DNA from: Candidatus Dadabacteria bacterium CSP1-2
GTDB lineage: Bacteria; Desulfobacterota_D; UBA1144; Nemesobacterales; CSP1-2
DNA length: 64,000 nucleotides
NCBI GenBank assembly: GCA_001443445.1
Contig: LDXN01000003.1
Location: 1-64,000, forward strand
Reading direction: 5' to 3'
Shown here one piece after another: positions 1 to 64,000 of the stretch; position 1 is the stretch's first letter; each line of letters starts with the position of its first letter. Below the pieces are notes generated by a model that did no database searches, was not told the origin of the DNA, and saw nothing but the letters and a program-made list of their open reading frames with translations. The position numbers and the translations under genes are program-made.

Positions 1-317
1 AAAGTATGCTGTTAAAAAAGCGTTCTCAAATCCCATGATTTAGTTAAACTTCGTTATCTCCCCTGGATGTTAAACTCGGTAAGTACGTTAAACCCTGTTC
101 CGTAGGCGTAGTAAGTGGAGGGGTACGTGACAGGAGTTCCTTTATTAAGTGGTAGCTAGAACCGACCTTGGACTTCAAAATGTTAGGAGTAAAGCAATAA
201 AAGTTAAGACTAAACCAAATCTTTTACGCATTTGGTACTAAAGTAGCACAGTAAGTTTGTCTCCAACTCAAATAACAAAACAACAAAAGCCTGACCCTCT
301 TTTTCCTCTTTTTCTCA

Positions 318-899
318 TTATTTGTGCTGCTCCTGATACTGGATCGAGATGACTTCCGCCCCTGCCGAGAACAATTCGGCCTTGATTTCGTGCACAAGTC
401 CCCAACTCTGCGCCTCCTCAGGGTTGAGCGTTGTGCGATCTAGCATCGCTTGCGTAACTTCTCCAACGGACTTCCCGGTGTTCGCTGCCACAACTTTCGC
501 AATGTTCTCGATGTCGATCCTGAGGCCCTTGAGCCGCTCTTCAAGCTGCTTCTCTTCGAGGTTGGCCCCCTGAGGAAAGCCGGCGCTCACACCATGCAAC
601 AAAAACCTGGCTTGAGGTACACACAATCGTTTGCGACCGGCGCAGTAGAGCACGACTCCAATGGAGTCCACACTGCCGAAGTTATGAGTTGAAATGTCGG
701 CCGGAAGGCCCTTCAGGTAGTTGTAAGCGCTAAGGCCGTGGAAGACCGAGCCACCAGGAGACGAAACCAGAATGGTGAAGCTACGCTGACCCGCCGCCAG
801 TTTCTGATCAACCGCCTGCATAAGGGCGTTGATCGTGGCGTCGATCACGGGTGCAAAGAACTTGATAACTGTGGGTTGAGCCATTGTTGTCGAATTCAT
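318..899 (-). CDS. ClpP-family serine protease (stand-alone, divergent)
   Basis: ORF has SSPGGSVFHGLSAYNYL, a Ser-containing GSVDSIG motif and RFLLHGVSAG, matching the ClpP fold order. Confidence 0.8.
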   Translation of the reverse strand: MNSTTMAQPTVIKFFAPVIDATINALMQAVDQKLAAGQRSFTILVSSPGGSVFHGLSAYNYLKGLPADISTHNFGSVDSIGVVLYCAGRKRLCVPQARFLLHGVSAGFPQGANLEEKQLEERLKGLRIDIENIAKVVAANTGKSVGEVTQAMLDRTTLNPEEAQSWGLVHEIKAELFSAGAEVISIQYQEQHK

Positions 900-1058
900 T
901 TCAACCTGATGGACCGGCCGGCTGCCTAACTATGAATTAGGCTGCAAAAATGCAGCATAACATCCTAGGTGGCTATCCAAGCACACCGCTGGGATTTCGA
1001 TTTGACTGCACTGCGTTTTGGCTTATTCATTGTTTCAAATCAACGGGGTCGCGTCTCA

Positions 1059-1201
1059 ACGGGCTGTTGCCCAAATCCTAACGTGATACAAAGTTGATTA
1101 ACAATCGAAATGAAGAGACAATAAAATCAATAACTTAGAAAGATGAAAAGTTGATGTTTTTCCCATAAATGTCCTAAAAAGCTCTTTGAGCAACAGCCCG
1201 T
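1059..1201. mobile_element. MITE-like element, about 143 bp, with terminal inverted repeats and no ORF
   Basis: ACGGGCTGTTGC (1059-1070) is a perfect inverted match to GCAACAGCCCGT (1190-1201), extending to about 17 bp with one mismatch. Confidence 0.5.
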
Positions 1202-1442
1202 CAACTTTTGACATTAGTAGGAGTAAAGGAAATACGAAGAAATAGAAGAAGTTTATTAACGAAGAAAAGTTTAATAGAGACTAGACCCCACTGGTTCAAA
1301 TTCTGACTCAAGTTATTAACGGTTTTATAATTCTGTATATTAATTGTTAAGTATGAGATTCGGAAGATTCTGGGGTTGTACTATACTGCGACAATCTTGA
1401 TTGAGAAAAATGCACGGTTGAAACCCTGACAGTATTCCCAAC

Positions 1443-1802
1443 CTAATAATTCACTTCAAAGGCGTTCTTTAAGATTCTCGCCTTTTCATTCGTAAGATCA
1501 ACCGAGACTATGTCAAAGCGCAAATCTTTTGATTTGATTTTCTTTTTTTCTAGATAAACATAAGCCGCAGCCAAGAGTCTTCTCTGTTTCCAAATTGTAA
1601 CAGCCTCCTCAGGCAGTCCAAAGCTTTCAGATGAACGGGCTTTAACCTCTATAAAGCAGACAACCCCCTTTTTCTCAGCAATGATGTCTATCTCACCCTG
1701 CTTGCATCTAAAATTTTTCTCGATAATACGGTATCCATCCTTTTCTAAGGCCTTACGAGCAATCTCCTCACCCTTTTGGCCGAGGGATTTTTTATCGATC
1801 AT
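1443..1802 (-). CDS. YraN/UPF0102 family endonuclease-like protein
   Basis: GEEIARKALEKDGYRIIEKNFRCKQGEIDIIAEKKGVVCFIEVKAR signature. Confidence 0.9.
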   Translation of the reverse strand: MIDKKSLGQKGEEIARKALEKDGYRIIEKNFRCKQGEIDIIAEKKGVVCFIEVKARSSESFGLPEEAVTIWKQRRLLAAAYVYLEKKKIKSKDLRFDIVSVDLTNEKARILKNAFEVNY

Positions 1803-1858
1803 AATTAATTACCTAACCACTAATTAGCACGAATTACTAATAGAGTAATCTAATCATC

Positions 1859-1910
1859 GTAGGAGCGCCATCCTGGCGCGACTGGATCGCGGCTAGAAGC
1901 CGCTCCTACT
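1859..1910. repeat. Interspersed repeat family E, copy 1
   Basis: GTAGGAGCGCCATCCTGGCGCGACTGGATCGCGGCTAGAAGCCGCTCCTAC; near-identical copy at 12422-12473. Confidence 0.8.
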
Positions 1911-2004
1911 ATTGTCGTTTGTTGTCTGTCGTTTAATAGTCAATGGCTGACAGCTAAAAGCCGACTTATTTCCTTTTCATTCGTTTCAATTCGTTGCTGG
2001 ATAT

Positions 2005-4593
2005 TCACTTATTCTCTAACTTCCCCCTAATCTCCGTAAGCTTATTGAGTGCTTCGAGCGGGGTCATAGAATTAGGATCGAGTTTGTTAATCTCCTCTAA
2101 AATCTCATTTCCTATTTCATCTTCCTTCTTCTCAAAAAGACCTAGCTGCCCACCACGAATTGCACTTCCAAGATTAGACTCCGCTTTCTCAAGCTTGAAT
2201 AGAACCTCGCGTGCCGTTTTAAGAACCTTTTCTGGTACCCCTGCTAGTCTTGCTACCTGAATTCCATAGCTATGGCTAGCTGCGCCGGGAATTAGCTTTC
2301 TTAGAAATACTACCTTTCCCTTATCCTCTTTTACAAAGACATTGTAGTTCTTAACCCTTCGTTTTGTAATGGCAAGCTGGGCAAGCTCATGATAATGTGT
2401 AGCAAAAAGGGTTCTGCATCCCATATCATGTAAGAAATGAGCTACTGCCCACGCAATACTCATACCGTCAAATGTGCTTGTTCCCCTCCCTATCTCATCA
2501 AGCACCACTAGACTTCTTTGCGTGGCATGTCTCAGGATGTAAGCGGTCTCAACCATTTCAACCATGAATGTTGATTGTCCTCTTGCTAAATTATCAGAAG
2601 CCCCAACGCGGGTGAATATCCTATCTACAATTCCAATCCTTCCCTCCCTTGCTGGAATAAAGCTTCCAATCTGAGCCATAAGAACTATTAGCGCAACCTG
2701 ACGAATGAGAGTGGACTTTCCAGCCATATTAGGACCAGTTATTATGAGAAACTGGTTTTCTTCTGTGTCTAGCGTTATGTCATTCGATACAAATCTTTCC
2801 CCTAGATCCATCCTTTCTACAACAGCGTGCCGGCTTTCCTTAAGGTCAATAATCCCTGAGTCGCTTACATCAGGTTTAGTGTAATTGTATTTATCGGCAA
2901 CTTCTGCGAGAGAAGAAAGGACATCAAGCTCTCCTATTAGCGAAGCGGTCTGTCTTATTCTCTCTGATTCCTTCGCTACCCTTTCCCTTATCTCGTCAAA
3001 AAGATCCCTTTCAAGTTCTAGAATCTTCTCTTCAGCCCCAAGAATCTTTTCTTCATACTCCTTAAGCTCCGGCGTGACAAACCTCTCCGCATTTACTAGT
3101 GTCTGCTTTCTAATATAATTCTCTGGAACTAGATGAAGGTTTGGTTTTGTAACCTCAATGTAGTAACCGAACACTTGATTGTATCCGACCTTAAGTGAGT
3201 TGACTCCTGTTAATTTCCTCTCTTTCGACTCAAGCTCTGCTATCCACTTCTTTCCGTCACGCCTTATAACCCTAAGCTCATCAAGCTCACTGTTAAAACC
3301 GTCCTTAACTATTCCTCCATCACGAGAAGAAATCGGAGGCTCATCAACTAACGAACTCTCGAGTAGTTCCCTTATATCAGCTAAATCATCAAGAACATCC
3401 CTAATTCTAGCAAGTAGTGTGGACTGAAAGTCACTCAGAATACCTTTTAGAGTAGAGATAAAATATGATGAATCCCTGAGTGCTCCTAGATCCCTTGGCC
3501 TTGCGGAGGTGGTAGATATTCTCCCAATTAGCCTTTCTATGTCACTTATCTCTTTTAAGGCACCCCTGACCATTTTTCTAAAGCTTGGTTTTTCTTTGAG
3601 TTCTTCAACGGCATTCAGCCTTTCTCTAATCTTTTCTATATCTATAAGCGGATAATTTATCCACTTCTTAAGGAGTCTCCCTCCCATTGCCGTTAAGGTC
3701 TCATCAAGAACCCATAAAAGTGAACCACTTTCTGATTCACCCCGAATTGTTCTAACAATCTCAAGGTTTCTCTTTGTAGATTCGTCAACTAAAAGATAAT
3801 CAGTGGTTTGATAATATAGTGGATCCTCTAATGGAGGCATATCTTCTATCTGGGTTTCTTTGAGATAATGAACAAGCGCCCCACAGGCGGCAATCGATTC
3901 CTGGTGATTCTCAAGTCCAAAGGCTTCTAATGTTTTCGAGGCTAATCTTTCCTCTAAAAGCTCTCTCGCTCTACCCAAATCCCAGATGTATGAATCGATT
4001 CTAGTAAGAAGAGGATCCCAACCGAGTGAAAAAAAGGAAGACAGTTCATCATTTTGATAAAGTTCTTCTGTAAGAAGAATCTCTTTAGGTTCAAGATGAG
4101 CAAGTTCGTCTAAGAGTTCATCAAGGGTAGAAAACGAAGTTGTCCTGAACTCTCCAGTAGAAATATCGGCATATGAAAAACCGTAAGATTTCCCATCGAA
4201 GTATATACTTGCAAGGAAATTATTTGATTTAGAATCGAGTTTTTCTGTGTCAAGTATAACACCGGGGGTAAGAACTCTAATGACCTTCCTTTCAACAATC
4301 CCCTTTGCAAACTTAGGGTCCTCTACCTGTTCGCATATAGCTACCTTATGACCGTGTTGAAGGAGTTTCGCCACGTAAGGCTCAGCGCTATGGTATGGAA
4401 CACCACATAGTGGAACAGAATTTTTCTCAGATTTATTTCTAGAGGTAAGGGCAATGCCAAGAATCTTCGACGCTGTCTTGGCATCTTCAAAAAACATCTC
4501 GTAGAAATCGCCAAGGCGAAAAAAGAGTATGGCATCCGGGTATTGCTTTTTAATCTTTAGGTACTGTTTAATCATTGGTGTATCTACAGGCAT
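2005..4593 (-). CDS. mutS: DNA mismatch repair protein MutS
   Basis: Full-length 862 aa with TPMIKQYLKIKKQYPDAILFFRLGDFYEMF, GPNMAGKSTLIRQ and DEIGRGTSTFDG. Confidence 0.98.
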   Translation of the reverse strand: MPVDTPMIKQYLKIKKQYPDAILFFRLGDFYEMFFEDAKTASKILGIALTSRNKSEKNSVPLCGVPYHSAEPYVAKLLQHGHKVAICEQVEDPKFAKGIVERKVIRVLTPGVILDTEKLDSKSNNFLASIYFDGKSYGFSYADISTGEFRTTSFSTLDELLDELAHLEPKEILLTEELYQNDELSSFFSLGWDPLLTRIDSYIWDLGRARELLEERLASKTLEAFGLENHQESIAACGALVHYLKETQIEDMPPLEDPLYYQTTDYLLVDESTKRNLEIVRTIRGESESGSLLWVLDETLTAMGGRLLKKWINYPLIDIEKIRERLNAVEELKEKPSFRKMVRGALKEISDIERLIGRISTTSARPRDLGALRDSSYFISTLKGILSDFQSTLLARIRDVLDDLADIRELLESSLVDEPPISSRDGGIVKDGFNSELDELRVIRRDGKKWIAELESKERKLTGVNSLKVGYNQVFGYYIEVTKPNLHLVPENYIRKQTLVNAERFVTPELKEYEEKILGAEEKILELERDLFDEIRERVAKESERIRQTASLIGELDVLSSLAEVADKYNYTKPDVSDSGIIDLKESRHAVVERMDLGERFVSNDITLDTEENQFLIITGPNMAGKSTLIRQVALIVLMAQIGSFIPAREGRIGIVDRIFTRVGASDNLARGQSTFMVEMVETAYILRHATQRSLVVLDEIGRGTSTFDGMSIAWAVAHFLHDMGCRTLFATHYHELAQLAITKRRVKNYNVFVKEDKGKVVFLRKLIPGAASHSYGIQVARLAGVPEKVLKTAREVLFKLEKAESNLGSAIRGGQLGLFEKKEDEIGNEILEEINKLDPNSMTPLEALNKLTEIRGKLENK

Positions 4594-4875
4594 GGCTAGA
4601 AAGATTATAGCAACTTAAGCAACCGCTCTCAATTGCTTAAATGCAGATGTATATACTAAAATAATAATTATCATGCTGTTCACCGCTTGAATACCCTTCT
4701 CTAAGTAGCTATGTGCTGATTACGATACGCTTCTTTAGCTTGTAGAGATTTAAGGAACTACGGGTGTATATTTATTTGGGGTTTTAGTTATTAGTTTGCA
4801 TGAATGTTCAATGAAGATTCAACGCAAGCATACTATAGAAACCCTCAAAAATAAAACTTTTCTAGGAGGAAGTAA

Positions 4876-5295
4876 ATGGCTGTAAAAACCCAAAGTATGA
4901 AAATTGAAACAAAGGGAGAAACAGATTTAATAGATATAACTCGAAAGGTAGAAAACTTCGTTAAAGATTCTGGAATCACCTCCGGTATTGTTACTGTATT
5001 TGTACCCGGCTCTACTGCTGGGATTACAACGATAGAATATGAAAGCGGTGCTATAAAGGACTTTCAAAGAGCTATTGAAAGGATTGCACCAAAGAATATT
5101 CACTATGACCATGATGCAAGATGGGGTGATGGAAATGGATACTCTCACATTAGAGCCGCACTCCTCGGGCCTTCTATAACTGTCCCGTTCTCATCATCAA
5201 GGCTTCTCCTTGGTACATGGCAGCAGATTGTGCTTGTTGACTTTGACAATAGGTCAAGAAAGAGAGATGTAATCCTTCAGATTATAGGTGAATAA
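4876..5295 (+). CDS. YjbQ/UPF0047 family protein (secondary thiamine-phosphate synthase family)
   Basis: VPGSTAGITTIEYESG and GNGYSHIRAALLGPS; upstream AGGAGG. Confidence 0.9.
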   Translation: MAVKTQSMKIETKGETDLIDITRKVENFVKDSGITSGIVTVFVPGSTAGITTIEYESGAIKDFQRAIERIAPKNIHYDHDARWGDGNGYSHIRAALLGPSITVPFSSSRLLLGTWQQIVLVDFDNRSRKRDVILQIIGE

Positions 5296-5297
5296 TT

Positions 5298-5379
5298 GTA
5301 GGGGCAGACCTGTGTGTCTGTTCTGATAATGGGCGAACACAGTTCGACAATGCTCACTGCAGGCTAGGTTCGCCCCTAA
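5298..5379. repeat. Interspersed repeat family F, copy 1
   Basis: GTAGGGGCAGACCTGTGTGTCTG...GTTCGCCCCTAAC; related copy at 12105-12188. Confidence 0.75.
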
Positions 5380-5383
5380 CCAT

Positions 5384-6043
5384 TCATACAAACTTTACTG
5401 AAAACTCTTGAGGCTTATATCTCATGTTTAAATTAATTAGAAGTGGTGTAATGGCTTCTATCATCATCGAAGCTTCAAGAGACCCTGCATCAAGGGCTCT
5501 TAAATTAGGCATTTCCTCCGTTAGTCGTTTTACCACAGCCTTTGCTTCTTCGTCATCTCCACATATAACAACGTCATACTCTAGAACGTGGTCTATCTTT
5601 CTTAGCTCCTTTGCTGGAAGGTTATGATAGGCAGAAACCAGCTTTACTGTATTAGGCAAGGCCTCTTTTATCTCTAGCGCTGCAGAACCTTGTGATGGAG
5701 GAGAATAAACAAAAACCTTCCCCTTTTTAACCATTGGTACAACTGGGGAAATCACAATCTGATTTGTAAAGCTGCTTTGGATTTGACGTATGGTTGATGT
5801 TGCATGTTCAAATGGCAAGCTAATTATAACAACCTCGGCCGCAAGGGCAGCCTCGGCGTTAATCATCCCTTCTATGCTTGAATTAAGACCGAGTTTAGAT
5901 AGCGTATCTCTGTACTCTGATGCGATCCCTTTCGCCTTTTCATCACTTCTTGACCCTATAAAAATCTTGTGTCCTACCTTTGACCATCGGAGTACAAGTC
6001 CTTCTGCTATATCACCAGTGCCGCCTAAGAGTGCAATTTTCAT
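5384..6043 (-). CDS. NADPH-dependent F420 reductase-like protein
   Basis: MKIALLGGTGDIAEGLVLRWSKVGHKIFIGSR nucleotide-binding motif and VSAYHNLPAKEL; NpdG-like length and layout. Confidence 0.8.
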   Translation of the reverse strand: MKIALLGGTGDIAEGLVLRWSKVGHKIFIGSRSDEKAKGIASEYRDTLSKLGLNSSIEGMINAEAALAAEVVIISLPFEHATSTIRQIQSSFTNQIVISPVVPMVKKGKVFVYSPPSQGSAALEIKEALPNTVKLVSAYHNLPAKELRKIDHVLEYDVVICGDDEEAKAVVKRLTEEMPNLRALDAGSLEASMMIEAITPLLINLNMRYKPQEFSVKFV

Positions 6044-6153
6044 ATTTGCATTCTACAATGATATTTTAAGTTGGATTTATTTTAACTAATGATATTAAAG
6101 AGTAATAGAAAAATTGATTAAGAGTAACTTTTGTAACTTCATTAACTAAATCA

Positions 6154-6573
6154 TTAGAACTTTTGTTTAAAATACCAGAAGAAAAGAAACTTGTCAGTAG
6201 AAATGAATGCGGGATCCCTCTCTTCAACATCTTGCCTACTATGCTTTGGTATAGAAAAAAAAGGAAGTCCTCCAAGAAGCGCTCTAGAGCCAACCTTGTT
6301 TCTTGAATCGAGCCATTTTAGCCAATCGAATTCCTCTATAGCCCATTTGATATTAGAGCCTAAAAGCTGGTCTAATTCCCACTCCTCATATATGTTAAGC
6401 ATCAAATCATCAAATGTACCGTTCTTTAACAATATGAACCCATATGGGAATAACTCATTGTTATTATTAGATAGCCCAATACTATTTCTGTTAAGGCTAT
6501 TAAGCTCAGCCGGTAAAACCGATGGCCCGGTAAATATGAAAATTAAAAAAATTATAAAAAAAAGTGCTCGCAT
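6154..6573 (-). CDS. Hypothetical protein with N-terminal signal or anchor
   Basis: MRALFFIIFLIFIFTGPSVLPAEL hydrophobic leader; 139 aa. Confidence 0.5.
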   Translation of the reverse strand: MRALFFIIFLIFIFTGPSVLPAELNSLNRNSIGLSNNNNELFPYGFILLKNGTFDDLMLNIYEEWELDQLLGSNIKWAIEEFDWLKWLDSRNKVGSRALLGGLPFFSIPKHSRQDVEERDPAFISTDKFLFFWYFKQKF

Positions 6574-6634
6574 CTTAGTAGTCTGAGTTAAGATTTTAGC
6601 ACAGTCAAAATTGTATATTCAAGCTCATTTCCTG

Positions 6635-6853
6635 TTATCTTGTTCTCCCTTTGCCATCCTGGGCCTTTCCTGACCAAGGTGCGGTGAACCGTCTACAGTA
6701 ATGGTAGAGCGTTTTGTATTTTTCCTTGTTCTCCTGTGTATCATTAAACTTATTGTAACACTCATAGCACGCAACCTTACCATCAAAGTGCCTGTCACGA
6801 AAATTTCCCTCTAATACTGGAGCCCCGCAGAACCGGCATCTCTCTGCCTTCAT
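6635..6853 (-). CDS. Small zinc-ribbon-like protein
   Basis: CRFCG...CYECY cysteine pairs in 72 aa. Confidence 0.55.
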   Translation of the reverse strand: MKAERCRFCGAPVLEGNFRDRHFDGKVACYECYNKFNDTQENKEKYKTLYHYCRRFTAPWSGKAQDGKGRTR

Positions 6854-7190
6854 ATCAGATCCCTCTTAATATGTAATTACTTGATTCTTTTATTATGAAT
6901 TTATACTCCTAAAATAACTTCCCTCATTTTGTGCTTAACATTAGGTATTAATGAAATAGCTTTAATTGTCCATAAATTCGAACTAACGAAGCCCCTAAGC
7001 TCTTTGAAGAACCAAAGAGTAGCTACTGTTTAATTATGAACTATTCTAATTAACAACTCAACCCCTATCAGAAATAAAAATAATCCGGCTTTATTGGAAA
7101 AGGATTTATCAAAGAGAATAATTGCTATAAGCTACAACGCACACATTAAACTTTGTATAACTAATTAACCAAGACATGCTGCATAATCAT

Positions 7191-7967
7191 TCAACATAGG
7201 GAAATCAAGAACTCAAGCAAGACCCGGTTAAACTCGTCTGCCTTCTCTTGCATCATAAAGTGTCCTACATCTTTAATAACATGGAATTTTGAACCTTCGA
7301 TTCTATTGTGTAAATATTCACCATACCTTACCGGAGTTAATATATCTTCAGTTGCAGAAATAATTAGAGTTGGAACCTTTATTTTCTCAACCTTATTCAT
7401 AATATCAAACTCATCACATGCTATAAAATCCTGGCGTACTACTGACTGTGGTGTTCTAATAATTCCTTCTACAAACCTTTTCTTTAGTTCCTCAGGTGAG
7501 GAGCTTGCAAAGGCTCTTGTCGGAGCAATTTTGCAATATGCTTCATAGTTGTTTTTAACAGCTTCTAGGGTTTCCTTAGCAACCCGAAGCCTTGCTCCGG
7601 TACCTACTAGAACACAAGCATAGACCGTATCGGGATAATCAATTGTAAAAACCTGTACTATCCCGCCGCCCATCGAGTGCCCTACAAGTATGAGGTTCTC
7701 TAAGCCAAGAGTGTCAGTAAAATCCTTTATGAAGCCGCTGTATTCTCTAATGCTACTCAAACCGCTTCCCTCGGACTTACCGTGGCCGGGAAGATCTAGG
7801 ATAATAAGATTAAACTTTGATTGTTTTTTTAATTCATCTACTTGATATTCCCAAGTGAGACTGCTCTGTCCCGCACCGTGAATCATTAAAATACTCAGAC
7901 GTGACTTCTCTAAACCTTCTCCTGCGATATAGTTTATTTTTAACCCTTTGACGAAAGCGCTAGGCAT
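7191..7967 (-). CDS. Alpha/beta hydrolase
   Basis: MIHGAGQSSLTWEYQ, LVGHSMGGGIVQ nucleophile elbow, VGHFMMQEKADEFN. Confidence 0.92.
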   Translation of the reverse strand: MPSAFVKGLKINYIAGEGLEKSRLSILMIHGAGQSSLTWEYQVDELKKQSKFNLIILDLPGHGKSEGSGLSSIREYSGFIKDFTDTLGLENLILVGHSMGGGIVQVFTIDYPDTVYACVLVGTGARLRVAKETLEAVKNNYEAYCKIAPTRAFASSSPEELKKRFVEGIIRTPQSVVRQDFIACDEFDIMNKVEKIKVPTLIISATEDILTPVRYGEYLHNRIEGSKFHVIKDVGHFMMQEKADEFNRVLLEFLISLC

Positions 7968-7992
7968 GCCTGCTAATATCCCTTCAACTTAC

Positions 7993-8020
7993 GTAGAGAC
8001 GCAATTAATTGCGTCTCTAC
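7993..8020. repeat. 28-bp perfect palindrome, family G
   Basis: GTAGAGACGCAATTAATTGCGTCTCTAC; 28-bp relative at 27001-27028. Confidence 0.9.
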
Positions 8021-8069
8021 ATTAATTAAATACCATAGGAGATTGAGCAACGAGTCTTTTTAGTAACAA

Positions 8070-8363
8070 TTAATTAGTAAATCTTCTCATAAACGAATCC
8101 AATTTATCTCGATCAACACCCTTAATTTTTAAAATCTTTATTCTCGATGTCTCTCCCCTAACTATCTTAACGTATGATTTTGAAACTCCAAGCGCTCTCG
8201 CAATGAGCTCTATAAGCCTCTCATTCGCTTTCCCATCTTCTGGAGGAGCAGTGACTTTCACTTTGAATCTACCGTTCTGAAGTCCGAAAATCTCATCACA
8301 TGATGATTTAGGTTGAACCTGAACTTCGATCGTTACCTCAGATTCTTCCTTTGAATAAGACAT
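8070..8363 (-). CDS. YggU/DUF167 family protein
   Basis: VQVQPKSSCDEI...VKVTAPPEDGKANERLIELIARALGVSKS. Confidence 0.92.
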   Translation of the reverse strand: MSYSKEESEVTIEVQVQPKSSCDEIFGLQNGRFKVKVTAPPEDGKANERLIELIARALGVSKSYVKIVRGETSRIKILKIKGVDRDKLDSFMRRFTN

Positions 8364-8672
8364 CTAAGGGGTCCCTGTCTTTAACTTAAATGCAAGTTCT
8401 GTTATGGTTCCAACTAGAAATTGATCTAAAAATACAATTAGCACGAGAACTAAAATCGGTGATAGATCAATTCCACCTAGGGACGGAACAATTCTCCTTG
8501 CATATCCAAGCACTGGTTCAGTTGCCCTATAAAGAAAACGCACAATCGGGTTATATGGGTCAGGGCTTACCCACGAGATTATAGCCCTTATAATCACAAT
8601 CCACATATAGATATTAAGCAAATAGTGAAGCACTGTCGCTAAGGCTTCAACAAGATTCCCAAGAACAAACAT
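8364..8672 (-). CDS. YggT family membrane protein
   Basis: IRAIISWVSPDPYNPIVRFLYRATEPVLGYARRIVPSLGGIDLSPI. Confidence 0.92.
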   Translation of the reverse strand: MFVLGNLVEALATVLHYLLNIYMWIVIIRAIISWVSPDPYNPIVRFLYRATEPVLGYARRIVPSLGGIDLSPILVLVLIVFLDQFLVGTITELAFKLKTGTP

Positions 8673-9487
8673 TACTTTGCCTCCTTGGATAATTCTTTTG
8701 AACGTCTAGTAGCAGCTTGAACAGCAGAGATAACACTCCCCCTTAAGCCACCCACCTCCAGTTCATGAATCCCTTCAATCGTCGTACCACCAGGAGACGA
8801 AACCTTATCCTTAAATTCTGCAGGATGAAGTCCGCCTTCGAGCACCATTTTAGCGGTGCCATAAACAGTTTGAGCGGCAAGTTTAAGAGCCATATTTTTT
8901 GAGAGTCCCATCTTAACCCCCCCATCGGATAGAGCTTCTATAAACATAGCCACATAACCAGGACCACTACCGCTTAAGCCTGTAACTGCATCAAGAAGGT
9001 CTTCGTGTTCAACAACATCTACAGTCCCTACAGATTCAAAAATTCTTCTAATGCTATCTTTCTCTTTTTGGTTTATTTGAGAGTTGAAATATAGAACTGA
9101 AGCTCCTGTAAGCACAAGTGCAGGTGTATTAGGCATCACACGAACTATTTTCATCTTCTTTTTTATCATCTCAGAAATATAAGAAGTGGGGATACCTGCC
9201 GCAATGGAGATAAGAACCTTCTTAGATGTTAAAAGCCCCTTTATTTCACTTAAAACCCTACTAACCATATTTGGTTTTACTGCGAGTATGATCAAATCAG
9301 ATGATTTTACAACATCCTTATTTTTAGGGGTGGTTTTGACTCCATATATTGAGGACATAAGATGCAATCTTTCTTGTATGACATCACTCAAAATTATTTG
9401 CTCTCTCGTAAATACACCTGATGCAAGAAGCCCTTTTACGAGGGCCTCTGCCATGTTACCTGCACCTACGAAACCAATCTTTTTCAT
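8672..9487 (-). CDS. proC: Pyrroline-5-carboxylate reductase
   Basis: GFVGAGNMAEALVKGLL, VRVMPNTPALV, VTGLSGSGPGYV, SSPGGTTIEGI. Confidence 0.97.
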   Translation of the reverse strand: MKKIGFVGAGNMAEALVKGLLASGVFTREQIILSDVIQERLHLMSSIYGVKTTPKNKDVVKSSDLIILAVKPNMVSRVLSEIKGLLTSKKVLISIAAGIPTSYISEMIKKKMKIVRVMPNTPALVLTGASVLYFNSQINQKEKDSIRRIFESVGTVDVVEHEDLLDAVTGLSGSGPGYVAMFIEALSDGGVKMGLSKNMALKLAAQTVYGTAKMVLEGGLHPAEFKDKVSSPGGTTIEGIHELEVGGLRGSVISAVQAATRRSKELSKEAK

Positions 9488-9512
9488 CTCTTTCTCCTGA
9501 TGATATTATTTA

Positions 9513-9592
9513 GCCACAGAGTACACAGAGAGTAGAAATAACTAAAAATTATTTTTTAATCTTTCCTTTGCGCCCTCTGTGCTCTCTGTGGC
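9513..9592. repeat. Inverted repeat pair, family I
   Basis: GCCACAGAGTACACAGAGAG...CTCTGTGCTCTCTGTGGC. Confidence 0.75.
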
Positions 9593-9599
9593 AAATGCT

Positions 9600-10295
9600 T
9601 TATTCCCTTCTAGGTCCAAAGATCGCTGTTCCAATTCTAACAATTGTTGCTCCTTCTTCGATTGCAACCTCAAAATCCCCGCTCATCCCCATAGAAAGCT
9701 CCCGAAGACTCGGAAATCTACCTTGAAGCTTGTCTCTTAATTCCCTTACATTTCTGAAATATGGTCTTGTCATTTCAGGGTTATCAAAAAAGGGAGGCAT
9801 TATCATAAGACCCTTAACTTCTATTTGAGGGAACCTCCTTAACTCAAGCAAAAAATCTTCAATTTGATCAAACTTAACTCCTCCCTTTGCTTCTTCGTTA
9901 GTATTTAGTTCAATAAGAACAGGAACCTTAGTTTCGATTTTTTCGGCTCTTTTATTTATCTCCTCAGCAATAGAAACACTATCAAGCGAATGGATAAGCT
10001 TAACTTTATCCAAGATGTATTTCACCTTATTTCTTTGCAGGCGACCTACAAAATGCCACTCAACCTTCTTACCAACAGCTTTTTCAACCAAGTCGCATTT
10101 ATCTCTAAACTCCTGAGCATAATTTTCCCCAAAGCTTTTAATGCCGCACTGAGCTGCCTCAATAACACTTTCTGCTTCTATTCCCTTTGACACGGCAACA
10201 AGTTTTATTTCCCCTACATTTCTTTGAGCTTTAAGAGCCGCTATTTTAATTCTCTCTCGGACCCTTTTTAGGTTTTGAGCTATATTCATCTTCAC
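9600..10295 (-). CDS. YggS-family PLP homeostasis protein
   Basis: [56 protein letters not shown]. Confidence 0.96.
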
Positions 10296-10878
10296 TAAAG
10301 AGTTTTAATATCCCAAGCTTTGTCAGTGCACCGACAAGCTGAGCTAGGGGAAGTCCAACTACGTTTGTGTAAGAGCCGTATATTTCCTGAACCATAAATG
10401 CCCCAATGCCTTGCACTCCGTAAGCCCCTGCTTTATCCATTGGCTCTTTGGTGTTAATGTAACCTTCTATCTCCCACGGTGCAAGGATTTTAATCTTAAC
10501 CCTACTCTCTACAACTTCCTCATGCAAAATCTCCGCCTTTGGCTTCACAATTGAAAATCCTGTAATGACCTTATGTTCTCTTCCCGAAATTTTCTTCAAT
10601 GTAAATCTTGCCTCTTCTTCGTCCCTAGGCTTACCAAGTATCTCTCCATCTATCACAACAATAGTATCTGCTCCAATTACAACACAATCCGAGTTTTGAT
10701 CTCTAGCAACAGCTATCGCTTTTTCTCTTGAAGCTCTAAGTGCAAAATTGTGAGGTGTTTCATCTTCACGGGGAATTTCATCTAGAAGACTAGGTATAAC
10801 CGAAAATCTAATCCCTACTTTCTCAAGAAGCTCCCTTCTTCTAGGAGAAGATGAAGCCAGAACTATTTTGGGAGGCAT
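10246..10878 (-). CDS. maf: Maf family nucleotide pyrophosphatase
   Basis: IVLASSSPRRRELLEKVG, GADTIVVIDGEILGKPRD. Confidence 0.95.
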   Translation of the reverse strand: MPPKIVLASSSPRRRELLEKVGIRFSVIPSLLDEIPREDETPHNFALRASREKAIAVARDQNSDCVVIGADTIVVIDGEILGKPRDEEEARFTLKKISGREHKVITGFSIVKPKAEILHEEVVESRVKIKILAPWEIEGYINTKEPMDKAGAYGVQGIGAFMVQEIYGSYTNVVGLPLAQLVGALTKLGILKLFSEDEYSSKPKKGPREN

Positions 10879-10887
10879 ATTAATAAA

Positions 10888-12015
10888 TCAACCTCCTAGA
10901 TCTGACTTAATCATTAGAAGTGTCATTATATCACGTCTAGTTATTAGACCCACGAGCTTCTTCCCGTCAACCACGGGAAGCCTTCCAAGTTCATTTCTCA
11001 TAAGTAAACTAAGCGCGCTGGAAGCTTCATCCTCAGGGCTAATTACCTGGATTTCTGCTGCCCTAATCATTATGTCCCCTACCCTTTTTTCATGCCAGCT
11101 ATCCTTCGGAACATTTTTTACTTGACTTACTGAAACAATGCCTATTAACTCTCCTCCATCTCTTACTACAGGGAAGCTCACAAAGAGATGATGATAGAAA
11201 TAATTCTGAACAAGGTCATTAAGGGAGAGAAATTCAGGTACGGAAATAACATTCGAGGTCATAACATTTTTCACCTTAACTCCTGATAAAACATCCTTAA
11301 AGACAGTCATTTGGTAACCTGACTTTGCAGCTTGGTTTAGAAACATACCGATAAAAACAAACCAGATTCCCCCGATAAGATTTCCAAGGAAGAAGTTAAC
11401 CACACCTAGTAACATCAAGCCTATCCCAAATGCACTTCCTATCTGACACACTGTGTAGGTAGCTTTTTTAATGTCTTGCCATCTGTTCCAGAGGTAAGCT
11501 CTAAGTATCCTTCCTCCATCAAGAGGAAATCCAGGAATCATATTGAAGATAACAAGGGCTATGTTTATGAAGGCAAGATACTCGAATATTGCAAGGAACC
11601 CCTTATGAGTTGATGCGAAACCAGACTTTGATAAAATCCAGAAGATAACTCCAAGTATAAAACTACAAATAGGACCAGCAACAGCTATATTAAACTCCAT
11701 CTTAGCACTACGGGGCTCTTCAGAAATCTGGGCTGCACCACCAAAAATAAAAAGTGTGATTCTAGGAACCGCTATACCAGATTTTTGTGCAACATAAGAA
11801 TGGGATAGTTCATGAAGAAGAACGCAGACAAAAAGAAGGATCGCTGAAACAGCCCCCATAATCCAATAAGGAGTTACCCCTAGACCCGGATACTCATGTG
11901 GAAAATAACTAGAAGCCAAGCTCCACGCAACAAGGGCAAAAATTATTAACCATGAATAATCAACCCAGATTTCTATTCCAAAAATCTTAGTAAGTCTTAC
12001 TCCCTTTCCAATCAT
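10888..12015 (-). CDS. Site-2 protease family (M50) metalloprotease with C-terminal CBS pair
   Basis: LLHELSHSYVA (HExxH), FPLDGGRILRAYLW, C-terminal VKNVMTSNVISV and GDIMIRAAEIQVI repeats. Confidence 0.93.
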   Translation of the reverse strand: MIGKGVRLTKIFGIEIWVDYSWLIIFALVAWSLASSYFPHEYPGLGVTPYWIMGAVSAILLFVCVLLHELSHSYVAQKSGIAVPRITLFIFGGAAQISEEPRSAKMEFNIAVAGPICSFILGVIFWILSKSGFASTHKGFLAIFEYLAFINIALVIFNMIPGFPLDGGRILRAYLWNRWQDIKKATYTVCQIGSAFGIGLMLLGVVNFFLGNLIGGIWFVFIGMFLNQAAKSGYQMTVFKDVLSGVKVKNVMTSNVISVPEFLSLNDLVQNYFYHHLFVSFPVVRDGGELIGIVSVSQVKNVPKDSWHEKRVGDIMIRAAEIQVISPEDEASSALSLLMRNELGRLPVVDGKKLVGLITRRDIMTLLMIKSDLGG

Positions 12016-12104
12016 ATTCCTATACCCCGCATATACTGGTCTATAATAAAGTTGTTAAACTATAACATACAAAAACGTACTGCCATCATCATTAATGTTT
12101 CAAT

Positions 12105-12188
12105 GTAGGGGCAGACCCGTGTGTCTGCCCTAATATTATGGGTGAAGACAGTTGATCTAGGCCCACTGCTGGCATAGGTCCTCCCTAC
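12105..12188. repeat. Interspersed repeat family F, copy 2
   Basis: GTAGGGGCAGACCCGTGTGTCTGCCC...CCTCCCTAC. Confidence 0.75.
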
Positions 12189-12304
12189 AGTTGGTTTGAC
12201 GACTTGCAATTTTAGAATACTAGGGTTTTCTAACCCCACAAGGCGAGACAAGCCTGTCCTGGCGTGTCGAAGGAAATGTTTCGTCGTAATAATCAATACA
12301 ATAA

Positions 12305-12616
12305 ATGGGTAGCCTGCCAGTCTTGCTGGTAGGCATAACAGGCAACGAGCAAGACTCGTTGCCTACCCTAGGTAGGTTTGGATAAACACGCCCGATTTCT
12401 GATGGAAACCATTGTCATGATGTAGGAGTGCCATTTTGGCACGACTGAATCGCGGCTGGAAGCCGCTTCTACCTAATACTCGTTCTTCTGATGGAAACCT
12501 TTAGGTTTCCGCTAAGAATTGTAGAGGAAGGATTAGGTTTTCCATTTAATTTAATCGGGTAGTCTGCCAGTCTTGCTGGCAGACAGTTAAATAGCACAGA
12601 CTAGTCTGTGCCTACA
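12305..12616. repeat. Repeat cluster: family H copies plus family E copy 2 (12422-12473)
   Basis: GGGTAGCCTGCCAGTCTTGCTGGTAGGC (12305 on) and GGGTAGTCTGCCAGTCTTGCTGGCAGAC (12558 on). Confidence 0.75.
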
Positions 12617-12814
12617 ATTAGTTTAAATATACAATTCGACACAATAAGTCACAAAAAGATTGTAGGCACGAACTTGTTCGTGATATGTCCTCGTTCGGAG
12701 GCATGGAATAAGACATTAAGGAAACCCGAGCAAGTGACTATAACATAGTCTGCAAACAGGCAAATCTTTCAAACTCTCCAATTTGCAAATACCAGGTAAA
12801 CTAAATAAAATTTT

Positions 12815-13789
12815 TTGCAGCAAATAATGAAGAATGGAGAAGGGATATTTTTGAAAGAGCTTTACCTTAAAGGAAGAGACTTACTGAAAAAATCAGGTTT
12901 GGAGAACCCAGAGCTTGAGGCGGCGTTATTACTTTCTAAGGTTCTTAGAATAAATACAACTTACATTTACGCCCATCCTAAAAATTGGGTCCAATCTGAT
13001 AAGATTAAAGAGTTCGAATTACTGCTGGAAAGAAGAATAAAAAGGGAACCTATCGCTTACATTCTTGGCGAAAAAGAGTTTTACTCAAGGTCATTTATTG
13101 TAACCCCAGATGTTCTCATACCAAGGCCAGAGACTGAAATTCTATTTGAAGAGGCTTTGAAGATAATTAATAACATTCCTTACCCTACAGTCCTTGATGT
13201 TGGTACAGGTAGCGGATGTATAGCTGTTACGATTGCTTGCGAAGCCGGAAATGCGCAAAACTTTGCAACTGATATTTCTTTCGAAGCGCTTATGGTTGCA
13301 AGAGCAAATTCAGAAAGACATAAAGTATCGAAAAGAATCTCGTACGTTTGTGCAGATTTTTTAAGCTGTTTTAATGAAAATTCCTTTGATATAATTCTTT
13401 CAAATCCACCTTACATACCTGAAGGTGAATTTTATAGTCTCGAATCTAATGTAAGAGATTTTGAACCTAAAATATCACTTATTGGAGGTGGCTCGATCCT
13501 TCGGCAGGGCTCAGGACAGGCCCTTCGACTCCACCCTTCTACCGTTCGGTCTGAGCTTGTCGAAGACTCGCGGCCCACCACAGGCGAAGAAGGATTAAAC
13601 TGTATAAGGAAGATCGTTCATGAAGCAGGAAAAGTTTTGAAAAATGGAGGATGGTGTATTATTGAAGTTGGAGCTAACCAATCCGAAAAGGTATCAGAAA
13701 TTTTCAAAGGGGTTGGATTTAAAGAAGTTTCTGCAGTAAAAGATTTGGCTGGAATAGAAAGGGTGGTTAAGGGAAAATGGAAAAGATAA
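12815..13789 (+). CDS. prmC: Peptide chain release factor N5-glutamine methyltransferase, with in-frame repeat insertion
   Basis: VLDVGTGSGCIAVTIA and ILSNPPYIPEGE; C-terminal LIGG...EEGLN interrupted by about 32 repeat-derived residues. Confidence 0.95.
   Translation: MQQIMKNGEGIFLKELYLKGRDLLKKSGLENPELEAALLLSKVLRINTTYIYAHPKNWVQSDKIKEFELLLERRIKREPIAYILGEKEFYSRSFIVTPDVLIPRPETEILFEEALKIINNIPYPTVLDVGTGSGCIAVTIACEAGNAQNFATDISFEALMVARANSERHKVSKRISYVCADFLSCFNENSFDIILSNPPYIPEGEFYSLESNVRDFEPKISLIGGGSILRQGSGQALRLHPSTVRSELVEDSRPTTGEEGLNCIRKIVHEAGKVLKNGGWCIIEVGANQSEKVSEIFKGVGFKEVSAVKDLAGIERVVKGKWKR
13488..13585 (+). repeat. Family A palindromic repeat inserted in frame in prmC
   Basis: GGTGGCTCGATCCTTCGGCAGGGCTCAGGACAGGCCCTTCGAC...GAGCTTGTCGAAGACTCGCGGCCCACCACAGG. 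Confidence 0.88.
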
Positions 13790-15033
13790 TAGTCGAAGGT
13801 GGAAAAAGATTAGAAGGTGAAGTCACTATAAGCGGTGCTAAAAACGCAGTGCTACCTCTTATGGCGTCCTGCATTCTTACGGAAGGCAGAAGTACATTTA
13901 CAAACGTCCCCGATCTAGATGATGTTAAGACAATGTCAAAGCTACTTAGAATCTTAGGTGCTGAGGTCGATTATGAAAAAGGGATCCTCTCAATTGACAC
14001 AACTCGTTTAAATAATTGGGTCGCTCCATATGAACTAGTTAAAACCATGCGAGCCTCTGTGCTTGTTCTCGGTCCGCTAATTGCAAGATCTGGTCGTGCT
14101 CGTGTATCACTTCCTGGAGGGTGTGCTATTGGAGAAAGGCCAATTGATCAACACCTCAAGGGTCTTGGGATCCTTGGTGCAGATATCAAAATCGAAGAGG
14201 GTTACATTGAAGCTGTTTCATTTAAACTAAATGGAAATGTAATACCATTTGATATTTCAACTGTAACAGGTACAGAAAATATTATGCTTGCCTCTGTACT
14301 CGCAAAGGGTGAAACTATGCTTCTTAACGCCGCATGCGAGCCAGAGGTCACAGAACTTGCATTGGTTCTAAAGAAAATGGGTGCGGAAATCGAGGGTGTT
14401 GGAACAGATATAATTACAATACGAGGCGTGTCCAAGCTTTCACCCGTTAATGGACACGAGGTTATGCCTGATAGAATCGAGGCTGGAACCTTTTTTATCG
14501 CCTCTGCCCTAACTCAAGGTGATATCCTAATAAAGAAATGCAGGTTTGAAAATTCAGGCGCCTTAATCGGTAAGCTACTTGAAGTTGGAGCTGAAGTATA
14601 TAAAGTAGACGGGGGTATAAAGGTTCGGGGAAGTGATAGAATTAAGAGTGTTGATATTACAACCCTTCCCTATCCTGGATTTCCAACGGATATGCAGGCG
14701 CAGATGATGACCCTTATGAGCGTTGCCGATGGCCTTAGCATTATCACTGAAACGATATTCCCTCAGAGATTCATGCATGCAGGCGAACTAAGAAGGATGG
14801 GTGCGGACATAAAACTTGTTGGAAACAGCGCCGTTGTAAGAGGAGTGCCTTACCTTAGCGGTGCACCAACTATGGCAGGGGATTTAAGGGCCAGTGCATC
14901 TTTGGTCTTAGCTGGGCTGCTAGCTCGCGGAAAAACACAAGTTTCAAGGGTTTATCACCTAGACCGTGGATACGATAGGCTTGATGAAAAACTCGAAGCC
15001 CTTGGTGCACGTATCTGGAGAGAAAAGGAATGA
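13777..15033 (+). CDS. murA: UDP-N-acetylglucosamine 1-carboxyvinyltransferase
   Basis: ISGAKNAVLPLMA, LPGGCAIGERPIDQHLKGL, PGFPTDMQAQMM. Confidence 0.97.
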   Translation: MEKIIVEGGKRLEGEVTISGAKNAVLPLMASCILTEGRSTFTNVPDLDDVKTMSKLLRILGAEVDYEKGILSIDTTRLNNWVAPYELVKTMRASVLVLGPLIARSGRARVSLPGGCAIGERPIDQHLKGLGILGADIKIEEGYIEAVSFKLNGNVIPFDISTVTGTENIMLASVLAKGETMLLNAACEPEVTELALVLKKMGAEIEGVGTDIITIRGVSKLSPVNGHEVMPDRIEAGTFFIASALTQGDILIKKCRFENSGALIGKLLEVGAEVYKVDGGIKVRGSDRIKSVDITTLPYPGFPTDMQAQMMTLMSVADGLSIITETIFPQRFMHAGELRRMGADIKLVGNSAVVRGVPYLSGAPTMAGDLRASASLVLAGLLARGKTQVSRVYHLDRGYDRLDEKLEALGARIWREKE

Positions 15034-15653
15034 TCACACTAGCCATCTCAAGAGGGAGAATTCTAAAAGAAGCAACGGTGCTTTTGAGAAAGGCTGGGTT
15101 TTCTCTAAATAGAATCTCAAATGGCTCTAGAAAGCTTATTTTTGAGTACCCAAAGGATGGACTTAGGATACTAATCATCCGTCCTACAGATGTGCCCCCT
15201 TATGTAGAATACGGGGCAGCAGATTGTGGTATTGTAGGAAAGGATACGCTTATAGAAGAAAAATACGATTTGTATGAACCCCTAGATTTAAGTATAGGAA
15301 AATGCAAACTCGTCGTTGCAGGCCCAAAAGGGTTTAATTTGTCATCTGCAAGAATCCTTAGGGTTGCAACAAAATATCCTAGAATCGCGCATGAGCACTT
15401 TGCAAAAAAGGGGGTAAGTGCCGAGATCGTAAAGCTCTACGGTTCAATTGAGCTTGCTCCCATAGTTGGGCTTTCAGATGTGATAGTGGACCTTAGTGCT
15501 ACTGGAGAAACCCTGAGAAAGAATAAACTCGTAGAGATCGAAACAATAGCTAATATTACAGCAAGACTAGTTGTAAATAGAGTTAGTATGAAGGTAAAAT
15601 CAAACGAGATAAAAGGTTTTATAGGAAGGCTTAAAGAGGTTCGCGAGATTTAG
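15030..15653 (+). CDS. hisG: ATP phosphoribosyltransferase, short form
   Basis: ITLAISRGRILKEA, ADCGIVGKDTL, GLSDVIVDLSATGETLRKN; 207 aa as in HisZ-dependent HisG. Confidence 0.95.
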   Translation: MITLAISRGRILKEATVLLRKAGFSLNRISNGSRKLIFEYPKDGLRILIIRPTDVPPYVEYGAADCGIVGKDTLIEEKYDLYEPLDLSIGKCKLVVAGPKGFNLSSARILRVATKYPRIAHEHFAKKGVSAEIVKLYGSIELAPIVGLSDVIVDLSATGETLRKNKLVEIETIANITARLVVNRVSMKVKSNEIKGFIGRLKEVREI

Positions 15654-15703
15654 AGGATAATTAAAGTAAGAGATTTTAACGCTTAATGCAATCAACCTTG
15701 AGT

Positions 15704-16897
15704 TCATTCTTCTCTTTCCTTCTTTTTTACAAGTGTTACTGATTTCTTCTCCTCTTTTTCACCAAACTTTTCTATGCTCTTTAGAACACCGTCACTCCAG
15801 CTCCCTTCTTCAACCTTTTTGGCGAGCTTTCTAACATCAAGTAATGAAACCTCATTCCACTTGCCTGATTCTCTTATGACCTTCTCAAGTTGAGTCCTTC
15901 TCTCATCATTTGAGTCAGGAAAACTAAGCTTTATTTCCCTCTTAATCTTCGCCATCTTAGCGCTTCCAAAAATCCTGTCCACCCCTTCCCTATCCGAATA
16001 TTCAAACAAAGCCTCCTTTGTTTCTTCTATTTGTGTCTCAATCTCTCTCCTTTCGCTCTGAAGCCTTTCCAGTCTATCTACAAGTTGAATACCTTTTTCT
16101 TGTAAAACCTCCTTTTCGGGGAGGCTTTCAATAACGAACAGGTGTTTCCATAGAGGACATATTGATTGATACGAACACCAGTTACATAGCGAGGATTCCC
16201 TAGGGGGAAACTCAGTAGCTGACTCTATTTCATTGATGAGTGTAATTTTATCAAATCTTAATTTTTCTAAATCTCTCTCAGTTCTCGACGAGGAAATTTC
16301 CTTATCGAATACTAAATAGTGCCAGATGTATTTAATGGAATGTACATCCCTCCACATATCTCTTACGCCTATCTGATATAGCGCAAGTTGCTTATCCTCA
16401 TCCTTGTCTTTTTGTGTAGGAAGGTTTCCACTTGTTTTATAATCGTGAATCTCATAAGTACCGTCAGGGGCAATAGCAAGGCGGTCTATAAAACCGCGAA
16501 TCTTATGCCTTCCTTCGTTATCTAAGGCAAATGAAACCCTCTTTTCTACATGGATCGTCCTTGATTGATTGAATGGATAATAACTCTTATAGTAATCCTC
16601 TATACATTTTTCACCAAGCGTCCTATAGTCGTCTTTAGTAAGATCCCTTTTGACAAATTTTATATTATCATCCCATTCCCTTGCCCATCTCTTGTGGTAG
16701 TATTCAAGAATCTTTTCAAGTGGGATTAACTTAGCGGAGATTACATTCTTGTAGAGCCTTTCAAGCACCTTATGAACGCATGAGCCCATAAACTGCTCTA
16801 TTGTTTTTGTCTCTGGAATCTTATCAATGTATTTTAGCCTAAACCTGTAAGGACACTGCTTATAGGTAGCTAGTCTTGTATATGAATATAACCCCAA
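15704..16897 (-). CDS. PD-(D/E)XK (RecB/Cas4-like) nuclease family protein
   Basis: YSYTRLATYKQCPYRFRLKYIDKIPE, GFIDRLAIAPDGTYEIHDYKTSG, CNWCSYQSICP. Confidence 0.88.
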   Translation of the reverse strand: MGLYSYTRLATYKQCPYRFRLKYIDKIPETKTIEQFMGSCVHKVLERLYKNVISAKLIPLEKILEYYHKRWAREWDDNIKFVKRDLTKDDYRTLGEKCIEDYYKSYYPFNQSRTIHVEKRVSFALDNEGRHKIRGFIDRLAIAPDGTYEIHDYKTSGNLPTQKDKDEDKQLALYQIGVRDMWRDVHSIKYIWHYLVFDKEISSSRTERDLEKLRFDKITLINEIESATEFPPRESSLCNWCSYQSICPLWKHLFVIESLPEKEVLQEKGIQLVDRLERLQSERREIETQIEETKEALFEYSDREGVDRIFGSAKMAKIKREIKLSFPDSNDERRTQLEKVIRESGKWNEVSLLDVRKLAKKVEEGSWSDGVLKSIEKFGEKEEKKSVTLVKKKEREE

Positions 16898-17079
16898 AAC
16901 TCCATGCCTCGCTAAATCAGATTTAGATCGAGTAAGAATATAAAATAGAATTTAAATTTATGGAAGGGTAGTTCAGTAATGTTTGTTGTTTCCAAATTGT
17001 TTGGGATATACTGCCAACATGATGTACTTTAAGCCAATGTGAAATTAAACGAGATCTGAGCTTATAAGATGAGGTTAGG

Positions 17080-18762
17080 ATGGATACCGTAGAATTAGAT
17101 CGAGCGGTTCAGATTTTACAAGATAATAAAGAGCGTTGGGTGAAGCTATCAGTAAGTCAGAAATGTGAACTGATAGAGCAACTGATAAATGGCGTGCTGG
17201 CTGTAGCAGATCGTCAGATCATTAGGGCACTTGAAGCTAAAGGCATTCAACCTCATCACCCTGAAAGCGCTGAAGAATGGCTTGCAGGTCCATTTATAAT
17301 CTTGCGCAACCTTCGATTGCTCCGCCAAACCCTAGAACAGATTGCGCATCATGGAGTCCCCAAGATTAACCCTGATAGAATCCACATTCGGTCCAATAGC
17401 CAAGTTGTGGTTGATGTTTTCCCGGATTCCCTCTTTGATAAGATTCTCTATCCGGGATTTCGTGCTGAGGTCTGGATGCGGCCTGAAGTACACCCTCATG
17501 AGCTTCGTCAAGCAATGGCTTCCTTCTACCGCCAATCTCAACCCCAAGGGAAGGTAACTCTTATCCTAGGTGCAGGCAACGTCTCTAGCATCGGCCCTCT
17601 CGATGTAGTCTACAAACTATTTGTGGAAGGACATGTCTGCCTCTTGAAGCTTAATCCTGTAAACGACTATCTCGGCCCATTCATCGAGGAAGCATTCGCT
17701 CATCTTATTCAAGAAGGTTATCTAAGATTAGCCTATGGTGGTGCTAATGTCGGCTCTTATCTTTGTGAGCATCCTGGGATTGATGAGATCCATATAACTG
17801 GCAGCGCTCAAACCCATGATGCCATCGTTTTTGGTTCGGGGGATGAAGGCGCTGATCGTAAACGCAATAACATGCCCCGCTTGAAGAAACGTATCACAAG
17901 CGAGCTTGGAAATGTTAGCCCTGTCATAATTGTTCCGGGGAAATGGAGTGAGAAAGATTTAAAGTTCCAAGCCGAAAATATAGCAACTCAATTAGCCAAT
18001 AATGCTGGCTTCAATTGCAATGCTGCTAAGGTTTTAGTTACTGAAGCTAGCTGGTCTAAACGTGAAGCTTTTCTTGATACATTGCGAGAAACTCTCCGTC
18101 AAATTCATCCTCGGCGTGCCTACTACACAGGTTCCTTCAACCGTTACTCACGATTTGTCGAAGCCCATCCCGAAGCTGAAGTCTTTGGACCACAAAGCGA
18201 GGATATAATTCCCTGGACACTTATCCCCAACGTTGATCCTGAACGACAGTCTGATATCTGCTTTACGCAAGAGGCCTTTTGCGGAATTATTGCTGAAACC
18301 CCTTTACCTGCATCGGACGCCGCTGACTTCCTTCATAAGGCAGTTGAATTCTGCAATAACACACTCTGGGGAACCCTTAATGCCTGCATCATTGTTCACC
18401 CACAAACCGAAGCTCAATTAGGAAGCTTACTAGATCAAGCTATCTCAGATCTTCGCTACGGTAGCGTAGGTATCAACCACTGGCCCGCCCTCAGTTACGC
18501 CCTTGGCTCTACTACCTGGGGTGCATACCCGGGTCATACATTGAATGACATCCAAAGCGGCATTGGCGTTGTCCACAATACGTTTATGTTCGATAAACCT
18601 CAAAAAAGCGTTATATATGGGCCATTTCGAATCTGGCCTAAGCCCCCTTGGTTTGTTACCCACAAAACAGCGAATAAGCTTGCGCCAATTATTACCCAAT
18701 TCGAGGCCTGCCCCAAATGGTCACTACTGCCCTTTATTATATGGTACGCACTCCAAGGATAA
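17080..18762 (+). CDS. Aldehyde dehydrogenase superfamily protein
   Basis: HITGSAQTHDAIVFG, ITSELGNVSPVIIVPG, NNAGFNCNAAKVLV (catalytic Cys region). Confidence 0.85.
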   Translation: MDTVELDRAVQILQDNKERWVKLSVSQKCELIEQLINGVLAVADRQIIRALEAKGIQPHHPESAEEWLAGPFIILRNLRLLRQTLEQIAHHGVPKINPDRIHIRSNSQVVVDVFPDSLFDKILYPGFRAEVWMRPEVHPHELRQAMASFYRQSQPQGKVTLILGAGNVSSIGPLDVVYKLFVEGHVCLLKLNPVNDYLGPFIEEAFAHLIQEGYLRLAYGGANVGSYLCEHPGIDEIHITGSAQTHDAIVFGSGDEGADRKRNNMPRLKKRITSELGNVSPVIIVPGKWSEKDLKFQAENIATQLANNAGFNCNAAKVLVTEASWSKREAFLDTLRETLRQIHPRRAYYTGSFNRYSRFVEAHPEAEVFGPQSEDIIPWTLIPNVDPERQSDICFTQEAFCGIIAETPLPASDAADFLHKAVEFCNNTLWGTLNACIIVHPQTEAQLGSLLDQAISDLRYGSVGINHWPALSYALGSTTWGAYPGHTLNDIQSGIGVVHNTFMFDKPQKSVIYGPFRIWPKPPWFVTHKTANKLAPIITQFEACPKWSLLPFIIWYALQG

Positions 18763-18771
18763 ATAACCCCT

Positions 18772-19527
18772 ATGGAACTCTCAATACCTATTGTAATTAC
18801 TATATGTGTGCTCTTTTTCGTAGTTGCATCGCTCTATTCATCTGTGGGGCACGGGGGCGCATCGGGTTATTTAGCTGTCTTATCTTTTTTCTCCTTCGCT
18901 CCGATGCAAATGTCTAGTGCAGCCCTCATCTTAAACCTTCTTGTTGCAGGAATTGGGTTTTTCTCCTTCTATAGAGCAGGACATTTCAATGACCGAATTA
19001 CTTGGCCTTTCCTCATAACATCAGTGCCTGCAGCGTTCATAGGTGGTATGATACTAGTTACAGAACGAATTTACTCATTACTTCTAGCCCTGGTTCTTAT
19101 TTTTGCTGCATTTCGCCTAATCTCGGAAATCCGATCTAAACCAGAAGATTCTGTTTCTAAATTTCCAAGTCTCCTTGTTGCACTTCCTGTCGGCGCAGGA
19201 ATTGGATTGATCTCAGGAATCGTTGGTGTAGGCGGTGGTATTTTTTTAAGCCCGCTCATTTTGTTTATGAAGTGGGCATACCCCAAACAAACATCAGCCA
19301 CATCTGCCTGCTTTATTCTGGTCAACTCTCTAGCTGGCCTTTTAGGCCGTTTTACAGGTGGCAGTTTGGAAATAGGTATGTTGGCTCCGTTTGTGTTCAC
19401 AGCCTTTTTAGGTGGGTTGGTAGGTTCGTATATGGGTGCAAATCTACTTTCAGGCTCTATACTTAGACGGATTCTGGGAGTTATTCTTCTGATTGCGTCT
19501 TATAAATTACTGAAGCTTTCGTTATAA
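18772..19527 (+). CDS. TauE/SafE family sulfite exporter-like permease
   Basis: SVGHGGASGYLAVLSF, GIVGVGGGIFLSPLILFMKWA; multispan. Confidence 0.92.
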   Translation: MELSIPIVITICVLFFVVASLYSSVGHGGASGYLAVLSFFSFAPMQMSSAALILNLLVAGIGFFSFYRAGHFNDRITWPFLITSVPAAFIGGMILVTERIYSLLLALVLIFAAFRLISEIRSKPEDSVSKFPSLLVALPVGAGIGLISGIVGVGGGIFLSPLILFMKWAYPKQTSATSACFILVNSLAGLLGRFTGGSLEIGMLAPFVFTAFLGGLVGSYMGANLLSGSILRRILGVILLIASYKLLKLSL

Positions 19528-19819
19528 GTTTAGTGAGGAAAACATAACCAAACTTTTCACATGGTTGCAAATTAAAAGAGAAAGGTGGTTAAATTCTGGG
19601 AAAGCAAATGAAATCTGGCTTTACAGATTTGCTAAACCAATTATTCCTAATTTCTTAAACTCCCTACCATAAAAATGTTATCCTATTTTTAGAAGTTCAT
19701 AGTGATTAATTAACCTAATCTTCACACTCTACAGATGCGATGATGTTCACACTTGTATTTATTAAACATGGTATTATTTCTAAAACGAAAAGTTAGATAC
19801 TCAAGAGGAGGTACGTAAT

Positions 19820-21202
19820 TTGGCTCAAAAACCTTGGGGAGGAAGATTTAAAAAGGGAACGCACAAGTTGGTTGAAAAATTTACAGCTTCTATTGACTTT
19901 GATAAGAGGCTATACAAAGAAGATATCGAGGGAAGCATCGCACATGTAAAGATGCTTGGCAAGCAAGGAATTATATCAAAACAGGAATCACAAAAGATAG
20001 TAAAAGCGCTAGAGGGAATTAGGGGAGAGATCGAAAAGGGAAAGTTCCCCTTTAAAGAAGAGCTTGAGGATATTCACCTTAATATCGAAAAACGCCTTAT
20101 AGATAAAATCGGCGACATAGGTGGCAAGCTCCATACAGCAAGAAGCAGAAACGACCAAATTGCACTCGATGAACGTTTGTATTTAAGGCGTGAAATTAGT
20201 GAGATTCTTTCTATGATAAAAGAGCTTGCAGAAGATCTTCTAAATTTAGGTGAGAAGAACATAGAGGTGATTATGCCCGCATATACACATCTTCAAAGAG
20301 CCCAACCATTACTTCTCTCACACTATCTACTAGCCCACTTTGAAATGTTAAAACGCGATAGAGAGCGTTATGTTGATTGCCTAAAAAGGGTAAACATTAT
20401 GCCACTAGGTGCTGGTGCAGTCGCTGGCACTTCTTTTCCGATAGACAGAGAGTATGTAGCAGAGCTTTTAAACTTTCCTCAAGTCTCAAGAAATAGTGTT
20501 GATAGCATAAGCGATAGGGACTTCGTCTTAGAATTCATTTCAATTTCAGCAATTCTTGCCATGCATTTAAGCAGGCTTTCGGAGGAATTTATCTTATGGT
20601 CTAGCAAAGAGTTCGATTTCATTGACTTGGGAGATGAATTTACAACAGGCTCGAGCATTATGCCTCAAAAGAGAAACCCAGATGTTCCTGAGCTTATACG
20701 TGGAAAAACGGGAAGGGTATATGGAAATCTGATGGCTCTCCTTACCATTATGAAAGGGCTACCACTCTCATATAATAGAGACCTTCAGGAAGATAAAGAA
20801 CCCATGTTTGACACAGTCGATACCGTAAAATCATCTCTTCAGGTGCTATCAGAAATGATGAAACACATAAAATTCAAACCCGAGAATATGAGAAAAGCGC
20901 TTTCCAAGGGCTTCGCCACTGCAACTGACCTAGCTGATTATTTAGCACGAAAGGGAATGCCATTCAGACAGGCACACGAAGTTACGGGAAAAGTTGTTAG
21001 ATACGCAGAGGGAAAGGGAAGAGAACTAACACAGTTAAGTATTTCGGAACTAAAAATTTTCTCAAACTTATTTGAGGAAGATGTATTTGATCATATAACC
21101 CTAGAAGGCTCAATCTCGAGCAAAAAATCCTACGGTGGAACAGCAAAAGAGAATGTTTTAAGAATGATCCAAGAATGCAAAAGGGAAATAGCAAAGTGGT
21201 AA
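19820..21202 (+). CDS. argH: Argininosuccinate lyase (TTG start)
   Basis: [44 protein letters not shown]. Confidence 0.97.
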
Positions 21203-21208
21203 CCTACG

Positions 21209-21303
21209 TCGAATCCCGATTTCGGATAGCAGAGTGCAAAAGATGAATAAAGATGTGTTTAAGCGGAAAAAAACTATAAGCTACCAATCCGAATTCCGAA
21301 ATC
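21209..21303. repeat. Family C repeat at argH/ATPase convergent junction
   Basis: CGAATCCCGATTTCGG ... CCAATCCGAATTCCGAAATC; related to the leuS insertion. Confidence 0.5.
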
Positions 21304-21308
21304 AGTGG

Positions 21309-23009
21309 TCATCCGTAGAGTTCCTCTACGTATTTTTTTGCTTTTCCAGATTCAGGCAAGGATGCAATCTCTTTGTAAAATTTGTCGTCGTATTCCCTTG
21401 TCTTTACCACTACAGGCATAGGCACTGCATGACCGATGATTAGAGCCTGCTGTTTCGTATCAAGGCTTGCAAGAATGGCTCTAAGCCCCGATGTGTTACT
21501 AACTCCTGTAAGCACTGACTGTATATCCTTCTCATCGTTAAGAAGTGCAGTTATCCTAGTACCGATTTGTGAAATCACCTCATCATCTATTCCAGATGGT
21601 CTCTGATCAACAATCATCATTGTAACAGAGTATTTTCTAAGCTCTCTTGCAATCGTTCCAAAAATTGTCTGACGCGCCGCCTGGGGATTTAAAAACTTAT
21701 GCGCCTCTTCAATAGTAATCATAAGCTGGCGGGGTCTGTCAGCGGGATTTCTTGTTGCAAAATAGCCCTCAGTTTTCTCAATATAATAGTCGTGAATCCT
21801 TCGAGATATGATATTTGCTACAAGAAGATAGGAAAGAGCGTTGTTTCTTTTTCCGAATTCAAGCACTATATTTATACCTCGTCCAAGATATTCTATTATT
21901 TTTTTGATAGTTCCCTCACCACGGCTGTTATCATCTACTATAAACGGAAGATTTTTAAGCCTTACGAGCTTTCTATAAAGCGCTGAGAGAGACGATTGAT
22001 GTGCCCCTAACTCTTTCGCTTTGTCTGTCAAATCTTCCTGCTTCCACGAAAGAAGTTCACTTAGCCATCCCTCCTCATATTTCCTATAAAGAGCATAAGC
22101 AGATTCAATTGCGGTCGTATGCAGTTGAAGTTCATCTTGAAGAAGAGCAATGTCTTCTATTTCTATCTGGTCAAGGGATATGTAGACTTCGACATCGGGT
22201 TTCGCCCCACGACGCTTTGTGGACTGCGGATCAAGGGAAAATATGGAAACCTTTTCGGGAAATAGTTCTTTGAGTCCCTTCACAAAAAAGCCTGCTTCTT
22301 CTTTTTGTGAGTCCCAGCCATATTCGTTGTGCATGTCAAAAATAAGGTTTACAGCCTTTCCATACTTAATAATTCCTGCAAGCATAAGCCTTGTAAGAAA
22401 GGTTTTACCAGTACCGCTTTTCCCAAAGATTCCATTGCTTCTCTCAACAAATCTATCAAGGTTCATGCATACCGGGATATCCATATCAAGCGGAGAGCCG
22501 ATATTATAAAACCTTCCGCCCTTATCTTCGGTTCCAAATACCAAGCTAACGTCCCCCTCCGCGGCTTCTGAGACAAGTGCGAAATGGGGTGGAATTGTCT
22601 TTACCGGTTTTGGTTCGTTGTCGTCATGCTTTATCATCAGCATCGGTCTTAGTTCTACAGTTGAATAAGTACTCGTCCCAGAAAGAACCTGTCTCAATGT
22701 CTCATCTTCTCTCGATGGTGGATTTATAAGCACATTGGTTGACGAAGCATCTAGCTTAACATCAGTAATAAGAGAGAAGAACTTATGATAAAGCCCAAAA
22801 ACAACTACGAATTTACCAGCCTTAACTTCCTCAATGCTTCTATCAGGGCTTAGTTTCATCTGAAGCCCCTCAGTTAAGGATCCGCCAGTTATAAGACCAA
22901 GTTCTCTGTTTTCTTCAGTCATTTTTTCTATATTGAGAATAGCAAAGTAAGACCTAACTTGCAAGGAGTAACTAATACTTAAATCTGAGTCAAAAGCATC
23001 TTTATCCAC
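21309..23009 (-). CDS. HerA/DUF87-like ATPase
   Basis: GIFGKSGTGKTFLTRLMLAGI Walker A, LMITIEEAHKFLNP Walker B, VTMMIVDQRPSGIDDEVISQIGTRI. Confidence 0.9.
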   Translation of the reverse strand: MDKDAFDSDLSISYSLQVRSYFAILNIEKMTEENRELGLITGGSLTEGLQMKLSPDRSIEEVKAGKFVVVFGLYHKFFSLITDVKLDASSTNVLINPPSREDETLRQVLSGTSTYSTVELRPMLMIKHDDNEPKPVKTIPPHFALVSEAAEGDVSLVFGTEDKGGRFYNIGSPLDMDIPVCMNLDRFVERSNGIFGKSGTGKTFLTRLMLAGIIKYGKAVNLIFDMHNEYGWDSQKEEAGFFVKGLKELFPEKVSIFSLDPQSTKRRGAKPDVEVYISLDQIEIEDIALLQDELQLHTTAIESAYALYRKYEEGWLSELLSWKQEDLTDKAKELGAHQSSLSALYRKLVRLKNLPFIVDDNSRGEGTIKKIIEYLGRGINIVLEFGKRNNALSYLLVANIISRRIHDYYIEKTEGYFATRNPADRPRQLMITIEEAHKFLNPQAARQTIFGTIARELRKYSVTMMIVDQRPSGIDDEVISQIGTRITALLNDEKDIQSVLTGVSNTSGLRAILASLDTKQQALIIGHAVPMPVVVKTREYDDKFYKEIASLPESGKAKKYVEELYG

Positions 23010-23142
23010 ATCTAAAGTAATGGGAATTAAAAATTTTATGAGTCTTTAACCCTATTCTTCATTTAAGATGAAGAACCAACTAGCATTGGCGTTTTATTGA
23101 TTTCAATCGCTAATGTGCTAAATTACCATGCAGAAAATTAGT

Positions 23143-23217
23143 GGCCCCTTCGTCTAGAGGTCAGGACGTTGCCCTCTCAAGGCAGAAACACGGGTTCGAG
23201 TCCCGTAGGGGCCGCCA
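23143..23217 (+). tRNA. tRNA-Glu (CTC anticodon)
   Basis: GGCCCCT/AGGGGCC acceptor stem, anticodon loop CTCTCAA, GGTTCGAGTCC T-arm, encoded CCA. Confidence 0.95.
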
Positions 23218-23433
23218 TATAAATCTCCTTTAATTAAAGCGCCCTATGTATCGTTGAATGATACTTAAAACAAATCGACTACTGATGAGGTGTCCAAGGA
23301 GGTGTCTATCATTTAAGTTTCACCTCCAAAATTCCAACCATATAATTTTTATGTAGTTTTTAACGTCAAGGTTCTGCAACATCAAAAATCTTGGATATTT
23401 TGAAACTGTTCTAAAGATATCTATGTTTCCTGA

Positions 23434-23640
23434 ATGCCTTTGTCACCACCTCAGACATATATTCGCTTCTCGAATTTTCATAAATGGTACGGTGTTGATT
23501 TGGTAACTGTTCAAGAACTACTTGGACGCAGATCTATAATTATGACAAAACCCTATTCAAACCCGACACCGGAGCCTAAGAGAAAGGCTGTGGAATCACT
23601 TGTTTTAAACAACAAAGTGGGGAATAAGACAAAGATTATT
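23434..23640 (+). pseudogene. Tyrosine recombinase C-terminal fragment, frameshifted
   Basis: HHLRHIFASRIFING in one frame (from 23444), then GVDLVTVQELLGRRSIIMTKPYSNPTPEPKRKAVESL in another. Confidence 0.9.
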
Positions 23641-23742
23641 AATATTAAAAAAAGGAATGCCTATGCACCTTTTCTCAATCCTAGCAGGATCGTAAATACT
23701 AAGATTCTAAGTATGCAAGAGTTGCCGTTGTGGTATGTAATG

Positions 23743-24144
23743 TTAGGGGTTCACGCGTAAGTTTGCTTTGTCTTCTAATTTAAGGGCAAGTAATTTATTA
23801 ATAGATTTTTGATTCGACCAGCCAGTGATGGTTCCGTGTCTATATGGAGGTTCTTTAGGATAAAAAAATAACTTGTCTCTATTAACGCTAATATTTATAA
23901 CATCATTTGAGTTAATATCCGCCCTTCCTTTTATTGTATTTTGCTGATACGGAGTAACATCACAATCTGCTATATTCCATATTTCGCTTTCAGATAATCC
24001 TAACACTCTGAAAACAGATGTTTGATTGTCTTTAGGATTAGGCATGAATGCCGCCCACTTAACGGTTTGGTTTGATTTTCTTATATAATTGCTATTATAT
24101 AGATATCTAGTAAGGACTTCAGGGTTAGATTGTATTAATGGCAT
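23743..24144 (-). CDS. Hypothetical protein, cassette gene 3
   Basis: 133 aa; SVFRVLGLSESEIWNIAD and PPYRHGTITGWSNQKS; adjacent and co-oriented with the next two genes. Confidence 0.7.
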   Translation of the reverse strand: MPLIQSNPEVLTRYLYNSNYIRKSNQTVKWAAFMPNPKDNQTSVFRVLGLSESEIWNIADCDVTPYQQNTIKGRADINSNDVINISVNRDKLFFYPKEPPYRHGTITGWSNQKSINKLLALKLEDKANLRVNP

Positions 24145-24154
24145 TTAAGTTCTA

Positions 24155-24667
24155 CTATTTAGAATACAATCTTTTGAGATAATTAATTATAGGGTCTGGT
24201 ATGAAGTCTCCTAATAATTCAGTCCCATGGGTATTGTTAGCTCCAAAAATTCCAGCATAAGTTAGAGTTTGGTTATCATCGATGCTAAAGACAAATGTTC
24301 GGCCATAATCATCACTCCACTCAAATGCTATGTCACCATCAGGCTCAGGTGTGATTTCTGGCATAGGGAAATTCAAGAAAGTAGCATTTAACATATTAAT
24401 AATATTTTTTGCATCTAAAAAGGTGTTTACAGATATGGGATTAGCACCGTATCCATCCCAGTTGTACCGTGAGCAACTAATAAAAATTTCTTCTAACTCA
24501 TCTATTATTTGTTGTAACTGTGAATAACGACCAATTGACTCTGTTTTTTTCAATTGATTTAAAATGTCTTCATATTTATTTTCTAGAACTATTGATTCTG
24601 AAGCAAAACCTTTTCCTGATTGTTTGGGAAACCCAATTAAATAGCTACTCATAGTAGCCGTGCTCAT
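24155..24667 (-). CDS. Hypothetical protein, cassette gene 2
   Basis: 170 aa; YNWDGYGANPIS and PEPDGDIAFEWSDDYGRTFVFSIDD; overlaps next gene. Confidence 0.75.
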   Translation of the reverse strand: MSTATMSSYLIGFPKQSGKGFASESIVLENKYEDILNQLKKTESIGRYSQLQQIIDELEEIFISCSRYNWDGYGANPISVNTFLDAKNIINMLNATFLNFPMPEITPEPDGDIAFEWSDDYGRTFVFSIDDNQTLTYAGIFGANNTHGTELLGDFIPDPIINYLKRLYSK

Positions 24668-25410
24668 TGGTAAGTCTCCAATAATTTTTTAGTTATGCTT
24701 TTAAAAAATATCTGATTTTTGAAGTTTCTTAGTTTCTCTAAGATTGCCAAAATGTCTTCTTCTAAAAAGCCATCTGGTGTGAATTTAATGACATCTATAT
24801 CTAATATTATAGGAAGATTATCTTTAAAATCAACCTTAGGTTCCAAAGCTTGAGTGATAATAGCTGTTATTCTAGGATCAGGAGCAGGGATAACTACTCT
24901 GTAAAAGAAACTGATAATTCCTTGTGGTAATCCTTCCGGAACTTCTGGAGGACAAGTTAAATAGTCTCGAAAGTCAATTATCGGCATTGGTATATTTAGA
25001 TTGTTTATGTATCGTACTGCAATTCTGCTAATAAAAACTGGTTGTACTAATTCTTTATAATAATTCCATAGCTGTAATGCTTCGTCTCTAACCTCATCCC
25101 AATTTTTATAAGGTTTAAGTCTATTGAAAGTAAAACCATCGTCTCTTAATTGAACAATTTTGGTGCCATTAGATGATTCGTATCTATAACCATTGATCTT
25201 GTCATGAGTTGTCACACTTTGCTCGCGGTCTTTAACATCTATCTTTGTTTCGTGAAATTTCATGGTTTTCTCTATAGAGTACTCTCTTGTTATTTTACTC
25301 CCTATAGATTTAAATTGATCTAAATTAAACCCTTTTGGTAACTTACATCTTATATCAACAAGGGCTTCCGTAATTGGAGCATTTGGAAGCGTAGGATATT
25401 TTTCTGACAT
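24664..25410 (-). CDS. TIGR04255-type family protein, cassette gene 1
   Basis: N-terminal LPNAPITEALVDIRCKLP and IAVRYINNLNIP match recalled TIGR04255 signatures. Confidence 0.8.
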   Translation of the reverse strand: MSEKYPTLPNAPITEALVDIRCKLPKGFNLDQFKSIGSKITREYSIEKTMKFHETKIDVKDREQSVTTHDKINGYRYESSNGTKIVQLRDDGFTFNRLKPYKNWDEVRDEALQLWNYYKELVQPVFISRIAVRYINNLNIPMPIIDFRDYLTCPPEVPEGLPQGIISFFYRVVIPAPDPRITAIITQALEPKVDFKDNLPIILDIDVIKFTPDGFLEEDILAILEKLRNFKNQIFFKSITKKLLETYQ

Positions 25411-26026
25411 TGAATTAACTTTGATGAAGATTAATATTTAAACAAACATAAGTGACGTTCACCGGCGATTGGGAGTGATATACACAACTGATTATAAATA
25501 AATATACAATTTATGTCTATGTCTTGTGAAAAGTTTTCAAATATCCAAAAGTAGATCTATTACTCAATGCTCATGGGTTAGATTTCCCAGTACTCATAGT
25601 TTGTATTTATAAAAAATCAACCAAGGTATGTTTATCTCATCAAAGCTTGAGCCTCTTCGAGGTTTATTCTGATAATTTTTTCTAACTTGGCAATAGCAGC
25701 TTTTTTAGCTTTCTCCATTGTATCACTATAACGTTTAAGCATTGTGTTATTCTTAGGTTAAGTAAGTGCCATGACGGTTGGAAAATCTTCTTTCTCTCCA
25801 ATGAAAACATTCCGAATAAAGCCATATCGGAATATACAGAAAACGCCTCAAATGAATTCCAGCAATTTCCTTACAATCGCATAAATTATAGTTACCGTCA
25901 AATAACTAACGCATTTAGAGAGTTATAACGGTAGACCTAAGCTCTCATAATACAACTGCCGCTTAATCTATTAGCGCACCCCAAGTGAATACTCATTCAA
26001 CAAATTCTGCTTCTCACAAGGCTGAT

Positions 26027-26232
26027 TCAGTTTGAAACTGCTATTTCAGTCTTGGGGACTTGAAGGTTCGGGTAAATATTGATTAGCGTGATAGCCTTCT
26101 TCTTGTGTTCAGGTGTAGGATGGGAATACCGCTTTGTCATAACTATGGACTTATGCCCTAATAGTTCTTGAATAGTTGAAAGGTCAACGCCATTCATTTG
26201 TACGAAATAAGATATTTTTCTTGGACGTAGGG
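26027..26232 (-). pseudogene. Tyrosine recombinase C-terminal fragment (5' truncated)
   Basis: Reverse-strand translation NGVDLSTIQELLGHKSIVMTKRYSHPTPEHKKKAITLINIYPNLQVPKTEIAVSN*; in-frame stop upstream. Confidence 0.88.
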
Positions 26233-26330
26233 TTTATACGCGAACCTTCCTATAACATCTCTTTGTTTTTATTTTCAAAATTTAAGGTTTTTTCGATACC
26301 TTCTAGCAAAAAGTAGATAAGGCTTTACTT

Positions 26331-26540
26331 TTATTCTTCGTCTAAGACCTTTTCTCTCTCTTTGACCTGCTTCTCGCTTTGTTCCACTAAACCCTTTGCT
26401 TTTGTTTTGAGACCTATTGCTTCCTTCATATATGTGGTTGACACTTCTTTTGATTCCTTCAGCATTCCCATTATTTTAGTTATACCTAATATTATTAACA
26501 AAATAACTATTAAACCTAATATCACCCGTTTTATATTCAT
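26331..26540 (-). CDS. Small single-pass membrane protein
   Basis: MNIKRVILGLIVILLIILGITKI then charged helix. Confidence 0.5.
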   Translation of the reverse strand: MNIKRVILGLIVILLIILGITKIMGMLKESKEVSTTYMKEAIGLKTKAKGLVEQSEKQVKEREKVLDEE

Positions 26541-26719
26541 AATATTATTATAAAACCCTTAGAAGATAATTTCTACAGATTATATTCTGCACTGAAGATA
26601 TATAACCGAAGAAACATGGATTGTTCAATTAAAAAAATATTACAAAGGTATTAAACCGAGTAAAATTTATAGAGCCTTTATATCAAATATGACTTTGAAC
26701 TACACGTTCATTTACTAAT

Positions 26720-27004
26720 ATGAGACACAGAAAGCACAAAATAAAGCGTCAGCATAGCATGATAAAGGGGTTAAGAGAATTCCTAGAAGAAAATATCTCT
26801 ACTCTTGACTTCGTAGATGGGATTATCCCTGGTGAGATAAAAGTGGGAAGTGCTACTGGAGAGAACCTGATCGTGAAATACAAATACAGCACTGTCAGTG
26901 GTGCAAAGCTAATCGCAAAAAGTGGTTCTTCAATTCAAGAGGTATTTGTTGTAACAAGGTTTCCAGAAAAGCTTAAGGAAGTGATTGAAGTAATTGCAGA
27001 GTAG
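26720..27004 (+). CDS. DUF2103-like small protein
   Basis: RHRKHKIKRQHSMIKGLREFLEE...VDGIIPGEIKV. Confidence 0.75.
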   Translation: MRHRKHKIKRQHSMIKGLREFLEENISTLDFVDGIIPGEIKVGSATGENLIVKYKYSTVSGAKLIAKSGSSIQEVFVVTRFPEKLKEVIEVIAE

Positions 27005-27028
27005 AGACGCATCGCAATGCGTCTCTAC
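27001..27028. terminator. 28-bp hairpin (family G) between convergent genes; possible bidirectional terminator
   Basis: GTAGAGACGCAT-CGCA-ATGCGTCTCTAC; TAG stops of both flanking genes lie in the arms. Confidence 0.6.
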
Positions 27029-30000
27029 CTTAACTTTAAGACACCGCTTCCCAAGAGCCGAGTAACAGCTTCAATAAATTCATCATGAACATCAACTCGG
27101 CAATCCCCAAGATCAACCACAACATCACTATGACTTGTTTCCAAATGAAGATGTATTAGGGATTTTCCAGGATAGGTTTCGACTATTTTTTTTAACTTTA
27201 AAAGATTTTCTTTAACGGCGTATTCTTTTGTTAAATTTATATGAACTGTAGAACCGTTTCTCATTTCTTTAAGAGAGAATATATCACTGGCCCTTAGCCT
27301 GACTCTTTCTTCAGAAGGCTCAACCGTTCCTTTAACTACGACAGGTTCTACCTTTTCCTCTAATATAGGAAGGGACTTCCTTAGGAGATCATTAAAAATT
27401 ACGACCTCGACAGAGCCCTTCATGTCTTCAAGAACGAGGGTCCCAAAAATATTTGAGCCATTTTTAGTGTGCTTCACGTTTAGCGAACGAACCACACCAG
27501 CTATTAATACCTCACGCCTTTCCTTAATTTCAGAAAGTAGTTCAGTATCAGTGTTTGTATACCTTTTGATCTCCATTAGATATTTCGCAACAGGATGACT
27601 TGTAACATAAAACCCAAGTACATCCAACTCTGCCTTAAGTCTTTCCTTTTCATCCCATTCTTCCACGACTGGAAGAGTTGGTAGTGAAATAGAATCGCTC
27701 AAAGTAAAAAGGGCGCTTTGTCTTTCAGGGGAGCTTTTCTGTATTGCTGATGCATATGAAAGTAAGGTATCCAGTGATTCCATTAGCTGTGTTCTATTAG
27801 CTCCAAGAGAATCAAAAGCGCCGCTTTTAATAAGGCTTTCAAATGTCCTTTTGTTTATCTTTTTTGAATCTACCCTTTCACAGAAATCAAATATGGTTTT
27901 AACCCTTCCCCCTTCTTCCCTTGCTTGAATAATCGCTTCAACCGTGCCCTCGCCAATATTTTTTATAGCTGAAAGACCAAACCTGATCTTACCACGGGCT
28001 CTGGGGTAGCGATCCAGAGGTAGGGTAGTTGGGGAACCGCTTATTGCAGTAAATCCCGCCATACTTTCATTCACATCTGGAGGAAGCACCTCGATTCCCA
28101 TTTCTTTGCATTCTGCAATGCTAGCGATAACTTTATCGGCATTACCGGCCTCAACAGAAAGCAATGCAGCCATAAATTCAGCGGGATAGTGTGCCTTAAG
28201 GTAGGCAGTTTGATAGGTTATAAGCGCATATGCAGCGCTATGGCTTTTATTAAACGAATACTCAGCAAATTTTTCCATAGCATCAAAAATATCTTCAGCT
28301 TTCTTTTTACTTATCCCTTTTTTCTTTGCTCCTTCGAGAAACCTTTCTCGTTGAGCCTTCATCTCTTCGGGTTTCTTCTTTCCCATTGCACGCCTAAGAA
28401 GATCAGCTTCTCCGAGGCTATAGTCTGCAAGCACGCTTGAAGTTTTCATAATCTGTTCTTGGTAAACAAAAAGACCGTAGGTGTCTTTTAGTAGCTCCTT
28501 AAGCTCAGGTAGTGGATATTCAATCCTTCTCTGGCCATGCTTCCGTTTTATAAACTCTTCCACCATCCCGCTATCGAGCGGACCAGGGCGATAAAGAGCA
28601 AGTACTGCTATAATATCCTCAAAGCTAGAAGGTTGTAGCCTCATTAGAAGATCTTTCATACCAGAGGATTCAATCTGAAATACACCCCTTGTACGACCAC
28701 TCGATAGGAGTTTGTATACATCTTGGTCGTTGAGCGGGATCCTTTTTATATCGAAATGCAAAACTTCGTCTTTTATTGGGTCTACTTGATCTACCTGCTC
28801 TGAACTTTCTCGAACCCCTGAAGATTTATTATCGCTAATAAACTTTATTGCTTTATCTATAACCGTGAGCGTCTTTAGACCAAGAAAATCGAATTTAACA
28901 AAACCTAAATCCTCTATAGAGTTCATATCAAATTGAGTTAAGATCTCATCCTTTGAACCTTTGTATAGCGGTATATAATCTGCAAGTGGCTCGTTTGAAA
29001 TCACGATTCCTGCAGCGTGGGTGGAGGAGTGCCTAACCATATTCTCTAGTGGCCTAGCTATCTCTATCAGCTCTCTAAGGTTTGGGGATTTCTCTATGAG
29101 TTCTTTTAGCTGCGGGATTTGGGTTAAGGATTCGTCAATACTGAAAACTTTTCCCCTGAATGTTGGAATAAGTTTTGTGACTCGATCAACATCTGAATAC
29201 GGAATGCCTAGTACCCTTCCTACATCTTTTACTACCGCCTTTGCAGACATAGTTCCGAATGTGCCGATCTGGGCGACCTTATCCGCTCCGTATCTTTCTG
29301 TGACATATTTTATTACCTCATCCCTTCTGTCTGCACAGAAGTCAACATCTATATCAGGCATACTAACGCGCTCAGGGTTTAGAAACCTTTCAAAAAGAAG
29401 ATTGTACTGAATTGGGTCAAGCTCGGTGATTCCCAGTGAGTATGCGACAAGGCTTCCCGCTGCGCTACCCCTTCCCGGCCCTACTGGTATTCCTCTATCT
29501 TTAGCAAAGTTTATAAAATCTGAAACTACTAAAAAATATCCAGAAAACCCCATGCTCTTAATAGTTTCGATTTCGGTCTCAAGCCTTTCTTTATATAGAT
29601 CTGCTCTTTCACCTACTATCTCATTTTCTTTTAATCTTTTTTCAAGCCCCTCACTGGCAAGAATTGCCATGTATTCATCAAGCGCTTTCCCATCCTCAAG
29701 CTCGAACTCGGGTAGCTTGTAACTTGTGGTGAGCCCTTCGCCTTGTCGAAGGGTCGAACCACCATTAGTCTTAAATTCAAAATTGCACCTTTCTGCAACC
29801 TCAAGCGTACGCTCGATTTCCTCTGGAAAATCCTTAAGGCAGTCAAGCATCTCTCTTCGTGATTTTAGGAAATACTCATCCCCCTTGAACTTAAACCTCT
29901 TTTCATCTATTACTGTTGTTCCAGTTTGAATGCAGAGGAGGATATCGTGCGGCTTTGAATCTTCTCTCGTTAAATAATGACAGTCGTTTGTTGCCACAAC

Positions 30001-30594
30001 CTTAATCCCAAGCCTATTTCCAATCTCTTTGATCTTTTGATTTACAGCCTCTTGCTCAGGAAGCTTATTTGCCTGAATCTCGAGATAGTATCTGTCACCA
30101 AATATCTCCTTATATTTGGCTGCTGTTCGGAGGGCTCCTTGTAGGTCGTTGCTAAGAAGATATTTACAAAACTCACCGTTTAGACAACCGCTTAACACCA
30201 TAAGGCCCTCATGGTGAATATCTAAAAGCTCATAGTCTATCCTGGGTCTCCTATAGAACCCCTCAAAGTAGGCTTTAGTAAGCAGCCTGGAGAGGTTTTT
30301 ATACCCTTCTTGACTCATAGAAAGAAGGATCAAGTGGTGGTTTTTGTCCTCAGGCGATTTATCATGTCGTGATGAGGGAGCTACATAAACCTCACATCCA
30401 ATAATTGGTTTTATGCCTGCTTTTTTAGCCTCCTTATAGAACTCCACAGCACCAAATATGTTTCCATGATCGGTGAGGGCAACGGCCGTCATACCGTATT
30501 CCTTCGCCTTTTGGAAAAGCTCATCAAACTTGATTGCGCCGTCAAGGAGTGAATATTGAGAATGGAGATGAAGGTGAACAAAATCTTTATTCAT
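27025..30594 (-). CDS. dnaE: DNA polymerase III alpha subunit, with in-frame repeat insertion
   Basis: [19 protein letters not shown] PHP start, [39 protein letters not shown]. Confidence 0.97.
   Translation of the reverse strand: [1189 protein letters not shown]
29726..29765 (-). repeat. Family A palindromic repeat inserted in frame in dnaE
   Basis: GTGGTGAGCCCTTCGCCTTGTCGAAGGGTCGAACCACC; translated [13 protein letters not shown]. Confidence 0.88.
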
Positions 30595-30768
30595 TTTATT
30601 TCCCTTTCTCGCGCACTTTTTATTTCCATCTCTTGCACATTGCGCAAGAGATAAAACAACTCAAAACACTACTGCCGAGTTATTATATAGCAGAAAACTT
30701 CTACTCTTCAAGGCTTTTGCACAAGATATGTAAAATTAATAAAATTTAAATACAATATTTGGTAGTTT

Positions 30769-30974
30769 TTGGTTGATTTAGAATTCAAGCTTCGGATGCT
30801 AAACCGGATTAAGACTCTAGGAGATTTACTTGTTCCACCTGGAAATAGTTTAGAAGCCTTACATGTAGATCGAGAAGGTCATAATAGCATCCGTATTAAC
30901 GATCAACGAAGGATTTGCTTTGAATGCCACAAAGGCGATGCGGATAACGCGTTGAGATAGTTGATTATCATTAG
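30769..30974 (+). pseudogene. HigB/RelE-like toxin remnant (short N-terminus, C-terminal frameshift)
   Basis: Conserved [13 protein letters not shown] core; terminal VEIVDYH* is in a different frame (GTTGAGATAGTTGATTATCATTAG). Confidence 0.75.
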
Positions 30975-30986
30975 GAGGTTTAAATT

Positions 30987-31292
30987 ATGAGTTCTAAAAA
31001 AATTGCTCCTATACATCCCGGTGAAATTCTGCTTGAAGAGTTCTTAAGGCCTATGAGAATTAGCCAAAATCGGATTGCGCTCGACATTAGAGTTCCTGCG
31101 CGACGAATTAATGAGATAGTTCGTGGCAAGCGTAGAATAACGGCAGATACAGCTTTAAGATTAGCTAAATATTTTGATATGTCTCCCCAATTCTGGCTTG
31201 GCTTGCAAATGGGTTACGACCTTGATATAGCAGAGGATGAGTTGGGGAAACTCCTCGAAAAAGAGGTTCAAGTTTATCAATCTACACTGTGA
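30987..31292 (+). CDS. higA: HigA-family antitoxin (XRE/HTH)
   Basis: IHPGEILLEEFLRPMRISQNRIALDIRVPARRINEIVRGKRRITADTALRLAKYF. Confidence 0.93.
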   Translation: MSSKKIAPIHPGEILLEEFLRPMRISQNRIALDIRVPARRINEIVRGKRRITADTALRLAKYFDMSPQFWLGLQMGYDLDIAEDELGKLLEKEVQVYQSTL

Positions 31293-31534
31293 GGAGCAAA
31301 GCAAAAGGAACTTTGCGAACTGAAAAAAATCGATGGCGAGTGGCTAATCTACTATATAGCCTTGAAAGAGGAAGAGATTAAAGAAAATCCTAAAGCTTTT
31401 GGAAATGACTTATTATCCTCTGCAATTCTTTGGATTATGAACAATGAGTATACTGAGGGCCGGAGGTCAAATAGCTTGTTTGGTGATGGTAGGCACTTGA
31501 CGATTTAGAAAAATCTGGCTATACTATAGCCAGA

Positions 31535-31828
31535 ATAAGATACAACATCATATTTGCTCCAGAAGCTGCTGAGGATTTTAAGCGCTTATCAGCTAGAGAT
31601 CGCGCCACCGTAGTTGATGCCATTGAACAACATCTCAGGTATGAGCCGGAGAAGATCAGCAAAAGTCGAATAAAACGGTTGCATGGCCTCAGTCATCCTC
31701 AGTATCGGCTGCGGGTTGGCGAAATTAGAGTGTTTTATGATGTTCGAGAACAAGCAGTGGAGGTATTAGCGATTGTCCCGAAATCAAATGCCGCTGCTTG
31801 GCTTGAAGAAGTAGGAGAAAAGGAATGA
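31535..31828 (+). CDS. RelE/ParE-family toxin with no canonical start codon
   Basis: Hand translation IRYNIIFAPEAAEDFKRLSARDRATVVDAIEQHL...YRLRVGEIRVFYDVREQAVEVLAIVPKSNAAAWLEEVGEKE*; overlaps antitoxin as ATGA. Confidence 0.75.
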   Translation: MRYNIIFAPEAAEDFKRLSARDRATVVDAIEQHLRYEPEKISKSRIKRLHGLSHPQYRLRVGEIRVFYDVREQAVEVLAIVPKSNAAAWLEEVGEKE

Positions 31829-32070
31829 AGAAAGCATCATTATCTGAAGTCAAGGATCAGCTTTCGGAATATTTGCGTTTGGCTGAAAAAGAAGAGATTA
31901 TCATCACGCGACACGGAAAGCCAGCGGGGGTGTTGATAGGTTTTGCCTCAGAAGATGATTGGTTTGATTATCGGCTAGAGCATGATCCAAGATTTTTAGC
32001 CCGAATTGAAGCGGCAAGGAAAAGTTTACGGGAAGGAAAAGGGATATCCCTTGAAGACCTTCCTGAGTGA
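31825..32070 (+). CDS. Phd/YefM-family antitoxin
   Basis: ASLSEVKDQLSEYLRLAEKEEIIITRHGKPAGVLIG. Confidence 0.92.
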   Translation: MKKASLSEVKDQLSEYLRLAEKEEIIITRHGKPAGVLIGFASEDDWFDYRLEHDPRFLARIEAARKSLREGKGISLEDLPE

Positions 32071-32443
32071 TAGGCTTACGCTTACAAGGTAGAATCCTTT
32101 TTTACCGACTCTTAATACGGCCTTCCTCGTCCACATCAACCACGTGGCTTCGTCAGACCGAGCGCCTCGTAGTCGTGCCTAGCTCCATCAAAGCGAATGG
32201 AACGGGTCAAAAGGTATATGTGAGGTAAAAATCACGGGCATCGCCACTATCACTCTGTCCTTGCTTCTTCTATTAGGATAGATTTAAAACAAAAACTGTG
32301 TGGTATTTAATCTATATTGCCCGTAAATTGCTTTACGGAGCACTGACAATTTATAACAAATTTAACCACTTCCCTACAATTAGTTCATTTCTTGCCCTTC
32401 TTAAAACATAGTGCTATATGAGGTAAAATATTATCGGTGAGAT

Positions 32444-34873
32444 ATGAGGTTCTTATTTAAAGAAGAGTATGCCGCCCAGCTTGCTCCTATAATAATAATC
32501 CCCCTTATCGCCATTGCGATGGCAATAGGTACTATATCGTTTGCGAATGCCCTCGGGTGGCTTGGAAAGCCCTTTCCAGGGTTTTTTTACTATAAAAATC
32601 TCGTTGTGTCATTCTATCAGAGAAGCGCCTGGATGGGAGGGAATAAGGGACCAAGAGCATATGACCTAATCACAGAGGTCGAAGGTAAACCCGTCAAAAC
32701 AGCCGATGAATTTAGAGAGGTATTCAATTCAAATAAAAATAAAGGATCCATTACCTACACAGTTAATCGGGATGGAAAAGCCTCAAACTTCGCTGTAGAT
32801 ATAAAGGACCTTTCCATAGAGGATTTTTTCTTTGCCTTTCTACTCCCTTTTCTGCTAGGAATGTTTTTTCTCGTAGCCGGCGGGCTTGTGTACTTTGCAA
32901 AATCAAATAAGGCCACACTTGTAAACTTCTTTATGTGCCTTCTTATCGCCCTTTCCTATATGACAATGTTCGATTCCAACACGACTTACAAATTCTCTCA
33001 GTTCTGGCTCATATACCCGCTATTTGGCGCAATCTCAGCACATCTTTTTCTTTTATTTCCTGAAGAGCGGGATCTGGTAAAGAGAAACCGCTGGATAAGA
33101 TACCTTCCTTATATCCCTGCACTTCTCTTGATACTTTTTAGATACCTTAGCGAGAATAATCCTTCACTTTCCATCCTTTTTTCAAAGCTTTCTCTCTTAT
33201 ACATGGGTGGCATATTTGTACTAGATCTCAGTCTATTAATCGTGACGTACGCAAATACAAAAGAAGGCGTAATAAAACAAAGGGCAAAAATAGTTGCTTT
33301 CGGTCTTGTGGTTGCATCTCTTATACCTGTTACTTGGAGCGCCCTTAATGCCCTATGGCGCCCGGTAGTAGGGTTCGATTATGCAATGGGATTAGCTATA
33401 GTTTTTCCTGCCCTTGTAGGATATGCAGCCACAAAAAGAAGATTCTTTGATATAGATCTGGTTATAAAAAAGAGCATAAGCTATGGCGCCCTAAGTGGGG
33501 CGCTTGTAATCCTTTATTTGATTATAGTCACGATTGTTAGCTTGCTTACCCAAACCCTATTTTCACTACACCGCTCCCCTATAGAACCGGTGATTTCAAC
33601 ACTAGTTATAGTCGTTGCATTTGATCCTATAAGAAGACATATCCAACACCTGATTGACAGGTTTTTCTATAGAGACCAATACAATCTTCAGCAAGGCTTT
33701 TTGGAACTTGGCCGTGAAATCGGCGGAGAGGGTTTTGACATAGATGAAATTGGAGAGCTTGTTGTGAGAAGATTTTGCGAGCTCCTTAGACTCAACAGAG
33801 CTTATATATTCCTGAAAGAGGGGGCAGAAAGGTTTACGCTTAAGTATGGGGAACCAAATCCCAAAGATTTTATCCCTATAAAGTTTCACAGAGGTACCAA
33901 AGGAAAACTCTCAAAAGGTCGTACGGTTGAGGTTGACGAGGTTATTTCCAACTTAGAGCTAGATACAAGTGAGTCGGAGAAGCTAAAAAACATTGGAGTT
34001 AGATACCTTATTCCAATGTTCACAAAAAGCGGTGTTTTAGGGATTATTGCCCTCAGTGAAAAGCTATCAAAGCTTCCTCTTTCAAGGGATGAAATAAAAC
34101 TACTTGAGGGAGTAGCACATCAGACAGCAATAAGCATTGAAAACCTAAGGCTATACGAAGAAAAATCCCGTGATGAAAGGCTTGCAACACGCGGGCAGGT
34201 TGCAAGCATGATAATCCATGAGATAAAAAATCCTCTTGGAATTATTCGAGTCTCCTCTGGTACACTCAAAAAGAAATTTGAAAAGGTGGACGATCAAGAG
34301 GGAAAAGAGCTTGCAACATTTATAGAAGAAGAAGTACTAAGGATGGATACCACGGCTAGGAAGTTTCTTTCATATGTAAGGCCTCAAGAACCAAGTCTTG
34401 AATGGGTGAATATTAACGAGGTGATCAGAAAGGCTTTAAAGACCCTATCCACTGAGCTCGAATCCTTGAAAGTCGAGACAAGGCTTAAATCTAACCTTGA
34501 TGAGATTGAAGCTGATGCAGACCAGCTTTATCAAACATTTATAAATCTTATATTAAACGCACGGGACGCCTCCCCATTTGGTGGAAGATTGATTATAAGG
34601 ACAAATGAAAGAGACGGCGTGTGTGAGGTAGCTATAGCAGATACTGGCAAGGGTATTGAAAAGGGTGTAGTAGAGAGTATATTTAAACCATTCTATTCAG
34701 GGAAAAGGGGCGGTATCGGTCTTGGGCTTACTATAGCACACCAGATAGTTGAGAATCACGGGGGAAAAATCAGGGTTAAAAGTACCGAGGGACGCGGAAC
34801 CGTTTTTCTCATAATCCTTCCCAAACGAAGAAAGGAGGCAAAGGATAAATGGAAGAAGTTATTTCTTTCCTAA
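32444..34873 (+). CDS. Membrane sensor histidine kinase (PDZ-like loop, multispan TM, GAF, HisKA, HATPase)
   Basis: ITEVEGKPVKTADEF PDZ-like segment, MIIHEIKNPLGIIR H-box, ADTGKGIEKGVVESIFKPFYSGKRGGIGLGLTIAHQIV. Confidence 0.9.
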   Translation: MRFLFKEEYAAQLAPIIIIPLIAIAMAIGTISFANALGWLGKPFPGFFYYKNLVVSFYQRSAWMGGNKGPRAYDLITEVEGKPVKTADEFREVFNSNKNKGSITYTVNRDGKASNFAVDIKDLSIEDFFFAFLLPFLLGMFFLVAGGLVYFAKSNKATLVNFFMCLLIALSYMTMFDSNTTYKFSQFWLIYPLFGAISAHLFLLFPEERDLVKRNRWIRYLPYIPALLLILFRYLSENNPSLSILFSKLSLLYMGGIFVLDLSLLIVTYANTKEGVIKQRAKIVAFGLVVASLIPVTWSALNALWRPVVGFDYAMGLAIVFPALVGYAATKRRFFDIDLVIKKSISYGALSGALVILYLIIVTIVSLLTQTLFSLHRSPIEPVISTLVIVVAFDPIRRHIQHLIDRFFYRDQYNLQQGFLELGREIGGEGFDIDEIGELVVRRFCELLRLNRAYIFLKEGAERFTLKYGEPNPKDFIPIKFHRGTKGKLSKGRTVEVDEVISNLELDTSESEKLKNIGVRYLIPMFTKSGVLGIIALSEKLSKLPLSRDEIKLLEGVAHQTAISIENLRLYEEKSRDERLATRGQVASMIIHEIKNPLGIIRVSSGTLKKKFEKVDDQEGKELATFIEEEVLRMDTTARKFLSYVRPQEPSLEWVNINEVIRKALKTLSTELESLKVETRLKSNLDEIEADADQLYQTFINLILNARDASPFGGRLIIRTNERDGVCEVAIADTGKGIEKGVVESIFKPFYSGKRGGIGLGLTIAHQIVENHGGKIRVKSTEGRGTVFLIILPKRRKEAKDKWKKLFLS

Positions 34874-36234
34874 CAAATATTTACGTAACAAATCCTGAAC
34901 TTGTCTTAATAGGCGGCGGCAGCGGCGTAATATTATTTTCCGCACTCCTTTTCTTCCTAAGGGGAAAGAAAACCAAACATAGACTAGAAGGAGTAGAAAC
35001 AGCTCATATTTCCCATGTCGAAAACGCTTCTGTCGAATCCTTACATAACATTGAAGAAGAGATAATTGACGAAGAAGTATTAGAACCCGAAGAGGGTATG
35101 AGCGAGGAATTAACAGAAGAGGAAGCTCAAGAGGATGTCGAGATAGACGTACCTGAAGTTGAGCCCGACGTGCTTGAGGAAGGCATTAGAGCAAGAGAAG
35201 ACTTTCGTGAGCCCTTCGACCCTGCTCAGGACAGGCTTCAGTCGAACGATGAAACCGCGGTCCATGAAAAGAAAATTGAAGAGGATCCAGAACAGACAGA
35301 GGAGGGGCTTTTCTCAAGGCTTCGTGCTGGGCTTTCCAAAACCCAGGCCGGGCTTCTAGGAAAACTCGACGAAGTGCTAAGGCATAGAAAGGAGATTAAT
35401 GATAATCTCTGGGACGATTTTGAGGAGACATTAGTTACAGCAGATTTAGGTGTGGGAACCACGATGAATTTAAGAAACGAGATTGAGAATAAGCTCACAA
35501 AGAAGTCACTCCGCGACCCCATGCTTATAAAGGGCGCTCTTAGAGAGGAAATCCTACGCGTACTAAAAAATGCAGAAGCTACTATTCCGGCGCTTAATGC
35601 AAAACCGTTTGTAATAATGGTTGCAGGTGTAAACGGTGTAGGAAAAACAACAACAATAGGAAAATTGGCATACAAATTCAGGAAAGAGGGAAAAGGCGTT
35701 ATGGTTGCCGCTGCCGACACATTCAGAGCAGCAGCCGTAGAGCAGCTTGAAATCTGGGCAAATCGCGTGGGGAGTGATTTCTTGAAAGGACAGAGCGGTG
35801 CGGACCCTTCAGCGGTAGCATTTGACGCAGTCAGAGCAGCTAAGGCTCGCGGAACAGATGTCCTCATAATTGACACAGCAGGAAGGCTTCATACAAAAGC
35901 TAATCTTATGGAGGAGCTTAAAAAGGTAAGAAGGGTTATAGGACGTGAGCTTGAAGGTGCTCCACATGAGACTCTTCTTATACTTGATGCTACAACTGGT
36001 CAAAATGCCATTCAGCAGGCGAAGAAGTTTAAAGAGGCGGTAGAGGTCACAGGGATAGTACTTACAAAACTCGATGGAACCGCTAAGGGCGGGGTTATTG
36101 TAGCGATTGCAGACGAGTTAAAGATCCCAGTAAAATTCATTGGAATAGGCGAAAGATTAGGAGATCTAAGGGAATTTAAAGCAGAGGAATTTGTCGAGGC
36201 ACTATTCCTTACAGGCAAAGAAACCCTACATTAA
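34849..36234 (+). CDS. ftsY: Signal recognition particle receptor FtsY, with repeat insertion in the acidic N-domain
   Basis: VAGVNGVGKTTTIGKLAYKF, AADTFRAAAVEQLEIW, DTAGRLHTKANLMEEL. Confidence 0.97.
   Translation: MEEVISFLTNIYVTNPELVLIGGGSGVILFSALLFFLRGKKTKHRLEGVETAHISHVENASVESLHNIEEEIIDEEVLEPEEGMSEELTEEEAQEDVEIDVPEVEPDVLEEGIRAREDFREPFDPAQDRLQSNDETAVHEKKIEEDPEQTEEGLFSRLRAGLSKTQAGLLGKLDEVLRHRKEINDNLWDDFEETLVTADLGVGTTMNLRNEIENKLTKKSLRDPMLIKGALREEILRVLKNAEATIPALNAKPFVIMVAGVNGVGKTTTIGKLAYKFRKEGKGVMVAAADTFRAAAVEQLEIWANRVGSDFLKGQSGADPSAVAFDAVRAAKARGTDVLIIDTAGRLHTKANLMEELKKVRRVIGRELEGAPHETLLILDATTGQNAIQQAKKFKEAVEVTGIVLTKLDGTAKGGVIVAIADELKIPVKFIGIGERLGDLREFKAEEFVEALFLTGKETLH
35206..35250 (+). repeat. 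Family A repeat in frame in ftsY
   Basis: CGTGAGCCCTTCGACCCTGCTCAGGACAGGCTTCAGTCGAACGA; translated EPFDPAQDRLQSND. Confidence 0.85.
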
Positions 36235-36238
36235 CTAA

Positions 36239-36487
36239 TTTCGAAATGCAGATTGTAGACGGCGGATTAAAAAATTTATTTAGCAACAAATGAAACTACA
36301 AATCCCAAATTACAAGCACCAAATCATAAACAATCACCAAGCTCTAAATTCCAAGTTCCAAGCGTTTGAATTTGGATTTTTGGATTTGTTTGGAATTTGT
36401 GATTTGGTTATTGGAGCTTAAGTTTTTGTGGCTAATTAAACATCTTTTATTCCGCAACCCGAATTCCCAAATCCGCAATCTCAAACT
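36239..36487. repeat. Intergenic family C-like repeats plus AT-rich AAATTCCAA/TTGGAATTT inverted repeats
   Basis: CAAATCCCAAATTACAAGCACCAAATC ... GATTTGTTTGGAATTTGTGATTTGG; CCCGAATTCCCAAATCCGCAATC. Confidence 0.6.
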
Positions 36488-36489
36488 GG

Positions 36490-37614
36490 ATGCCAAAGAA
36501 TCCTGACTCAAAATTTATGTCAATTGCCCTCAGGCTCGCAAGGCGTACCGAGGGTAAGACAAGCCCTAACCCGCTTGTAGGAGCTGTTGTTGTAAGAAGA
36601 GGCAAGATCCTTGGAATGGGATACCATAAAAAGGCAGGGCTTCCTCATGCAGAGATTGAGGCATTTTTGGATGCAGAAAGAAATGGACATAATCTTAAAG
36701 GATCTACCCTCTATGTCACCCTTGAGCCTTGCTCTCACACCGGTAAAAGAACGCCTCCATGCGTCAACGCAATCATTGAGAGAGGAATATCAAAAGTGGT
36801 TTTAGGGACAATTGATTTAAACCCTAGGGTAAACGGAAAGGGTTTAAAAATTTTAAGAGCAAAAGGAATAAAGGTAAAGGCAGGAGTCCTTGAAGAAAAA
36901 TGCAGAGAGATTAACGAGCCCTTTTTTAAATATGTAGCTACCGGGAAACCATTTATAATTTTAAAGCTTGCTGCAACCCTTGACGGAAAGATAGCTACCT
37001 TCACAGGTGATTCAAAATGGATTGGAAGTGAACTTCAAAGGAAATATGCACACAGGTTAAGGAATAAGGTTGACGCAATCCTTGTTGGAATTGGAACAGT
37101 GCTTCGAGATAATCCAGAGCTTACCGTAAGGCTTGGGAAAAAATCCAACCGACAACCTACGCCAATAGTTCTTGACAGCAGGCTTAAAATTCCAGTTGAA
37201 TCTAACCTTATTGCTCTTCAAAGAAATCCTATTATAGCTACAACTCAGCTTGCTGACCCCATAAAGCTAAAGGACTTAGAAAAAACAGGGGCAAAGGTGT
37301 TGGTTATAGAACAGGATGAAAACGGACAGGTTGACATTTTGAAACTTGTTAAAAAACTTGGCGAAATGGAGATTACTAGCGTTCTAGTAGAAGGGGGCGG
37401 CGATGTCGGAGCATCTTTTTTAAAGAAGGGAATTGTAGACAAGGTCGTCTTTTTCTACGCACCCAAGATAATCGGGCGTGAAGGAGTAAGCATGGTTGGA
37501 AAGCTTGGAGTCTCTAAGGTCAAGGATGCACTCTCCATAAGAACGGTCAAGGTAAAAAAGATCGGGGAAGAGTTTGTGGTCGAAGGGTACACTCTCGTGA
37601 ATCGTAACTCGTGA
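36490..37614 (+). CDS. ribD: Bifunctional riboflavin deaminase/reductase RibD
   Basis: MSIALRLARRTEGKTSPNPLVGAVVV, HAEIEAFLDAE, TLEPCSHTGKRTPPC, KLAATLDGKIAT. Confidence 0.97.
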   Translation: MPKNPDSKFMSIALRLARRTEGKTSPNPLVGAVVVRRGKILGMGYHKKAGLPHAEIEAFLDAERNGHNLKGSTLYVTLEPCSHTGKRTPPCVNAIIERGISKVVLGTIDLNPRVNGKGLKILRAKGIKVKAGVLEEKCREINEPFFKYVATGKPFIILKLAATLDGKIATFTGDSKWIGSELQRKYAHRLRNKVDAILVGIGTVLRDNPELTVRLGKKSNRQPTPIVLDSRLKIPVESNLIALQRNPIIATTQLADPIKLKDLEKTGAKVLVIEQDENGQVDILKLVKKLGEMEITSVLVEGGGDVGASFLKKGIVDKVVFFYAPKIIGREGVSMVGKLGVSKVKDALSIRTVKVKKIGEEFVVEGYTLVNRNS

Positions 37615-37650
37615 TTCGTGAATCGCAAACCCCGAGTCACAAGCCACGAA
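37597..37650. repeat. Family D repeat spanning ribD stop
   Basis: CTCGTGAATCGTAACTCGTGATTCGTGAATCGCAAACCCCGAGTCACAAGCCACGAA; related to 56035-56100. Confidence 0.65.
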
Positions 37651-37677
37651 ATTGAAATGGTATAATCTAAGGTTAAA

Positions 37678-38358
37678 ATGGAAAAAAAGTCCAGAATGAA
37701 AATCGGGCTTTTTGGCGGGACGTTTAACCCAATACACATTGGTCATCTAAGGGCAGCGGAAGAGTTAAGAGAGATTCTTCAACTCGAGAAGATTTATTTT
37801 ATTCCCGCTTCAGTGCCTCCGCTTAAGGATCTAAAAAACATAGCTTCCCCTTCCCACCGCCTAAGAATGGTAGAAATAGCAATTGAGGAAAATCCCTTTT
37901 TCCAGTCAAGTGATGTTGAATTAAAGCGTGAAGGACCTTCCTATACCATTGATACCCTTAGATTTTTTTCCTCTAAATTCCCAGAGTTTGAGCTTTGCTT
38001 TATACTTGGTTCTGAGTTATTTTCCGAGATAGATAGCTGGAAGGAGTACAATAAGCTCTTTGAACTCACGCATTTTGCTGTTATTACAAGACCCGGTTTT
38101 TCTAAGAACCTTCTTCCTTCATTACCACTTGCACTCAAGGATGATTTTATATATCATAGTGACGAACATAACTTGATAGTTTATCTACACAAGACTTCAA
38201 AAACATTGGCTCTAGTACAAATCGAAGGTATTCAAGTATCCTCCACCCAGATAAGGGATTTAATATATAAGAATAAATCCATTAAATACCTAGTGCCCAA
38301 GGAGGTAGAAAGGTATATCTTTGATCATAATCTCTATAAAAAGGAGGCACCTCAATAA
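37678..38358 (+). CDS. nadD: Nicotinate-nucleotide adenylyltransferase
   Basis: IGLFGGTFNPIHIGHLRAAEE, ISSTQ-like VSSTQIRDLI. Confidence 0.96.
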   Translation: MEKKSRMKIGLFGGTFNPIHIGHLRAAEELREILQLEKIYFIPASVPPLKDLKNIASPSHRLRMVEIAIEENPFFQSSDVELKREGPSYTIDTLRFFSSKFPEFELCFILGSELFSEIDSWKEYNKLFELTHFAVITRPGFSKNLLPSLPLALKDDFIYHSDEHNLIVYLHKTSKTLALVQIEGIQVSSTQIRDLIYKNKSIKYLVPKEVERYIFDHNLYKKEAPQ

Positions 38359-38738
38359 AGTCTAAGGAAAAGGCTATCGCCCTCGCGAATGCGGCCTGGG
38401 AAAAAAAGGCCCAGGACACAGTAGTTATTGAGATGAAGGCACTCAGCGATTTTACAGATTACTTTCTAATTTGCGGTGCCGACTCAGATAGAGGTGTTAG
38501 AACAATCGCTGATAACATAGAAAAGAAACTGAAAGAACTCGGAGAAAGAGTAATCGGTGTTGAAGGATATGCAGAAGGTAAATGGGTACTTATAGACGCG
38601 GTTGACGTTGTGGTACATGTGCTTTACGAACCCATAAGAAGGTTTTACGACATCGAAGGTTTATGGATTGACGCCCCTCGTATTAAGCTTCCATTTGAGG
38701 ACGGATTTCCGAAGAAGGCTAAAAAGTCTGAGGAATAG
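38355..38738 (+). CDS. rsfS: Ribosomal silencing factor RsfS; likely ATA start overlapping the nadD stop
   Basis: AAGGAGG (38341-38347), 7-nt spacer, ATA at 38355; KSKEKAIALANAAWEKKAQDTVVIEMKALSDFTDYFLICGADSDRGV. Confidence 0.88.
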   Translation: MKSKEKAIALANAAWEKKAQDTVVIEMKALSDFTDYFLICGADSDRGVRTIADNIEKKLKELGERVIGVEGYAEGKWVLIDAVDVVVHVLYEPIRRFYDIEGLWIDAPRIKLPFEDGFPKKAKKSEE

Positions 38739-38767
38739 TATGTTTAAAACTCCCTGGAGGAATATAT

Positions 38768-39307
38768 ATGGATCAAGGCATTAAAATCGGAGATAAAGCC
38801 CCTGATTTTAACCTTCCGAGTGTTGATGGAAAAAACTATTCACTTTCTGACTTTAAGGATAAAAGTGTATTGATTGTAGCGTTTACCTGTAACCATTGTC
38901 CTTACGTACAAGCTTATGAAGAAAGATTCATCGCACTTCAGAATGAGTTTAAAGAAAAAGGAGTAACCCTTATTGGTATAAATTCGAATGACGATAAGAA
39001 TTACCCAGAGGATAGCTTTGAAAATATGGTTAAAAGAGCGGAGGATAAGGGTTATAACTTCCCATACCTAAGGGATAAGTCACAAAAGGTAGCACATGCA
39101 TATGGGGCAACTCATACACCTCATCTTTTCGTATTCGATGAGGAGAGAAAGTTACGTTACACGGGAAAAATCGATGATAACTGGCGTGAACCCGATAAGG
39201 TTAAGGAACGTTTTCTTAGGGATGCCATACTAGCCCTTCATGAAAAAAAGAAGATTAAAAACCCAGAAACCTATGCAATCGGTTGTACAATAAAATGGGC
39301 GAGGTAA
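38768..39307 (+). CDS. Thioredoxin-fold peroxiredoxin/TlpA-like protein
   Basis: GDKAPDFNLPSVDGKNYSLSDFKDKSVLIVAFTCNHCPYVQAYE. Confidence 0.9.
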   Translation: MDQGIKIGDKAPDFNLPSVDGKNYSLSDFKDKSVLIVAFTCNHCPYVQAYEERFIALQNEFKEKGVTLIGINSNDDKNYPEDSFENMVKRAEDKGYNFPYLRDKSQKVAHAYGATHTPHLFVFDEERKLRYTGKIDDNWREPDKVKERFLRDAILALHEKKKIKNPETYAIGCTIKWAR

Positions 39308-39828
39308 ATTTGGGCAACCGTAGCTCGACCGTGCTCGCCACAGGCAAGGGTTGCCACTCCAATTGGGAAAAGATTTGCTTCCTAACGATCATAAAGACTG
39401 CTGGGCTTACGCAAAATCCGGCAAACAAAACTTAGGATTGCACTTACTGTTTAATCTTCAAAAAGCACTGGTTAATCGCATTTTATTCACCTTGCACTAG
39501 TTTGAACCAAATGTGATAACAAGGTAAAACAATTGCTCACACCACGCCTTCGAAGAAAATTTGCTAGAAGTTAACTCTGATAGGATTCAAATAAGGAGGT
39601 AATGGTTTTTACCGCGTTTAAAATCAGGTGTCAAGACCTAATTTTAAAAATCCTACTTTAGTCCTACAACCAAAGTCCTATAACTTGACCTAGGCCCCCC
39701 TCTCCCTGCAACTAAGGCGCTCGTGCTGTCATACCAGAATTTGGTAAAGGTGTATCTATACCATACCCCTTTACCCTAGGTTCGCAACACTCGGCTATCA
39801 TGTTGTTATCATTTGAAAATGATCTCTC

Positions 39829-40321
39829 TATAGCTGCGACTTTCCAGTCGCAGATTTTTATAATGGAAATTTATCACGCCTGCCCTGAGCCTGGTCCGCG
39901 ATTTAATCGGGGAAGGGGAGACCCTCCTACCCAAGGGGCTCGTAACCTGTCATACCCGAGCGCAGTTACCGGGTATCCATACTTTTTTTGGATTCCCAAT
40001 AAAGCTTGTACCCACATGCCTTTAATGGGTAACGTTTGGGAATGACATTGCAAAATGGATTCCCGCTAAAAATTGTATCCGCATGCTTTAAGAGGGTAAC
40101 ACGCGAGAATAACTACTACTGTCATGCCGAAATCGGTAATCGGACATCCATGCCATATTCCCTACTCCGAGGTTAGAAGACCTCGGATGTCAAGATGTAA
40201 ATATTTGAATATAATTATCCTATAGCTGCGACTTCACAGTCGCCGATTTGTATACAGAATTTATCGCGGCAGGGCCTGTCCTGAGTGGTTCGATTAAACT
40301 CACCACAGGCTCTGTCGAAGG
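39829..40321. repeat. Repeat-rich intergenic cluster: two family J copies (39829-39901, 40221-40280) and family A (40273-40321)
   Basis: TATAGCTGCGACTTTCCAGTCGCAGATTTTTATA vs TATAGCTGCGACTTCACAGTCGCCGATTTGTATA; CCTGTCCTGAGTGGTTCGATTAAACTCACCACAGGCTCTGTCGAAGG. Confidence 0.75.
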
Positions 40322-40387
40322 GATGCCGCTCCTACGACACTCTTATATGGCAGCAGAAAAAAAACATGGTAAATTAGTAATTCACCT

Positions 40388-41791
40388 ATGCCCCAATTTT
40401 ACTTTCCTAGCGAAGACACAGTTGCAGCGATTGCTACGCCGCCCGGAGAAGGCGGGATAGCGGTAATAAGAATAAGCGGAAGGGATGCTATAAGTATCCT
40501 TGAAAAGGTTTTTAAACGAGAGGGAGAGAGAAACCTCAAGGATATGAAATCGCATAGGTTTTATAAAGGTCATATAGTTGGCACTAATTCGACTGTCGTT
40601 ATTGATTCAGTCCTTTGTGTCTTAATGAAATCACCACACTCTTACACAGGAGAAGACGTGGCTGAGATCCATTGTCATGGTGGGTATCTAGTCCCTAAAA
40701 ATATACTCAATTTGCTTTTCAATCATGGGGTAAGACCGGCAAGACCAGGAGAGTTTACTCTAAGGGCATTTATGAACGGAAGGATGGATCTCGCTCAGGC
40801 TGAAGCAGTAGCCGATGTGGTTAAGGCCCAAACCAATGAGAGCTTAAAGCAGGCTGAGCTCCAGCTTGAGGGTATTCTATCGAGCAGGATACATGAATTC
40901 AAAGAAATCGTGCTTGATGCCCTAGCAGAGATCGAAGCCCAGGTAGATTTCCCTGAAGAGGACATTGATCCTATAATAAGGGAAGAAATTATTCAACGTA
41001 TTTCAGAGCTTATCGATCGAATGAATGGGCTCTTATCAACCTTTGAAGAGGGCAGAATCCTAAAACATGGTGTCTGCACAGCTATAATTGGAAAACCCAA
41101 TGTTGGTAAATCAAGCCTTCTTAACCAGCTCCTTATGAAAGAACGGGCTATTGTAAGCTCTACACCAGGTACAACTAGGGATTTTATTGAAGAGGCTGTA
41201 GATATTCGAGGGATACCTATAAGACTCGTGGATACTGCAGGGCTTAGGGTAAGTGCTGATGAAGTTGAGAAAGTGGGTGTAGTTCTAGCCAATAAAAAGG
41301 CTGATGAAGCAGAGTTAATAATCGCCCTAGTTGATGGAAGCGCTCCCTTAGATAACGACGACCACGAGGTTTTAAATAGAATTAAGAATAGAAAGGCCGT
41401 CCTTGCCATAAACAAATCTGACCTTTCTCAAAAGATCTCAGAAATCACCCTTTTTAATTTTATACTTAAAGATAAAACCGTTAAAACATCAGCCAAACTA
41501 GGTTCAGGTATAGAAGAGTTGAAAGATTTAATAAGAGACGTTCTTTTTGAAAACAAAAAATCGGTTGAAAGCACTGAGGTAATAATATCAGAACTTAGGC
41601 ATAAGGTGGCAATTCAGACAGCAAGGGATAATCTTGTAGAGTTTTTAAAAGCCTTTAAAATAGGAGAATCGCCTGAATTTCTCGCAGTGAGTCTGAGGTC
41701 TTCATTGACGTCCTTAGGAGAGATCACAGGAGAAACAACAACAGAAGATATCCTTGGACGGATATTCAGTAAATTTTGTATAGGGAAATAA
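40388..41791 (+). CDS. mnmE: tRNA modification GTPase MnmE/TrmE
   Basis: DTVAAIATPPGEGGIAVIRISG, GKPNVGKSSLLNQLL, C-terminal FSKFCIGK. Confidence 0.98.
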   Translation: MPQFYFPSEDTVAAIATPPGEGGIAVIRISGRDAISILEKVFKREGERNLKDMKSHRFYKGHIVGTNSTVVIDSVLCVLMKSPHSYTGEDVAEIHCHGGYLVPKNILNLLFNHGVRPARPGEFTLRAFMNGRMDLAQAEAVADVVKAQTNESLKQAELQLEGILSSRIHEFKEIVLDALAEIEAQVDFPEEDIDPIIREEIIQRISELIDRMNGLLSTFEEGRILKHGVCTAIIGKPNVGKSSLLNQLLMKERAIVSSTPGTTRDFIEEAVDIRGIPIRLVDTAGLRVSADEVEKVGVVLANKKADEAELIIALVDGSAPLDNDDHEVLNRIKNRKAVLAINKSDLSQKISEITLFNFILKDKTVKTSAKLGSGIEELKDLIRDVLFENKKSVESTEVIISELRHKVAIQTARDNLVEFLKAFKIGESPEFLAVSLRSSLTSLGEITGETTTEDILGRIFSKFCIGK

Positions 41792-41802
41792 ACCCTTAGG
41801 AA

Positions 41803-41818
41803 TGTTTCACGTGAAACA
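41803..41818. promoter_or_regulatory. parS centromere-like site
   Basis: TGTTTCACGTGAAACA, perfect 16-bp palindrome matching the known parS consensus. Confidence 0.88.
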
Positions 41819-41827
41819 ATCACAACC

Positions 41828-41943
41828 TGTGGATAAAAATTTCACAAATGTGAACGCTTTTATATACATAAAACTCAATAATTACAGATAGTTGTGAAAT
41901 TTATAATCCTAGTGCAAAAAATTATCCACAATCCATCCACAGC
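41828..41943. promoter_or_regulatory. DnaA-box cluster behind mnmE
   Basis: TGTGGATAA (41828-41836) and TTATCCACA (41922-41930) flanking an AT-rich stretch; near-match at 41935-41943. Confidence 0.65.
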
Positions 41944-42273
41944 CAATTTACTAAGTAATTACATGCTTTTTTTCAAATACCTAGTTAATGTACTCATGGA
42001 GAAAGCCTTAAATAAGGGTTTGGTGAGGCTCGATCGTTTTCTGATTCTATTATCCCAAGAAAAACCGACTCTTTTTGAAAATAGCATAGTTCTTCTCTCT
42101 GATTTCACCCTCTGTACGGGCTCTTTCTACAAGCTTTGCCTCCAAAGGGACCAAAAATGACCAGTATCGGAGGAGAATTTTTTAATCTTGGTAAAAACGG
42201 TGTCTTGGTTTATAGATGCTAAACCTACAAAAAGCAAAAATATGATGTAATATACAATCGAAGTTTACTGTTA

Positions 42274-43155
42274 CTAAACCCATCCGAGTTTTTCCAAAAG
42301 AGTGGTTTTTACACTCTTAAATTGTTGCGTAATAGGTAGTTCGAATTGGTCTACCAGTGCAATCGCAATAGCGCCAATTAAAGAATTTGTAAAAAAGCCG
42401 CCCTCGGAAGATTTCAGGCTATCTAAGCCAAATCGACCTTCTTTAACCTCAATCCCCATTTCTTTAGCAAGCTCAATGACGACACCCCTAATAACCCCTG
42501 GAAGAATCCCGCATTCAAGTGATGGAGTACAAAGAGTTTCTCTTTCGAACCAGAATAAATTACTAGCACTAGCCTCACATAACTCCTCTTTATCATTGAG
42601 AAATATAGCTTCGTCAAACCCCAGTTTCCTAGCCTCTCTCCTAGCAAGTACATTTTCCAAGTAGTTTAAAGATTTGAGTTGAAGTATAGGTGATGTTGAA
42701 CTACGTCTAAAAGATGAAACATGAGCTCTAACAGGTTCCAAAGTATGTTTATATTCCCTCACAATTACTAGAAGTGAATGCCCTTCTGGATTATCGTAGA
42801 AAATAGTAGTCCCATGGGAAAGAAGGCAGATTTTAACATAAGCATCAGGTATTTGGGAGTCTAATATGGCATTCTCAACGCCCTCTTTGACAGCTTTACC
42901 TCCAGGAAATGGAATCCCTAAAACCCCTGCCCCCTTTTTCATCCGCTCAAGATGTTTACTCAAAAAAACTGGAGGACGAGCTTTCCACCTAAAGGTCTCG
43001 AACAAGCCTTCACCATAGAACAAAGACCTTAAAGGAAATGCTTCTTTAAATGGCTCCCCGTCTATAAATATGTACTCTTTCATTCCATCCCCGCTTATCG
43101 TGTTTCGTGATTTCGTTCTGAGCAGTTCTACAAGCCTGTCCTGAGCAAGGTCCAA
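42274..43155 (-). CDS. pabC: Aminodeoxychorismate lyase / class IV aminotransferase; true start probably at MKEYIFIDG, downstream of repeat
   Basis: LFYGEGLFETFRWKA, KSLNYLENVLARREARKLGFDEAIFLN; first 24 residues derive from family A/D repeats. Confidence 0.88.
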   Translation of the reverse strand: MDLAQDRLVELLRTKSRNTISGDGMKEYIFIDGEPFKEAFPLRSLFYGEGLFETFRWKARPPVFLSKHLERMKKGAGVLGIPFPGGKAVKEGVENAILDSQIPDAYVKICLLSHGTTIFYDNPEGHSLLVIVREYKHTLEPVRAHVSSFRRSSTSPILQLKSLNYLENVLARREARKLGFDEAIFLNDKEELCEASASNLFWFERETLCTPSLECGILPGVIRGVVIELAKEMGIEVKEGRFGLDSLKSSEGGFFTNSLIGAIAIALVDQFELPITQQFKSVKTTLLEKLGWV

Positions 43156-43183
43156 GGGCTCACTACAGGCTTAGTCGAACGAT
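43092..43183. repeat. Family D and A repeats at the pabB-pabC junction
   Basis: TATCGTGTTTCGTGATTTCG; TACAAGCCTGTCCTGAGCAAGGTCCAAGGGCTCACTACAGGCTTAGTCGAACG. Confidence 0.75.
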
Positions 43184-43205
43184 TAGATGCACGATTAACA
43201 AACCA

Positions 43206-44513
43206 CTACTCGACTATTCCTAGAGCCTTTTGAATGGCTATAGCTTTTACAAGCGTCTCATCAAACTCCTTTTCAGGGTCTGAGTCCCAAACAATCCCGC
43301 CTCCTACCCAGAATGTTCCTATACCATCCTTGGCAAACAAAATCCTAATTGCCACACTCAACGTAAAATCCCCGTTTGGGTAGAAAATACCTATAGCGCC
43401 ACAGTATGGACCTCTTACATGTGGCTCAAGCTCATCAATAAGCTCCACGGCCCGGCGTTTAGGCGCACCAGTTACAGAACCAGGAGGGAAGGTGCTTTTA
43501 ATAATATCTCCTATTCTAATCTCATCCTTCAGGTACCCCTCAACCTCTGATACCATTTGATGAAGCGTCGCATAGGATTCTATGTTAAAGAGATTGTTAA
43601 CCTTTACCGTACCGTATTTGCAGACCCTTCCAAGGTCGTTTCGCATAAGATCAACTATCATTAGATTCTCTGCCCTTTCCTTCTGGCTGCTTATTAGCTC
43701 TGCTTTCAATATGGCGTCCTCTTCAACTGAAAATCCCTTTTTTCTAGTCCCTTTTATTGGTTTTGTTACAATTTTTCTCCCTGTTTTTCTCAAAAAAAGC
43801 TCCATCGAGCCGCTTATAAGTTGAAACTGTCCAAAATCTATATAGCATCCATATGGTACTGGCTGCACATCAAAGAGATTGAGAAAATAAAAAATAGGTG
43901 GAGAGAGAATTGGTGTAGTGAACCGCTGTGAGAGATTTACCTGATAAATATCACCACTAGCAATGTACTCTTTCGCAAACCTGATCATATTTAGGTATTC
44001 CATCTTGGTCATATTTGAGTACATCTCGATTCTCATTAGTGGATTATAAGCCTTTAAAGTTTGGTAATGGGTTGGAAGAATATTCTTCAAGTCTTCCAAG
44101 CTTCCAGAAATCACATCCCTTTCTTTAAAAAATTGTAAATATATATCAGGATATGTTTCCCCTTCCTTTTTCCAAATAGGGATAAATCCCTCCTCTGTAA
44201 ATCTAGAATATTCATAACTGACGTATCCAACAGCTATATATCCCTCACTTAAATAACCCTCTAAGACCGATAATGGGTCACGATTAAAGTTCAACTTTCT
44301 ATCCTGCAAACTAACTGATACGCCTTGTCCAAGCGACGAGAGAGAAAAAACAGGATCTCTAAAGAAAACAAAAGAGCTCTCTTCCTGTGGTGAGCCTGGT
44401 CGAACCATATCGGGCAGCCAGCCTCCGCCGGAATCTAAAAAAAGCGCAGAACATGGTGAATTTGATTCTAAGCTCATGGGTAATTTAGTGATGCGGAAAT
44501 AAACTTGATCCAT
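43206..44513 (-). CDS. pabB: Aminodeoxychorismate synthase component I
   Basis: IASGDIYQVNLSQRF, KPIKGTRKKG, DLMRNDLGRVCKYGTV, FPPGSVTGAPKRRAVELI. Confidence 0.95.
   Translation of the reverse strand: MDQVYFRITKLPMSLESNSPCSALFLDSGGGWLPDMVRPGSPQEESSFVFFRDPVFSLSSLGQGVSVSLQDRKLNFNRDPLSVLEGYLSEGYIAVGYVSYEYSRFTEEGFIPIWKKEGETYPDIYLQFFKERDVISGSLEDLKNILPTHYQTLKAYNPLMRIEMYSNMTKMEYLNMIRFAKEYIASGDIYQVNLSQRFTTPILSPPIFYFLNLFDVQPVPYGCYIDFGQFQLISGSMELFLRKTGRKIVTKPIKGTRKKGFSVEEDAILKAELISSQKERAENLMIVDLMRNDLGRVCKYGTVKVNNLFNIESYATLHQMVSEVEGYLKDEIRIGDIIKSTFPPGSVTGAPKRRAVELIDELEPHVRGPYCGAIGIFYPNGDFTLSVAIRILFAKDGIGTFWVGGGIVWDSDPEKEFDETLVKAIAIQKALGIVE
44384..44406 (-). repeat. Family A repeat core inside pabB
   Basis: CCTGTGGTGAGCCTGGTCGAACC; translated MVRPGSPQE. 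Confidence 0.65.
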
Positions 44514-44671
44514 TTATTAGCTTAAAACTACAATAAACAATAAGCAAATATAGCCGAAGGAAATAGTTCAAAGTAATAAACCTTCCACCATCTCAATTCG
44601 TATATTGCAAAACAGGCTTAGTCATCGTTACTCTTGAAATAAGTATTATAATGTAATACAATTAAATATAA

Positions 44672-44956
44672 GTGAAGATTGTAGAACTTGTCTGGGAAGA
44701 GTGGCATCTCGAGCATATCGCTATAAAGCATAAGGTAAGACCTAGGGAAGTTGAAGAGGCCTGTTTTGAAGGCGAAAGCGCCAGAGTTCTCAGGGGAAGA
44801 GGCAAGGGGGAAGAAAAACTTTATTATATTCTTGGTAAAACACTTGGAGGTAGATACTTATTTATCGTAGTTAAGCCTCGAGGAAAAGGCAAAGCCAAAG
44901 TTATAACAGCAAGAGATATGAATGACTTAGAAAAGAGAAGATACAGTATTCTTTGA
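44672..44956 (+). CDS. BrnT-like toxin
   Basis: LVWEEWHLEHIAIKHKVRPREVEEACFEG...ARDMNDLEKRRY. Confidence 0.85.
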   Translation: MKIVELVWEEWHLEHIAIKHKVRPREVEEACFEGESARVLRGRGKGEEKLYYILGKTLGGRYLFIVVKPRGKGKAKVITARDMNDLEKRRYSIL

Positions 44957-45025
44957 ACCGCAGCTTTATCTGGTTCGCAGTGTGAACCAGATGGAAATAA
45001 ACAGTGGTTCAAAGGGAAATAAAAG
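44955..45025 (+). repeat. Family B repeat between toxin and antitoxin
   Basis: GAACCGCAGCTTTATCTGGTTCGCAGTGTGAACCAGATGGAAATAAACAG; related to 60749-60813 in leuS. Confidence 0.78.
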
Positions 45026-45040
45026 GAGGTGAAATGAAAG

Positions 45041-45307
45041 ATGGGAAAGATTCCAAAGTTTAAATCCGACCAGGAGGCTGCACAGTTTTGGGATACCCAC
45101 AGCCTCATAGAATTTGAAGATGATTTAGAACTTGTAAAAGAAAAGGTATTCGTTAAGCCTGAAAAACAGGTAATGACAATTCGCGTGGACAAAAAATTGG
45201 CTAACGCTTTGAAGATAATTGCGAGAGAAAAGGGAATTAACTACTCCACACTAGCCAGAATGTGGCTGATTGAAAGGCTTAAGAAAGAAATTGAGGAAAT
45301 TAAATAA
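45041..45307 (+). CDS. CopG/BrnA-like antitoxin
   Basis: FKSDQEAAQFWDTHSLIEFEDD...VMTIRVDKKLANALKIIAREKGINYSTLARMWLIERL. Confidence 0.85.
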   Translation: MGKIPKFKSDQEAAQFWDTHSLIEFEDDLELVKEKVFVKPEKQVMTIRVDKKLANALKIIAREKGINYSTLARMWLIERLKKEIEEIK

Positions 45308-45442
45308 GGTTTCTTCTACCTTATTTCAACTTAAGAAACACTACAAACTAAGTTCCACGCTCGCGGGCGGGTGCACCAACGAGCGGGCTTCACACGCTCC
45401 ACGTTTAAAGTGCTACCTATGTATAGCAGTCCTAACTATTAA

Positions 45443-46177
45443 TCAGGCGACCGTTGATTTTGATAGTTGTTGTATCTGCTGAATTGAATTCCCAATCAAC
45501 TCTTTCAGTCGCCCATAGTTAGGTAACAAAGAAGGGACAACCATCTGAGATTCAAGAAGATCTTTGCACAGTCTCAAAGACACAATAGTTGCTTCTACTA
45601 AATTGTAGATTGGCGCAATGTAAGACTTTGGAACAAAATGTTCATACTCGTTTCGGATCTCTCCGTGGAGCCATTCTAACCTCTGCATATCAATATCAGA
45701 CACTTGCACTGTTTTGCTATTTATAGTTTGTTTCATGAAACAATCAGCCTGAATCATTGCAAGTGCATCGTAAAAGGAAATTAGATAATCATCTCCTTTG
45801 GGCAAATCGGGTTGCAGCTCGTAGTTGATTACTGGAGGTTCACATTGAGCTGGTTCTGAAAATCTCCAAGCGACATTGCAACCAGTAACAGGTTGCTTAT
45901 GGATTTCCTTACAAGGTTCGTCGCCAATCTGATACTCGTGTTCACGTAGCTTGGATGGACGACTAGTAATTGCAAGGTTTGCCGAACCTTTCAAGGCTTC
46001 AATCATTGCTCTATAGAGAATGAGATGCACCTCTCTTGCCACTCGAAAAAAACTCGGTTCATCTCGACTGAGTTCAAAACGGATATGCAATAAGCCATTC
46101 TCAATGAGATTCAGATTATCGATTGTTTCCCACCTCAACTCATGCTCACTTTCTCTCATAATTAAAATCTCCATCAA
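45443..46177 (-). CDS. Hypothetical protein, possible HEPN-like fold
   Basis: Helix-rich; VHLILYRAMIEALKG and EWLHGEIRNEYEHFVPK (Rx4H). Confidence 0.6.
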   Translation of the reverse strand: MMEILIMRESEHELRWETIDNLNLIENGLLHIRFELSRDEPSFFRVAREVHLILYRAMIEALKGSANLAITSRPSKLREHEYQIGDEPCKEIHKQPVTGCNVAWRFSEPAQCEPPVINYELQPDLPKGDDYLISFYDALAMIQADCFMKQTINSKTVQVSDIDMQRLEWLHGEIRNEYEHFVPKSYIAPIYNLVEATIVSLRLCKDLLESQMVVPSLLPNYGRLKELIGNSIQQIQQLSKSTVA

Positions 46178-46271
46178 TTGTTATTAGCCATTTAATCACT
46201 TGCCTTTAGATAGACCCATCCCATTCAGCTAACGTCAATGATAGCAGAAATGGTCTAAAACGTGGTTAATA

Positions 46272-47984
46272 TCAGGTCTCCGTATATTCCGGACCGCCGC
46301 CGCCTTCGGGAGGGGTTAAGCGGCCTCCCTTGGCAGAAATTGCGCCGCAGTGGATGCAGTTGGTTGGATTTACCTCGAGATGTTTATGACCATCCTTTTC
46401 AACCCATTCATAGACTTGCGCGGGGCACATATTAACCCATGTAGTACCGATAACCTCAGGCACATCGGTTCGTAATCGTAGATGACTCGGTTGATTGTCA
46501 CGGGTACGGTTGCCGCTTGCATAAACGCTTGTGAGCTTATCAAATATGTATTTATTATCAGGCTTAGGATATGACTTGCTACGATCCCCTAAGAACATCT
46601 CAGGCTCGCTGTCAAGCTCAGTGGTGAATCTCCCACCAGGAAAGAGACCTTTAGTCGCGGTCATCAATCCAGCTAGTATTGAGCCTGGTATGAATCCATA
46701 TTTGAACACCTGTCGCATGTTTCTGACCTCATAGAGGTCCTTCCATATAAAACTCTTCCTAATAGCTTTGTCATAGCTTGAAAGTGCACCCGGTTGAGAT
46801 AGATCCTTATTGGCCTTTAGAAGCTCAAATATCGTCTCCGCCGCCAGCATTCCAGACCACATGGCGTAATGAATGCCCTTGAGTGCTGGCACGTTCACAA
46901 AACCAGCACAATCACCGGTCATAAGCGCCCCAGGAACACTTAAACTATCAGGAATCGAATAGAAGCCGCCCTCCGGTATAGTCTTTGCTCCCCAGCCCTG
47001 GTCTAATCGTTTTCCACCATCGAGGATAGCTCGAAATAGAGGATGGTTTTTTATTTCCTGAAGGAGATCATGAACTGAGAGAGTGGCGTCTGTATAATCG
47101 AGCCCGACAACAATACCTAGCGATACCATGTTCTCACCCATAGGATAGGCGAAAGTGCCTCCGAACTCCCTATACTTACTTCCCATACGGAGTGGCCATC
47201 CCATAGTGTGTATGACCCTATCAAGTGGTTTCGGAACCTCCCAGATTTCCTTAACGCCGAGTGCATACACCTGTGGATTTGGTCTAGTTATCTTAAAATG
47301 CTCGATTAATGCATGCGTGAGATGACCCTGTGTTCCCTCTCCGAGGACCGTCACCTTTGCAGTAACGTCAGAGCCGGGCTGGAAGCTTCCCAAGGGGTTA
47401 CCTTCTCTATCAAGTCCCTTATCGCCCGTTCTAACCCCCTTCACTACACCATCCTCAACCAAAAGTTTCATACCGGCGGTTTCGTTTAAAATCAGCACCC
47501 CCATCCCTTCAGCCTTCTCTGCAAGCCAGGTCCCTACCTTGCTTATAGAGGCAACGTAATTGCCATGGTTTTGCATCGTTGGAGGTGGTACCGGAAATGG
47601 AAAAGCGCTACCTGAGGTTAGGAAATAGACCGTTTCTTTCTCCACCGGATTGAAAAATGGGAATTCAAACTTGGGAAGTTTAGGAAATAGCTTTCTAAAG
47701 GCAATTGGATTTATTACAGCCCCGGAGGCGAGATGCGCCCCTGGATACTTACCCTTTTCCATAATCGCTATCGGAATTTCTCCCAAGGATCCCATCAACT
47801 CGGGTTCATTTTCTAGGAGTTGTGCAAGTCTAATTGCTCCTGCAAGGCTAGCCGGTCCTGCACCAACAAATAGAATACCTACCTGTATGCGGTCATCAGG
47901 CTTATCTGTAATACCTGTAACAAATTCATCGGGTGCTACCGGTGGTTTAAAATCTGCTGGAATGTTTGCCATTTTTACCACCAC
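46272..47984 (-). CDS. Electron transfer flavoprotein-ubiquinone oxidoreductase-like
   Basis: VGAGPASLAGAIRLAQL, ALKGIHYAMWSGMLAAETIFE, MCPAQVYEW, NCIHCGAIS, PPEGGGGPEY. Confidence 0.93.
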   Translation of the reverse strand: MVVKMANIPADFKPPVAPDEFVTGITDKPDDRIQVGILFVGAGPASLAGAIRLAQLLENEPELMGSLGEIPIAIMEKGKYPGAHLASGAVINPIAFRKLFPKLPKFEFPFFNPVEKETVYFLTSGSAFPFPVPPPTMQNHGNYVASISKVGTWLAEKAEGMGVLILNETAGMKLLVEDGVVKGVRTGDKGLDREGNPLGSFQPGSDVTAKVTVLGEGTQGHLTHALIEHFKITRPNPQVYALGVKEIWEVPKPLDRVIHTMGWPLRMGSKYREFGGTFAYPMGENMVSLGIVVGLDYTDATLSVHDLLQEIKNHPLFRAILDGGKRLDQGWGAKTIPEGGFYSIPDSLSVPGALMTGDCAGFVNVPALKGIHYAMWSGMLAAETIFELLKANKDLSQPGALSSYDKAIRKSFIWKDLYEVRNMRQVFKYGFIPGSILAGLMTATKGLFPGGRFTTELDSEPEMFLGDRSKSYPKPDNKYIFDKLTSVYASGNRTRDNQPSHLRLRTDVPEVIGTTWVNMCPAQVYEWVEKDGHKHLEVNPTNCIHCGAISAKGGRLTPPEGGGGPEYTET

Positions 47985-48143
47985 CTCTTTAGAGAATTAA
48001 GAATAACTTAACTTCATAATAAATTAAAAAATTTTAGAGTCAAGAAATTCCCAGCGTTTTTACTAGACGTTTAATGGAAAGATGATTTTTTAATGCTTAA
48101 GTCTTTCTCTGTTTTACTTTTAAATCCGGTTGGTAAGATGATC

Positions 48144-49004
48144 TTATTTGTCAGCAATATGCTTAACACTCACGGACTTACTAAGTTCCTCTTTTAGCCC
48201 TTTAATATCTTCCCTTTCAATCATAAGTCGTATCTTCTCTAAGGCCCCTTTAAATGCCTCTATGGCTTCTATCACATTCTTTTTATTTGCAAGAAAAATA
48301 TCACTCCACATATCTGGAGAGCTTGCACCAATTCGTGTATAGTCCCTGAGCCCACCGCCTGCAAACTCAAGAATATTATCAGGCTCTTTTTCTGAGGCTA
48401 CAGCATTCAGGAGAGCGTAAGCAACCGCATGGGGTAAATGGCTTACATAAGCAAACACACGATCATGTGTTTGTGGATCCATCGTGAAAACCTCTGCTCC
48501 CACAATTTCCCATAGGCTCTTAGCCTTGGCTAAAGCCTCCGCTTGTGTTTTTTGAGTCGGGGTTAGTATGCATCTCTTTCCTTGAAAAAGCCTATAATCT
48601 GCGGCCCAAACACTTGAACGCTCTGTTCCTGCTATCGGATGTCCGCCTACAAAATAGAAGAGATGAGAAGGAAGAGAAACTTCAACCTCTTCGACTATTT
48701 TTCCTTTTATGCTTCCCACATCGGTGATTAAGCTTCCCTTAGAAGCTATATCAAAAACTGATTTTGCAATCCTTGGTATTAGTCCAACGTGTGTTGCGAT
48801 AACGATGATTTCTGATTGTTTAACTCCCTTTTCAATCTCATTTGAGCCCCTATCAATAATTCCTTCTTGAATAGCGTAATCTATGGCCTTCTCATCTAGA
48901 TCAACTCCAAAAATCTCGGCTACCTCCCCTGACTTTTTTAACGCCCAGGCAAGAGAGCCACCTATCAACCCGATACCTATGATTGTTACCTTTTGAAAGG
49001 TCAT
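48144..49004 (-). CDS. tyrA: Prephenate dehydrogenase
   Basis: IIGIGLIGGSLAWALKKSG, DVGSIKGKIVEEVE, GGHPIAGTERSSVWAA. Confidence 0.95.
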   Translation of the reverse strand: MTFQKVTIIGIGLIGGSLAWALKKSGEVAEIFGVDLDEKAIDYAIQEGIIDRGSNEIEKGVKQSEIIVIATHVGLIPRIAKSVFDIASKGSLITDVGSIKGKIVEEVEVSLPSHLFYFVGGHPIAGTERSSVWAADYRLFQGKRCILTPTQKTQAEALAKAKSLWEIVGAEVFTMDPQTHDRVFAYVSHLPHAVAYALLNAVASEKEPDNILEFAGGGLRDYTRIGASSPDMWSDIFLANKKNVIEAIEAFKGALEKIRLMIEREDIKGLKEELSKSVSVKHIADK

Positions 49005-49012
49005 TTTAGTTT

Positions 49013-50101
49013 TTACAATCCTAACACCTTTTTTATTGCCCTGATAAACCTTTCGTTTTCCTCTGGAAGCCCAATGGTAACCCTTATATGCGTTTTAAGA
49101 CCATAGTTTAGAACTGGCCTTACTATCACACCTTCCCATAGAAGTGCGTTATAAACAGGAATCGGATCAGAGCCTAAATCCATAAGAATAAAGTTCGTAT
49201 AAGAAGGGGCGAAGGGAAGATTAAATTTCTTGAGTTCTTTTGTTAGATACTTAAGCCCTATTCTATTTATTTCCCTAGACTTTGTTACATGCTCCTTATC
49301 ATCAAGAGCAGCGAAGGCGGCTACCTGAGCAAGTGAATTAACATTAAATGGCTCCCTTACACGATTCATATATGATACTATTTCCTCTGAAGACACCCCG
49401 TATCCAAGCCTGAGACCCGCAAGGCCGTAAATCTTTGAGAACGTTCTAACTGTAACGATAGACTTCCCTAGATTTAGATAATTAAGGGAGTTTGGATAAT
49501 CAGGGTCATCAACGTAGTCAAAATAGGCTTCATCTACTACAACTATAATGTTTCCTGGAACCCTGTCTAAGAACCACTCAAGCTCGTCTCTTGTCACCAT
49601 AGTCCCAGTAGGGTTATTTGGATTCGCTATGAAGACCGCTTTGGTCTTAGATGTTATTCGACTATACATATCCCTCAGATTATTTGTAAGCTCAGGCATG
49701 GGTGACATATTCGCTTTTGCTCCAACTGCCTGAGTAACGATCGGAAAAACAATGAAAGCAAACTCGCCTATAACCGCTTCATCACCGGTCTTCATAAACG
49801 TTCTCGCTACGATCTCTATTACCTCGTTTGAGCCATTTCCAAAAATCAGATTCTCAGGTTTTACATTGAGCCTTTCGGCAAGCTTGTGTTTTAGATAGAA
49901 CGTATCTCCGTCGGGATAACGATTAACTTTATTTAGTACTTCTTCTACCGCACTTATGGCTAGTCGAGAGGGTCCTAGCGGATTTTCATTTGATGCAATC
50001 TTTATTGCGTCCCGAATTCCAAGCTCCCGCTCAAGCTCTTCGACAGGCTTTCCTGGGACGTATGGAATCAAGTCTTTTACATATTCATTGGGTTTTATCA
50101 A
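49013..50101 (-). CDS. hisC: Histidinol-phosphate aminotransferase
   Basis: IKIASNENPLGPS, FIANPNNPTGTMV, VDEAYFDYV, TFSKIYGLAGLRLGYG. Confidence 0.95.
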   Translation of the reverse strand: MIKPNEYVKDLIPYVPGKPVEELERELGIRDAIKIASNENPLGPSRLAISAVEEVLNKVNRYPDGDTFYLKHKLAERLNVKPENLIFGNGSNEVIEIVARTFMKTGDEAVIGEFAFIVFPIVTQAVGAKANMSPMPELTNNLRDMYSRITSKTKAVFIANPNNPTGTMVTRDELEWFLDRVPGNIIVVVDEAYFDYVDDPDYPNSLNYLNLGKSIVTVRTFSKIYGLAGLRLGYGVSSEEIVSYMNRVREPFNVNSLAQVAAFAALDDKEHVTKSREINRIGLKYLTKELKKFNLPFAPSYTNFILMDLGSDPIPVYNALLWEGVIVRPVLNYGLKTHIRVTIGLPEENERFIRAIKKVLGL

Positions 50102-50314
50102 GGTGCATCCTCCGGAATTATGAGGTCTTGAAATATAAGATTTTGTCTTTTGCTCTTCACTAACTGGACATCTAAAATTGAATGAAAGGTGATATTCACT
50201 TTTTGAGATTTAGAAGATTAGATGAAGTTTCACTATAATATGAAGATAAATCCAACTACGAAACACAAAAAATCACGACCCAAGCCCTGACCCTGAAACC
50301 ATAACACGTCTTAA

Positions 50315-51397
50315 TCAATTACTCTTTCCCATCGGATAAGAACCAAGGACCCTTAGGAAAACGCAGATTTGTCTCACCTTGGTTAAAAGACCACCTATCT
50401 TTTCGGCTTGGGCATGTCCTTCAAAATCTACAAAAAACACATACTCCCACGGTCTTTCCTTTGATGGCCGGGATTCAATCTTTGTTAGATTTATATTTTC
50501 CTCAGCAAATGGAGATAGAGACTTATGAAGTGCCCCTGGTTGATCCTTTAGAGAGAAAACTATAGATGTTTTATCAGCACCAGTTGGACGACTATATTCC
50601 CTTCCTATCACCCAGAACCTGGTCGTGTTACCAGGGCTGTCTTCTATTTGTCTTTCAACGATCTTCAACCTATAAATCGATGCAGCGAACTCACTTGCTA
50701 CTGCGGCGATTTTCTTGTCACGAGAGGCCAATTTAACAGCATTTGCAGTGCTTGAAGTTTCACGATACTCCACGCGCTTTAGATGCTCGCTCAACCATTT
50801 TCTACATTGACCAAGCGCCTGAGGATGAGAGGCAACTATTTTAATATCCTTAATATCTCCTTTCTTTGAAATGAGAAAATGGCTTATCTTTTCAAAGAGT
50901 TCTGAAGAAATAAATAGATCCGACCTCAAGAACCTGTCGAGAACGTTACCCACAGAACCCTCCATAGAATTTTCAACAGGAACTATACCGAATGAAACCC
51001 TTTCCTTTTCAACTTCCTCGAACACCTCATCAATTCCTTTACAAGGCTTGAACCTAGCAGAACTACCAAACTCCCGAAACGCTGCCTGATGAGAGAAGGT
51101 ACCATCCGGACCTAGATACGCTACCTTAATCGGACGTTGCAGTGAACGACACCCTGAGATTACTTCTCTAAAAACGGAAAGGACAGAATCCGTTGTAAGC
51201 GGACCAAGATTTGCTCTTTTAATATTTCTTTCAATCTCTCTTTCCCTTGCTGGATCATAAACATTAAATGAGTTTTCCTTCTTAAGTTTACTAATTTGAA
51301 TTGCGATTTTCCCACGCTCGTTTAGAAACTCGAGGATTTTTTTATCAATCTCATCAATCCTTTTTCTCAGATTCTCAAGATCCACAGAAGAGCCCAT
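50315..51397 (-). CDS. pheA: Chorismate mutase/prephenate dehydratase
   Basis: LRKRIDEIDKKILEFLNERGKIA, VAYLGPDGTFSHQAA, GIVPVENSMEGSVG, ESRPSKERPWEYVFFVDFEG. Confidence 0.96.
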   Translation of the reverse strand: MGSSVDLENLRKRIDEIDKKILEFLNERGKIAIQISKLKKENSFNVYDPAREREIERNIKRANLGPLTTDSVLSVFREVISGCRSLQRPIKVAYLGPDGTFSHQAAFREFGSSARFKPCKGIDEVFEEVEKERVSFGIVPVENSMEGSVGNVLDRFLRSDLFISSELFEKISHFLISKKGDIKDIKIVASHPQALGQCRKWLSEHLKRVEYRETSSTANAVKLASRDKKIAAVASEFAASIYRLKIVERQIEDSPGNTTRFWVIGREYSRPTGADKTSIVFSLKDQPGALHKSLSPFAEENINLTKIESRPSKERPWEYVFFVDFEGHAQAEKIGGLLTKVRQICVFLRVLGSYPMGKSN

Positions 51398-51512
51398 GAT
51401 ACATATAGGAGTGGTTTCCTAAAAACCTCCCTCTTTGATCCCCGACCGGATCGGGGATACCCCAGATCCCAATGAAATTTGAAGAGAATGATAGCTATAT
51501 GAGAATGGAATG

Positions 51513-51585
51513 TCAATTGATTGCGGATTTGGGATTTCAGATTGCGGAATATCTTTTAAATCCGCAATCTACAATCTGCACTTCC
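51513..51585. repeat. Family C repeat (intergenic)
   Basis: GATTGCGGATTTGGGATTTCAGATTGCGGAATATCTTTTAAATCCGCAATCTACAATC. Confidence 0.7.
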
Positions 51586-52110
51586 CTACGTTCCCCTTTT
51601 CTTCTCCTCTTCGCCTCCCACAGCTGGCGCCTTTTTTAGAACAGAATTTCTTACAAATATCGGAGCGCCCATTCGTGAGGCAAGGGCAAGCGCATCGCTT
51701 GGACGTGCATCAATTTTTGAAATCGACCCATTAACAGAGATCTCTACCTGAGCATAAAAGACCTTGTCACGAAGGTCAACTATCACAACCCTTTCAACCT
51801 TCCCCTTCATTGTCCTTAAAATTGCAGCTACTAGGTCGTATGTAAAAGGACGAGGTGTTACCTCCTCTGAAAGTCCCAAGTCAATCGCTCTTGCCTCGCA
51901 TAGGCCTATCCATATTGGAAGAACCCTTTCATTTTTTTTATCTGCTAAAATTACCACTGGACTCTGTGCCTGCTGATCAAACCCCACTCCCTTAATAACC
52001 ATCTCCTCCTCTTCTGATTTATTTTTAACCTCTTCAGAAGCAGTTGGGATAGAAATATGAATAAATAAAAATAAATATAATACTGTTAGTAAAGAAAAGC
52101 TTTTCATCTC
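51586..52110 (-). CDS. Bifunctional nuclease (DUF151) family protein with N-terminal signal peptide
   Basis: SPVVILADKKNERVLPIWIGLCEARAI, IDARPSDALALASRMGAPIFV; start at MKSFSLLTVLYLFLFIHISI preferred over the ORF-track start. Confidence 0.88.
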   Translation of the reverse strand, partial: EMKSFSLLTVLYLFLFIHISIPTASEEVKNKSEEEEMVIKGVGFDQQAQSPVVILADKKNERVLPIWIGLCEARAIDLGLSEEVTPRPFTYDLVAAILRTMKGKVERVVIVDLRDKVFYAQVEISVNGSISKIDARPSDALALASRMGAPIFVRNSVLKKAPAVGGEEEKKRGT

Positions 52111-52321
52111 TTGTTCCTCCTCAAGCTTAGGATAGCATAATGAAATGAAAAGGTTCAAGCATGATTTTAATTTTTTTTTTGATAAGTAAGCAAAAGCCTA
52201 AATTCAATATAACCCTAGTAATATATATCCTAAGAAAAAAAACACTTATCTTATCTATTTTTTTAGGTAATATTATATGTAACATTCTAGCCCATAATTC
52301 TAAAATAGGAGGCAAAATAAA

Positions 52322-52651
52322 ATGAAAAGAATAATGATAACAATAGCTGTAGTTCTTATAACCGCCGCCTTTATTGTTGGCATGAGTACCAATTTATATG
52401 CTCAAAGTTCTCCTGAAACCATAATTGGCGATGTCACATATGTTGACTTGACGATGCTTAAGATTAACGAAGATGTAACACAAACAGTATGCACCTTCTC
52501 AGCCTCACAGAATCAACTTAAAAACATACAGCCAGGATACAGAGTTGAGGTTAAAGCGATCAGCGGTAAAGTCTTGTCTATAACTGTATTAGGTATCCCT
52601 ATGCAATCCAAATCTGAGCCATATCAAAAATGGAAGGTTCTAGTACCATAA
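52322..52651 (+). CDS. Small secreted hypothetical protein
   Basis: MKRIMITIAVVLITAAFIVGMSTNLYAQ signal peptide; upstream AGGAGG. Confidence 0.65.
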   Translation: MKRIMITIAVVLITAAFIVGMSTNLYAQSSPETIIGDVTYVDLTMLKINEDVTQTVCTFSASQNQLKNIQPGYRVEVKAISGKVLSITVLGIPMQSKSEPYQKWKVLVP

Positions 52652-52697
52652 CCCGTTTTATTGATATAGTCCGAATATCAATTAGGAGAATTGCATA

Positions 52698-52904
52698 ATG
52701 TCTGATTTTATAAAAGATCTTTTGGGTGAGCTTATTGATGATTATGTAACCCAGATAGAGGGAGACATAAGGATCGGGCTTCTAGATAATGAAGTAGTCA
52801 TAGACCCTCTAATTAGTGCTACTGTGATAGAAAAAAAGAGCGGCAAAAAGGAGTTTCGGGTAAAAGATGTTGACGCTCATGAATTAAAGATAAAGGAGCA
52901 ATAG
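52698..52904 (+). CDS. Small hypothetical protein
   Basis: 68 aa; upstream AGGAG. Confidence 0.5.
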   Translation: MSDFIKDLLGELIDDYVTQIEGDIRIGLLDNEVVIDPLISATVIEKKSGKKEFRVKDVDAHELKIKEQ

Positions 52905-52925
52905 TTTAAAAAGTTATGTTTTGTA

Positions 52926-53825
52926 TTACCTATTGTTTACAACCTGTTTTACTATTTCAGGACGGCTAATAGTTCCAATAATTTTACCTCCAAGGCTTCC
53001 ATCCCTCTGGGTCGCCAAAAAAGCGCTTAAAAGCCCGGTTATAGTTCTACCTACATCCCTATCAGCCTTAAGACTAACACTAAGGTCAATAGTCCCATGC
53101 TTTGTTATCTGCCAAAGAAGGGGCATTGTTCCAGAAAGGGTTAAGTCTATTTTACTTCCTTTGAATTTTAACTCATCAACCTTTGTTACCCCCTTTTCAA
53201 TATGGCTCTTAAAACTAGATTGCATCTTTCCAAAATCAGGAAGTGGAAAACCGCCAGCAATCTTTACACCTTTAACCATCAAATCGTTTATAGTTAGGTT
53301 TATATCCCCTTTTGGCTGAGAGCTAAATTCTAATGAAAAGTCTCCGTTTAATACCCCTTGAACCAATGAATTTTCACCGCCTAAGACCTCAGGGATTGCA
53401 CTTATCTTTCCTATATCTATACCGTTCTCAATTTTTCCCTCAGCCTTAGTTATTTTATTATTTTTTAAATCGTAAAATAATGTTCCTTCGGCTCCCCCAC
53501 CATAGAGATTTGCTTCAAAGGGAACCTTAAGCTTGTTAATAATAAGATAAAGGAGTGAAGGACTCCCACTCCACTCATCAACAACAAGAAAAAGCTCTTT
53601 GTCCTTATAGAGGTTCACTCCATAGGCCGTAATACGAGTAATAGGAGAGATACTCACATTCTTTATTTCCACCGTGAGTGGGGTTCTTTTTCCTATCTCA
53701 TAAATCATCCGCTGCTTAACGGCCTCTTCAGGAAATGATGAGTAAAAAAACACTACAAAAACAGATATGAAAAATAGTGAATAACAAATAGGAATGAAAT
53801 GTTTTGATTTTAATATTCTTTTCAC
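52926..53825 (-). CDS. gspN: Type II secretion system protein N (GspN)
   Basis: Position after gspL/gspM; TM then FKSHIEKGVTKVDELKFKGSKIDLTLSGTM. Confidence 0.78.
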   Translation of the reverse strand: MKRILKSKHFIPICYSLFFISVFVVFFYSSFPEEAVKQRMIYEIGKRTPLTVEIKNVSISPITRITAYGVNLYKDKELFLVVDEWSGSPSLLYLIINKLKVPFEANLYGGGAEGTLFYDLKNNKITKAEGKIENGIDIGKISAIPEVLGGENSLVQGVLNGDFSLEFSSQPKGDINLTINDLMVKGVKIAGGFPLPDFGKMQSSFKSHIEKGVTKVDELKFKGSKIDLTLSGTMPLLWQITKHGTIDLSVSLKADRDVGRTITGLLSAFLATQRDGSLGGKIIGTISRPEIVKQVVNNR

Positions 53826-54419
53826 TCAGAGTACCTTGTTTAACTTAAAAGTCGACACACGAAATGATACATCCATCAAATCAGGGTTATCAAACCTTGT
53901 CTGAGGACGGAGCTTAGAAACCTTAAGAAAAGCAGTCGTTGTTTGGATCTTGTATAGAACATCTACCATTCTATCAAGTGGAATCTTTTTAAGATCGACA
54001 TCAACGCTCGTCTCATCATATAAATCCCCAGATGTGGATGTCCTAGACTTAATAGAGAAATTACCCCTGTCAACACGTGACTCTACTAGGATTTTTTCAA
54101 CCACAGAAATCAAGGATTCATCTCCAGTTTTAATACTTTTCGAAAGCTCCTCAATTCTACCTTTTGATTGTATATACTCATTACGTAAGGAATCGAGCTT
54201 CTTGAGCTCTATCTGAAGAGCCTGGGCTTTCTTCTCAAGTCTTCCGGTACCAGATGAAAAGAATTGAAATATTAGATAAAGAATAAGTACTGCAGCCCCT
54301 AAACCTGCATAGCCAACAGCCTTTCTATCCCTTTCAGAAGCTGCAATTCTCTGAATCCTTTCACGTACTTTGTTTACAAGTGTTTTTAGGTCCTCGAGTA
54401 CAGCGTTTGTATCCATCAT
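53826..54419 (-). CDS. gspM: Type II secretion system protein M-like (GspM)
   Basis: One TM then coiled coil; ATGA-type overlap with gspL. Confidence 0.7.
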   Translation of the reverse strand: MMDTNAVLEDLKTLVNKVRERIQRIAASERDRKAVGYAGLGAAVLILYLIFQFFSSGTGRLEKKAQALQIELKKLDSLRNEYIQSKGRIEELSKSIKTGDESLISVVEKILVESRVDRGNFSIKSRTSTSGDLYDETSVDVDLKKIPLDRMVDVLYKIQTTTAFLKVSKLRPQTRFDNPDLMDVSFRVSTFKLNKVL

Positions 54420-55912
54420 TTAACGAGCAAAGTTAATTGAAACTTTATAGCGTTGTTTACAGCTGTATCAGTTGAGTCGCGAAGTACCTGTTTAAATAAA
54501 CCAGAATCAGAAAGGGCTTTTTCAATCCTTGCGACCCCATCATACGAATCGCATTTTCCCCTCATCTTTACGGTGTTATTGTCAACAAAATTAATCTCAT
54601 CTACACTCAACTGAGTACCAGTTGGTATGCTTCGAGATATCTCCCTTAAAACGTCAAGAGGTGTAGGACCTCCCCGAATTTCCTCAATTAATTTTAACTT
54701 TTCTTTTAGCTTCCCAACCTCACTCTCCATGAATGCCACGGGCTTTGGAATAACTTTAACGTTTGGAAACATTTCCATTACTGCCATTCGGGTTTGAGCT
54801 TCTAATTTTCCTACATCCTCGCGCTTTTGAAAGTAACGTGCCCCAACATAGTAGAATAAAAAGACTATGAGGAGAGAAAAAAGTAGAGCCGGAATTAAAA
54901 ATGCCCTTTTAAGCTCCTCATCCTTCCCTGTATATTTAAAATCTCCCTTCCTTAAATTCATGCTTCCTCTTGTCAAAGTGCTTCCATAAAGAGCAAGCGC
55001 GTAAGAATCAGCAAAAAGAAGAGAGTCCTCTTGACCCAGATCTGAAATATAAAGTCTTCTTACATCCTTTTTAAGCTCACCGCTAATAAAATCATTAATA
55101 CCGGGCATATGTGCCGTACCACCCGAAAGTAGTATAGTTTTAATCTCCTTCTTTAACTCTAGCTCGAAGAACTGAATGGTTCTCTTTATCTCTTCTAGAA
55201 CGGGCGAAAATGCCTCCTTTATAACCTGATTGTCTGAATTACTAAATCCTTCTAGCTTACGTGATTCCGCATCTTCATAGGATGTCCCACAGATCCTAGA
55301 AATGTTTTCTGTAATGAATTTTCCCGCCTTTGACGAAGAACGTATGCGCCTTACACCATCTTCATCAAATAGAGTAAAACACATCTTGGAAGCCCCGATA
55401 TCTACTAAAACTAGAGGTCTATCCTCGTATATAAAACTATTTAGGGCACTATAGGCAAGCGGACCATAGGTTACCACCTTAGGGTCAACCCCGCATGCTT
55501 GATAAACATCAAGCTGGTTTATCATGTCTTCCCTTTGAAACATGCACACAATCGCCTCACTTCCTTCTCCACGTTTTATTATATGATAGCCGTGAATTTT
55601 GTCGCTTAGATTAAATGGAGAGATATTTTCTAGTTCGAATTCATAAACTTGATCTATCTTACTAGGGTCTGAAAAGGGAAAGTTGAGAACCCTAATAGAA
55701 ACAGGGTTGTTTGGAAGCGATGATGCCATATCTCTCTTAGGAAGTAGATTATCTATGAATAACTCGTTAATATTCCCAGATAACTGCTCCCTCGTACTCG
55801 GTGTTTTTAACTGAATCTTCTGTATTAATTTTGTATCTCTTAATCCCCTTGAGATGAGACAAATCTTAATAGTGTCGAACCCGAGATCCAACCCTACGAA
55901 TCTTCCAAACAT
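54416..55912 (-). CDS. gspL: Type II secretion protein L / PilM-PilN-like fusion
   Basis: FVGLDLGFDTIKICLISRG, LVDIGASKMCFTLFD, ILLSGGTAHMPGINDFI actin-like domain plus TM and C-terminal PilN-like region. Confidence 0.85.
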   Translation of the reverse strand: MFGRFVGLDLGFDTIKICLISRGLRDTKLIQKIQLKTPSTREQLSGNINELFIDNLLPKRDMASSLPNNPVSIRVLNFPFSDPSKIDQVYEFELENISPFNLSDKIHGYHIIKRGEGSEAIVCMFQREDMINQLDVYQACGVDPKVVTYGPLAYSALNSFIYEDRPLVLVDIGASKMCFTLFDEDGVRRIRSSSKAGKFITENISRICGTSYEDAESRKLEGFSNSDNQVIKEAFSPVLEEIKRTIQFFELELKKEIKTILLSGGTAHMPGINDFISGELKKDVRRLYISDLGQEDSLLFADSYALALYGSTLTRGSMNLRKGDFKYTGKDEELKRAFLIPALLFSLLIVFLFYYVGARYFQKREDVGKLEAQTRMAVMEMFPNVKVIPKPVAFMESEVGKLKEKLKLIEEIRGGPTPLDVLREISRSIPTGTQLSVDEINFVDNNTVKMRGKCDSYDGVARIEKALSDSGLFKQVLRDSTDTAVNNAIKFQLTLLVK

Positions 55913-56034
55913 TTATTTACCTCTATTTACCTCTATATAATCCACATCATGTAATAGGCATTATAACTTAAGTAAAATACTTAAATTGGTGATATAAATT
56001 TAAAGTAAGTGACTTTTAAAGTCAAATGCTATTT

Positions 56035-56100
56035 TGCGAATCCTGATTCGGGTTTCGTGACGGAGTTCACAATTCACGATTCACAAATCACGAACCACGG
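56035..56100. repeat. Family D repeat (intergenic)
   Basis: TGCGAATCCTGATTCGGGTTTCGTGACGGAGTTCACAATTCACGATTCACAAATCACGAACCACGG. Confidence 0.7.
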
Positions 56101-56105
56101 CTATT

Positions 56106-56897
56106 CTATACAGCCCTCATTAGGGTTACAACTTGAACACGAGATGCATCTGCTTCAAGAAGCACCCTTGTGCACTCATTAATAGTTGAACCTGAGGTAA
56201 ATACATCGTCCACAAGAAGAATTGATTTCCCTTTAATATTCTCGATCTCCCTCAAAATGAAAGCGCCCTTTACATTCCTTCTCTTTTCAATATCGCTTTT
56301 AATCTCGAACTGTGGCTTAGTATCCCTTATCCTCCTAAGCACATAGGGGTCAAAAGAAACCCTTAAATACTTAGCTACCTTCTCTGCTAGAACCAGAGAT
56401 TGGTTATATTCCCTTTTCCTCAGTTTGTCTATGTAAAGAGGAACCGGGATTACAAGGTCTTGCATACCAAGATCGTTAGGGAAATTATCTATTATAATAT
56501 TTGATAATACCCCTCCGAGGTTTAACTTCCTCTGGTATTTAAATTTATGAAGAATCTCTTTTAATATTCCATCATAGAAGGCAATAGAACGTGCACGCTC
56601 AAAATAGTATTCATCTTGAACGCATCTTCCACAAAGATGCTCCGGGATTGGAAATAAATGCACCCTCGAGGCATCCACTATTGTATGCTCAGTTTCCTGG
56701 AAGACAGCATGCCCCAGATCAGCTAGACCTTGCGTATCTATGTCCCTTGCTATGTAACCAAAAGGCACACCACAGTTTAAGCATATGGACCTATCCCTTA
56801 TAAAGCTTATGTTTTTGAGACACCTATCACAGATTTTCTCATCAAATTCTATTGACTCACAAAAGGGACAGAGTTTAGGAAATACCAGGTCTAACAT
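56106..56897 (-). CDS. ComF family protein (phosphoribosyltransferase)
   Basis: CxxC pairs then REYNQSLVLAEKVAKYL and SILLVDDVFTSGSTINECTRVL. Confidence 0.93.
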   Translation of the reverse strand: MLDLVFPKLCPFCESIEFDEKICDRCLKNISFIRDRSICLNCGVPFGYIARDIDTQGLADLGHAVFQETEHTIVDASRVHLFPIPEHLCGRCVQDEYYFERARSIAFYDGILKEILHKFKYQRKLNLGGVLSNIIIDNFPNDLGMQDLVIPVPLYIDKLRKREYNQSLVLAEKVAKYLRVSFDPYVLRRIRDTKPQFEIKSDIEKRRNVKGAFILREIENIKGKSILLVDDVFTSGSTINECTRVLLEADASRVQVVTLMRAV

Positions 56898-56981
56898 CTA
56901 ATCCTATATAAGTCAGCAAAGATTGTTGATTATAGTGTTTCTTTTTACCTCTGGGTTCTGAAATATGTGTTATCTACAGCC

Positions 56982-58082
56982 CTACACCCTCATTGGCATA
57001 ATAACCGATATATATTCCTCATCGCCAATTGGTCTTATTATCACTGGGCTAAGTTCATCACTGATACCGAGCTGAACCAATTCACTAATAATAACCTCTA
57101 GAACATCTATGAGATAACGTGCATTGAATCCAAGCTCTATCGAATCTCCCTTATATTTGATCGGCACCACTTCCCTTGCCTCCCCTAGCTCGGGAGACAC
57201 CGACACAAGTGTCATATTACCGTCATCTAAACTTATCTTAACCCCCTTTGTCCTTTCTGAAGAAATTATTGAAACCCGCCTCAGTGCGCTTAAAAAATCA
57301 TCTCGTCTAACCTCTACGCTCCATTGCGTCGCCTCAGGAATCACCTGTTTATAATTAGGAAACTCTGCATCAATTAACCTCACGTTTAATGTAATTCCAT
57401 TTCCCTCTGCGATAAAATCGTTTTTCCCTATGCCAATGTTAATATTCTCAACTAGCTTTACCAATTTTCTTAACTCTGTAACACCTTTTCTTGGAACAAC
57501 GACACTTCTTTTAATCTTAACCTCCCCCTCGATTCGCTTATCGACCAGTGAAAGCCTATGTCCATCTGTGGCAACTAGTCTAAGCTCCTGTTTCCCCGTT
57601 TTCTCAAAATAAATCCCCGAAAGGTTTCTTCGCATATCATCAGGAGAAACTGCAAAAATGGTCTTTGCTATCATATCATCAATTACTGCACTCTCGATGG
57701 GGAATAGATCATCCTGATGATTTTCTGGAAGTATTGGAAAATCCTCGGATGGCAATCCAGCAATCTTAAAGATTGTGTTTTTTGACCTAAGCTCTGCCCA
57801 GTGATTACCTATCTCCTCTATCTCAATCTCTCCAAGAGGAACCTCTTTTAAAATCTCATATAACTTTCTTGCAGGTAGTGCTATACCACCCTCTTTTTTA
57901 ATATCTGCATCAAATAAAGTGATCATAGCTGTCTCAAGGTCTGTGGCAGAAAGCTTTATTTTGTCAGACGTGGCTATTATTAAAACATGACTCAGTATAG
58001 GCATAGTAGCACGTCTTTCTGAAATTCCCTGTATGAGACCGAGTTTGTCGGAAAGTGTTAGAGTATTAATCTTAAATTTCAT
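56982..58082 (-). CDS. dnaN: DNA polymerase III beta sliding clamp
   Basis: MPILSHVLIIA, LVATDGHRLSLVD, C-terminal VIIRPIGDEEYISVIMPMRV. Confidence 0.97.
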   Translation of the reverse strand: MKFKINTLTLSDKLGLIQGISERRATMPILSHVLIIATSDKIKLSATDLETAMITLFDADIKKEGGIALPARKLYEILKEVPLGEIEIEEIGNHWAELRSKNTIFKIAGLPSEDFPILPENHQDDLFPIESAVIDDMIAKTIFAVSPDDMRRNLSGIYFEKTGKQELRLVATDGHRLSLVDKRIEGEVKIKRSVVVPRKGVTELRKLVKLVENINIGIGKNDFIAEGNGITLNVRLIDAEFPNYKQVIPEATQWSVEVRRDDFLSALRRVSIISSERTKGVKISLDDGNMTLVSVSPELGEAREVVPIKYKGDSIELGFNARYLIDVLEVIISELVQLGISDELSPVIIRPIGDEEYISVIMPMRV

Positions 58083-58090
58083 TTTTCCTA

Positions 58091-58290
58091 CTCCTAATTA
58101 TAATATTTATTTATATATATAGTAATAGTAGTAGTAGCTGTGAAATTGTGGAAAAGTTTAAGAAAGCCTTAAATAGCGTTACCTTAATGGGTTGATAACT
58201 CTGTTGATAAACACATAAGCATATCCATACTTATCCACAAGCTTATTTGCCCACAATTTCTTTAACAGCTTTTCCCACAGGGTTATGAAC
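58091..58290. promoter_or_regulatory. Candidate oriC in dnaA-dnaN intergenic region
   Basis: AT-rich tract, TAG-TAA-TAG-TAG-TAG-TAG (58120-58137), then DnaA-box-like TGTGGAAAA (58147), TGTTGATAA (58202) and TTATCCACA (58231). Confidence 0.75.
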
Positions 58291-58294
58291 AGTT

Positions 58295-59809
58295 CTATCT
58301 GCTCCTTATCAATGCTTCAATTTTTCTAACCACAGCATTAACAGCGTCTTTAAGTGAAGAATCCTCACCAATCATAGCTTCGATTTTTCTTACAGCGTGT
58401 ATTACAGTTGAGTGGTCTTTGCCACCGAATTTTTCTCCGATTTCTGGGAAAGAGGCTCCTGTGTATTTCCTTATTAGGTACATTGCTATCTGTCTTGGTA
58501 GAGCAATATTCTTCGTTTTCCTTTCTGACTTTAAATCTTGTATTTTAACACCAAAAAAGTTGGCAACCTCTTTCTGAATAGACTCTATATTAAGGATAGA
58601 TCTGGTTTGTTCCTTGATAATGTTTTTTAGAACCTCTTTGGCTAGATCTATGTTGATTTCTGTATTTAGTAGCTTCGCATAGGCACTGATATTTATGAGC
58701 GTTCCCTCTAGTTCTCTAATGTTTGATGTAATGTTAGTAGCCAGAAATATACCTACTTCGTTAGGTAGTACAATCCCTTCAGTTTCGGCTTTTTTCTTAA
58801 GGATCGCTACCTTCGTCTCAGTTTCAGGTGGTTGTATATCAGCGATAAGCCCCCATTCAAACCTTGATCTATAACGCTCTTCGAGGTAAGACATATCCTT
58901 TGGAGTCTTGTCACTAGTAAGCACTATCTGTTTTTTTGAATCGTATAAAGTATTGAATGTATGAAAAAACTCCTCCTGTGTGCTTTCTTTGCCGACGATA
59001 AATTGTATGTCATCGATAAGGAGCACATCGCATCCAAATCTATATCTGTTCCTGAACTCTTCCATCTTGTTAGATTTGATGCTATTAATCACCTGATTAG
59101 TAAAGTTTTCAGCTGAAATACTGCATACCCTAGCCAGTTGATGTGAATTTTTAAGTATATAATTGCCAATCGCATTGATTAAATGAGTCTTTCCGAGTCC
59201 GACACCACCGTGAATAAAAAGCGGGTTATAAGCTTCACCAGGTTTGCTTGCTACTGCAGTTGAAGCGGCATGAGCGAACTGGTTGCTAGCTCCAACGATA
59301 AATCGCTCGAAGGTGTAGTTTGGGTTAAGAAAACCTGTAAATAGACCCTCTTTATTTATTTCCCTTGATTTCTCTTCTTCAATATCTTCCTCGATTGAGG
59401 TAGGGCTGGCAGCAACAATCTTAATATCCAACTTCCTACCATGAACCTCTTCGATTGTTTTACTTATAAGATCTAAATAGTGGTTATATATCCAGTCCCT
59501 TTCGAAGTTGTTTTTAGCCTTAAGGGTTAATAATTCATCTGTTTGTGATAAGGGTTTTAGGGAGTCAAACCAAAAGAACACCTGTGGATTTGCTCTCTTT
59601 TTTATTCTTTCGATTACTTCTTGCCATATGTCCTGCTGAGGAAACTCAGCCTTTTGGGTAGCTAGAGAGTAATGGCTTACAGGGGTTACAAGAAGCCCTA
59701 TTCCTCTCGATGGTTCTTCATCATTTTCATGTTTAAAAAGGGACTTAAGGTTTCGACCTAGCGTTAATTTCTTTGCCAAAGCTCCTCCAAGAGCTAACAA
59801 CGTTTCCAC
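58295..59809 (-). CDS. dnaA: Chromosomal replication initiator DnaA
   Basis: FIHGGVGLGKTHLINAIGNYI, LLIDDIQFI, FGGKDHSTVIHAVRKIE. Confidence 0.97.
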   Translation of the reverse strand: METLLALGGALAKKLTLGRNLKSLFKHENDEEPSRGIGLLVTPVSHYSLATQKAEFPQQDIWQEVIERIKKRANPQVFFWFDSLKPLSQTDELLTLKAKNNFERDWIYNHYLDLISKTIEEVHGRKLDIKIVAASPTSIEEDIEEEKSREINKEGLFTGFLNPNYTFERFIVGASNQFAHAASTAVASKPGEAYNPLFIHGGVGLGKTHLINAIGNYILKNSHQLARVCSISAENFTNQVINSIKSNKMEEFRNRYRFGCDVLLIDDIQFIVGKESTQEEFFHTFNTLYDSKKQIVLTSDKTPKDMSYLEERYRSRFEWGLIADIQPPETETKVAILKKKAETEGIVLPNEVGIFLATNITSNIRELEGTLINISAYAKLLNTEINIDLAKEVLKNIIKEQTRSILNIESIQKEVANFFGVKIQDLKSERKTKNIALPRQIAMYLIRKYTGASFPEIGEKFGGKDHSTVIHAVRKIEAMIGEDSSLKDAVNAVVRKIEALIRSR

Positions 59810-59833
59810 AAGTTATCAACAGACTGTGGATAG
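59802..59833. promoter_or_regulatory. DnaA-box cluster at dnaA 5' end
   Basis: TTTCCACAA, TTATCAACA (59813-59821), TGTGGATAG (59825-59833). Confidence 0.65.
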
Positions 59834-60214
59834 ATTGCTATGCAAAAATGGGATAACCTCAAACGTTTTTAACAAGGATTAGTCACACATTTGAGGCAGT
59901 GATCAAATCCTAACAGAAAGAAAAAGCAGTTGTCAAGCATTTTTAAAAAGTTTAATGTTCACGATTAATTAGAGTTAGAATTGGGTTTCTAACGCTCAAA
60001 ATAAAAATAGAAAGAGAGTTACATAGGGCGCTTCGTCCTTTATTTTCAGTATTCTACAGTGCTTTTTTGTTATGATCAGTAAGTTTTTCAATTTGAATCT
60101 CAGGGGGCGTTAATTTAAAATGCTTAATGATTCGCTCTAAAGGCAGTAATGTAGTATTTAAATTTGGTCAATCCACGAACATCGACTAAACAGCAAGGAG
60201 CGTAGTTTGCGATA

Positions 60215-62788
60215 ATGAAAGAAGCGTATAATCCACAAGAGATTGAGAGAAAATGGCAGTATGTTTGGAGTGAGAAAAGGGTCTATGAAGTAACTGAGGA
60301 CCATAACGAGGAGAAATATTATGTCCTTGAGATGTTCCCATACCCCTCTGGCAGAATCCATATGGGGCATGTAAGAAACTATACAATTGGAGATGTTATA
60401 GCGCGGTATAAAAGGACATTGGGGTTTAATGTCCTCCATCCTATAGGATGGGATGCCTTTGGGCTTCCCGCAGAAAACGCTGCTATTGAGCGTGGGGTTC
60501 ATCCTGCAAAGTGGACTTATGAAAATATTGCTCAAATGAAAGCGCAACTAAAGAGGCTTGGTTTTAGTTACGACTGGAATAGGGAGATTACTACCTCTGA
60601 CCCTAATTATTATAAATGGGAGCAGATGGCTTTTACACGGATGTTTGATTGCGGACTAGCTTACAAAAGGTCTTCAGTTGTCAATTGGTGCCCTTCATGT
60701 GAAACGGTTTTGGCAAACGAACAGGTAGTAGTATCTGGTGCTGTATTACCCGAACCGCAGTCTGGTTCGGGAGGTAATAAACAGTTTGCATCAGATGGAA
60801 ATAAAGAGGCTGCAAGGTGTTGGAGGTGTCAATCCGAGGTTGAGTTGAGAGAGTTAGAGGGCTGGTTTTTTAAAATTACGGATTATGCAGAGCAACTCCT
60901 TGATGGATGCGAAAGGCTTAAAGATGGCTGGCCAGAAAGGGTTCTTACGATGCAAAAGAACTGGATAGGAAAAAGCACTGGCGCTGAAATTGATTTTCCC
61001 CTTGAGGAAACTATAGAGGGCGTGAGAAGTTTAAGGATTTTTACAACCCGCCCTGATACGGTTTTTGGAGTTACCTTTATGTGCATTACACCGGAAAATC
61101 CAATTTCGGAGAGGATCGTAAAAGGAAAGCCACAAGAAAAAGAAGCAGTTCAGTTCATCCAAAGGATTAAAAGGCAAAGCAACATTGAAAGAGTAGGCGA
61201 AGGTGTAAAAAAGGAAGGTGTTTTTACAGGTGCCTACTGCGTAAACCCCTTTAGCGAGGAGCGTATACCGATTTACATAGCAAATTTTGTGCTTATTTCG
61301 TATGGCACTGGGGTGATTATGTGTGTTCCAGCACATGACCAAAGGGACTTTGAGTTTGCAAAGGAATACGGCTTGCCCATAAAGGTCGTGATTCAGCCTG
61401 AAGGTGATGATGTAAATCCAGATGATATGAAATGTGCTTATGAAGATGTGGGTATCATGGTAAATTCAGGTGAATATTCTGGAACTCCCTCTGAGATCGG
61501 CAAACAAAAGATCATCGAGTATGTGGAGACTAAAGGGTTTGGTCGAAGGCAAATAAACTATAGGCTTAGAGACTGGGGTATATCGCGTCAAAGATACTGG
61601 GGGGCACCTATTCCTATAATTTATTGCGATAGGTGCGGAACCTTAGCGGTTCCTGACAATTACCTACCAGTAGAGCTTCCGATGGATATTGAATTTACAG
61701 GAAAGGGAGGCTCTCCGCTTGCAAAGATAGAGAAATTTGTAAATACAAAGTGCCATAAGTGCGGTGGTGATGCAAGAAGAGAAACCGACACGATGGATAC
61801 ATTTGTAGAGTCATCTTGGTATTTCCTTAGATACACCTCTCCGGATTTTGAAAATGGTATGTTAGATGGTGCAAGGGGTAAATATTGGCTTCCTGTAGAC
61901 CAGTATATAGGTGGTATAGAGCACGCAATTTTGCATCTGCTTTATGCCAGATTTTATACAAAGGTATTGAGAGACCTTGGGATGTGCAATCTTGACGAAC
62001 CCTTCTTAAATCTCCTAACTCAGGGGATGGTAATTAAAGACGGTGCTAAGATGTCAAAGTCTCTCGGAAACATTGTTGACCCTGACGATATAATAGCAAA
62101 ATATGGAGCAGATACTGTTCGTATATTTATGCTTTTTGCCTCGCCAGTTGAGAGGGATCTCGACTGGAGCGATGAGGGTATAGAGGGTTCATACAGATTT
62201 CTAAACCGGGTGTGGCGTTTTGCCTACGATTTCGGAATTCGGAATTCGGAATTCGGAATTAGAGAATCTTTTAATCCGCAATCCGCAATCCGCAATCCGC
62301 AATCAAAAGGTCTTCTTATTAAGGTACATAAGATGATTAAAAAGGTAACGGAAGACTTAGAAAGATTTCAATTCAATACAGGGGTCGCAGCTATCATGGA
62401 GCTTCTAAACGCTGTATCTAGGTTTCAATCCAATGGCAATGATGAAAAAGCTGTACTCAGGGAGGCGATTGAAACTATTGTTCGTCTTCTTTATCCCTTC
62501 GCCCCGCATATAGCTGAAGAGCTATGGGAAGCCCTTGGCTATAAAGAAACCCTCGTTGATAAGCCTTGGATTGAGTGGGATAGAGAGATTGTAGGGAGCG
62601 CTGCGGTCATCGTAGTCCTCCAGGTGAATGGAAAGGTACGAAGTCAAGTTTTCATGGACCCCGATACAACAGAAGAGGAGATGAAACAGGCCGCTTTTTC
62701 AGATGAAAGAGTAAAAAGCTATATTTCTGGAAAAGAAATCAAAAAGGTTATTGTCGTTCCAAAAAGGCTTGTAAACATTGTTGTATAG
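60215..62788 (+). CDS. leuS: Leucyl-tRNA synthetase with two in-frame repeat insertions
   Basis: [56 protein letters not shown]. Confidence 0.97.
60749..60813 (+). repeat. Family B repeat in leuS (zinc-ribbon region)
   Basis: CCCGAACCGCAGTCTGGTTCGGGAGGTAATAAACAGTTTGCATCAGATGGAAATAAAGAG. Confidence 0.8.
62231..62304 (+). repeat. Family C heptamer arrays in leuS: (CGGAATT)x4 and (AATCCGC)x4
   Basis: 62233-62260 and 62273-62300, translated [25 protein letters not shown]. Confidence 0.95.
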
Positions 62789-62858
62789 CCATAAGAGTAT
62801 TAATACAAAGTAAAACAGATTTTTACAAATAGGACTTAAGGTAGAATTGCCGTTTATG

Positions 62859-62922
62859 GTTCGACAACCTCACCTCGAACGGCTTGGTTTAAATACCGTC
62901 CGCCCTGAGCATGTCGAAGGGA
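62859..62922. repeat. Family A repeat downstream of leuS
   Basis: TTCGACAACCTCACCTCGAACGG...CCGTCCGCCCTGAGCATGTCGAAGGG. Confidence 0.65.
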
Positions 62923-62965
62923 GTTTTTGTTTGCCTGGATCCTATCAACAAAAATTAATAGTGTA

Positions 62966-63589
62966 CTAGCAAAAAAAATCAGCGAGATTACGTGCAGCTT
63001 CTTCAGGGTTAGGTGAGCTAAAAACTGCTGTAATTACTGCAATCCCGTCTACACCTGTTTCTAAAACAGATTTTGCATTCCCCTTTGTTATTCCTCCGAT
63101 AGCGAATATTGGAATCGTTTTTATCCTTCTCTTCGCTTCTTTTAGGATCTCAAAGGGGGTGGTTTTTCTATCTGGTTTTGTTGGTGTAAAAAATGGGGTT
63201 CCAAAAGCCAAATAATCTGCCCCTTCCTTCTCAGCCTGTAAGCCCCTTTCAATATCGCCATAACAAGAAACACCTATTATCGCTTCACCACCGAGAATTT
63301 TTCTTGCCTCTGAAATCTCTGTGTCATCTTTTCCAAGGTGAACCCCGTCTGCTCCTATTTCCATAGCAAGCTTTGGCGAATCATTGATGATTAGAGGAAT
63401 TCCATATCTTCTTGTTATTTTAAGAAGTTCTTTTCCCAGTCTTATGATTTCTTCTTCGGGAGTATCCTTTTCTCTAAGCTGGATGATTTTAGCTCCGCCT
63501 CGAATGGCTTTTTCTACGGTCTCTATAAACCTATCTCTTGGAATGAGTTTTTGATCAGTTATAACATAGAGTCCTTTGAGTATGTACAT
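62966..63589 (-). CDS. thiE: Thiamine-phosphate synthase
   Basis: LYVITDQKLIPRDRF, IIQLREKDTPEEE, GADGVHLGKDD, IFAIGGITKGNAKSVLETGVDGIAVITAVF. Confidence 0.96.
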   Translation of the reverse strand: MYILKGLYVITDQKLIPRDRFIETVEKAIRGGAKIIQLREKDTPEEEIIRLGKELLKITRRYGIPLIINDSPKLAMEIGADGVHLGKDDTEISEARKILGGEAIIGVSCYGDIERGLQAEKEGADYLAFGTPFFTPTKPDRKTTPFEILKEAKRRIKTIPIFAIGGITKGNAKSVLETGVDGIAVITAVFSSPNPEEAARNLADFFC

Positions 63590-63708
63590 TATTGATTTTA
63601 GAGTATCCCATTTGAGATTTTTCTACAAATTATTATTTAATGTGTTTTCTTGACAGCAGTTTATTCTACGTGATATTATCGTCTACTCCCTAAATGTGAG
63701 GGTATAAA

Positions 63709-64000
63709 TGAAAATATTGAGAAGTGTATTATTGCTTTTTGCCCTGCTTGTATTAATATCGTCATCACAAGGGTGTGGTAATTCTGATTGTGTACTTACG
63801 GGTTTCGTTAATTGTGGTGGTGGTGGTGGTGCTGATAAGAGCATAATTAATGGAACAGTTGTACCTCCTGTTATAGGTGGTCCTGGGGTTTCCGGAATCA
63901 AGGTTATAGCTGAACGGAATAACGAAAGGGTAGCCAGCGATACTACTAATTCTGAGGGTGAATTTAAACTCAAGGTTCGTGAGGGGGATATAACCCTACT
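63709..64000 (+). CDS. Lipoprotein with carboxypeptidase-regulatory-like domain (partial, runs off the edge)
   Basis: Hand translation MKILRSVLLLFALLVLISSSQGCGNSDC...PGVSGIKVIAERNNERVASDTTNSEGEFKLKV. Confidence 0.75.

Follow-up and report, generated by a model that had tools for sequence, protein, structure and literature searches.

The window analysed here is the whole stretch of 64,000 nucleotides (G000:C3:1-64000), taken from a 2.48-Mb assembly in 89 contigs that is probably metagenome-derived. Its prmC gene, for the release factor glutamine methyltransferase (12827-13789, plus strand), was recognized by its open reading frame and its NCBIfam match (TIGR03534, E = 1.6e-80); the start codon is uncertain and may lie at 12815, 12827 or 12839. 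The best PrmC profile match (TIGR03534) breaks off at an in-frame insert of 96 nt, equivalent to 4 x 24 nt, at approximately 13487-13582 (plus strand); the 32 inserted residues, (G)GSILRQGSGQALRLHPSTVRSELVEDSRPTT(G), separate LIG(G) from EEGLN, a GG(T/C) repeat leaving the edges uncertain by about 3 nt, and the inserted DNA includes the core TCCTTCGGCAGGGCTCAGGACAGG together with the reverse-oriented TTCGACAAGCTCA. The dnaE gene for DNA polymerase III alpha (27025-30594, minus strand; NCBIfam NF004226, E = 0) carries an in-frame insert of 39 nt at 29722-29760 (minus strand), whose 13 residues, GSTLRQGEGLTTS, align with solved DnaE structures at the gap ahead of their Y(K/R)(L/I)P motif. In the order, 28 further PrmC proteins lack the prmC insert, and 28 DnaE relatives lack the dnaE insert; the sister species (G001) has both inserts in frame, with 31 of 32 and 13 of 13 aligned residues identical. 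A preliminary description of this DNA had noted about 32 extra residues between LIGG and EEGLN of PrmC and an extra peptide in DnaE; the orthologue alignments, in which the insertion edges are sharp, bear out both, and identical residues at the identical site were not seen in unrelated lineages. The identical inserts in the separately assembled sister species also argue against an assembly artefact. Between the two species, the prmC genes (12827-13789) are far more divergent 5' of the insert, and from the insert to the gene end their DNA is near-identical; a recombination or conversion breakpoint near the insert is possible.

The preliminary description had named only these two in-gene copies within the window and had missed two more, in ftsY and pabB. 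In ftsY, encoding the SRP docking protein (34849-36234, plus strand; TIGR00064, E = 3e-105), a nested insert at 35200-35249 (plus strand) consists of an outer repeat, GACTTTCGTGAG..TCAGTCGAACGA, whose loop holds the 24-nt core CCCTTCGACCCTGCTCAGGACAGG; the insert reads DFREPFDPAQDRLQSND, sits in the variable acidic N-terminal part of the protein, and is common to the sister species. The pabB gene for aminodeoxychorismate synthase component I (43206-44477, minus strand; TIGR00553, E = 1.8e-98) has 24 inserted nucleotides, ATGGTTCGACCAGGCTCACCACAG, at 44385-44408 (minus strand); their eight residues, MVRPGSPQ, correspond to an eight-residue gap in the comparison genomes G006 and G002 and are present in the sister species. 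Copies between genes, placed earlier at 40273-40321 and 62859-62922, are indeed present: the former is a composite at 40273-40322 (minus strand), with minus-strand CCCTTCGACAGAGCCTGTGGTGAGTTTAATCGAACCACTCAGGACAGGCC within a GTAGGAGCGGCA..TGCCGCGA hairpin, and the latter (62859-62922, minus strand) contains CCCTTCGACATGCTCAGGG and lies between two genes. A further core copy at 43140-43158 (minus strand), at the 5' end of the gene at 42274-43155, is probably upstream of the true start. Empty GTAG-type hairpins with AGT-C-TTGCT loops occur at 12302-12368 (plus strand); elsewhere in the genome, this hairpin class takes the 24-nt unit in its loop.

Other repeats accompany these copies in the window. 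A separate palindromic family, GTAGAGACGC..GCGTCTCTAC, is intergenic (7993-8025 and 27001-27033); units of the ATCCGCAATC type occur in both orientations (36442-36480, 51519-51584 and 62266-62306), with one copy within the gene at 60215-62788; and the repeat TGTAGGGGCAGACCxGTGTGTCTG has two intergenic copies (5297-5328 and 12104-12135). Rfam gave no match at the repeats; its sole match, a tRNA at 23143-23214, contains CCCTTCGTC, which was rejected as a core copy since it is a chance match.

The survey was extended to 1.86 Mb (75%) of the genome, with genes called by a simple hexamer model and named after NCBIfam matches where available; the NrnA-like, dipeptidase, glycosyltransferase and cyclase names given below were judged from sequence only. 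The census of intergenic and in-gene copies that the preliminary description had suggested yielded 83 exact occurrences of TTCGAC-N2..4-GCTCA in these stretches (63 intergenic, 20 in genes) vs. 2 for a reversed control; in the whole genome, CCCTTCGAC-NNN-GCTCAGG with at most two mismatches was found 70 times, its reversed pattern 0 times. The abundance of the repeat is far above chance, and its in-gene copies are depleted relative to intergenic copies, yet clearly present. The word GCTCACCACA, which closes several in-gene inserts, has 11 occurrences, all within genes. Reverse-oriented matches at two ORF starts (C15:4355 and C15:11332) were set aside since they are probably upstream of the true start, and a match with two mismatches at C64:6472 was left out of the count. 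The genomes G000 to G006, in which G002-G006 are further comparison genomes that include members of the same family, contain 70, 74, 170, 0, 92, 130 and 68 core copies (CCCTTCGAC-NNN-GCTCAGG), respectively; G003, with 0 copies, and four other genera of the family, with 68-170, provide a natural contrast for a mobilising gene.

Identical orientation and frame had been proposed for the in-gene copies; this holds for prmC and dnaE but is not a rule, since five of the six frames are used genome-wide, and the only frame that is never used within genes is the one carrying an invariant TGA. Five of six frames are usually stop-free in the core and in the GCTCACCAC class, and four of six in the CGTC-like class, compared to a baseline of 0.585 open per frame for random 24-mers of equal GC. 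The core unit alone is a weak hairpin (z = +0.8), so that the earlier term "palindromic" fits only in part; z is -0.8 for the prmC insert, -2.1 for the CGTC-like class and -3.7 for the dnaE insert, which together with its flanks folds as a hairpin of -10.5 kcal/mol as DNA.

At least 20 genes in the 1.86 Mb carry related in-frame inserts (including ileS twice, pheT, uvrA, recJ, tilS, rimO, mtaB, pabB and anmK); they are absent from orthologues across the order, and inserts are shared with the sister species. Insert sizes were obtained by comparing the candidate genes with G001, G006 and G002, in alignments that are in part approximate; 18 of the 24 inserts are exact multiples of eight residues (binomial p = 3.5e-12 vs. 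1/8). Eight residues were found in the NrnA-like phosphoesterase, pabB, a dipeptidase-like protein, uvrA, ileS (8 and 8), sulfite reductase, C1:39082, egtB (C-terminal) and a membrane glycosyltransferase-like protein; 16 in C13:45217, recJ (measured against G002, as G006 has 13 other residues there), fdrA, C44:11584 and an MsbA-like transporter; 24 in mtaB and anmK; and 32 in prmC. The inserts of dnaE, a glcD-like gene and rimO (13 each), tilS (29), pheT (35) and the cyclase gene (~37) depart from this series and point to further steps, probably of +15 nt. The tally excludes inserts whose edges are less certain, namely those of FtsY and the sigma factor and the second and third of PheT.

The same step of 24 nt is found between genes. 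Among GTAG-type hairpins of the form NNNNN-AGT-[x]-TTGCT-NNNNN with complementary arms, x measures 1 nt in 18 matches, where the loop is empty, and 25 nt in 17, where it is filled; other lengths have mostly 0-5 matches, and in one hairpin x is 49 nt, with a repeat-derived unit within a unit. The 25-nt loops have different sequences on a common plan (CCCTTCGACTGCGCTCAGGACAGGC, CGTCTCGCCTGAGCTCGACGCAGGC, TCCCTCGACCGAACTCGGGACAGGC). Since intergenic hairpin loops show the step as well, selection within genes is not its only source; adding eight whole codons leaves the frame unshifted, and frame neutrality is a property of the element itself. Nesting is also found within genes: in FtsY, the MsbA-like transporter and C13:45217, the core stands within the loop of a class that elsewhere reads DVREPQSNDE, and the nested reading becomes D(V/F)REP-FDxAQDR(P/L)-QSND. 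In pheT, the insert of the sister species contains 96 inner nucleotides that are missing from the G000 insert, and reciprocally, C44:11584 of G000 has 24 nt inside a unit that lacks them in the sister species. Of all the features of the inserts, the 24-nt step and the nesting carry the most information; both had been overlooked in the earlier reading.

Comparison of the two sister species shows that in-frame inserts both persist and turn over. The compared sites were chosen for holding the motif, and amount to ~99 kb of aligned DNA; for intergenic DNA, a raw indel list drawn from the long alignments carried too much noise, and only indels of at least 10 nt with clean flanks were used instead. 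All eight clean in-gene indels measure 24 nt (six), 48 nt or 96 nt, whereas 4 of 19 clean intergenic indels are multiples of 24 (Fisher p = 2e-4), and intergenic sizes also include 25, 30, 31, 39 and 50 nt; divisibility by 3 is found in 8 of 8 in-gene vs. 9 of 20 intergenic indels (p = 0.01). Sulfite reductase provides the cleanest pair, with the empty site AAAGAAGAAGATGAAAC in the sister species and the filled site AAAGAAGAA[GACGTTCGTGAGCCTCAGTCGAAC]GATGAAAC in G000, a difference of 24 nt. Besides this gene, fdrA (48 nt) and pheT (105 nt) have sites filled in G000 and empty in the sister species; conversely, two extra 24-nt units in the cyclase gene and 96 nt in pheT are present in the sister species and missing in G000. 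Indels in both directions indicate that turnover continued after the species split. One empty/filled pair is compatible with a 2-nt GA target duplication; such a duplication is not consistent across pairs. The pheT gene (G000:C32:4649-7273) carries inserts at three positions, two of which differ in the sister species.

Over 161 insert codons common to both species, dN/dS is 0.39 in the inserts vs. 0.25 in their flanks; constraint on the inserts is weak, with a borderline difference between nonsynonymous and synonymous change (p = 0.053). These values fit translated, tolerated peptides without proving translation. Synonymous divergence is 0.066 in the inserts vs. 0.174 in the flanks (p = 0.004), which may reflect DNA-level constraint or conversion among copies.

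The repeat extends beyond the host lineage. The exact 23-mer CGTTCGTGAGCCTCAGTCGAACG, from one class of the repeat, was found in 18 GTDB contigs, from Deltaproteobacteria, Anaerolineales and other Chloroflexota, Leptolyngbyaceae (Cyanobacteria) and Candidatus Dadabacteria; the copy in Candidatus Dadabacteria occupies a locus matching the G000 copy at C1:38499, by which the uncultivated host probably belongs to Dadabacteria. In a deltaproteobacterium, the 23-mer lies inside a topA fragment, within the topoisomerase domain; in one Anaerolineales genome, two B12-binding radical-SAM proteins (L231:5568-6998 and L235:4744-6225) carry it at an interdomain linker, in two different frames. The core was present in only 34 of 2.9 million viral contigs. 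The preliminary description had proposed an independent protein-invading family that is active in this lineage; activity since the sister species separated is evident from indels in both directions, but a repeat with a cross-phylum 23-mer is not confined to the lineage.

The inserts are probably explained by a superfamily of short, non-autonomous mobile repeats with a unit of 24 nt. Such units, with a conserved middle, TTCGAC-NNN-GCTCA, and variable, often complementary arms (CCC/GGG, GTGG/CCAC, CG/CG), would enter the loops of older hairpin repeats and build nested arrays in increments of 24 nt, and would also enter plain sites within genes; an eight-codon unit, usually stop-free in five of six frames, would usually add eight residues and leave the gene unbroken, and selection would retain the inserts at tolerated sites, for example linkers and termini. 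The peptides are presumably translated, and their sites structurally tolerant. It is barely conceivable that the inserts are ancestral functional protein segments that resemble the repeats by accident: inserts are common to the two species in 12 of the regions checked, as ancestry would predict, yet all other relatives are without inserts at those sites, identical motifs recur across unrelated proteins and in intergenic DNA, and several inserts occur in one sister species and not the other. That the inserts remain untranslated, through ribosome hopping like that of mitochondrial byps or through splicing, is very improbable; the stable hairpin that the dnaE insert can form with its flanks would suit bypassing, but no frameshift or in-frame stop results from in-gene copies, and the uniform divisibility by 3 of clean in-gene indels is demanded by translation, not by skipping.

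The mobile 24-nt repeat would need an activity in trans for its copying, conceivably an unrecognised transposase, or template switching at hairpins; no mobilising gene was found. One alternative is that the inserts are GTAG-type REPs copied by the REP-associated tyrosine transposases (RAYT/Y1_Tnp) of their own genome, which has seven Y1_Tnp matches and GTAG-type hairpins that hold the 24-nt unit in their loops; core-rich members of the family also mostly have many Y1_Tnp genes. This origin is nevertheless unlikely: the core has no GTAG tag, the flanks that were read around Y1 genes show inverted repeats of those genes' own or nothing recognisable, only one core copy lies near a Y1 gene (~280 nt downstream) and otherwise none is adjacent, and G019 has 25 core copies with no Y1_Tnp match, and G008 61 copies with one. 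It is quite possible, if short of probable, that no transposase is involved, and that replication slippage, template switching between hairpins, or gene conversion among copies produced the inserts. Slippage or template switching would account for insertion into hairpin loops and for mosaic make-up, and existing loops are indeed preferred and the arms mosaic; two new 24-nt inserts (C28 and C8) adjoin or sit inside a similar unit, and the reduced synonymous divergence of the inserts is as expected from conversion or DNA-level constraint. Against these processes, new copies appear at plain gene sites without an earlier repeat, as in the 24 nt of sulfite reductase whose site is empty in the sister species, and slippage alone does not readily give units that differ in sequence yet keep exactly to a 24-nt step. 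Neither a trans-acting enzyme, whether RAYT or unrecognised, nor pure replication errors is strongly supported.

In-frame palindromic inserts are already known as a kind, from the palindromic elements of Rickettsia (RPEs) and from intragenic REPs (PMC3733652). RPEs are short repeats that occur between genes and in frame within genes that are probably still functional (PMC3733652, its references 13 and 14); in-gene repeats also hit R. conorii in dnaE and uvrB (PMC3733652). The parallel with RPEs, drawn in the preliminary description, is apt as a way of working, since the orthologue alignments demonstrate in-frame insertion into genes that stay open; membership could not be shown, and the present repeat is set apart from RPEs as described in that paper by its 24-nt unit, the TTCGAC-NNN-GCTCA middle, loop nesting and use of five frames. 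GTAG-REPs are small dispersed hairpins of many phyla, mostly intergenic and in several species intragenic (Di Nocera et al., 2013, PMC3733652), in genes that notably include uvrA, tRNA synthetases, and replication or repair genes (PMC3733652). In contrast to these, the core and the GCTCACCAC class are without the GTAG tag, and the unit does not border the Y1_Tnp/RAYT genes whose flanks were read; the GTAG-type hairpins of G000 are a separate class that hosts the 24-nt insert. Two RAYT-like Y1 transposase genes of G000 (G000:C48:15990-16670 and C32:3593-4546) have long inverted repeats (AAAGGGGACGCAACCC / GGGTTGCGTCCCCTTT; GGGGTCAGGTCTCAACATT) and resemble the TIR-flanked type described in PMC3733652.

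CGTC-REPs, which like GTAG-REPs also lie within genes in some species, combine a loop of 4-5 nt with a stem of 8-9 bp, nearly always beginning with complementary AT (PMC3733652). The class GACGTTCGTGAGCCTCAGTCGAACGA resembles them in ending in CGTC on one strand, and a dedicated transposase is known for neither; however, this end is present only in the GACGTTCG..CGAACGA class, and the predicted fold of the CGTC-like class has a stem that starts with CG and contains a bulge, with a 3-nt loop. The MITEs and RU elements of enterobacteria (100-170 nt) are likewise non-autonomous and can bring open frames into genes (PMC2229807, PMC2759123), as the present repeats do; in contrast to them, the repeats described here showed no parent insertion sequence in a non-systematic look, no terminal repeats and no target duplication that recurs from pair to pair; their arms are often complementary. 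No paper turned up when the literature was searched for the repeat by its literal sequence, and the fixed 24-base step, which extends outside genes, and the loop nesting appear not to have been described before, judged mainly against PMC3733652.

A wider reading of the mobile 24-nt repeat, possible but doubtful, is that of a cross-phylum mobile DNA whose transposition quantum is exactly eight codons, nearly stop-free; it would spread through genes in the form of peptide modules that are easily tolerated, nest in eight-residue steps and have a length fitted to coding hosts. In-gene palindromic repeats have hitherto been seen as rare leftovers of random insertion; a length fixed at eight codons, outside genes as well, would explain how such repeats enter replication, translation and repair genes without breakage. 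The nucleotide-level presence/absence pairs and the cross-phylum 23-mer make REP-like movement and adaptation to coding hosts testable. For genome annotation, the repeat accounts for the LRQ(G/S)SGQA, PFDxAQDR and DVREPQSND peptides that recur in unrelated proteins; for the proteins themselves, an eight-codon repeat offers an easy path to new peptide segments.
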